From NCBI GenBank assembly GCA_945875545.1, contig CAMCKZ010000025.1, positions 1 through 36,717 of the forward strand: 36,717 nt of DNA, read 5' to 3'. Positions 1 through 36,717 of the stretch are shown here, in pieces. A program made the translations under genes and the position numbers. Source of the stretch: Polyangium aurulentum. GTDB taxonomy: Bacteria; Myxococcota_A; Polyangia; Polyangiales; Polyangiaceae. The notes beneath the pieces are model-generated. The model was not told the DNA's origin. It ran no database searches and was given only the letters and a program-made list of their open reading frames with translations. Each line of letters starts with the position of its first letter. The first letter of the stretch is position 1.

Positions 1-74
1 CGAAAGCTAGCAAATACACGGGAAATATGGCGACTATACGCGGAAATACGCTGATACACGCGAGGCTGGCGGGT
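1..74. other. Window-edge non-coding stretch
   Basis: This short stretch lies beyond the stop codon of the first minus-strand gene. It contains loosely repeated GGAAATA and ATAC words (for example near 20-30 and 41-50) but no hairpin followed by a T-run. I see no gene here, and no function can be assigned. Confidence 0.4.
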
Positions 75-1337
75 CTAGCTTGTGGAGGCCCATCGCTGGA
101 GCAGCGCATCGACGTGCTCGCTGTCGCGCACGTGAACCACGATGGTTTCGCCGTTGCGTGGCGTGATGGTCAGCCTTCCGCGGCCGCCGACGGCGCCGAG
201 CATTTGGAGTGGCGCTTGGTCGAGAAGCAGGGCCAATCCCATGAGGCCCATGCCCCCGGAGAAGAACGAGGCCACTTGGATGCGCGCGCCCACAACGGCG
301 AAAAATGTGCCCGCAAACGTGCCCGCCGCCGCGAGCGCCACGAAGACGCCGCCCAGCATTCCCGTGCGTTTGCTCGCCCAACCGATGCGCGCGATGGCGT
401 CCGGGGCGAGGGCGAGTGTGGTGCTCGACGATGCGCGGCCGCCTAGCGATTCGGCACACGTGATGAGAAGGCGTCCGCTGCGCCACTCAATGCGCGCGTT
501 GCGACGCCGACCGAGGAGCACGTGATCCACCGCGCGCCAAACGGCCTGCAGAATCGTGAAACCCGTGACCAGTAAAAGCAGCCGAAAAAAACCTTCGGCG
601 CTCGCGGGCTGCCAAATTCCCTCGACCACGACGGGCGCTTGATGCTCCTCGCCGAGGGCCAAAATGCTGCGAATAGCCGGGTCGCGCACCGCGGCGCGAA
701 GTTTCGAGACGCCTTCGATGGCCTGAGGGTGGGCCGAACGAATCAGTGCGCTGGCACCGACGAGAAGCTCCGCGCGCACGGTCGGGGGGTCGGCTCGGTC
801 CACGAGAATGCGCAGGCGTGAAACGATGGCGAACCAGAGGGATTCTGCGTCGGCCCCGAGGGCGGCATCGACGAGACCGGTGGCGTCCCACGGCGTGTCT
901 CGTGCGAGAAAAAGCACCTCGCGGGCCAAGTCGTCGAGATTTTTTGGCGCAGAAATTGCCGTCTGTTCGCGGAGAGCGAGGGCCGCCAGGGCGCGGGCCA
1001 AAGCGTGTTCGTGGTCCGTGCTCGGGCCCCGCTGAAGGACCGATTTTACGCGACGCGCGAGCATGCTCGCCGACGACGGCAGACGCAACTCATCGCATTC
1101 GCCGAAGCGCCGGCGCCATGCGCGCAGACTCTCTTCGCGAAGCCAAGCCGAGTCGCCGTCGCTGCGAAGCGCCTCAAAAAGACGCGCATCGTCGCTCTTG
1201 TCTTCGGCGGTCACGTCGGTGTTCAATGCCGCGTTCGATGCGCCGTTCGCGGCTAAAGGCGCGCCGGTGCCAGACGCCGGGGTGCCGTCGCGGTTCACCC
1301 CTCGGTCTGTGTCAGTTTGGACTGCGGGCGTGCTCAC
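75..1337 (-). CDS. Hypothetical membrane protein with three predicted helices
   Basis: I do not recognise this 420-residue protein. Residues 1-50 are Ala/Thr/Asp-rich and probably disordered. Residues 50-245 are mainly helical and soluble, with many Arg and Leu. A membrane segment follows at about 250-267, then a basic stretch (GRRRNAR) and a beta-like region. Two more hydrophobic segments lie at about 327-348 and 358-372. The tail, around 385-420, is polar. The start is a GTG that overlaps the TGA stop of the upstream large envelope-protein gene (GTGA, 1334-1337). The two genes are therefore very likely translationally coupled, and the products may work together at the envelope. No catalytic motif is visible. 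Confidence 0.75.
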   Translation of the reverse strand: MSTPAVQTDTDRGVNRDGTPASGTGAPLAANGASNAALNTDVTAEDKSDDARLFEALRSDGDSAWLREESLRAWRRRFGECDELRLPSSASMLARRVKSVLQRGPSTDHEHALARALAALALREQTAISAPKNLDDLAREVLFLARDTPWDATGLVDAALGADAESLWFAIVSRLRILVDRADPPTVRAELLVGASALIRSAHPQAIEGVSKLRAAVRDPAIRSILALGEEHQAPVVVEGIWQPASAEGFFRLLLLVTGFTILQAVWRAVDHVLLGRRRNARIEWRSGRLLITCAESLGGRASSSTTLALAPDAIARIGWASKRTGMLGGVFVALAAAGTFAGTFFAVVGARIQVASFFSGGMGLMGLALLLDQAPLQMLGAVGGRGRLTITPRNGETIVVHVRDSEHVDALLQRWASTS

Positions 1338-4300
1338 GGCGTGGTAATCACCACGTCGCCTGTGATCGTCCTCTCGGCGCGGTCGGCCCGCCGCGTGAAG
1401 TGCGCAATCGACAGCGGGCTAGCGGTGACGATGGACGGAAAGAATCCCGCGAGCGATTGGGTCACGGCGTGGGATTTGCGCGTCCACCGGTGCGTGCCAT
1501 CGGCGGCGGAGGTTCCGACGCTGACGCGGAGCGTGCCCGCGGTGGCATCTTGGTAGGCGATTGTCAGGGTTCCCGAGGCGTCGAGGGTCATCGCGGAATC
1601 GTCGCCGACGAAGTGTTTCCCGTCGCTCCAGCCCGCGTCGAAGCCGTCGTCGACGATTTCGGACTTACCAACCACACCCGCTGAGCTTACAGAAATGATA
1701 CGCAGATCTTCCGTTGACCCGTTAACGTAAGACACCACGATGGTGCCGTCATCCGCAATCACTACGTTGGCTCCGATGCCCACGTCTCCCGTATCGACGG
1801 CGGTGTTCGCGGTGCGCTCGCCGGTCTCACCGTCGGCGACGACGGTTACCCACTTTCCGCCAGTAAATCTGCTCACAAGAAGATTGCCGTGTTGCCGGTC
1901 ATAGGCCGCGAGCGCGAGGGTGCCCGACTTGCCCACGGCGATTCGTGTGACCGCGCCGGTGATGGGCGCGTAGGTGTCGAGCTGGCCCGAAGGCCCGGTT
2001 GCGGAGCACGTGGAGGTGGCTCCGCTCTTCACGCAGGCCTGCGTGGCGGAACAGGCGGGCGCGCAGCCCGAGGCCGAGGTCGCGCACTGGCCGCTCGCTT
2101 GGCACACATCTCCGGAGCGGCACCACCCGGTGCGGCAAGGCGTGGTTTCGTCGGTGATGGCGTCTTCGAAAGACCAGTCTGTCGCGGAACGCGGAACGGC
2201 CACTTTGCTGCGCGCGACGACGACTTTCGAGCGAATCTTGCCGGATCCGTCGACGGGCTCCACCTGTGCGAATGCCATCACGGGCTTTCCGTCGACCATG
2301 ATCATGCGTGCGGAACGGCCCGCTTCGCCCTTGGAAACCTCGCGAAGAATGTAGCTTGCCCACGTGCCGTCTTCTGCGAGCGTGGCCACGCGAAGTCTCT
2401 TCTTCGAGAGATCGAAATAACTGACGATGGGGGTCGATCCGGAAAATTGGATCGAGGTATAAAGGCCGACGTTGGGCCCGGCCTCATCTTCGCCGCCGCG
2501 CCAACCACGCGGGTCGGCGTCGGTGCAAACGCCCTCTTCGCGCGCGGGCGGCAGGCCGTCGGCGACGGACCAATCGAAGGCTTTTTTCGCGGCGTCGTAC
2601 TTGCCGACGACCAAGTCTCCGAAGTTCGCCGCGCGGTTCCCGACGTAGGCAAAATCCGAATAAGCCGCCGCCCAAATAGTGCCATTTGGGGCTTTGGCCG
2701 TGGACAAATACGCGCCAAGAACGCCTTGCGGAAGTGGGTCTTGGCACTCGGAGGTGCAGTCGCTGCCGCACTTGGGTGGGCCCGCCTCCGTGACGACCCC
2801 ATCGGCGCCGCATCCGGGTGCGGACGCGAGAATGAGCGCGCTGAGGGAAATCGCTCCGATTCCGACTGCGGTGGAGGCCGCGCGCGGGCCGTTCGATGAG
2901 GCGGTTGATGCGCCGCTCGATGGGCTTGGCGCGCCTGAACGCGAACGCCGGCGACCAAAAATCGCCGCGAGGGGGAACAGCGCGAGCCAAGGGAATTTGC
3001 CCGTAGTATTTGGCGTTCCGGCCACCGCGCAGCCGCATCCCGAGGCTGCACCCGCAAGGGTTGCGTCGGGCCTGCCGCGAATCGCTTGCGCCGAGGTGCC
3101 GAGGTTGCCCGCCTCGTCTTGAACTTCTACGTCTTGGGCCTCGCCGGAGGCCACGCGAGCTTCCGCATCGGCGAGACCCACCACCCACGGCGACCAGGTG
3201 CCCCGAGCGCCCATCCAGCGCGCTTTCAGGGCGTTGCCGCCGCTGACGACGTCGAAGGCTTTGAGGCCGCGCTTGCCGTCGCTAGACGCGATTCTCACGA
3301 AGGGAGGAAGAACGTCGATCAGCACGGGAACCCGGGCCACCTCGGCGGAGACGAGCTCGTGATGTTGCGCGTCGCGCACGTGAACCTCGAGAACGTGGCG
3401 GCCTTGGGCCATGAAAATCGGTGAGGTTACGACGCGGTGCCGATCCGGCGACCAACCGGACCACGCCGCGCCGTTGATGGTTACGAGCCACTCGAGATCG
3501 GCCGTGGCGCCGGGACCTGTGGCACCAAGTTCGAGGTCGAATGATGGTGCCTGGGTTGCATCAAACGTGGCAACTTCCAGGGCGCGCGCATTGATGTGTG
3601 CAGATTGCAACGAGGCGACGGGCGTGGCTTGAAAGCTCGCGGGTGCCGTGGCCGCAGGCGCAAAATTGGCGAACAGCGCGAGGAAGTCGTCGGTGCCTTG
3701 CGTCACTTTGCGAATGCCGCCCTCGGCGATTTTGATCTGGATGCCGAGGCTTGCCGTGGCGCTCGCGAGATCGATGGGGCTAATCGCGCCGCCGAGCTGA
3801 CTTCCCACACTGCCCAAAATGGTGGCGAGGGATTCGGCCACGCGGGCCGGGTCTTCGAGGAGCTGTTCGCTGTTGGTGACCTTCGCGTTGGCGACGCCGA
3901 GTTCGCCGAGCTGCGGCGCGAGCTTTCCGTCGGCCGTTACCTGCAAATTCAGTGGCACGGTGATGTCGGCCGTCAGCGTAAACACGCGCACGAAACGGTC
4001 GCTCGTCATGACGTAAAAGTCGACGGCGAACTGCTCCAGTTTGAGCTTGAGGTGCGGATCGGTTTTGATGTCGGTGCCGTTGCCAATCGTGACCTGCGCC
4101 GGCTTCTGGGGGCGCGTTTGAATGGCGACTGGCACGGCTTTTTGCTCGATGGAGAAGTACTCAAGGCTCTTAATAAGTACGCTCAAAAGGCCCGTTTCGA
4201 GCTGCGCCACTGTGTCGGTTGTGACGCCAAGGCACAGGAGCCCCGAGTCGTGCATGGAACCGAACGTGTGGTCGAGGTAGCGCTTCGCGAGGGCGATGCC

Positions 4301-5560
4301 CACGTGGGGTTTGGCGGCGGTCGCGGGCCAGCCCGTTGGCGCGTCTTTTTTGAGCTCGTCGGGGATGGGAATGTTCTTGGGAATGGGGAGATTCGCAAGA
4401 GGAGCGCAGCGCGTTATCGGGCTAGCCTTGGTGCCCGAGAGCATAGTTAGCGTCAAGCCGTTGACCGTATGACCAGCATACGGCGTATTGTCTTTGGCTG
4501 CGAGCGGATCCGGGTTCATGTCGCCGCCCGCCGCGATGATCAAATCGAGTTCGGACGACGTGGACGGCGACGTGCCCTGGACGGCGGTACCGAGGTTGAA
4601 GTGACCCTCGGTGCCGAGCATGATGGGCAGGCATTGGGTAGGGTCGGAGTTGACGTAACAGACGCCGTCGCTGGCTTTTTTCGTGCTGCCGGCGGGGCAT
4701 GGAGGCGTGCTGGTTGCGTCGGCTTTTTGGCAGACCGCATCTTGCAGCGTGCTCTTCAGCTGGTCTTTGATGCCGCCGATGGCCAGGTCGAAGACGAGGT
4801 CTTTCACGAGGCCGAGCGCGGCGTTGCAGACCGATGAAATAGCCCCGCAATCACCGCAAATGATCACGTCAGACTTTGTGATGCCGATGTCGAAGACCGC
4901 GTTTTTGACGTCGATTTTCGTGAGGCCGTCGCGGGGAGCGTTGGTCTCGCTGATGAGTGGCAGGGTGATGGCGAGGGGAAACGCGTGGTAATCTGCGACG
5001 GGATTGATGCCGCTGCCGCACTGGGGCGGGTTGACCCCGTTTGGGCCCGTGCCCCCGAGGCCCACTCCGAGATCAAACGCGATGCGAAAACTGCCGATGC
5101 CCGGCAATTTGACGTTGATCGGGAGATTTTTCAGGCGAACCGGGATGGTGCCCGTGATGGCGACCGCGTGGGGCGTGACGCCATCGATGTGGAGTTTGGC
5201 GTCGCCGAGTTTGATGTCGATGCGGCAGCGATCGCCCGTAGGACCACTCGGGCAAATGGTGATGTCGGTGCCGGCCTGCGTGGTCGTGGACGTCGGAATC
5301 GGGAACTCGATGACCCCGCCTGCGCCGCCAAGGCCAAGGTTTGAAACAATCGTTGGCAGGTTTTGCTCGAGAAACGTGAGACCCGGCTTCGTGACACGCA
5401 CCGTGAGGGCGTTGTCGACGCGCTGATCGCGAGGAAATCCGTTGGGTAGCGGCTTGCTACAGCCCGAGCCTCCACAGGCCCCGCCGCTGCCGCCCGCACA
5501 CGCCGCGAGCGCGATGCCAAAAAAGATAGACAAGCGATACGTGATGTGCATTCGGGTCAT
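1334..5560 (-). CDS. Giant envelope protein with internal MYXO-CTERM-like signal
   Basis: The protein is about 1408 residues. I chose the ATG at 5560 because AGGAAG lies six bases upstream; an in-frame codon at 5587 would add nine residues. The N-terminus has a signal segment ending in a lipobox-like ALAAC, then Cys/Gly-rich sequence. Residues 50-830 are beta-rich and unrecognised. At about 842-874 lies a MYXO-CTERM-like block: GCGC, a hydrophobic stretch (FPWLALFPLAAIFG) and RRRSR. This signal normally ends a protein. Here the frame runs on through a second lipoprotein-like signal (ISLSALILASAPGC, Cys about 917), then about 490 residues that look like a repeat-containing beta-propeller or sandwich with a Cys-rich insert (near 1142-1190). 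It reads as two secreted proteins in one frame. The function is unknown. It is coupled to the downstream membrane protein. Confidence 0.85.
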   Translation of the reverse strand: MTRMHITYRLSIFFGIALAACAGGSGGACGGSGCSKPLPNGFPRDQRVDNALTVRVTKPGLTFLEQNLPTIVSNLGLGGAGGVIEFPIPTSTTTQAGTDITICPSGPTGDRCRIDIKLGDAKLHIDGVTPHAVAITGTIPVRLKNLPINVKLPGIGSFRIAFDLGVGLGGTGPNGVNPPQCGSGINPVADYHAFPLAITLPLISETNAPRDGLTKIDVKNAVFDIGITKSDVIICGDCGAISSVCNAALGLVKDLVFDLAIGGIKDQLKSTLQDAVCQKADATSTPPCPAGSTKKASDGVCYVNSDPTQCLPIMLGTEGHFNLGTAVQGTSPSTSSELDLIIAAGGDMNPDPLAAKDNTPYAGHTVNGLTLTMLSGTKASPITRCAPLANLPIPKNIPIPDELKKDAPTGWPATAAKPHVGIALAKRYLDHTFGSMHDSGLLCLGVTTDTVAQLETGLLSVLIKSLEYFSIEQKAVPVAIQTRPQKPAQVTIGNGTDIKTDPHLKLKLEQFAVDFYVMTSDRFVRVFTLTADITVPLNLQVTADGKLAPQLGELGVANAKVTNSEQLLEDPARVAESLATILGSVGSQLGGAISPIDLASATASLGIQIKIAEGGIRKVTQGTDDFLALFANFAPAATAPASFQATPVASLQSAHINARALEVATFDATQAPSFDLELGATGPGATADLEWLVTINGAAWSGWSPDRHRVVTSPIFMAQGRHVLEVHVRDAQHHELVSAEVARVPVLIDVLPPFVRIASSDGKRGLKAFDVVSGGNALKARWMGARGTWSPWVVGLADAEARVASGEAQDVEVQDEAGNLGTSAQAIRGRPDATLAGAASGCGCAVAGTPNTTGKFPWLALFPLAAIFGRRRSRSGAPSPSSGASTASSNGPRAASTAVGIGAISLSALILASAPGCGADGVVTEAGPPKCGSDCTSECQDPLPQGVLGAYLSTAKAPNGTIWAAAYSDFAYVGNRAANFGDLVVGKYDAAKKAFDWSVADGLPPAREEGVCTDADPRGWRGGEDEAGPNVGLYTSIQFSGSTPIVSYFDLSKKRLRVATLAEDGTWASYILREVSKGEAGRSARMIMVDGKPVMAFAQVEPVDGSGKIRSKVVVARSKVAVPRSATDWSFEDAITDETTPCRTGWCRSGDVCQASGQCATSASGCAPACSATQACVKSGATSTCSATGPSGQLDTYAPITGAVTRIAVGKSGTLALAAYDRQHGNLLVSRFTGGKWVTVVADGETGERTANTAVDTGDVGIGANVVIADDGTIVVSYVNGSTEDLRIISVSSAGVVGKSEIVDDGFDAGWSDGKHFVGDDSAMTLDASGTLTIAYQDATAGTLRVSVGTSAADGTHRWTRKSHAVTQSLAGFFPSIVTASPLSIAHFTRRADRAERTITGDVVITTP

Positions 5561-5681
5561 GGCTGGCTTCCTGGGACGCAAGAACAAGGTCTAGCAAGAT
5601 GGTGAGAAGCTGCGCTGCGCCGGAAATCGCTGAGGACCGTCGTCCCGAGCGTTGCGGCGTTCGCGGTATCTCAGCGCACCG

Positions 5682-6767
5682 CTAAGGCGTGGCACCCGTG
5701 CAAAAGGGATCGGTGGGGGCCGTCTGGATGGTGGTGGCACTGGCTGCGAGGGTGGCCGCGAGCCAAAAGCTGTCTTGGCATCCGCCCGGAGATTTGGTCG
5801 TGGAGCAGTAATCTCCCTTGAAATCCACGTCGCCGGCCGCGGTCTTGGGGCAGGTTTTTCCGTCGGTGCCCGTGCGATTAGTGAGAATCGTGCAGAGGCT
5901 CTTGCCGATATCGATGATGTCGATTTTGTCGGCATCGGATAGCTTGATGTAGCCGCTGAGCGATGCGCTCGTGTTCCACTTGGGGCAGTCTGTGATGTTT
6001 TCGCGGCAGCCGAGGTGTTTCGAGACGCCACCGGCGCGGTACGAGCCGATGCAGTTGCCGCTCGGAGAGAGCGTGATGTCTTTGACCGTGACCTGGCGCA
6101 ACGGAAGAATAATGATGTTATCGCGCTTGTTTTGCACGAAAATCGGCACGTTGAGCTCGGGCACGGTCTCGGTCGTGTAGCGGCCCTGCGCGTCTTGGGT
6201 GAGCTTCACATCGATGGGAGCGACGTCGAAACCGTTCAGTTTCGTGCGCACGAAGCAGTAGCCCCCGGCACCCGTCGGGTCGGCGGGCGCGGCCCCTCCG
6301 GTGATGAGCCGGCTTGTGGCTTTGTCGACCTGCAAAATCCAGTTGAAGCTGCCGTCGCCGCGCTCGAAACAAGCGGTGTTCGTCAAGTCCATCGCTTTGT
6401 TCAAGATCGTGTGCTGAACCAAGTTAATTGTCAGGGCTTCTGGCGCTGCGACCGCGAGCCGGCGGACGCGCAACGCGACCTGGGTCTTGCCCGTGTGGTC
6501 GACGGTATTGAGGCACTCGCCCGCGTTTCCGCAGGTGGAGGCGTGGGAACACGAGGTGGCCTCGTCGCATAGGCGCGGGCTGCTGTCGCAGGTGGCTTTG
6601 GCAAACCCGCCCGCTTGCACGGCGCAATCGAGTTCGTACGGGTTGTCGCCCGCGGGCGTGGCCGTCTTCGACGCGCACGAAACCGCGAAAAGGGCTGCGA
6701 AAACGCTGGCAAAAATGCTGCCAAACATGCTGCCAGGCGCGGCGCCTCTCGCTGTAAAAATCTTCAT
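5682..6767 (-). CDS. Hypothetical Cys-containing lipoprotein
   Basis: I chose the ATG at 6767, which gives 361 residues, because it directly precedes a typical lipoprotein signal: a basic start (MKIFTARG), a hydrophobic core and the lipobox AVSC at about residue 31. A codon at 6824 would add 19 polar residues in front of the signal. The mature part has many Cys residues, for example in an early stretch with CSHASTCGNAGEC and in the tail, which suggests disulfides outside the cytoplasm. The middle looks beta-rich. I do not recognise the family. It is in the same orientation as the giant envelope protein 121 bases downstream, so the two may be co-expressed. No ribosome binding site stands out. 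Confidence 0.75.
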   Translation of the reverse strand: MKIFTARGAAPGSMFGSIFASVFAALFAVSCASKTATPAGDNPYELDCAVQAGGFAKATCDSSPRLCDEATSCSHASTCGNAGECLNTVDHTGKTQVALRVRRLAVAAPEALTINLVQHTILNKAMDLTNTACFERGDGSFNWILQVDKATSRLITGGAAPADPTGAGGYCFVRTKLNGFDVAPIDVKLTQDAQGRYTTETVPELNVPIFVQNKRDNIIILPLRQVTVKDITLSPSGNCIGSYRAGGVSKHLGCRENITDCPKWNTSASLSGYIKLSDADKIDIIDIGKSLCTILTNRTGTDGKTCPKTAAGDVDFKGDYCSTTKSPGGCQDSFWLAATLAASATTIQTAPTDPFCTGATP

Positions 6768-6837
6768 GCCGTGAGTTCTTGAGTTTTGCACTTGTGCTCT
6801 CCGATGACCGCCAGATGGGAACAAAAAAATGGGTGTT

Positions 6838-6870
6838 AAGCGTGGGCGCGAGGCCCCCCGAAAACGCTTT
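6838..6870. terminator. Possible terminator after the PfkB kinase
   Basis: AAGCGT (6838-6843) pairs with ACGCTT (6864-6869), with an inner GGGC/GCCC pairing. It lies immediately past the kinase stop codon. The T-run is tight on the plus-strand side. On the minus side, where the kinase transcript would end, a T7 tract lies seven bases away, so the function is uncertain. Confidence 0.35.
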
Positions 6871-6871
6871 T

Positions 6872-7810
6872 TTACGGGAGCGCCGGCAACGGACCACCGT
6901 AGCTGACCATGGCCTCGAACGCCCGAAGGCGCTCGGCTAGCGAGGATTTCTCCAGGGAAAGAAGTCGATCCGGGCCGAGCCCTTCGACGCCGAAACTTGC
7001 CACCGTGGACGCTATGACCATGGCTTGGCGCATGGCCACCCGGTCGGATCGGTCGGATCGGCCTTGCGCGGCCAAAACACCCAGCAAAGCGCCCGCAAAA
7101 CTGTCGCCCGCGCCCGTGGGATCGCGCAGAACTTCGAGGGGGTAGGCGGGGACGAAAAAGATGCCGTCGTCGTCGAAAAGCGCCGCGCCGTGCTCACCTT
7201 TTTTGATGATGACGCTCTTTGGACCCATGGCCCGAATGGCGTCGGCGGCTTTGCGCAACATTCCCTCGCCCGTGAGGTCTTTGGCCTCTTCGTCGTTGAT
7301 GCTCACCACATCGACTTGACGCAGCAGTTTTTCGAGCGTTTTGCGCTCCGTGTGTATCCACAGATTCATGGTATCGGCGACGACGAGCCTCGGGCGCTCG
7401 ACCTGCGCAAGCACATCGAGCTGGAGGGCCGGATGAATGTTGCCCAGGAGCAGGTACGGAGAAGTTCTGTAACTATCTGGAATCTTTGGGTGAAAGTCAG
7501 CAAAAACATTCAGCGCCGTGTGAATGGTTTCGCGGCTGCTGAGGTCTGCGGCGTAGCGCCCATGCCAACGGAAGGTTTTGCCTTGCGCGTGCTCGACGCC
7601 GCTGATGTCGATGCCGCGCTCTTGCATTTGCTGAAGAACGGCGGGCGGAAAATCGCTGCCGACGACGCCCACGAGGCGCACCGGGCTGAACATCGAGGCG
7701 CTGATCGCCGCGTACGTTGCCGCGCCGCCGAGGACGTCATTAAAAGTGCCGTAGGGCATTTCGAGGTCGTCGAAGGCCATCGACCCTACGATGAGAACAT
7801 GTTCTTTCAC
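6872..7810 (-). CDS. PfkB/ribokinase-family carbohydrate kinase
   Basis: This 312-residue cytoplasmic kinase has the fold of ribokinase, adenosine kinase and fructokinase, and should phosphorylate a sugar or nucleoside hydroxyl using ATP. Visible signatures are the early GGAATYAA (28-35), the middle IND-E-EA block (171-175) and the ATP site/catalytic loop DPTGAGDSFAG (230-240), in which Asp236 is the expected catalytic base. The length is normal. The start is GTG at 7810, supported by GGAG six bases upstream; MKEHVLIVGS then matches the usual first strand. The substrate cannot be told from sequence. It lies 19 bases after guanylate kinase in a minus-strand run and is probably co-transcribed with it. 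Confidence 0.92.
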   Translation of the reverse strand: MKEHVLIVGSMAFDDLEMPYGTFNDVLGGAATYAAISASMFSPVRLVGVVGSDFPPAVLQQMQERGIDISGVEHAQGKTFRWHGRYAADLSSRETIHTALNVFADFHPKIPDSYRTSPYLLLGNIHPALQLDVLAQVERPRLVVADTMNLWIHTERKTLEKLLRQVDVVSINDEEAKDLTGEGMLRKAADAIRAMGPKSVIIKKGEHGAALFDDDGIFFVPAYPLEVLRDPTGAGDSFAGALLGVLAAQGRSDRSDRVAMRQAMVIASTVASFGVEGLGPDRLLSLEKSSLAERLRAFEAMVSYGGPLPALP

Positions 7811-7829
7811 GCGAAGCTCCAGGAGTATC

Positions 7830-8519
7830 TTACGAGGAAATGGCCGTGTGATCCGGGACGATCACGTCGTGGCGAAGAAGGTATTCGGCGAGACCCGCGC
7901 GGCGCGATCGGCGCGATCGTTCGGCGACAATAATGGAAGCGAGCGTCTCGAAAGCGCGGTCGATTTGGTCGTTGACGACGAGGTAATCAAAGAGTGCGTA
8001 GTTTGCGATCTCGCGTTTTGCGCCGGAAAAACGCCGGGCAATCGCTGCCTCAGGTTCGCTGCCGCGGCCCCGAAGACGGCGCTCGAGTTCGACCATGGAG
8101 GGGGGCAAAATGAAGATCGGGACGACGTCAGGGATGCGCGCGCGAATTTGACGCGCGCCCTGGTAATCGATGTCGAAAATGATGCCGGAACAATCGGAGT
8201 CTTCTTCGGCACCAAGGATTTCGCTCATGGAGGTGCCGTAATAATTGCCGTGAACCTCGGCCCACTCCAAAAACGACCCGCTTTGCACCTTGGCGCGAAA
8301 GGTTTCGTGATCGGTGAAGCGGTAATGCACGCCGTCGGTTTCGTTCGCGCGAGGTGCCCGCGTGGTGTGCGAGACGGAAAAACGCAGCTCGGGAAACCGC
8401 TCTTGAATCATGTGGGTGAGCGTGGTTTTTCCCGCACCGGACGGCGACGAAAGAATCAGCATCAGGAACGGGGGCGCACCCGCGGGCGTGGGAGGCGGAA
8501 TGGAATGGTCTGCGTGCAT
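7830..8519 (-). CDS. gmk: Guanylate kinase
   Basis: The enzyme converts GMP plus ATP to GDP plus ADP and is the essential step feeding GTP and dGTP pools. The protein has the P-loop SSPSGAGKTT near residue 24, the GMP-binding block FSVSHTTRAPR, then GVHYRF, the FLEWAEVHGNYYG segment, and the strand IIFDIDYQGARQI with lid residues RRLRGRG beyond. The length (about 229) is slightly over the usual 205-215 because of a Pro-rich leader and a basic C-terminal extension. I used the ATG at 8519; a TTG at 8528 adds three residues. It sits between a DUF507 gene and a PfkB kinase, and two genes downstream of a RelA/SpoT-like protein. Confidence 0.95.
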   Translation of the reverse strand: MHADHSIPPPTPAGAPPFLMLILSSPSGAGKTTLTHMIQERFPELRFSVSHTTRAPRANETDGVHYRFTDHETFRAKVQSGSFLEWAEVHGNYYGTSMSEILGAEEDSDCSGIIFDIDYQGARQIRARIPDVVPIFILPPSMVELERRLRGRGSEPEAAIARRFSGAKREIANYALFDYLVVNDQIDRAFETLASIIVAERSRRSRRAGLAEYLLRHDVIVPDHTAISS

Positions 8520-8537
8520 GGACGACAAAACCCGGCG

Positions 8538-9050
8538 CTAAATGAGACCGCGCTTGCGTCGAATGCGCTCGCCAATGCGTGCATACTCCACATCCCACTG
8601 GGCGCTGCCTTCGGTCATGTGCCGCATTTGCGTGCGAATTTCCGCGTCAAGGCCATCGTCGACGTTCACGTGTTTGCGAAAGACCGGCGCAAGAAGGCGG
8701 CGCAGTTCGCCGTCGGCCACAAAGACTTCGTCGATGCCGTCGTCTTCGAGGAGCATTTCGACGGTGCGATCAAGCAGGTGGTCGATGGTTTCGTCGCCGA
8801 TGCCGATGCCGTGTTCTTCGGCCACCAGACGACGCACACGATGAAGCTCGCTGCCCGACTTTCCTGTGCGATCGAGGACGTTTTGGGCCTCGTCGTAGAC
8901 GGCGCGCTCCTCCGCTAGGTAGCGTTTTAGTTCGGCCGAAATCGCGAGCTCAGCTTTTTTTGGCGGCTCCGCCTCGATGGCTTTCGCCGTGAGAAGCACG
9001 CGAGCGCCCTCGGCCGCAATGGCATCGACCTTCCCCGGGAAAAGCTTCAT
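8538..9050 (-). CDS. DUF507 family protein
   Basis: This is a 170-residue, highly charged, mostly helical cytoplasmic protein. The opening MKLFPGKV and the later alternating acidic and basic helices, with a GIDEVFVADGELRRLL stretch, match my memory of DUF507, a family found in delta-proteobacteria, Aquificae and relatives with no known function. Two similar halves appear to be present: both end in short helices rich in Arg and Glu (AVYDEAQNVLD and AEIRTQMRHM regions). There is no membrane segment or signal peptide. The start is ATG at 9050. Its position immediately before gmk, with a gap of about 18 bases, suggests co-transcription. The family call is from memory. Confidence 0.8.
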   Translation of the reverse strand: MKLFPGKVDAIAAEGARVLLTAKAIEAEPPKKAELAISAELKRYLAEERAVYDEAQNVLDRTGKSGSELHRVRRLVAEEHGIGIGDETIDHLLDRTVEMLLEDDGIDEVFVADGELRRLLAPVFRKHVNVDDGLDAEIRTQMRHMTEGSAQWDVEYARIGERIRRKRGLI

Positions 9051-9093
9051 GGGTGTCGTCGTAGCGCAGCCTCGCAGCCTGTGAATGGAAATT

Positions 9094-9130
9094 CGCCCGC
9101 ATCTCGGTGAAACCTTTCGGGCGCTTTTTT
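9094..9130 (+). terminator. Plus-oriented hairpin with T-tail upstream of DUF507 gene
   Basis: CGCCCG (9094-9099) pairs with CGGGCG (9118-9123), with an inner GGT/ACC pairing, followed by C and six T. It has the form of an intrinsic terminator read on the plus strand, yet both flanking genes are on the minus strand. It may stop antisense transcription or be fortuitous. Confidence 0.4.
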
Positions 9131-9150
9131 CCGTTTCGGCTGCTGCGATC

Positions 9151-10266
9151 TCAGCTCTCGCGCTTCGGTTGGATGAGGCGCTGGCTGTCCACGCGATCTT
9201 CTCGGTCGCCGAGGTGAAGTCGGCGCATCACCGCGCGCTTTTGGCGGCCTTTGTAGGCATCGTGGGAGGCCTCGCCCCGTTCATTCGCCTGGTCGGTGGC
9301 CTGGTCCACGAGTTGAAATTCGCAGATGACAAAGCCCGCGCGCCCGAGGCCTGCGGCAGCGGCGGGGGCTGCGGCGAGGAGGTCGTCGGCGAGGCGGACC
9401 GGCATGTCGACGACGAAGTGAATGATGCGGTAATTGCCGGCCGAAAACGAGTTTTCCGTGTTGCCGATTTCTTCGTGCGCACCGACTTGCATATGCTGCA
9501 ACATCGGTGCGAGATGGGGATGGCCTTCGCAAATTTCGCGCAGAGAAAAAATGCTGTTCGTGCTTTGCGCCGGCACCACATAATTGAACGGAAAAAGGTG
9601 TTTCGTCAGGTATTCGAGGGTCGGAAGGAGGTCTTCGGGCGTTCTCGTCACGATGCGAAAACGCAGCTTGTCGTAGACCTGCGCCGCGATGGTTTCTTGC
9701 TTTGAGAGAAGCTTCGTAAAGAGCGAGTCGCGGTTTTTTCGCCCGCCGACAAACTCGACCACGGGCAAACCCTTGGCGAGCATGTGGCCAATGACGCGAA
9801 AGACCTTTTCTTCAACAATTCTAAAGACTTCTTGGTCAGAGAACGGCAGCAAAAAGAGAAGCTCGCGGCCCTCCAAGTGGTGAATGACGTGGATCGCCTT
9901 GAGGATGGTGCACGCGCACGCTTGGCGATGACCTTTCGTGGACGCGAGCAGCAAAAGATCGCGCACCGAGGCCTCTTCGACGGGCTTCGGCACCGGGTAG
10001 TGAAACTGCCGCCGCAGGTACCCGATGGACTCCTGCTTCAAGTGCTGCAGCCGCGCCGCATCGTGTTCGTCGTTGGGATCGAGCTCGTGGGCCCGCAAAA
10101 ATGCATCGACCTCGTCCAGATCCGCGAAATCGAGGCGGTGCCAATCGATGACGGAATCGCCGCGAAGCACCAAGCGCACGGCCTCGAGATCGGCCAGCGA
10201 AAAGCCCGCAAGCTTCTTGAGCCCACCCGGGGGAAGAGAGCCGCCAGAACCAGAAGTGGTCGCCAT
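9151..10266 (-). CDS. RelA/SpoT-synthetase-like protein (TIGR04552-like)
   Basis: The protein has 371 residues and no signal peptide. I think it belongs to an uncharacterised myxobacterial family I know as TIGR04552 (label from memory). Its second half matches the order of conserved blocks in RelA/SpoT (p)ppGpp synthetase domains. GGRKNRDSLFTKLLSK (174-189) corresponds to GR-K-SIY-KM. VYDKLRFRIV (197-206) corresponds to iYDliavRv, with the metal-binding Asp at 199. GNYRIIHFVV (277-286) corresponds to GYQSLHTTV. CEFQL (315-319) corresponds to vEIQI, with the catalytic-type Glu316. GEASHDAYKG (331-340) corresponds to GiAAHW-YK. The N-terminal 165 residues are helical and lack an HD hydrolase motif. 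Whether it makes an alarmone, or only keeps the fold, cannot be decided here. It precedes DUF507, gmk and pfkB in one minus-strand run. Confidence 0.7.
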   Translation of the reverse strand: MATTSGSGGSLPPGGLKKLAGFSLADLEAVRLVLRGDSVIDWHRLDFADLDEVDAFLRAHELDPNDEHDAARLQHLKQESIGYLRRQFHYPVPKPVEEASVRDLLLLASTKGHRQACACTILKAIHVIHHLEGRELLFLLPFSDQEVFRIVEEKVFRVIGHMLAKGLPVVEFVGGRKNRDSLFTKLLSKQETIAAQVYDKLRFRIVTRTPEDLLPTLEYLTKHLFPFNYVVPAQSTNSIFSLREICEGHPHLAPMLQHMQVGAHEEIGNTENSFSAGNYRIIHFVVDMPVRLADDLLAAAPAAAAGLGRAGFVICEFQLVDQATDQANERGEASHDAYKGRQKRAVMRRLHLGDREDRVDSQRLIQPKRES

Positions 10267-10396
10267 TGCAACTCCAGTCTACATCAGCGGAAAAACCTAA
10301 GGTGACGATTATCGCCCCGTTGCCCGCTCGCATGTGCCTGCGCGAAAACCGATCGCGGGCGATTGGCGGCGCTTCGTGGTCTTCAGCGGCGCCGGG

Positions 10397-10591
10397 TTAA
10401 AGCTTGGCCGATGTTGCCGCGGCGGCGGGCGTAGCGAGGTTCGCGAGGGGACGCGCACGGCCGAGCGACAACGTACCGAAAAAAATGCCAAACGTGACGG
10501 CAAGCACCGCGAGATGCCCGACGGCGGTTCCCATGCAGCCAAGGGCAGCAATGGGGGCGAGCGCGGCAACGTACCAGTGGGTGAGCTTCAT
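10397..10591 (-). CDS. Small two-helix membrane protein
   Basis: The 64-residue product starts at ATG 10591 with a strong Shine-Dalgarno AGGAG six bases upstream, better than that of most genes in the window, which argues that it is real. After the basic MKLTHW start, two hydrophobic segments follow closely (about 7-24 and 26-43), joined by a Gly-rich turn (GCMGTAVG). The tail is basic, then Ala/Thr-rich (GRARPLANLATPAAAA). It is too short for an enzyme and I know no family. It lies about 130 bases before the RelA/SpoT-like gene, in the same orientation, so it could head that transcript. Confidence 0.6.
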   Translation of the reverse strand: MKLTHWYVAALAPIAALGCMGTAVGHLAVLAVTFGIFFGTLSLGRARPLANLATPAAAATSAKL

Positions 10592-11118
10592 GCATTTCTC
10601 CTGCGGAGGTGAGGGGCCGAGCTGAGAGGCAGGGTGGTTGACCCGCGTGGACTATTCAGTCGCATGGAGGTCGCTGCATCGGCGCGGGGATTCGAAAAAC
10701 AGCGGCGACGGGGTGCGGACGGGGTGCGGGCGGGATGGACCCGATGCATAACCGCCTCAAAAGCCGCGAAAACCAGAAAAAAAGAGAGCGGTGAAGGGAT
10801 GTGTAGGATAGATAACGACTGGGCTTGGAAGGGCCAAGAACTAGACCAAACTTTGTCGGCGGGTCAAAGAAAATCTGTTCAGTGATGACAATGCTGGCAG
10901 TGGCCTGTGCAAAAGTTGCGTGGTTTGGAGGAAGAAACACGGGGTACCCAAGCGCGTTGCGGAGCAAATGGACTGGAAAATACCTGAACTTGCTGCGCCA
11001 GTGGGTACGGTGAGGCGTCGGCGAAAGTGGCCGGTTATGGGCCACCGGGGGAAAATAGTTTTGGGGACCAAACGGGAGACTTTACCCGACGGCGGCGTGC
11101 GCCTAGAAGCTTAGGGTC
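10592..11118. other. Intergenic region without a clear gene
   Basis: About 530 bases separate the minus-strand small membrane protein from the plus-strand OmpA-type gene. The composition is noticeably less GC-rich than the flanks, especially at 10770-11070. Open frames exist on both strands (for example 10656-11045 minus), but their translations are rich in Arg, Pro, Phe and Trp with no family features, so I leave them out. The region should hold the divergent promoters of the two flanking genes. No convincing minus-35/minus-10 pair, terminator or RNA structure was identified. Confidence 0.5.
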
Positions 11119-12018
11119 ATGAAGCTGTCGATGCTGCTACGTCCTGCGCTACCCCTTTTGTTCAGCGTTTTGGCGGCATGTGTGTCGAAAGACGAACACC
11201 AAAAGGTGAAAACCGCGCTGGACCAAGCGGCGGCGGATCGCGACTCCAAGGGTGCCGAACTCGAAAAAACGCGTTTGGCCTTGGGCACTTCGAAAACCGA
11301 TGGCGACAAGTTGGCGAAAGATCTTGAGGCTTCGAATCTCAAGGCGGTGCAGATGGAGGCCGAAGCCTCGGGTTGCCGCGAGAATATGGCGGCTTGCGCG
11401 CGCGAGCGAGACAAGCTTCGCGACGATTTGGCCGCGGCGGTCAAAGATCAAGCGGGCCTGCGTGGTTCGGTCGATCAAATGAAAAAGGCGCTGGCGGCAG
11501 TAGAAAAGCAGCAGAAAGAGGCGGAGGCCCGGGTCGCTGAATTCAAGTCGCTGCTTCAGCGGTTCAAGTCGCTCATCGACAACGGAACCCTGCGCGTGAA
11601 AATCGTCGATGGGCGCATGGTCGTTTCGCTCGGTGCCGAGATTTTGTTTCCGAACGCGTCGGCGGCGCTTAGCCCCGAGGGACGAAAAACCATCGTCGAT
11701 GTGGCCAAAATTCTTGCCACCGTCGAGCGAAAATACCAGGTCGAGGGGCACACCGACAACGTGCCCATCCGCACGACGCAGTTTCCGTCCAACTGGGAGC
11801 TCGCGGCGGCGCGCGCCATTACCGTCGTTGAAACCATGATTGAGTCGGGTGTCAGGCCCGATCGCGTGTCGGCAGCGAGTTTCTCAGAATCGCGCCCCGT
11901 GCAGAAAAACGACTCGATCGACGGGCGCAAGGCCAATCGGCGCATCGAAATCGTTATTTTGCCCGACCTGTCGGCGCTACCCGGCTTCGACGAACTCCAA
12001 AAACTCGACGGCAAATAG
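11119..12018 (+). CDS. OmpA-family peptidoglycan-binding lipoprotein with coiled coil
   Basis: This 299-residue envelope lipoprotein should tether the outer membrane to peptidoglycan. The N-terminus has a signal with lipobox VLAAC (Cys21). Residues 25-150 form a long, charged coiled coil rich in Ala, Lys, Glu and Asp. Residues 165-280 form an OmpA C-terminal domain: EILFPNASAALSPEG, then VEGHTDNVPI (Asp213), NWELAAARA (Arg232) and KANRRIEIVI (271-280). Asp213 and Arg232 are the pair expected to hold diaminopimelate. The domain is closest to the MotB-like branch, but no flagellar neighbour is present. It is a single gene in plus orientation, with about 460 bases of non-coding DNA after it. Confidence 0.93.
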   Translation: MKLSMLLRPALPLLFSVLAACVSKDEHQKVKTALDQAAADRDSKGAELEKTRLALGTSKTDGDKLAKDLEASNLKAVQMEAEASGCRENMAACARERDKLRDDLAAAVKDQAGLRGSVDQMKKALAAVEKQQKEAEARVAEFKSLLQRFKSLIDNGTLRVKIVDGRMVVSLGAEILFPNASAALSPEGRKTIVDVAKILATVERKYQVEGHTDNVPIRTTQFPSNWELAAARAITVVETMIESGVRPDRVSAASFSESRPVQKNDSIDGRKANRRIEIVILPDLSALPGFDELQKLDGK

Positions 12019-12247
12019 CTCGCGCGCCGAAAAGCCCCCGCGACGGCAGCGGCCCGCTCGGTTGTACGTAAGTACACAGGGCAACGTGTGTCTGCGCTCG
12101 TCCCGAAGGGGGCCAAAGTGTGCGCCGACGGGTCGAAATCGATGCACGCGCACCGAGCATCGCGCTCGGGCAACGATAGGGACAAACGTGTCTCTAACCC
12201 GTAACGTCTGTGTGGCAGCGGGAGACCGGACGCCGGAACCGTCGGCG
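12019..12247. other. Intergenic region after the OmpA-type gene
   Basis: There is no supported gene here. One clean hairpin is visible: CCGAGC (12153-12158) pairs with GCTCGG (12164-12169) over a five-base loop, without a T-run. Two similar words, CAACGTGTGTCT near 12083 and AAACGTGTCTCT near 12184, recur about 100 bases apart. The role is unknown. Confidence 0.4.
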
Positions 12248-12412
12248 TTAGGCCGCGGCGGGAAGCTGCGAAAGCGCCGTCTGCGGCCGATGTTCCATTC
12301 GAATTCGCGCGGCGACCTGGACGTTATGGGCCAGGATCTTTTCCAGCAGCTCCGTATCGACCCGCGCAATGCTGCGCCGACGCCCGCATGGGTTTCGGGC
12401 CCCGTGTGTCAT
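12248..12412 (-). CDS. Possible small ORF or gene remnant
   Basis: A minus-strand frame of 54 codons ends at 12248. The first 18 residues are Arg-rich and unconvincing. The rest (RVDTELLEKILAHNVQVAA and onward, ending in LPAAA) has protein-like composition and strong G/C bias at third codon positions, unlike most shadow frames. ATG at 12412 has no ribosome binding site. It may be a small protein with a different start, the tail of a decayed gene, or chance. It lies between the OmpA-type gene and the EGF-repeat gene and is transcribed in the opposite direction to both. Confidence 0.25.
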   Translation of the reverse strand: MTHGARNPCGRRRSIARVDTELLEKILAHNVQVAARIRMEHRPQTALSQLPAAA

Positions 12413-12481
12413 CTGTTCGGGGGGCACCGCGATGGGCTTTATTGGTGGTTGTGCTTTCGCCGCGTGTGCTAACTTGCGCGC

Positions 12482-15400
12482 ATGCGCCCCATTCTGTTGC
12501 CTCGCATTGGCCTTGCGTTCGTGCTTTTTTTCGCCCATGCCGGCCTTTCCGCCTGCGTGCAGCCGTTGGACGGATCGTCGGGTGACTTGCTCGACGACGC
12601 ATCGCCGGTTCCCGACGCGGCCACCGAGGGCGATACGGGGGTGCTCGCCGATGGCAGCCTACTACCCGACGGCGGCCCGGGTACGGATGGCGGCCCGGAA
12701 ACGGATGGCGGCCCGGAAACGGATGGCGGCCCGGTAACGGATGGCGGCCCCGTAAGGGATGGCGGTCCGGTAACGGATGGCGGTCCCGTAAGGGATGGCG
12801 GTCCAGGCACGGACGGCGGTCCAGGCACGGACGGCGGCCCGGTAACGGATGGCGGCCCGGTAGCGGATGGCGGCCCGGTAGCGGATGGCGCGACGAGTGT
12901 CGATGGCTCCGTGGCACCCGACGGCGGATGCAACGCGGGGTTTGTGCAGGGCGGGGGCGGCTGCGTCGACGTCAATGAGTGTGTGGCCGCTCCTACTGTT
13001 TGTGGTTCTTCGGCCCAGGTTGGAACGTGCGGTAACACTTCCGGAAGTTACTCCTGTACGTGCGGCGCGGGCTACGCGGTCAGCGGCAGCGCCGGGGCCG
13101 AAACCTGCACCGACGTGAACGAATGCACCGCGAGCGCAGGTGACGCGGGCGTCAATCCGTGCGGCGGTGGCGTGTGCGCGAACTCCCAGGGGGCGTACGT
13201 GTGCACGTGCCCGAGCGGCTACGCGTTCCAAAACGGCACCTGCACCGACGTAAACGAGTGTACGGGCGCGCAAAACGTGTGCGGAGTGGGCACGTGCGCC
13301 AACGCCCAGGGTACGTATTCCTGCGCCTGCCCGAGCGGCTACGCGTTCCAAAACGGCACCTGCACCGACGTCAACGAGTGTGGCGGCGTGAATCCTTGCG
13401 GCTCGGGCAGTTGCAACAACGCCCAGGGCTCTTACTCGTGCACGTGCCCGAGCGGGTACCAGGCGGCGCAAGCAAATGGCGTCGCAACCTGCGCCGACAT
13501 CAACGAATGCACGGCGAATCCCTCGCTTTGCGCGCCCGGTAGCTGCCAAAACACGCAGGGCACCTTTACGTGCACGTGCGGAAGCGGCTATCGTTTGAGC
13601 GCGGACGGGCGGTCCTGCGCGAACATCGACGATTGCGTTGAAAACCAATACCTGTGCGCCACCACCGGCGGACCGCGACCCGTCGGCCAGTGTGTCGACA
13701 CGCCGGGGAGCTTTTATTGCGCGTGTCCCGGCGGTTTTGCGGCGGCGGCCAATAGCCAGTCGTGCGTCGACGTCGACGAATGTTTGACGGCGTCCCAGTG
13801 CCCCGGCCAATATTGCACGAACACCAGCGGGTCTTTTTCCTGCGCAAGCTGCCCCTCGGGTCAAAGCGTCTCCGGCGGCGGCTGCGTGGATACCAACGAA
13901 TGCGCGGCGGCAACCAATCCGTGCGGCGTCGCGGTGGCAACGTGCGCCAATTTGGTGAATGTCGGGTACACGTGCGGATGCCCAGGCGGATACGTTTCGT
14001 CCGGTGGCGGCACGCCCGTGTGCCAAGACGTGAACGAGTGCCTTGCGAACAACGGCGGATGCGCGCAAAATTGCCAAAATACCCAGGGCGCAAACGTGTG
14101 CACGTGCAACACGGGTTACAGCTTGGGTGGCGATGGCAAGAGCTGCACCGATGTCAACGAGTGCCTCACGAGCAACGGCGGGTGCAGCGCATACGCCACG
14201 TGTGCAAACACCACGGGTGGGCGCTCGTGCACCTGCCAAACAGGCTACAGCGGGGACGGCCTGGCCTGCGCGGACATCAATGAGTGCACGACGAACGCCA
14301 CGCGTTGCGGCGCAAGTTCGTCCGTTGGTACCTGTGCCAATACCATCGGTTCGTATGTATGCTCATGCGGTGCCGGGTACGCGGCTTCCGGCGGCACCTG
14401 TGTGAATACCAACGAGTGCACGGGAGGAACGAACCCGTGCGGGCAAGGGAGCTGCAACGACACCCAGGGTTCTTACACGTGTTCGTGCAACACCGGGTAC
14501 ACGAGCACCACCGCGTCTGCGGGCCCCGTTTGCACCGACACGAACGAGTGCTTGGTCAACAGCGGCGGATGCGCGCAGACATGCACAAATAGTGCGGGTT
14601 CTTTCGCGTGCTCCTGCTCGGCGTATTACACCCTCGCGGCGGACCAAAAGGCGTGCACGGACATCAATGAGTGCCTCACGAGCAACGGGGGGTGCAGCCA
14701 GTACGCAACGTGTACAAATAATGTGGGAGCGGCGGCGTCGTGCGCCTGCCAGACCGGGTACACGGGAACCGGAACGGTGTGCACCAACGTCAACGAGTGC
14801 ACGACCGTTGCAAACGTGTGCGGCGGCACGGCGGCGGGCACATGCACCGATACACCTGGCTCGTACACGTGCGCCTGCAATACCGGTTACGCGTCCGCAA
14901 CGGTCAGCGCTGAAACCGTGTGTCAAGACGTGAACGAGTGCACCGCCGGCACCGCGGGTTGCTCAACAAACGCAACGTGCGCTAACACGATCGGTTCGTC
15001 GACGTGCACCTGCGGCGCGAACCGAATCGGCGACGGAAAGTTTTGCCAATCGGCGGATCAGATTACCGTCGGCGACGACTTTCAGTGCGTGCGCACCACC
15101 GGCGACAGCGTCGCTGCGCGCGTCTATTGCTGGGGCGACAACACGTACGGCCAGCTCGGCGACGGCACGGTCGTGAACCGCAGCTACCCCAGCGTCGTCA
15201 AGCCGGTCGACTTCACGAACATCATCCCCGTGGGCAAAGAGCCGATTGCGGTTCGCGCAGGGGCCGGCTTCGCGTGCGCGACCTTCGCAACATCGTCGAG
15301 CGCGACGAGCCTCGCCTGCTGGGGTGACAACCTCGTTGGGCAGCTCGGCGCAAACGTCAACCTTGCGTACTCGTCGAAGCCACTCGTTGTCATGATGCCC

Positions 15401-16381
15401 CAGTCGTCAACCTTCGTTCCCCTCGCCGCTTCGAGCCTCACCCTCGCGGTCGGTCGTAAGCACGCATGCGCCTTCATGCCCAACTCGGCGATGCTTGCGT
15501 GTTGGGGCGACAACTCGAAGGGACAGCTCGCCGCCAACTCGTCCCAGGGGCAGGGCAACAACACGTACTCATTCTCGTCTTACGCGCGTCCGTGGCTCGC
15601 GCAAAAGGACGCACAGGGCGCGAATTACCTCGTGAAGGAGGTGGCAGCCTCCAGCGAGAACACTTGCGCGATCCTCGCGACGGCGACGGGCACCAATGTG
15701 GTTCGCTGCGCCGGCGCGACGTCGACCTCGCAGGTGGCGGGGCCGCCCTCGGTCATCAACGGGACGACCCCCGCGCTCACCGCCGCGGAGGGCGGGGCGT
15801 GCAATACCTTGAACTATGGCTACGCGTGCGTCACCCAACTCTCGAAGACCGTCGCGCTCGCGGCCATCGGCACCGCCCAGCCAGCGACCCCCGCGATAGG
15901 CCTCACGGCAGGAGCGAATCACTTCGCGGTCATCGGCAACGACTACTGGATCTACAGCTGGGGCAATAACTCGGCTTACACGTTCGGAGACGGATCGAGC
16001 TCGAGCAACACGACGGCGCAACGTATCCAAACGGCGAGTTTCGCGGGCCTGTCGATCAGCAAGATCTTCGCCGGCGGCACGAACGGCTGGGCGATCCGCT
16101 CCGACAACCAGCTCTTCTCGTCGGGAGCCTTCAGCGCCGGACAGATTGGCAACGGGACGGTCAGCGGTTCGCCCGGCGTTTACGGCGCGCGCGCCTCCGC
16201 GGTTTTCGACGGCGCCGCAGGTATCGACCGCACATGCGCCCTCTGGGGCACGACTTCCCCGAGGATTCTTCGCTGCGCCGGTGCCGATACGGGTGCGGGC
16301 TCGAAGGCCAGCCTGGGCACAACGCCCATCGGCGGTGCCGCGCCGAACAACTACTTGTTTAATACGGTATACTGGAACTAG
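12482..16381 (+). CDS. EGF-repeat and RCC1-propeller surface lipoprotein
   Basis: This is a 1299-residue secreted lipoprotein. The signal ends in lipobox GLSAC (Cys25). An acidic Asp/Ala/Gly stretch leads into twelve imperfect hexapeptides of the form PxxDGG (about 66-137), a flexible spacer. Sixteen calcium-binding EGF-like modules follow (about 161-855), each opening with D-[VIT]-[ND]-EC or a close variant and closing with a G-[SG]-[YF]-x-C-x-C-type core. This is the consensus that places Ca2+ between modules and makes a stiff rod. The C-terminal 440 residues contain about seven RCC1-type blades (CWGDNTYGQLGDG, CWGDNLVGQLG, CWGDNSKGQL, then more divergent ones such as YSWGNNSAYTFGDG), so a complete seven-bladed propeller is likely. 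It is probably a long stalk carrying a binding head on the cell surface. A strong terminator follows. Confidence 0.9.
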   Translation: MRPILLPRIGLAFVLFFAHAGLSACVQPLDGSSGDLLDDASPVPDAATEGDTGVLADGSLLPDGGPGTDGGPETDGGPETDGGPVTDGGPVRDGGPVTDGGPVRDGGPGTDGGPGTDGGPVTDGGPVADGGPVADGATSVDGSVAPDGGCNAGFVQGGGGCVDVNECVAAPTVCGSSAQVGTCGNTSGSYSCTCGAGYAVSGSAGAETCTDVNECTASAGDAGVNPCGGGVCANSQGAYVCTCPSGYAFQNGTCTDVNECTGAQNVCGVGTCANAQGTYSCACPSGYAFQNGTCTDVNECGGVNPCGSGSCNNAQGSYSCTCPSGYQAAQANGVATCADINECTANPSLCAPGSCQNTQGTFTCTCGSGYRLSADGRSCANIDDCVENQYLCATTGGPRPVGQCVDTPGSFYCACPGGFAAAANSQSCVDVDECLTASQCPGQYCTNTSGSFSCASCPSGQSVSGGGCVDTNECAAATNPCGVAVATCANLVNVGYTCGCPGGYVSSGGGTPVCQDVNECLANNGGCAQNCQNTQGANVCTCNTGYSLGGDGKSCTDVNECLTSNGGCSAYATCANTTGGRSCTCQTGYSGDGLACADINECTTNATRCGASSSVGTCANTIGSYVCSCGAGYAASGGTCVNTNECTGGTNPCGQGSCNDTQGSYTCSCNTGYTSTTASAGPVCTDTNECLVNSGGCAQTCTNSAGSFACSCSAYYTLAADQKACTDINECLTSNGGCSQYATCTNNVGAAASCACQTGYTGTGTVCTNVNECTTVANVCGGTAAGTCTDTPGSYTCACNTGYASATVSAETVCQDVNECTAGTAGCSTNATCANTIGSSTCTCGANRIGDGKFCQSADQITVGDDFQCVRTTGDSVAARVYCWGDNTYGQLGDGTVVNRSYPSVVKPVDFTNIIPVGKEPIAVRAGAGFACATFATSSSATSLACWGDNLVGQLGANVNLAYSSKPLVVMMPQSSTFVPLAASSLTLAVGRKHACAFMPNSAMLACWGDNSKGQLAANSSQGQGNNTYSFSSYARPWLAQKDAQGANYLVKEVAASSENTCAILATATGTNVVRCAGATSTSQVAGPPSVINGTTPALTAAEGGACNTLNYGYACVTQLSKTVALAAIGTAQPATPAIGLTAGANHFAVIGNDYWIYSWGNNSAYTFGDGSSSSNTTAQRIQTASFAGLSISKIFAGGTNGWAIRSDNQLFSSGAFSAGQIGNGTVSGSPGVYGARASAVFDGAAGIDRTCALWGTTSPRILRCAGADTGAGSKASLGTTPIGGAAPNNYLFNTVYWN
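12677..12892 (+). repeat. Tandem 18-base repeat encoding PxxDGG spacer
   Basis: Twelve in-frame units of 18 bases encode PGTDGG, PETDGG, PVTDGG, PVRDGG or PVADGG. The units differ mainly at codons two and three, in a mosaic pattern suggesting unequal exchange. Copy number could vary between strains and change the distance between the lipid anchor and the EGF rod. Confidence 0.85.
13208..13371 (+). repeat. Recent duplication of an EGF module
   Basis: Forty-four bases at 13208-13251 recur identically at 13328-13371, exactly 120 bases later, covering the end of EGF modules 2 and 3 (PSGYAFQNGTC and the next module start). Identity at silent positions points to a recent in-frame duplication of one module. 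Confidence 0.75.
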
Positions 16382-16410
16382 TTAGTGTCTGTGTAAGTGT
16401 AGACTGCATG

Positions 16411-16454
16411 AAGCCCCGGGGTGCCGCACAGCGCCTCGGGGCTTCGTTTTTTTT
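16411..16454 (+). terminator. Rho-independent terminator of the EGF/RCC1 gene
   Basis: AAGCCCCG (16411-16418) pairs with CGGGGCTT (16437-16444), followed by CG and eight T. It lies 30 bases after the stop codon of the EGF/RCC1 gene and is clearly oriented for the plus strand. The convergent asnS gene ends at 16523. Confidence 0.88.
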
Positions 16455-16455
16455 G

Positions 16456-16475
16456 CGCCGCGAACGTTCGCGGCG
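16456..16475. repeat. Perfect 20-base palindrome
   Basis: The sequence CGCCGCGAAC followed by its exact reverse complement forms a perfect dyad between the plus-strand terminator and the 3' end of asnS. There is no T-run on the minus side, so it is not a classical asnS terminator. It could be a hairpin end of the asnS transcript or a protein-binding dyad. Confidence 0.5.
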
Positions 16476-16522
16476 AAGCTTGTGAGGGCGTTGCCAAACC
16501 GCTGTTGAAGCGCGTGTCAGCG

Positions 16523-17836
16523 CTACGGCGCGAGGCGATTGAGCATGCGCGGAAACGGAATGGTTTCGCGCACATGCGGAAGGCCACACGTCCACGCGAC
16601 GGTGCGCTCGATGCCGAGACCGAAGCCTCCGTGGGGGAAGGTGCCGTAGCGGCGCAAGTCGAGGTACCACTGAAAAGCATCCATCGAGAGCTTGTGGGCT
16701 TCGATCGCCTTCTCAAGGGTTTCGAGGCTTTCTTCACGAATTCCGCCGCCGATGATCTCGCCGTAGCCCTCGGGTGCGAGCACGTCCATGTTGAGCGTGA
16801 GCTCGGGCCTCTCGGCGTCGCGTTTGAAATAGAAGGCCTTCATCGCCGCGGGGTACCGGTGCACGATGACCGGTCTATCGAATTGGTTTGAGATGACCGT
16901 CTCTTGGTCCGCACCAAAGTCGTCCCCGAACACGGCCTCCGGGTGACCATTTGCCTGTAGAATACCGATAGCTTCTTCGTAAGAAATGCGCGGAAACGGC
17001 GGAATGACTTTTTCGAGTTTGCCCGTGTCGCGCTCGAGGATTTTCAGCTCCTCTTGGCGCGACTCGAGAACGCGGGCCACGACGTAAGCGAGAAAGCGCT
17101 CGGCCAAAAGCATGTCGCCGTCGAGGGTGAGAAAAGCTACCTCGGGTTCCACCATCCAGAACTCCGCGAGGTGGCGCCGCGTTTTCGACTTTTCGGCGCG
17201 GAAGGTAGGACCGAAACAATACACTTTACCGAAAGCGGCTGCGCCGGCCTCCATGTAGAGTTGGCCCGACTGGGTGAGGAATGCGGGCTCACCGTGGTAG
17301 TCGGTCTGAAAAAGTGTGGAGGTGCCCTCGCACGCGTTTGGGGTAAAAATGGGCGCGTCGAGAAGGGTGAAACCGTCGTTGTCGAAAAAGTCGCGCACGG
17401 CTTTTACGATGGTGTGGCGCACGCGCATGATGGCGTGCTGGCGCTTGGACCGCAGCCACAAGTGCCTGTTATCCATCAGAAAATCAGTGCCGTGCTCTTT
17501 CGGACTGATGGGGTACTCCCGCGACGTGGGGCCAACGATTTCAAGGCTCTTGACCTGAAGTTCGTACTCGCCCTTGCGCTTGCCATGCTCGGTCACCGTG
17601 CCAAGGGCGATGAAGCTTGTCTCTTGGGTCAGCTTGTCGGCGCGCGCGAACGTGTCTTCGTCGACGTTGCCTTTGAAGACGACCGCTTGCACGATTCCGT
17701 GGCCGTCGCGCAGCTCAAGAAAGTGGAGCTTGGCCGACGACCGTTTGTTGTAAAGCCAGCCGCGCACGCGCACCTCTTGGCCAACGTGCGATGCAAGCGA
17801 ATCGGTGGAAACTACGGGCGTGGTGACCTCACTCAT
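16523..17836 (-). CDS. asnS: Asparagine--tRNA ligase
   Basis: This class IIb aminoacyl-tRNA synthetase charges tRNA-Asn with asparagine. I chose the ATG at 17836 (437 residues, MSEVTTPVV) because the bacterial family starts just before the anticodon-binding OB domain, seen here as [15 protein letters not shown]; a frame open to 17911 would add 25 residues. Family features include a motif 2 region with [20 protein letters not shown] (about residues 210-229) and motif 3 [17 protein letters not shown] (403-419) near the end, where the Arg contacts ATP. The length is normal. Since asnS is present, the GatB encoded at 22798 is more likely needed for Gln-tRNA than for Asn-tRNA, which is an inference. 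The thioesterase gene ends about 80 bases upstream. Confidence 0.95.
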
Positions 17837-17917
17837 GGGCGTGGCCGATAGCGCGATTTGCCGGCCCGTTGAAGCAATCGCAGCCGAAAAGGGAGCTAAG
17901 AGGCGATCCATCGGCCG

Positions 17918-18433
17918 TCACTTGGCGGAACGGGATCGGGCCTTTCGCTGCTGACGCCGCTCTTCGCCCGCGGCTTGCGACGCCACGAGCTCGGGGGAAT
18001 CGAGGAGCAGCGGCGGCACGGGCGTGGGCTGGCGGTCGGCACCGACGGCCACAAATGTGAGGGTTGCCCGGGTGCATACCCAGCGGCGCGCCTCGATCGG
18101 ATTCTCGCCGCTGACCTCCACGGTGATCTCCAAAGACGTGCGAAAAGCCGCAGAAACGCGGGCTTCAAGGCGAACGATTTCGCCGGCCCGCACCGGGGCC
18201 ACGAAGTGCAAATCGTCGACGAAAGCGGTGACGCAGGGCAGGCGTGAATGACGACTCGCGCAGATCGCCGCGCAAATATCGACCCACGCCATGATCTGGC
18301 CGCCGAAGACATTGCCAAAAGAATTGGCGTGCGGGGGCAACACGAACTCGGTCATGTGCGTGACCGATGCCGCCTGCGAAACCGGCGCGCTCGCGGACGG
18401 CCGAAGGCTCATCGGCGCGGCTTCGCTGCTCAC
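17918..18433 (-). CDS. Acyl-CoA thioesterase, hotdog fold
   Basis: This 171-residue cytoplasmic protein is of the YciA/BACH type and should hydrolyse acyl-CoA to free acid and CoA. The key block is NSFGNVFGGQIMAWVD, with the GGQ turn at about 44-46 and Asp52, the usual catalytic acid. It is followed by the central helix and the beta strands of one hotdog domain. The tail is unusually basic (RQQRKARSRSAK). The start is chosen as GTG 18433, which overlaps the TGA of the M61 peptidase gene (GTGA) with AAGG and GAGGAG upstream; an ATG at 18412 is possible and would drop seven residues. Overlap implies coupling to the peptidase. Substrate chain length is unknown. Confidence 0.88.
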   Translation of the reverse strand: MSSEAAPMSLRPSASAPVSQAASVTHMTEFVLPPHANSFGNVFGGQIMAWVDICAAICASRHSRLPCVTAFVDDLHFVAPVRAGEIVRLEARVSAAFRTSLEITVEVSGENPIEARRWVCTRATLTFVAVGADRQPTPVPPLLLDSPELVASQAAGEERRQQRKARSRSAK

Positions 18434-20226
18434 GACGCCTTTTTCTCCTCGAGGGCCCAAGCGGCGGGCATCCCTCCGAGCCACCGGGTAAGCAGCGATT
18501 TTGCTTCTTGCGTGGGCCGGGCCATGGGCTCGATCGCGACGATTTCGGGGCGCGCGGCCTCAAGGAGCAACGTGGCTTCGACGAGGCGGCCGTCGCGTGC
18601 GGCGAGAGCGGTGAGGGTGTCGCCGGGGTCTTTTCCGCGCAAATGGGTATCAAGATTGGCCTCGCCAACGCGCCAGCCGTTGACCGCGAGAAGCTCGTCG
18701 CCCGGCGAGAGTCCTGCTTTTTCTGCGGCAGAATGGCGGAGCACGGTCGTCACTGTGACATGCCCGCCCGCGGCGCGAAGGCGTAGCCCGGTGGCGGTGG
18801 TGACGCCCTCGGCTTTGACCTTTCGGACGACGGAAAGGCCGAGTTTTGCCAAGATTTCATCGACGGGCAGTTCAGCCACCTGACGCACCCATTGTTCGTG
18901 CTCGACGCGCACGTTGACGCCGGTAATCGCCTCAAAACACTCGGGAAATGCGTTTTCGGGAACCGACCGCCCGAGGCGCCCGTAGTCACTCCAAAGGCGC
19001 GCCATGACGTCGTCGAGGCCCTTTTCGCCCTGAGTTTTCGCGCGAATGGTCGCATCGAGCAGGAGGCACACCACTTCGCCCTTGCGGTAATAACTGATGG
19101 TCGAATTGGGCGTGTTGGCGTCGGGGCGATAGAGCTTGACCCAGGCATCGAAAGAGGCATCTTCGAGGCTTTGCGCGAAACGACCGGGGGTTTGTTCCAC
19201 GTAATTGAGCTCTTCGGCCAAGTGCGCCAAGTACTCTTCGACGGTGCAGAGGCCCGCGAGACGGAGCACGCGCCAGTCGAAGTAGCTCGTGCCGCCCTCA
19301 AACCACCAGAGGAGGCGCGTGTAGTTTTCGCGGTCGTATTTGTAGGGCGAAAGGCCCGCCGGGCAAATGCGCTTGACAGACCACAGGTGAAATGCTTCGT
19401 GGGCGACCAGCGAGAGCAACTCAAGGTAATCTTTGCGTTTTCGGCAGGCAAACGGGCTCGCCAAAAGGGTTGTCGCGTAGGCGTGCTCAAGCCCGCCGCG
19501 GGCGTCTGGGGCCAAATTCAGCAGGAACGAATAGCGCTCGTAGGGTGCGGTGCCGAAGATGTGATGCTCGACCTCCAGCAGTTTTCCTGTGTCTTCGATG
19601 AGGCGCATGAACTCGGTGCCGGACAGTATATTCGATGGCCATACAGCGTATTGGTGCGGTATGCCATTGACGGAAAACTGGGAGCGGTCGAGGACGCCCA
19701 AAAGCAGGGGTGTGTCGTAGAGGGCGTCGCGGTTTTCGGCGAGAAAGCACGGGCCACCGGCGCGGGAGATTGCATCGCTTGGGGGGAGGGGAACTTCCGT
19801 CGTCCACCCGCGGGGGGCCACGACCTCGATCGTTGCGGGCAATTCCGCGGGCGACCCTTCGACGTACAAGAACGTGGCGGCGGCGCAAAGCAGCGCGTGG
19901 GAGCCGTCGATGTGGTTGGTGCGCACCGTTAGCTCGTGGCACCACACCCGGTATTTCAGAGTAAATTGCGTCAACCGCCCGCCGTCGACCGTCCACGCGT
20001 CTTTGCGATCTTTGCGCGACGCGAGCGGTTCGCCGGTGACCGCCGTTACGGAAAAGCCTTGCACATGGCGCGCGTATTCGCGCACCAGATAAGAACCTGG
20101 CGTCCACACGGGCATCGCGAAAGTGACGCGACCCGCGGGGGCATCGAAGGCGACGTGCACGGTGACATCCACGAAGTGGGCCGACGCGTTGTCGAACGTC
20201 AGGATATGGTGCTGAGAAACGAGCAT
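18430..20226 (-). CDS. M61-family metallopeptidase with PDZ domain
   Basis: This 598-residue peptidase is of the glycyl-aminopeptidase type. The N-terminal half is a beta domain (WTPGSYLVREYARHV, around 41-55) typical of the family. The zinc site is HEAFH (276-280), with Glu277 as general base and a third ligand at Glu310 in WWFEGGTSYF. GGLEH (244-248) supplies the peptide-amine recognition loop. The conserved YYRKGEVVCLLLD block lies at 379-391. A PDZ domain spans about 480-555 (KAGLSPGDELLAVNGWRV). No signal peptide is seen, so it is probably cytoplasmic. Family members release N-terminal Gly or Ala, but the substrate here is untested. The stop overlaps the start of the thioesterase. Confidence 0.94.
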   Translation of the reverse strand: MLVSQHHILTFDNASAHFVDVTVHVAFDAPAGRVTFAMPVWTPGSYLVREYARHVQGFSVTAVTGEPLASRKDRKDAWTVDGGRLTQFTLKYRVWCHELTVRTNHIDGSHALLCAAATFLYVEGSPAELPATIEVVAPRGWTTEVPLPPSDAISRAGGPCFLAENRDALYDTPLLLGVLDRSQFSVNGIPHQYAVWPSNILSGTEFMRLIEDTGKLLEVEHHIFGTAPYERYSFLLNLAPDARGGLEHAYATTLLASPFACRKRKDYLELLSLVAHEAFHLWSVKRICPAGLSPYKYDRENYTRLLWWFEGGTSYFDWRVLRLAGLCTVEEYLAHLAEELNYVEQTPGRFAQSLEDASFDAWVKLYRPDANTPNSTISYYRKGEVVCLLLDATIRAKTQGEKGLDDVMARLWSDYGRLGRSVPENAFPECFEAITGVNVRVEHEQWVRQVAELPVDEILAKLGLSVVRKVKAEGVTTATGLRLRAAGGHVTVTTVLRHSAAEKAGLSPGDELLAVNGWRVGEANLDTHLRGKDPGDTLTALAARDGRLVEATLLLEAARPEIVAIEPMARPTQEAKSLLTRWLGGMPAAWALEEKKAS

Positions 20227-20236
20227 GCGTGGATGC

Positions 20237-22372
20237 TTAGATGGATGCGATGAAGGCGTCGAGGGTCCAAAGCCCTTTTGCCCCGGAATAGCCCGTCAAC
20301 ACGAGCCAATAGGTGCCCGCGTCGAGGACGCGATCGAGAAAACTTCGGTCTTGCCCGTAACCGATGTTGCACGCGTCGGGAACTTCCAACCCCGGGCACG
20401 TGGCGCCCGATCGAATGGAGGCGATGGTCGTAAAAGCCGAGCCCGCGGTGTGCAGAAGGACGCGGCGGCGCGCGGCCAGGGTGAGTTTGAAGAGCTGCGT
20501 TGGCGCTCGCGGATTTGAAAAAGCCCTGTCGCAAACCGAGCCAACGGTCGATGCTAAAGTCGTGGAATCACCGGAAAAATGCCCGCCATTCGCGCCAATC
20601 GTGATGGCGCTTGCGCAGTCGCCGGCGCCGCTGACCGGCACGTCGGGCACCGGTGAACGCGTGTAGAGTGCAACTGTTCCCGTGCCGCCTCCATTGGTGG
20701 CCAAGCTGACGAACATGGATCCCGCCGGGGCCGCTTGCCGCGAAAAGAAAAAGGGCGACGCACCTACGCGGCATAGTTGCGGTATTCCTTGGGTGCAGTT
20801 TGCATCAAGGAGGGCCATGCCGCCGGAGGCCACCGCGGGAATTCGGCCCACCACGAGAATGTCAGATACCGAGGGAATATCCGCGCGAAATGCGACCGCC
20901 GCAAGCCCAGAGGTGCAGCCACTGCGAACAAAATCCGAGCCGTTGTCGAACGGAAGCGAAACTTTTTGCCCGGGCAAAATCGCCGGAGCGAGAGCGCAGG
21001 TGGCCCCGGACGAAAGCGATGCGGGAGCGGTGAGGGTGGCGACGAGCTCGATCGATGGCGCGGTGCTTGTAGCGGCCGTCACGACGTAGCGGCCAGGCGG
21101 AACGTTGGGGTGAACGAGCGGCCCCACGGTGCTCTCTTTGCACGCCAATTCGCTCGCCAGATCAACGCAGTTTCCCGAGCGAAAACCCAGGGAAACGCTC
21201 CCGCGCCCCGAAAGCGAGCGCGCCTCGATCGTGACCGTGCTCGGGGCTGGAACATCGAGGGCAAACGTGCGCATCCCGCTCGTGCCGCAGTCGCTCGAAA
21301 GGGTCGTCGCGAGGCTTGTAAAGTCGACGCGCGTGGGCGTTCCCGCGGCGAGGGGCGCGGGGTTTGTGCAGCCGGTGGTGGCCACGTTGTTCGCGGGTGA
21401 GGGCAGGGGGCCGGTGCGCAGTCTTAGGGTAGCCACGATGGGCGTCGTGACGGCGACGAGCTGAAAAGTACTGGAAATACCCTGAGAAATGCGCATGCGC
21501 GGAAAGGGCGATTGAACGCTCTGTTCGCACGAGAGAGCCGCTTCGCCGCACCCGGAAAGCTCCGAGAGCGTCGTTGCTTGATTTTGACTGTCGCTCACTT
21601 CAAGAACGGTGTCGGTGGAGGGGCTGCGGGGGACCGCTACAAAAATGGTTTTCGACGTGCTCGAAAGAGGAAACGGGCACCCGCTCGGAACCGGTGCCGA
21701 GCCGCCCGCGGTGCTGACGACGGTCTCGCCATCGAGGGGAAGAACCACCGGCGCGTCGCAGTTCTGACCCTGCGGAACAAGGCACGCAGCTTCGTCGACT
21801 TGGCCGCTGCAATTGTCGTCGATGAGGTTGCCGCAGACCTCGCTCATCAAGCTATTTCGCAGGGGATCCGCGTCATCGCAGTCGTGGCCGCCGCAGTGGT
21901 CGTCCGGGTCGCCGTCGCTGTCCACGTCCCGCGGGACTGTCGTGCAGGTGCGTTCCCGCTCTCCGCATCGGCTGATGTGGCAGCCGTTTCCCATGCCGCA
22001 AACATCGCCCCCGGAAATGCATCCGCGACGCACGTGGCACACCTCAAAACCGTTGCAGTAGATGCCGTCGTCGCACTTTTCATCGTGTGTAGTATGCACG
22101 CATCTTCCGCGCGCCCGATCGCATTGGTCGTCGGTGCACGGGAGTCCGTCGTTGCACGGGCTGTCGTCGTTGCACGGCACGTCGGCGATGGGAGGGGGCG
22201 CTGTGGCGTCGGCGAGGGCGCTGGAATCTGGGCCCGCGTCGGCGACGATCAGCGTGCTATTTGTCAGCGAACGGCCTGGCGAAGAGCACGCGGCGGCGGC
22301 GGCAAATCCGAGGACGGTTGCGCACCACACTCGCCATCGAAACGGGGATACGGGGGAAGCGTCGTGCGCCAT
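20237..22372 (-). CDS. MopE-like metal-binding lipoprotein with PPC-like repeats
   Basis: A secreted protein of 711 residues from ATG 22372 (a GTG at 22378 would add two). The lipobox is AAAAC (Cys about 29). A Cys/Asp-rich stretch follows (PCNDDSPCNDGLPCTDDQC and beyond). Then comes the motif called putative metal-binding in MopE-like proteins: DVDSDG, DCDDADPLRNSL, EVCGNLIDDNCSGQVDE (about 149-195). The Asp spacing suggests Ca2+ binding. The remaining 500 residues contain about four similar beta-sandwich repeats, each with paired Cys and Ser/Thr/Ala-rich strands, resembling pre-peptidase C-terminal domains. There is no catalytic motif. Likely role: a surface adhesin or scaffold. The stop is 10 bases from the M61 gene. 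Confidence 0.88.
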   Translation of the reverse strand: MAHDASPVSPFRWRVWCATVLGFAAAAACSSPGRSLTNSTLIVADAGPDSSALADATAPPPIADVPCNDDSPCNDGLPCTDDQCDRARGRCVHTTHDEKCDDGIYCNGFEVCHVRRGCISGGDVCGMGNGCHISRCGERERTCTTVPRDVDSDGDPDDHCGGHDCDDADPLRNSLMSEVCGNLIDDNCSGQVDEAACLVPQGQNCDAPVVLPLDGETVVSTAGGSAPVPSGCPFPLSSTSKTIFVAVPRSPSTDTVLEVSDSQNQATTLSELSGCGEAALSCEQSVQSPFPRMRISQGISSTFQLVAVTTPIVATLRLRTGPLPSPANNVATTGCTNPAPLAAGTPTRVDFTSLATTLSSDCGTSGMRTFALDVPAPSTVTIEARSLSGRGSVSLGFRSGNCVDLASELACKESTVGPLVHPNVPPGRYVVTAATSTAPSIELVATLTAPASLSSGATCALAPAILPGQKVSLPFDNGSDFVRSGCTSGLAAVAFRADIPSVSDILVVGRIPAVASGGMALLDANCTQGIPQLCRVGASPFFFSRQAAPAGSMFVSLATNGGGTGTVALYTRSPVPDVPVSGAGDCASAITIGANGGHFSGDSTTLASTVGSVCDRAFSNPRAPTQLFKLTLAARRRVLLHTAGSAFTTIASIRSGATCPGLEVPDACNIGYGQDRSFLDRVLDAGTYWLVLTGYSGAKGLWTLDAFIASI

Positions 22373-22414
22373 TGGCACGGGGGATTAGCAGACTGCGCGT
22401 TGCCCAGCGCGCTC

Positions 22415-22711
22415 CTACGGAGTTTTCGCCCCGGCCTTTGGCATCACAAAAACGAATTCATCGGGTCGCACAAGCCCGAGCTCGCGGCGGGCCACGCGCT
22501 CGATGGCGTCGGGGTCTTCTTTGAGGGAACGAATCTCCTCTTTCAGGCTCGCGATGGTGCGGCGAACCCGCATATTTTCCGAGCGAACGGCGTCGAGCTC
22601 GCGGCGCAGCGACACCATGCGCACGAGCCCGTCTCCGCTGAAAACGAGCCACGGAACGGCGGATAGGGTGCCTACTAGGAGCAAGGCGGGCGCAACGAGC
22701 GCAGGTCGCAT
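22415..22711 (-). CDS. FtsB/DivIC-family septum formation initiator
   Basis: This 98-residue bitopic protein starts at ATG 22711, with an N-terminal hydrophobic helix (about 3-23, ALVAPALLLVGTLSAVPWLVF) and then a coiled coil in which Leu, Glu and Arg alternate, from LRRELDAVRSENMRVRR through EEIRSLKEDPDAIERVARRELG. The ending ERVARRELGLVRPDEFVF is the signature of FtsB/DivIC, which joins FtsL and FtsQ at the division site. A frame open to 22762 would place 17 extra residues before the membrane helix. It is transcribed divergently from gatB and lies 42 bases upstream of the MopE-like gene. No ftsL or ftsQ is in the window. Confidence 0.88.
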   Translation of the reverse strand: MRPALVAPALLLVGTLSAVPWLVFSGDGLVRMVSLRRELDAVRSENMRVRRTIASLKEEIRSLKEDPDAIERVARRELGLVRPDEFVFVMPKAGAKTP

Positions 22712-22797
22712 GGTCTTCGAGACAGTGCCACAGAACCCGTCGCGGGGTGAAATCCCCGGCAACGAAGCGGCGCGCCTCGTGCTAATCGCCTTGACCC
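22712..22797. promoter_or_regulatory. Divergent control region between ftsB-like gene and gatB
   Basis: Eighty-six bases separate two divergent starts, so promoters for both must lie here or inside the flanking genes. A small hairpin is visible: CGGGG (22743-22747) pairs with CCCCG (22754-22758) over TGAAAT. I cannot assign convincing minus-35/minus-10 boxes. Confidence 0.4.
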
Positions 22798-24240
22798 ATG
22801 ACGACCTACGAACCGGTCATTGGTCTTGAGGTGCACGCCCAGCTTCTTACGAAGACCAAGGCTTTTTGCTCCTGTTCCACGCGGTTTGGTGCCGAGCCCA
22901 ATTCGCAAACATGCCCCACGTGTTTGGGCCTTCCCGGTGCCCTGCCGGTTCTCAATCGGCACGCCGTCGAGCTCGCCATCCGCGCGGGTCTGTCGGTCGA
23001 TTGCACCGTGCGGCAGACGAGCCGATTCGCGCGAAAGAATTACTTCTACCCCGACTTGCCGAAGGGCTACCAAATCAGTCAGTTCGACGAGCCCATTTGC
23101 GAAAACGGCAAACTGGATTTGATGATGGGCGAAGGCGACGGCGCCTACGTTCGACACGTGCGCATACAGCGTATGCATATGGAGGAAGACGCTGGAAAAA
23201 ACCTGCACGATCGCGGCAGTGACTCCATCGTCGACCTCAATCGATCCGGCACGCCGCTCATCGAAACCGTGACCGAACCCGACCTCCGCAGCGCCGCCGA
23301 AGCCGGCGAGTACCTGCGCAGTCTCCGCGACATCTTTGTGTTTGCCAACGTCAACGACGGCAACCTCGAAGAGGGTAGTTTTCGCTGCGACGCGAACGTG
23401 TCGATACGGCCGGTGGGCGTTGAAAAATTTGGAACCCGCGTGGAACTGAAGAACATCAACTCCTTTCGTTTTGTCGAAAAAGCGATCATCGCGGAGATCA
23501 AGCGGCAAGAAGAGTGCATGCGCACCGGCGAGCGGATCGTCCAGGAAACCCGCGGCTGGAACGACGCCACGGGCACCACGTTCTCTCTTCGCTCCAAAGA
23601 AGAGGCTCAAGATTATCGGTACTTTCCGGAACCTGATTTGCCTCCCCTCGTCGTGTCGCCTGCGCAGATCGAGGCCGTGCGCGCGACGCTCCCGGAACGC
23701 CCGCGCGACAAGCGTTCTCGCTACGTGACCAGCATGGGTATTACAGCGTATGCTGCAGGTGTGCTTACGGGCCACCCGAAAATAGCAGCGTTTTTTGAGG
23801 CTGCCGTCGCCGCCGGTGCCGACGCCCAAAAGGCCTCGAATTTTATTCAGGCGGAGGTTCTTCGCGACGTCACCACAAAGGGCGTTGAGGCTGAAATTCC
23901 CCTGAGCGCAGCTCAATTGGTGGAGCTCTTGGGCCTCGTGGAGTCCGGGGCTGTCAGCGGAAAACAGGCCAAAGAAATCTACGCCGCGCTGCGAGGCACG
24001 GGCCAATCGGCGAAGGCCGTCGTGGCGGCGCTGGGCCTCGAGCAGATGAGCGATGAGGGTGCCCTCGAGGCCATCGTCCGCAAGACAATCGACGGCAATC
24101 CAAAGCAGGCCGAGCAGCTGCGCGGGGGCAAGGTGGGCCTCATGGGCTTCTTCGTCGGTCAAGCGATGAAAGAAACGGGCGGAAGCGCGAACCCCGCAAT
24201 GCTCAATGGGGTCATCAAGCGTCTGCTAAGTATTACTTGA
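22798..24240 (+). CDS. gatB: Asp/Glu-tRNA amidotransferase subunit B
   Basis: This 480-residue subunit of GatCAB recognises misacylated Glu-tRNA-Gln (or Asp-tRNA-Asn) and carries the ATP-dependent phosphorylation that activates the side chain before ammonia transfer. The start MTTYEPVIGLEVHAQLLTKT matches the family exactly. Then come CPTCLGLPGALPVLN, the NYFYPDLPKGYQISQ block, the HMEEDAGKN metal/ATP region, and the C-terminal tail helices (YqeY-like) from about 330 on. The length is standard. Partner genes gatC and gatA are not in the window, so they are encoded elsewhere. The lgt-like gene starts 9 bases after the stop. Confidence 0.97.
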   Translation: MTTYEPVIGLEVHAQLLTKTKAFCSCSTRFGAEPNSQTCPTCLGLPGALPVLNRHAVELAIRAGLSVDCTVRQTSRFARKNYFYPDLPKGYQISQFDEPICENGKLDLMMGEGDGAYVRHVRIQRMHMEEDAGKNLHDRGSDSIVDLNRSGTPLIETVTEPDLRSAAEAGEYLRSLRDIFVFANVNDGNLEEGSFRCDANVSIRPVGVEKFGTRVELKNINSFRFVEKAIIAEIKRQEECMRTGERIVQETRGWNDATGTTFSLRSKEEAQDYRYFPEPDLPPLVVSPAQIEAVRATLPERPRDKRSRYVTSMGITAYAAGVLTGHPKIAAFFEAAVAAGADAQKASNFIQAEVLRDVTTKGVEAEIPLSAAQLVELLGLVESGAVSGKQAKEIYAALRGTGQSAKAVVAALGLEQMSDEGALEAIVRKTIDGNPKQAEQLRGGKVGLMGFFVGQAMKETGGSANPAMLNGVIKRLLSIT

Positions 24241-24249
24241 GAAAATGCA

Positions 24250-25170
24250 GTGATTCCATTCTTTATTGCGCCGAGTTTTCCTCTCTTCGGGCCGTTCGCC
24301 ATCCAGCCCTTCGGGGTGCTCGTGGCCCTCGCGGTTCTCCTCGGCACGACCCTCTTTTCGCGGCACACCGAACACCTCGGCTACGACCACGAGGTCGCTC
24401 AAGACTTCGTGAGCCGCTCGCTCGTGGCGGCGTGGATCGGTTCCCACGTTTTCGATCAGCTCTTCTACCACCCGGGCGAACTGCTCACGCGCCCGTGGGC
24501 CATCGTCATGCTTTGGGAGGGCCTCTCGTCGGCGGGCGGCTTTGTGGGCACATTTTTGGGTGCCCTCCACTGGTCATTTTACGAGCATAGTTCCAGCTCT
24601 TCATTCGTTCCTCGCTTTCGTCGACGCCAAGAGCGCATGCCCCTCATGCCCGTGACGGAGGCCACGCTTCACAGTTTTTTCTTGACATGGTCCGTGTCCC
24701 GCCTCGGGTGCGCCGTCGCCCACGATCACCTCGGGGCCATTGCCCCTGCGGGCCACTGGCTTGCGGTGGCAGTTCCGCGGCACGCGGCGTTCGAAGGGCC
24801 CTTTTGGTCGTGGCACGGCTTCGCTTTGTACGCGGGCTCTCAGCCACGATTTGACCTCGGGCTGGTAGAGGCCCTGTGGGCGGCGGTTATCGGCTTGGCA
24901 TTCATGGCCACGTGGTCACGTCGATTGCCCCTCGGGTCCTACTCGGCCGCGGGCCTCATAGCCTACGGCTACGTGCGTTTTGCCCTGGATTTTTACAGGC
25001 TTGAAGACGGCGCCACCGGCGACCGGCGCTGGGGAAACTTGACCTTCGCGCAGTACCTATCCATTGTATTGGTTATGACTGGTTTCGGTATAGCTATTCG
25101 CCTCGCGCGTGGTCACCGCTTCAATGATGATATACTTCGCGGGGTTGCAGTGGGGCGCACTCGCGAGTAG
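24250..25170 (+). CDS. Divergent Lgt-family membrane protein
   Basis: A polytopic membrane protein (306 residues) with the layout of prolipoprotein diacylglyceryl transferase: an N-terminal PFGVLVALAVLLG helix, a GG block, an R-L-G block and a C-terminal YVRFALDFYR block. Several catalytic positions differ from E. coli Lgt. The usual HGG is SAGG (about 94-97). GRIGNFINGE is SRLGCAVAHD (about 150-159), keeping the Arg (151) but losing the Asn. The late Arg/Glu pair is R243 and D247. A hydrophilic Ser/Arg-rich loop sits at about 112-130. It may be a paralogue with changed substrate, or a lineage variant. The start is GTG 24250, nine bases after gatB. Confidence 0.75.
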   Translation: MIPFFIAPSFPLFGPFAIQPFGVLVALAVLLGTTLFSRHTEHLGYDHEVAQDFVSRSLVAAWIGSHVFDQLFYHPGELLTRPWAIVMLWEGLSSAGGFVGTFLGALHWSFYEHSSSSSFVPRFRRRQERMPLMPVTEATLHSFFLTWSVSRLGCAVAHDHLGAIAPAGHWLAVAVPRHAAFEGPFWSWHGFALYAGSQPRFDLGLVEALWAAVIGLAFMATWSRRLPLGSYSAAGLIAYGYVRFALDFYRLEDGATGDRRWGNLTFAQYLSIVLVMTGFGIAIRLARGHRFNDDILRGVAVGRTRE

Positions 25171-25186
25171 GCCCCGCGCGGCACCT

Positions 25187-27046
25187 ATGGCGAATCCTCA
25201 ACTCCGCAATGTGGCCATCGTCGCCCACGTTGACCACGGCAAGACGACCCTTGTTGACTTTATGCTCCGGCAGGCCGGGGTATTCCGCACGAACGAAGTG
25301 GTGGTCGATCGCGTGATGGATTCGAATGATCTCGAACGCGAACGAGGCATCACGATTCTCGCGAAGAACACCTCGGTGCGCTGGAAGGGCACGAAGTTCA
25401 ACATCATCGATACGCCTGGTCACGCGGACTTCGGCGGCGAAGTTGAACGCACGCTTTTTATGGCAGACGCCGCGATTTTGCTGGTGGACGCGGCTGAAGG
25501 CCCGCTTCCACAGACGCGATTTGTTCTCAAAAAGTGCCTGGATCTCGGGTTTCCGGTCATTGTGGTTATCAATAAAATTGATCGCTCGGATGCGCGCCCA
25601 GCGGAAGTTCACAACGAAGTTTTCGATCTCTTTTGCGACCTCGACGCCAGCGAGCAGCAGACGGATTTTCCCGTGCTGTACGCCATCGGTAAACTCGGCA
25701 TTGCGAAACGGTCCCTCGAAGACCCTTCCATGAACCTCGATCCGCTTTTTGAAGAAATTTTGAAGACGGTTCCGCCGGCCCCCGGCGACATCGAGGCACC
25801 GCTGCAGGTTCTCGTCAACAACCTTGACCACGACGACTACCTCGGGCGTCTCGCGATTGGGCGCGTTGTGGCAGGCCGCATTCGCCAGAACCAAGCGATT
25901 GGCATCATCAAAGACGGCCGCTGCACCAAGGGTGCCGTGAAGGTACTGAGCGCGTTCGAGGGCCTCAAGCGCATGCCATCGGACGTCGCGGAGGCGGGCG
26001 AGCTCATCGCCATTGCGGGCATCGACGACGTCGACGTCGGCGACACGCTCGTCGATTTGGACCCGGGTTGGGAGGGCCGCGCGCTTCCGCGCATCATCGT
26101 CGAGCAGCCGACGATCAAGATCAAGATCGGCGTCAATACGTCGCCGTTTGCCGGCAAATGCAAGCTCTCGAAATTCCTGACGAGCCGCCAGGTGCGCGAG
26201 CGTTTGTTTAAGGAAACACGGCGAAACCTTGCCCTTCGCGTCGAAGACAGCGATTCGCCAGACACCTTTACGGTTCTCGGGCGCGGCGAGCTCCAGCTGG
26301 CCATTCTCGTCGAGACCATGCGGCGCGAGGGCTACGAAGTGCAGCTCGGCAACCCGGAGGTCGTCACAAAACTCATCGACGGCACGCCCCACGAGCCTGT
26401 CGAAACGGTCATCGTCGACGTTCCCGACAACTTCATTGGCATCGTCACCGAGCGCCTTGGTCAGCGCAAGGGCCGCATGACGAAGATGTCCAACCACGGG
26501 TATGGGCGCGCTCGTTTGGAGTACCGCATTCCGTCCCGCGGTCTCATCGGATTTCGAGGCGAATTCCTCACAGCAACCCGCGGAACGGGGCTTCTCAGCA
26601 CGCAGTTTGAGGGCTGGGAAGTGTGGGGCGGGCCGATGATCAAGCGGCAGTCGGGCGCGATTGTGTCTGACCGCGCCGGAGTCGCGACGCCTTACGCCTT
26701 GAACCACCTGCAAGCGCGCGGCTCGTTTTTCATGGGCCCCGGCGCCGAGGTTTACGAAGGTATGATCTTTGGCGAGCACAATCGCGAGAACGACACCGAC
26801 GTGAACGTCGTCAAAGAGAAGAAGCTCTCAAACGTGCGAAATCACGGCAAAGACGACAACGTTCTTCTGGCGCCGCCGCGTATTCTCAACATCGAAACCG
26901 CCATGGAGTGGATCGATGCAGACGAGCTCGTCGAGGTCACGCCCGACGCCGTGCGCGTACGCAAGCAACAGCTCAAGTGCAATATCCGTCAGCACCGGGT
27001 AGCGGCGATCAATGGCGCGCAGGCCATCGAAGAGGATCCCTCCTAA
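25187..27046 (+). CDS. typA: Ribosome-associated GTPase TypA/BipA
   Basis: This translational GTPase of 619 residues starts at ATG 25187 ([20 protein letters not shown]). A frame open to 25109 overlaps the previous gene and is rejected. G1 is AHVDHGKT (13-20). The switch region RERGIT, the DTPGH G3 motif and NKID G4 follow in order. The C-terminal half carries elongation-factor-like domains (domain [13 protein letters not shown] and [11 protein letters not shown]) and the specific TypA tail. BipA binds the 70S ribosome and supports stress and low-temperature growth. Length is normal. It is the third gene of a gatB, lgt-like, typA run and ends at a strong terminator. Confidence 0.96.
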
Positions 27047-27072
27047 CAAGCTGCAGTCTGCATCCAATAAAG

Positions 27073-27104
27073 AAGGGGCCGGTCCACGCGACCAGCCCCT
27101 TTTC
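27073..27104. terminator. Bidirectional terminator between typA and acyl-CoA ligase
   Basis: AAGGGGC (27073-27079) pairs with GCCCCTT (27095-27101), and GGTC (27081-27084) pairs with GACC (27090-27093) inside it. TTT follows on the plus strand, and the minus strand reads CTTTATT after the stem. It serves two convergent genes. Confidence 0.82.
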
Positions 27105-27149
27105 CGTTCTTCGACCGCCTTTTACCAGCGCTCTTACGGCCGCGAGGGC

Positions 27150-28967
27150 CTATCTCTTGGTGTAGAGTGCATCGAGTTTTTCGCCGTACAGGGCCATGAC
27201 GGCGCGGCGCTTTAGCTTCATCGACGGCGTCAGCATGTTGTTCTCGGTCGTGAAGTCTTCGCTGATGAGCATGAAGTCGCGAATCTCTTCGTAGGCCTTG
27301 AATTCGCGGGAACGGGCAGCCAGCTGCTCGCGAAATAGTTCGCGCACGCGGGGCTCTTCGAGGAGCAATTCGGGGCGGGCGACCGACACTCCATTGGCAC
27401 TGGCCCACTCGCGAACGGCGTCGAGGTTGGCTACAATCAGCGCCACGTTGTGGGACTTGTTGTAACCGTAAACCATGACGTTTGCCACGTAGGGCGAGAG
27501 CTTGATGTCTTCTTCGAGGGGGCCCGGCGACACGTACCGGCCGTTCTCGAGCTTGTAGAGTTCTTTGATGCGACCCGTAATATACAAGTATCCGAACGGA
27601 TCGATGTAGCCGAGGTCACCGGTGCGGAAACCGCCGTCTTTCGTGAAGACCGCGGCGTTTTCGTCGGGGCGATTGTAATAGCCCTGCATGATGTTCGGGC
27701 CGTAGCCGATGATTTCGCCCTCAATCTTGGTGAACTTGTCGCGGCCCGTAAGAACCTTGTCGGACTTCGAGGTGTCGATCTCAACGCGGACGCCAGGAAT
27801 GGATCGGCCCACGGAGCCGATCTTTCGGTTTTGCGGGGAATTCGCTGTGAGAATGGGACTTGTTTCGGTAAGACCGTAACCTTCGTAGACCGTGACGCCG
27901 AGGGAATCGATGAACTCCGCGACATCTTTTGAAATCGCTGCGCCGCCGCTAAACGCGTACTTCAAACGCCCGCCGAACTTGGCGCGAACCTTCGAGAACA
28001 CGACCTTTTCTACGGACGAAAGCAGCAAGTGCTCGGGCAGGGAAATGCGCTCGCCGGCGCGCTCTTTGCTCGTGACTTTGAGGGCCTCGCGCACAAGAAA
28101 TTGCACCGCGGGTGGCTTCTCGGAAAGCTGCTTTTGGACGCCGGCGTAGATGCGGTTGAAGATGCGCGGAACGGCGCAAAGAACCGTGGGTTCGACCTCG
28201 GCCAAGTTGTCGATGATCTTGTCGACGGACTCGGCAATCGCCATGGATGCGCCCATGGAGAAGAGGCCCTGGAGCTCGACGGTTTGGCCGAAAATATGCG
28301 CCCACGGGAGGAACGAAAGGCTGCGATCCGAGCGCTCGAGGGGCAGCACTTGGTGCATAGCGCTGACGTTCGAGGCCATGTTGTAGTGCGAAAGGCAGAC
28401 GCCCTTTGGATTGCCCGTGGTTCCCGACGTGTAGAGAAGGCAGGCGAGGTCGTGCTTGTTCGGCTGAATGGGGCCGAGCTCTTGTTTGTTCAACAGCGAG
28501 CGAAATGTGACGACGCGGTCTTCGGCGGCGATACCGTTTGCAGACCCATCCATGATGACAATCGTGGCGAGTTTTCCGCCTTCGAGCAGGTGGGCGGTTC
28601 GCTTGAGAATCGCCTCGTTTGCAACGATGAGAACCTTCGCGCCGCAGTCGCGAATAATGAACTCGCGATCTTTGTCGCTTTGGGCCTCGTACATCGGCAC
28701 CACTGGCGCGCCGAGGCCGAAACACGCGTACGCGGCAACCGCCCATTCGACGCGGTTGTTTGCGATGATGGCCACGACGTCGCCTGCGCCAACGCCGAGG
28801 GACGCGAGACCTCCGCGAAATTGCTCGACGCGACTTCCGAACTCTCCGTACGTCGTCCACTGCCAGACGGCGCCGCGTTTGGTGCCGAAAAGTTCACGGT
28901 TTGCGAAGGCACGCACGCTCGCCTGATAGACATCGACGAGGGTCTCGAATTGCGCGAGGAAAGGCAT
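27150..28967 (-). CDS. Long-chain fatty-acid--CoA ligase (AMP-forming)
   Basis: This 605-residue member of the adenylate-forming superfamily activates fatty acids to acyl-CoA via acyl-AMP. Motifs: the P-loop YTSGTTGNPKG (179-189), WAHIFGQ (about 222-228), YEGYGLTETSP (361-371), the hinge Asp block DLGYIDPFGY with TGRIKELYKLENGRYVSP (about 465-482), and the late catalytic-Lys region LTPSMKLKRR. The order and the spacing fit long-chain acyl-CoA synthetases, cytoplasmic and often membrane-associated. There is no signal peptide. It is a single gene on the minus strand and shares a terminator with typA. Preferred chain length cannot be told. Confidence 0.94.
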   Translation of the reverse strand: MPFLAQFETLVDVYQASVRAFANRELFGTKRGAVWQWTTYGEFGSRVEQFRGGLASLGVGAGDVVAIIANNRVEWAVAAYACFGLGAPVVPMYEAQSDKDREFIIRDCGAKVLIVANEAILKRTAHLLEGGKLATIVIMDGSANGIAAEDRVVTFRSLLNKQELGPIQPNKHDLACLLYTSGTTGNPKGVCLSHYNMASNVSAMHQVLPLERSDRSLSFLPWAHIFGQTVELQGLFSMGASMAIAESVDKIIDNLAEVEPTVLCAVPRIFNRIYAGVQKQLSEKPPAVQFLVREALKVTSKERAGERISLPEHLLLSSVEKVVFSKVRAKFGGRLKYAFSGGAAISKDVAEFIDSLGVTVYEGYGLTETSPILTANSPQNRKIGSVGRSIPGVRVEIDTSKSDKVLTGRDKFTKIEGEIIGYGPNIMQGYYNRPDENAAVFTKDGGFRTGDLGYIDPFGYLYITGRIKELYKLENGRYVSPGPLEEDIKLSPYVANVMVYGYNKSHNVALIVANLDAVREWASANGVSVARPELLLEEPRVRELFREQLAARSREFKAYEEIRDFMLISEDFTTENNMLTPSMKLKRRAVMALYGEKLDALYTKR

Positions 28968-29100
28968 GCGCGAGAAATACGGCGTCTCGGCGTAAGGGGA
29001 AAGACCGATCGTTAGCTGGACGCGCCCACGTCGACCATTTGACGGTTTCCTGCGACGAACCGGGCCGAATAAACCCCCGCGTCGCGCAAAATACGACCGC

Positions 29101-30645
29101 TCAATCGTGAAGTACGCGGACCGCTTGACGCGCGCCGGTTTTTCCGTCAGCCGCCGGCGCGCTCACCGCCGCGCCCGCCCCCGCGCGCCCGATGCCCCGC
29201 GCGCCGCCCGAACCTCCCGCGCCGGCCGGGCCCAGCGTGACGCTCGGATCCTCCTCGCGATCCGTCGTGACGGAACTTCCGTCGATGCGGACCTCGGTTC
29301 CGCGGAACGCTAAAATTCCCAGGGCCGAGCCTCCTTCGCCGCCGGAACCCCCGCCGCCGCCGGCCCCGTGGCCCCCGTTTCCGCTGCCGCAAGGCCCCGC
29401 GTTGCCCGCACCGACCGCTGGTGCCGCGATGCCGAGCCCACCAGCGGCCCCAGGTGCCCCGTTGCCGCCATTTCCGCCGGTGCCGCCGGGTGCGACGTCG
29501 ACGCGCGTCGAAAAGAGCGCCAAGACGCCCTGACGAACGACAATCGCGATGGAGCTTCCGCCGCCTCCGCCGCCGTCCCCGCCGCGCCCACCGCAGCCTC
29601 CGCTCGCGCCGGATGGTGCGCCCGTTTCCTGGGATGCGGTGCCGCCGCCTCCGCCGCCTTGCCCCGGTGCCCCGTCGAGTCCGCGCACCCCGGCTCCTGC
29701 TTGAAAGGTTGTGGCGTCGAGGCCCGGCGGTCCGGCGACCTGGGCGGCAGTGAGGTTTGCGTCGCGCCCTGCGGTGCCATACGTGCAGAATACAAGCCGT
29801 GGCGTGTAGCTCCCCGCGCGTCCGCCGTTGGAGCCGGCCGCGGTGTCGATCGGCACGGGGCGACCTGTTTCGCCCATGGGGTCTCCGTCGCTGGAGCCGC
29901 CGCCGCCGCCGGTTGACGAAGACCCGTTGGCGCAAATTGTGGTGATTTCTGGACCGCCAGAAGAGCCCGAGGGCGAGCCTCCTTGGGCACCCGGGCGGGC
30001 GTCGTCGGGCGCGTGAAACCCGGAAAATCCCTCGCTTCCGAGCCCGGATCGCACGTGGGCATCCACGAGGATCGCGCGTCCTCGCGTGGCGACTTCGAGC
30101 GCCGTCGTTGAGCGCGAGAGCGCCGTCCCGTCGCTACCTTCGAGGGTCAGGTTCCGAAAAATCGCGCCTGCCGCAGTGACCCGATGGGGGCCCGCGGAAC
30201 GAACCACCGTAGCCCCAGCGAGGGCCGACCAGGGGGCACCGGACGCGGGACAACTGTAACCACCCGTGAGCATGACGACGCGATCACTCGACGCGACCGA
30301 AATCGTTTCAGCGTATTTCCCAGAGCATATACGAACAGCCCATAGTATGTCTGTTGTATGAGTAAGGGCCACGCCAATGGATCGGTAGGGAAATACCTGT
30401 GTTCCATCGCCAGTTTCGTCGGAACCGCTCGGCGCAACGTGAACCGAGTGTGCTTCGTCGTCGGTTCCTGGGGGAGAGAAAGTGCCGGTGCCTGTCGCCG
30501 CGTCCAGGGCTGCATCGGCCCCAAACGACGAACTACCGCACCCCGCACCCGCGCAGAGGTCGTCGGGAAAACGGACGCACGCCGCGAGGACGGGCAGGAG
30601 GGGAACCATCGCCGCGCGGGCCAGTTTCCGGTGCGCCGGCTTCAC
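29101..30645 (-). CDS. Gly-rich lipoprotein with DUF1565-like start
   Basis: A secreted lipoprotein of 514 residues. The start is GTG 30645, overlapping the TGA of the upstream gene (GTGA), and it gives the basic start MKPAHRKLARAA before the hydrophobic core and lipobox VLAAC (Cys23). After an Asp/Ala-rich linker, residues 67-95 (SVHVAPSGSDETGDGTQVF and on) resemble the DUF1565-like opening found on parallel beta-helix proteins. The second half, about 215-500, is a run of Gly/Ala-rich turns (GGNGGNGAPGAAGG types) similar in composition to PGRS proteins. Role is unknown; cell-surface or matrix is likely. GC is locally very high in the Gly-rich part. Confidence 0.82.
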   Translation of the reverse strand: MKPAHRKLARAAMVPLLPVLAACVRFPDDLCAGAGCGSSSFGADAALDAATGTGTFSPPGTDDEAHSVHVAPSGSDETGDGTQVFPYRSIGVALTHTTDILWAVRICSGKYAETISVASSDRVVMLTGGYSCPASGAPWSALAGATVVRSAGPHRVTAAGAIFRNLTLEGSDGTALSRSTTALEVATRGRAILVDAHVRSGLGSEGFSGFHAPDDARPGAQGGSPSGSSGGPEITTICANGSSSTGGGGGSSDGDPMGETGRPVPIDTAAGSNGGRAGSYTPRLVFCTYGTAGRDANLTAAQVAGPPGLDATTFQAGAGVRGLDGAPGQGGGGGGTASQETGAPSGASGGCGGRGGDGGGGGGSSIAIVVRQGVLALFSTRVDVAPGGTGGNGGNGAPGAAGGLGIAAPAVGAGNAGPCGSGNGGHGAGGGGGSGGEGGSALGILAFRGTEVRIDGSSVTTDREEDPSVTLGPAGAGGSGGARGIGRAGAGAAVSAPAADGKTGARQAVRVLHD

Positions 30646-31049
30646 TGGGAGGTTGTCCGCTGCACCTTCGCGTGCATGTTACGCGCCGCGCTTTTTCGGG
30701 GCGATCGGGCCTTGGGGGTCGGCGAGCTGGGGGGAGGCTCGGTCTCGGTCACAGAGCCCACGACCGGGACGCGCCCGAGCTCAAGTAGGGCAATTTCCAG
30801 GTCGACAATGCGCCGCACCAGAGCCTCTCGGGCTTCGACGGGCGAGCCAATTTGCCCCTCCAAGCGGGCGGTGGCCTCGGAGCAAGACAGGGCTTCGACA
30901 GCAAGTTCATCGCGCCTGCGCGTCGGCGGCAGGTCTTCAATGCGGACGTGAATGTCTTCGAGCGCGCACCGCACGATACGAAAACGGCTGGAAGTCAAGG
31001 TCTCATCGTGGGTAGTCCCGTCGTCCATAATGTAAGGATACGTGAGCAT
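30642..31049 (-). CDS. Small charged helical protein coupled to the Gly-rich lipoprotein
   Basis: This 135-residue protein has no known family. I used the ATG at 31049 because AAGGAGA lies about 11 bases upstream; an ATG at 31028 has no ribosome binding site. Residues about 20-90 are helical and heavily charged (Glu/Arg), with a leucine pattern in RIVDLEIALLELGRV, so a short coiled coil is plausible. The tail is Pro/Ser/Thr-rich, then strongly basic (KARSPRKSAARNMHAKVQR). It has no signal peptide. Its stop overlaps the GTG start of the Gly-rich lipoprotein gene, so the two are coupled. It is divergent from tsaB, about 50 bases away. Confidence 0.7.
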   Translation of the reverse strand: MLTYPYIMDDGTTHDETLTSSRFRIVRCALEDIHVRIEDLPPTRRRDELAVEALSCSEATARLEGQIGSPVEAREALVRRIVDLEIALLELGRVPVVGSVTETEPPPSSPTPKARSPRKSAARNMHAKVQRTTSQ

Positions 31050-31098
31050 GTTTGTCGCGGTCTCCTTTTTGGCTACGGAGCTGGTAATCAGCGGCAAC

Positions 31099-31809
31099 AT
31101 GGGAGCTCCTGAGGGCACAGATTTCACCGCATGGTCGCCGCAGGGTTGCTTGCTTTCCCTGGATTCTACCTTGGGTCCGGGCTCAGCGGCCCTGGCGCTC
31201 GAGGGCCGGGTCGTGGCGAGTTTGCGTGCCGACGGCGACGGCAGGGGAAGGCTTCCGCGGCTGGTTGAGGCCTTGCTGCAACAGTGCGATCGCACCCTTG
31301 GGGACGTGGACGCCTTCGTTGTGGCGGCGGGTCCCGGCCGTTTCACCGGGGTTCGCAGCGCGTTGTCCGTGGCGAAAGGGCTCGCGTGGGCCCTAAAAAA
31401 ACCCCTCGTGACGATTGGAAGTTTGGAGGCCTTGGGCTGCCTTCAGGAGCCGCTCGTGGTCTTGGGAGACGGGCCGCGGGCGCTCTATGTGGCGGGCCTC
31501 GCACTGCCCGGCGAACGGATTGTCTACGCGTGGGAAATATCTGATTTTATTCAATATTATGCCGATAGCGCTCCGCGCGTTTCGCGCATTGTGGGCACGA
31601 TGTTGGGCCCGGTTCGTGGGGCCTTCGAAGCGGCAGGTTTCGTCGCCGAGTGGGCCGACGTGACCCTCGATGCGGAACGTCACATGCTCGCGGCGATCGA
31701 ACACGGCGTGGGCTGCAACGTCCACGATGCGGAGCCGCGCTACGTGCGCGAACCATCCATCACGCCGCCGCGCGTGGCACCGCCGAGACTTTCCTTCGCC
31801 GACGCGTAG
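31099..31809 (+). CDS. tsaB: tRNA t6A biosynthesis protein TsaB
   Basis: This 236-residue actin-like/ASKHA-fold protein is the scaffold partner of TsaD in making threonylcarbamoyladenosine at position 37 of ANN-reading tRNAs. The N-terminal strand is CLLSLDSTLGPGSAALAL, with the family SxDST-like start. The hallmark is AAGPGRFTGVRSALSVAKGL (about 74-93), followed by PLVTIGSLEALG. The C-terminal half is less conserved, as is usual for TsaB. The start is uncertain: ATG 31099 gives a 15-residue leader, and a frame extends to 31042 without a good ribosome binding site. lon follows 46 bases later. The TsaD partner is not in the window. Confidence 0.9.
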   Translation: MGAPEGTDFTAWSPQGCLLSLDSTLGPGSAALALEGRVVASLRADGDGRGRLPRLVEALLQQCDRTLGDVDAFVVAAGPGRFTGVRSALSVAKGLAWALKKPLVTIGSLEALGCLQEPLVVLGDGPRALYVAGLALPGERIVYAWEISDFIQYYADSAPRVSRIVGTMLGPVRGAFEAAGFVAEWADVTLDAERHMLAAIEHGVGCNVHDAEPRYVREPSITPPRVAPPRLSFADA

Positions 31810-31855
31810 CCGCACGCGGGGATCGTCGCTTCCGGGCGGCGGCGTTCGCATCTTC

Positions 31856-34261
31856 ATGGACAGCCCCGGGGCCATGCGCGACAGTTTTGGCATGAGCCGC
31901 GCCGAGCCTTTCATCGTCTCCCTCTTGCCCCTGCGAAATAGCGTCGTGTTTCCCGCGAACGTCCTGCCGATCAATGTGGGCCGCCCTCGGAGCCTGCGTC
32001 TCGTTGAAGACATCGTGGGCGAAGACAAAGCGGTGCTGGGCATCGTGACGCAAAAAAAATCCGATATCGACGACCCGCGATTTGAGGACCTGCATCCCAT
32101 CGGCACGCTGTCGCGCGTAGTGCGGGTTATCCGCATGGAGAGAGACAATTACTCCGTGGTCGTGCACGGCATTTGCCGCATTCGACTCTTGGAGCCCGTG
32201 TCGCTGGAGCCGTATTTGCGAGCACGTTACGAGCGAATTCCCGACGAAATCGAGCGCACGCCGGAACTCGATGCGAAGGGGAACGAGCTGCGCGCGATGG
32301 TCCGAAGGCTCTTGCCGCTGGTGCCAAATCTTCCAAAAGAACTCGCGCAGGTCATCGACAACGTTCGCGAGCCGGGCACTCTCGCGGACCTCATCACGGC
32401 GAACTTGGCGATTGAGCAGCTCACCCTCGACGAAAAGCAAGCCATCTTGTCCACGCTCGATCCCCTCGCGCGCATCGATCGCGTGGCGGCGGCGGTGCAG
32501 CGGCACCTTCAACTTATTTCCGCCAAGAGCAAGGTCAGCGCCTTCATCGCCGAAGAGGGGCGCAAAGAGCGCGAAGAGCTTTTGCGCCAGCAAATGCAGC
32601 AAATAAAATCGGAGCTCGGCGAAGAAGACGAAGAAGAAATCGACGAATTGCGGGAAAGCGTTCGCAAGGCGCGCATGCCCGAAGACGTGGTTCGCGTGGC
32701 GCGAAAACAGATCGCACGCATGTCGCATATGTCTCCGCAGAGCGGCGAGTACAACGTGGCACGAACCTACGTCGAGTGGCTAAGCGACATGCCGTGGTCC
32801 GAGGCGACCCCGGAGGTTCTCGACGTGGAACAGACGCGCCGTTGCCTGGACGAAGATCACTACGGCCTTGAAAAGGTCAAAAAGCGCATTCTGGAATTCG
32901 TCGCGGTGCAAAAACTCCGCGCGGACAAAAAGGGCCCAATCCTGTGTTTTATCGGGCCTCCTGGCGTTGGCAAGACGAGCCTCGGTCGCTCGATTGCGCG
33001 ATCCATGGGCCGCCGTTACCACCGCATTGCCCTCGGCGGCGTTCGCGACGAAGCCGAAATTCGTGGTCACCGTCGCACCTATGTTGGAGCGCTTCCGGGG
33101 CGCATCGTGCAGGCGCTCAAGAAGGTGCAGGTTAACAATCCGGTGCTGGTCTTGGACGAGATCGAGAAGCTCGGCATCGACAACGCCGGAGACCCTTCGG
33201 CGGCTCTTTTGGAGGTTCTCGATCCGGCCCAAAACGACACGTTTCAAGACCACTACCTGGACGTGCCGTTTAACCTTTCGAAGGTGATTTTCCTGTGTAC
33301 CGCGAACGACGAAGACCGAATTCCCGACGCGCTCCACGACCGCTTGGAAATCATTCATGTGCCCGGCTACACGCGCACCGAGAAGCTCGCGATCGCCAAG
33401 CAACACTTGGTGCCGAAGAACCTCTCAAGTCATGGGCTCACCGACGAGCGTCTTGAGTTCACCGACGATGGCCTCATCGCGCTCCTCGAGGGGTACACGC
33501 GGGAGGCGGGCGTTCGAGGATTGGAGCGCGAGATCGGAAGTGTGTGCCGGCATGCGGCCATGCGCATCGCCGAAGGGAACGCCGATCGCGTTCTCGCGGA
33601 TCGCGAATCTATTGAGAAAATCCTCGGCCCCACACGACTCGGCCCCGAACTTGCCGAGCGAACCATGGTGCCCGGCGTGGCCACGGGCCTCGCGTGGACG
33701 CCCGTCGGCGGCGACGTTCTCTTCATCGAAGCCTCCAAAATGCCGGGCCGCGGAAACATCGCGGTCACGGGAAACTTGCGCAGTGTCATGAGCGAGTCCG
33801 CGCACACGGCCATGAGTTTTGTGCGAAGTCGCGCCGAGCGCCTCGGCCTCGCCGCCGATTTCTTGAAAGACATCGACATCCATTTGCACGTTCCGAAGGG
33901 CGCTACGCCCAAAGACGGACCGTCCGCCGGGGTCGCGATGTACTCCTCCATTATGTCGCTTCTTCTCGGGTGCCCGATCAAGGGAGACGTGGCAATGACC
34001 GGGGAAATCACGCTGCGCGGGGTTGTATTGCCCGTCGGCGGCATTCGCGAAAAACTCCTCGCGGCGCATCGCGCTGGCATCAAAGACGTGCTCATTCCTG
34101 CCAAGAATGTGTCGGACCTCGACGAACTTCCGAAGGAGGTCCGAGATGCACTCTGCATTCATCTCGTGACGCGCATCGATGAGGTTCTACCGCTCGTTCT
34201 CGACGCCAGTTCCATCGTTCCGGTGGCCGCCGCCTCCCTCGACGACGCGTCGCTCGAGTGA
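31856..34261 (+). CDS. lon: ATP-dependent protease Lon
   Basis: An 801-residue soluble AAA+ serine protease that unfolds and degrades damaged and regulatory proteins. The N-terminal LON substrate domain opens with PLRNSVVFPANVLPINVGR. A coiled-coil linker follows (rich in Glu/Arg, REELLRQQMQQIKSELGEE). Walker A is GPPGVGKTS (about 367-375), and the Walker B region is LVLDEIEKLG. The proteolytic Ser690 sits in DGPSAGV and Lys733 in GGIREKLLAAHR, exactly 43 residues apart as in E. coli (679 and 722). The start ATG 31856 is favoured, but Met at 31874 or 31892 is possible. It overlaps the next gene at TGATG. Confidence 0.96.
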   Translation: MDSPGAMRDSFGMSRAEPFIVSLLPLRNSVVFPANVLPINVGRPRSLRLVEDIVGEDKAVLGIVTQKKSDIDDPRFEDLHPIGTLSRVVRVIRMERDNYSVVVHGICRIRLLEPVSLEPYLRARYERIPDEIERTPELDAKGNELRAMVRRLLPLVPNLPKELAQVIDNVREPGTLADLITANLAIEQLTLDEKQAILSTLDPLARIDRVAAAVQRHLQLISAKSKVSAFIAEEGRKEREELLRQQMQQIKSELGEEDEEEIDELRESVRKARMPEDVVRVARKQIARMSHMSPQSGEYNVARTYVEWLSDMPWSEATPEVLDVEQTRRCLDEDHYGLEKVKKRILEFVAVQKLRADKKGPILCFIGPPGVGKTSLGRSIARSMGRRYHRIALGGVRDEAEIRGHRRTYVGALPGRIVQALKKVQVNNPVLVLDEIEKLGIDNAGDPSAALLEVLDPAQNDTFQDHYLDVPFNLSKVIFLCTANDEDRIPDALHDRLEIIHVPGYTRTEKLAIAKQHLVPKNLSSHGLTDERLEFTDDGLIALLEGYTREAGVRGLEREIGSVCRHAAMRIAEGNADRVLADRESIEKILGPTRLGPELAERTMVPGVATGLAWTPVGGDVLFIEASKMPGRGNIAVTGNLRSVMSESAHTAMSFVRSRAERLGLAADFLKDIDIHLHVPKGATPKDGPSAGVAMYSSIMSLLLGCPIKGDVAMTGEITLRGVVLPVGGIREKLLAAHRAGIKDVLIPAKNVSDLDELPKEVRDALCIHLVTRIDEVLPLVLDASSIVPVAAASLDDASLE

Positions 34262-36468
34262 TGCCATCGCAGCGCCTTTTCTTGGGCGCGGTATTTTGTT
34301 TCAGTGCCGTGTGCGGCTGGTTGCCGATGGTCCACGGGCCGGGCTACGAACACGCGCTTCTTATGGGAATTGCCTTGCCGTCGTTCATGGCGGCACTGGC
34401 CTCGATGCAGGCGCGCTCGCCCGTTCGCGCGGCGCTTCGAGGGCTTTCGCTGCCCCAGCTTTGGGCCTCAACGCTGGGCATCGTGCTTCTAGGCTCGGTC
34501 GTTTCTTGGGTTCACTTTCGCGCGTGTTCGCCTCTGCAAGACCTCGCGTACGAGGTGATGACCGTCGGCGTCGGCCTGCTCGCCTCAACGCTCGTCGCCT
34601 TTCACACGGCGCGCATTCTTACTTCGCGATGGGCTCTCGGAGTAGCGACCGCGGCGCCGCTCGTGAGCGTCGGCGTGTCGCTCGCGGTGTTTTTTTTGAC
34701 GCCCACAGTCCACGCGTTTGACGTTTTTGCCGGGTATTTTGCTGGGCCTTTGTACGATACGGTGCTGCGTACCGACGGCCCTTTTGCGAACCATCGCCTC
34801 GCCGCTTTCTCCTGGTGCGCGCTCTCGGCGCTGCTCGGCACGTCGGTGTGTGCATCGTGCAAGAAGGCGGCGTCGGTCGTGGCGTTGGCCTCGCTCGCAC
34901 TCATTTTTGCGTCAGGCCCGCGCCTGGGCACCTGGGTGAGCTCCCGTGAACTTGCCGCGCAGCTTCCCCAGTTCGCTGAAAATGAAGAGTGCATTGTGCA
35001 TGCATTTGCCACCATTTCGCCGGGGCTTGTGGAGCGGGTGGCGCGCGATGGACGGGAACAACGGCGCGAGGTAGAGGCCCGACTTGCGGCGCATTTTCCA
35101 GGAAAAATACGAATATTTGTCTTTCGCGATGGAGAAGAAAAGGGGCGGTTGATAGGCGCTGCTGACACGCTGGTCGCCAAGCCGTGGCGCGGCGAAGTTT
35201 ATGTGCAGGGTACATCTTATCCGCACCCAGTCCTTGGTCACGAGATCGCGCACGTCGTTGCGGGCGCGTTCGGTAGGGGCCCCATGCGCATCGCCGGTGC
35301 CGCCGGCGGCCTCGTCGCCAATCCGGGACTCATCGAGGGCGTGGCCGTTTTCGCTTCGCCCCACGAGGAGGCGCTCACGGAAAAAATGTGGGCTGCGATC
35401 ATGCTGGAGAAGGGACTTCTGCCGAGCCTCGAAGAGCTTTTTGGCCTGAGATTTCTCACGGGAAATGCGAATCGCAGTTACACCGCTGCGGGCGCGTTCG
35501 TAATGTTCGTGAGCGAGGTTTACGGCGACCTCGCGGTGCGTCGTTGGTACGGCGGCGAAGATTTGCCGGAGGTCGCGCGCACCTCGTGGCCGCTCTTGGA
35601 AACGGCGTTTCACGGGTGGCTCGCCCGCGAGACCTTCTCCGATGCGGCACGCGGGGTGGCCCAATCACGATTCGGCGCGCCGGGTCTTGGAGCGCGGACG
35701 TGTGCCCACGTGGTGGACGCATCGCTCGCGGGAGCCGACCGCGCGTGGCGTGAGCATCGACCCATGGAGGCGCGTGAGTGCATCGACGTCGCGCGGCGTT
35801 TTGAGCCTGAAAACGCTGGATTGCAGCTTCTTGAGGCCCTCGCGGCGGGCACGCAGAATGCCGAGTCGGCGTACCTTCGCGTGGCGGCGAACGAGCGGAA
35901 TTCGGCGGTCGTACGCGATGAAGCGATCGTGCGCGCGGGCGACCTCGCTTGGCGCGCAGGCCGTGGCGACGCGGCGCGGGCGCGCTACGCAGATGCCTTG
36001 GCGCGGGCCGTCGACGAGAGTCGCGTGCGTCTCCTGGAAGTGAAACGCGCGTTTTCTGGTGACCCGAGCACGCCCGTGGAAGTGCGCTCGCTGCTCACGC
36101 AAGTCGCCTTCGCGGGCGAGGCAGCGCTCGACCCGTTTCTTTTGGGGGCAGCGCTGGAACGCTGGATTTCTCCAGTCGAAACAGCGACGCATCGGGCGTT
36201 TCGCGCGCAACAATTTTTCCTCCGTGACGATTGCGAGCGCGGCGTTGAACACGCGTTTCGCGCCGACGCGCCGGAGCTTCCGCCCGCGCTCTTTCGCGCC
36301 CTGGCCCGTGGGCGCCTCGTGTGCGCGTGCCTGCGAGGCGATGTGCCGGCCGTTGACGGCGTCGTCGCGAGTCTCCGCGGACGCAGCGCGGAACTGCCCG
36401 CGGGCATTCGCGAGAGTCTCCTTCGCCTCGCCCATCGGTGCGTGTCGCCGGCGTCACCGGAGCGATAA
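34261..36468 (+). CDS. Membrane protein with peptidase-MA-like zinc domain
   Basis: This is a 735-residue protein. The first 225 residues are strongly hydrophobic, with about six predicted helices. A soluble part then carries HEIAH (327-331) and, 28 residues beyond, Glu359 in GLIEGVAVF, the third ligand arrangement of gluzincins. A following block (YTAAGAFVMFVSEVYGDLAVRRWYGG) matches my memory of the peptidase MA family (Peptidase_MA_2). Residues 470-735 form helical, Ala/Arg-rich repeats like a TPR solenoid. The start ATG 34261 overlaps the lon stop (TGATG), so translation is coupled to lon. No such partner of Lon is known to me. Substrate and topology are unknown. Confidence 0.8.
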   Translation: MPSQRLFLGAVFCFSAVCGWLPMVHGPGYEHALLMGIALPSFMAALASMQARSPVRAALRGLSLPQLWASTLGIVLLGSVVSWVHFRACSPLQDLAYEVMTVGVGLLASTLVAFHTARILTSRWALGVATAAPLVSVGVSLAVFFLTPTVHAFDVFAGYFAGPLYDTVLRTDGPFANHRLAAFSWCALSALLGTSVCASCKKAASVVALASLALIFASGPRLGTWVSSRELAAQLPQFAENEECIVHAFATISPGLVERVARDGREQRREVEARLAAHFPGKIRIFVFRDGEEKGRLIGAADTLVAKPWRGEVYVQGTSYPHPVLGHEIAHVVAGAFGRGPMRIAGAAGGLVANPGLIEGVAVFASPHEEALTEKMWAAIMLEKGLLPSLEELFGLRFLTGNANRSYTAAGAFVMFVSEVYGDLAVRRWYGGEDLPEVARTSWPLLETAFHGWLARETFSDAARGVAQSRFGAPGLGARTCAHVVDASLAGADRAWREHRPMEARECIDVARRFEPENAGLQLLEALAAGTQNAESAYLRVAANERNSAVVRDEAIVRAGDLAWRAGRGDAARARYADALARAVDESRVRLLEVKRAFSGDPSTPVEVRSLLTQVAFAGEAALDPFLLGAALERWISPVETATHRAFRAQQFFLRDDCERGVEHAFRADAPELPPALFRALARGRLVCACLRGDVPAVDGVVASLRGRSAELPAGIRESLLRLAHRCVSPASPER

Positions 36469-36473
36469 AGTCC

Positions 36474-36503
36474 TTGACTCCCCGGGGCTTTTATGGGAAA
36501 TAC
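36474..36503 (+). promoter_or_regulatory. Candidate promoter for tRNA-Gly
   Basis: TTGACT (36474-36479) is a near-consensus minus-35 box. A weak minus-10 (AAATAC, 36498-36503, spacing 18) follows. The predicted start would fall a few bases before the tRNA at 36515, with a GC-rich discriminator (CGAGCCG) like that of stable-RNA promoters. It is unverified. Confidence 0.4.
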
Positions 36504-36514
36504 CGAGCCGCTCT

Positions 36515-36586
<72 letters not shown>

Positions 36587-36717
36587 CTCAGGCCCGACCT
36601 CGGGCCGCCGGCCATCGCTGCAAGAGGCCCGAGCCGCCTCTTCGAGTGCACGCCAGAAAAAACGCCGCGATCTCCCTTGAGCCGTTAGAGCCTCCGCGCT
36701 TTTTTTTGCGGCATTGC
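36587..36717. other. Non-coding tail after tRNA-Gly
   Basis: No gene is visible. GGCCCGA (36591-36597) and TCGGGCC (36600-36606) form a palindrome. AAGAGGC (36622-36628) pairs with GCCTCTT (36636-36642) over seven bases. An isolated T8 lies at 36700-36707. The hairpins may help end or process the tRNA transcript; none has a T-run directly after it. Confidence 0.45.

Follow-up and report, generated by a model that had tools for sequence, protein, structure and literature searches.

TIGR04552 of Myxococcota, a probable divergent member of the RelA/SpoT synthetase superfamily with an altered acceptor pocket

A survey of 2011 divided the RSH enzymes into 30 subgroups and restricted its trees to synthetase-profile hits with E < 1e-5 (PMC3153485). 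The window, as we call the whole stretch of 36,717 nucleotides from Polyangium aurulentum analyzed here, contains a 371-residue open reading frame on the minus strand (10266 to 9151, starting with ATG) whose product matches the current Pfam synthetase model with an E-value of 2.6e-4. We infer that a family of this kind could, for that reason, have escaped the survey. The initial annotation described the product as an unnamed protein. A name does exist: the protein scores 346.6 bits against NCBIfam TIGR04552 (E 1.7e-103, profile positions 2–350 of 352), above the curated cut-off of 125 bits and across the entire model, and it also lies far above the cut-off of the sister model TIGR04562. The two models carry no function and are labelled merely ‘TIGR04552 family protein’. 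In a full-text literature search, the name TIGR04552 was found only in the mutation table of one study (PMC9888234), the name TIGR04562 was not found, and neither was a discussion of the family’s relation to RelA/SpoT. The family is known by number only, and its kinship with RelA/SpoT is detectable with Pfam in some members.

The study that lists the name followed six lines of Bdellovibrio sp. NC01 evolving through long coculture with a single prey. Each of the lines survived starvation better, and in one of them a one-base deletion in a TIGR04552 gene rose to high frequency; the relation between this deletion and starvation survival is a correlation only, and other mutations were present (PMC9888234). 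If most Myxococcota maintain another synthetase-like enzyme alongside Rel, signaling in starvation, development and predation would have to be read differently in these bacteria.

Table 1. Features of the TIGR04552 locus in the window (residue numbers refer to the TIGR04552 protein)
Feature	Position	Strand	Remarks
TIGR04552 family protein, 371 aa	9151..10266	(-)	SYNTH pyrophosphokinase fold, RelA/SpoT-like, with its own helical N-terminal domain
Helical N-terminal domain (~24-145)	9832..10197	(-)	conserved G36, S38, D41, C119, L122, H126, H130
RelA/SpoT-like synthetase domain (~142-344)	9235..9843	(-)	structure matches, Z 10.8 to 5ded
Donor motif GGRKNRDSLFTKL (174-186)	9709..9747	(-)	K177 and K185 in 71/71; S181 in 70/71
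Metal motif VYDKLRFRIV (197-206)	9649..9678	(-)	D199 in 69/70; R204 in 70/70
Rebuilt acceptor loop (~237-286)	9409..9558	(-)	invariant N237 and N272 with an insertion between them; Y/F279; H283 unconserved
Second metal motif and domain end (315-339)	9250..9324	(-)	E316 and Q318 in 69/69; D321 in 68/69; H335, Y338, K339
DUF507 gene, next downstream	8538..9050	(-)	same order in relatives within the bacterial family
Guanylate kinase gene (gmk), downstream neighbor	7830..8528	(-)	
PfkB-family sugar/nucleoside kinase gene, downstream neighbor	6872..7810	(-)	

Synthetase fold and helical N-terminus

The Pfam model RelA_SpoT (PF04607) aligns with residues 177–341 of the window protein (profile positions 4–111 of 113) at 21.7 bits, below the curated gathering cut-off of 27. 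The match is not a chance one, because matches to this model occur in 41 of 48 non-redundant relatives and several relatives pass the cut-off in a genome search, three by themselves and three more together with neighboring stretches. When a profile of the family was compared with all PDB sequences, the top matches were RelSeq, YwaC and S. aureus Rel (E 8e-5 to 8e-4). Profile-profile alignment with hhalign gave P-values of 3e-11 to myxococcal SAS, 1e-7 to myxococcal Rel and 1e-6 to CapRel-like proteins. The AlphaFold model (pLDDT 79, pTM 0.77) was built on 12 sequences and is of low confidence in the acceptor loop. All 34 PDB entries that Foldseek matched to it with E < 1e-3 are alarmone synthetases. 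VIA-align superimposes 144 residues on B. subtilis SAS1 (5ded) with a Z-score of 10.8 at 3.0 Å, compared with 5.8 for the best unrelated fold, TdT polymerase. Pfam, profile-profile alignment and the structural model thus concur on a synthetase fold at residues ~142–344. The initial annotation had staked its proposal on the mixed-sheet fold and on superposition of its motifs with the synthetase site; both were looked at, and both hold.

The N-terminus is helical (residues 24–140) in the AlphaFold model and resembles neither an HD domain nor a known fold. Pfam finds no HD match in the window protein, and a degenerate HD domain was ruled out by hhalign against the HD region of Rel (probability 0.4%, E 0.14). 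The N-terminal hydrolase domain that defines the long RSH proteins is therefore missing, as had been proposed. When the N-terminus was modeled alone, which gave a weaker model (pLDDT 71), no PDB fold was retrieved; since the best Foldseek E-value is 1.6 and the best VIA Z-score is 3.3, we claim no fold for this region.

Conserved donor and metal sites, rebuilt nucleotide pockets

Five motifs lie at the residues where they had been claimed, in the order and approximate spacing of the synthetases: GGRKNRDSLFTKL (174–186), VYDKLRFRIV (197–206, with D199), GNYRIIHFVV (277–286), CEFQL (315–319, with E316) and GEASHDAYK (331–339). The first of these is present in altered form, with its arginine shifted by one position toward the C-terminus relative to Rel (GGRK versus GRxK). 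In the alignment, K177, S181, K185, D199, R204, E316, Q318 and Y338 are equivalent to K243, S247, K251, D264, R269, E323, Q325 and Y345 of RelSeq. The RelSeq numbering is the established one, and the roles ascribed here to the donor, metal and acceptor residues are those established in the RelSeq and RelQ structures.

Conservation was counted in 71 family sequences. The catalytic residues are invariant or nearly so (Table 1) although the mean column identity is 40%. Both metal ligands are kept, as the initial annotation had it, the one exception being a member in which D199 is replaced by proline, and Y338 is invariant in 69 of 69 sequences. The stretch from K177 to D199 measures 23 residues in 69 of 69 members, versus 22 in Rel, and that from E316 to K339 measures 24 residues in 67 of 69, identical to E323–K346 of Rel. 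The metal Asp and Glu and the pair of triphosphate-binding lysines (K177 and K185) are thus all present. Because these residues and spacings are kept, the donor-triphosphate and metal chemistry looks intact in the family. Catalysis is likely, as K177, S181, K185, D199, R204, E316 and Q318 are essentially invariant.

The nucleotide pockets are different. The arginine that stacks on the adenine of ATP (R241 of Rel and RelSeq) is present in 48 of 48 Rel, SAS and CapRel-like sequences and in 0 of 24 TIGR04552 members, which thereby depart from the (p)ppGpp-making Rel and SAS enzymes proper. An arginine usually follows one place later, and because of this shift the canonical position is occupied by Gly or Ser. 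On the acceptor side, D298 of Rel is replaced by an invariant asparagine (N237), K304 by Ser or Thr, and R327-T328 by a hydrophobic residue followed by Asp; a histidine stands at the H312 position in only 7 of 24 members. The stretch between N237 and N272 is mostly 33–38 residues long, with an overall range of 18–56. Of the acceptor-loop pattern D-Y ... K-x-[NS]-x-Y-x-[SA]-x-H, the base-stacking aromatic alone is retained (residue 279, equivalent to Y308; Tyr in 17 and Phe in 7 of 24), and the family instead follows [QE]-S-x-N ... N-x-F-[ST]-x3-[YF]-R-x2-[HNQ]. With the acceptor side so altered, the label ‘(p)ppGpp synthetase’ cannot be asserted, and with the ATP-stacking arginine absent and the acceptor motif replaced, the protein could merely bind its ligands or could act on different substrates. 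Which substrate fits the rebuilt pocket is a well-defined question that lends itself to testing.

Distribution and gene neighborhood

Of 379 Myxococcota genomes, 229 carry the TIGR04552 gene, with few exceptions as a single copy; it is absent from 14 control genomes of other groups. A RelA_SpoT match above the Pfam cut-off is present in 112 of 114 Myxococcota genomes; the genome of the window encodes one normal Rel besides, 727 residues long with HD and SYNTH domains. Some Myxococcota (eleven loci) carry extra divergent RelA_SpoT proteins of a CapRel-like clade, many of 330–390 residues, besides Rel and TIGR04552.

A tree built from the SYNTH core unites the family in a single clade (support 100/99), separate from the Rel, SAS and CapRel-like sequences and borne on a stem of 2.2 changes per site. 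Where exactly this clade belongs is uncertain because the alignment has 114 columns and the branches are long. The initial annotation had suggested an undescribed branch in Myxococcota: the deep, separate branch is borne out, and its confinement to this phylum is not, as a Bdellovibrio gene bears the same name (PMC9888234). Across 18 genomes, with a 60-residue Rel fragment left out, TIGR04552 distances track Rel distances (r 0.91; 0 of 5000 permutations), which points to vertical inheritance of the main clade. The correlation drops to 0.46 once a deep TIGR04562-like subclade is added. The five loci of this subclade show no co-divergence with Rel, have TIGR04562 as best match in those tested, and possibly represent a separate ortholog group.

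Neither the plasmid search nor the viral-contig search returned a TIGR04552 match. A phage origin was considered and rejected: the only match in a phage collection, MW495066 (‘Microcystis phage MaAM05’), lies amid glyS, secD/secF and peptidoglycan genes. In this 274-kb record, the stretch MW495066.1:118543-129607 holds glyS, secD/secF, mtgA and gatD together with a TIGR04562 member, and the record appears to be a bacterial contig deposited under a phage name.

The TIGR04552 gene and its three downstream neighbors (Table 1) lie on one strand, separated by gaps of 100, 9 and 19 bases, and the DUF507 gene is probably in one transcription unit with the TIGR04552 gene. The DUF507-gmk-PfkB order recurs in nine loci of close relatives and partially in two more. 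A universal gmk operon was ruled out, as every locus examined outside those close to that of the window lacks this order. In seven other loci, from several Myxococcota families, the adjacent or a nearby gene is instead lon, encoded on the strand opposite to TIGR04552 (L083:5499-8153, L004:2141-4570, L094:5493-7919 and four more); Pfam searches in three of these loci verified that the gene is lon. No recurring antitoxin-like partner was seen among the neighbors of the loci examined, and a promoter and terminator scan gave no more than was found in shuffled sequences. Elsewhere in the window, 12482-16381 on the plus strand encodes a secreted-looking protein of 1299 residues with near-identical TDGGP-type repeats at its N-terminus followed by many EGF-like Cys repeats.

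Proposed activity and comparison with known systems

We consider it probable, on the strength of sequence comparison and modeling, that the TIGR04552 protein belongs, on a deep and separate branch, to the RSH synthetase superfamily as a divergent member: an active, chromosomal, housekeeping-type pyrophosphokinase. The reading builds on the computed fold, homology, residue conservation, single copy and main-clade co-divergence with Rel. A housekeeping or stress-signaling role would go with it, as would an acceptor pocket unlike that of Rel and of ordinary small alarmone synthetases. The enzyme would take pyrophosphate from a nucleoside triphosphate, with ATP the most likely donor, and attach it to an acceptor hydroxyl, with D199 and E316 as the usual Asp/Glu metal site and K177 and K185 holding the triphosphate. 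The helical N-terminal domain, in place of the HD hydrolase domain of long RSH proteins, would presumably be regulatory or binding. The retained base-stacking aromatic (Y/F279) makes a purine nucleotide the best candidate for the acceptor. With its rebuilt pocket, the protein may be a second, chemically different signaling enzyme of predatory and soil bacteria. A bolder and less likely version is that the product (a nucleotide or a modified RNA) is made by no known RSH; the acceptor would be new, the donor might not be ATP, and the enzymes would serve a conserved second signaling or modification pathway in Myxococcota and Bdellovibrio.

A narrower form of the main reading, possible though not favored, is an ordinary (p)ppGpp synthetase in disguise, which would supplement Rel as a source of ppGpp, pppGpp or pGpp. 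The fold is nearest to the small alarmone synthetases SAS1 and SAS2, the Y308 equivalent is Tyr or Phe in all TIGR04552 members compared, and in the bacterial family of the window the gene adjoins gmk; guanylate kinase supplies GDP. However, three residues that show no variation among the compared Rel and SAS sequences (R241, D298 and K304) are all changed, H312 is usually changed as well, and the gmk linkage does not extend to other bacterial families. The same losses of the adenine-stacking arginine and the acceptor residues would suit a SYNTH fold that is no longer catalytic, or has been repurposed, and acts as a nucleotide-sensing or nucleotide-binding regulator, as would the invariance of N237, N272 and R349, which have no known catalytic role. 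We regard this as unlikely, because a dead enzyme would be expected to lose some of the two metal ligands and two triphosphate lysines, and these four hardly vary at all in about 70 sequences.

A toxin or defense effector of the toxSAS/CapRel type, acting by tRNA pyrophosphorylation or making (p)ppApp, is less probable again. Such proteins share the superfamily, toxSAS enzymes too have altered acceptor sites, and CapRel structures are among the VIA matches (Z 6.2), but the TIGR04552 gene is single-copy across most of the phylum, its main clade co-diverges with Rel and is separate from CapRel-like proteins, the plasmids searched hold no match, and the neighbors include no conserved antitoxin-like partner. 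Chance resemblance of motifs in an unrelated helical protein is scarcely credible. A single-sequence Pfam score below the curated cut-off, and a one-sequence phmmer search that finds no PDB relative, speak for it, but the profile, fold and spacing evidence all agree, and the fold and profile results effectively refute it.

Among described entities, NCBIfam TIGR04552/TIGR04562 is the same family, with no difference from the window protein, a member of TIGR04552. The CapRel and toxSAS tRNA pyrophosphokinases (7ztb; FaRel2, PMC11559606) share the SYNTH fold and a changed acceptor site; TIGR04552 differs in its phylum-wide single copy, its separate clade and the lack of a visible toxin-antitoxin organization. 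The bifunctional Rel/RelA/SpoT enzymes (1vj7, 7oiw, 5iqr) have the SYNTH motifs in identical order and near-identical spacing, whereas the window protein has no HD, TGS or ACT domain, belongs to a deep clade apart and coexists with a normal Rel in its own genome. RelQ/SAS1 and RelP/SAS2 (5ded, 6ex0, 6ewz) share with it the SYNTH fold (Z about 10 over 144 residues), the metal Asp and Glu, the triphosphate lysines, the base-stacking Tyr, the H..Y-K end motif and the absence of an HD domain. In contrast to these small synthetases, with which it has ~20% identity over the domain, the window protein carries its own helical N-terminus of ~120 residues, and its family combines the loss of the ATP-stacking arginine with Asp-to-Asn and Lys-to-Ser/Thr exchanges and an insertion in the acceptor loop.
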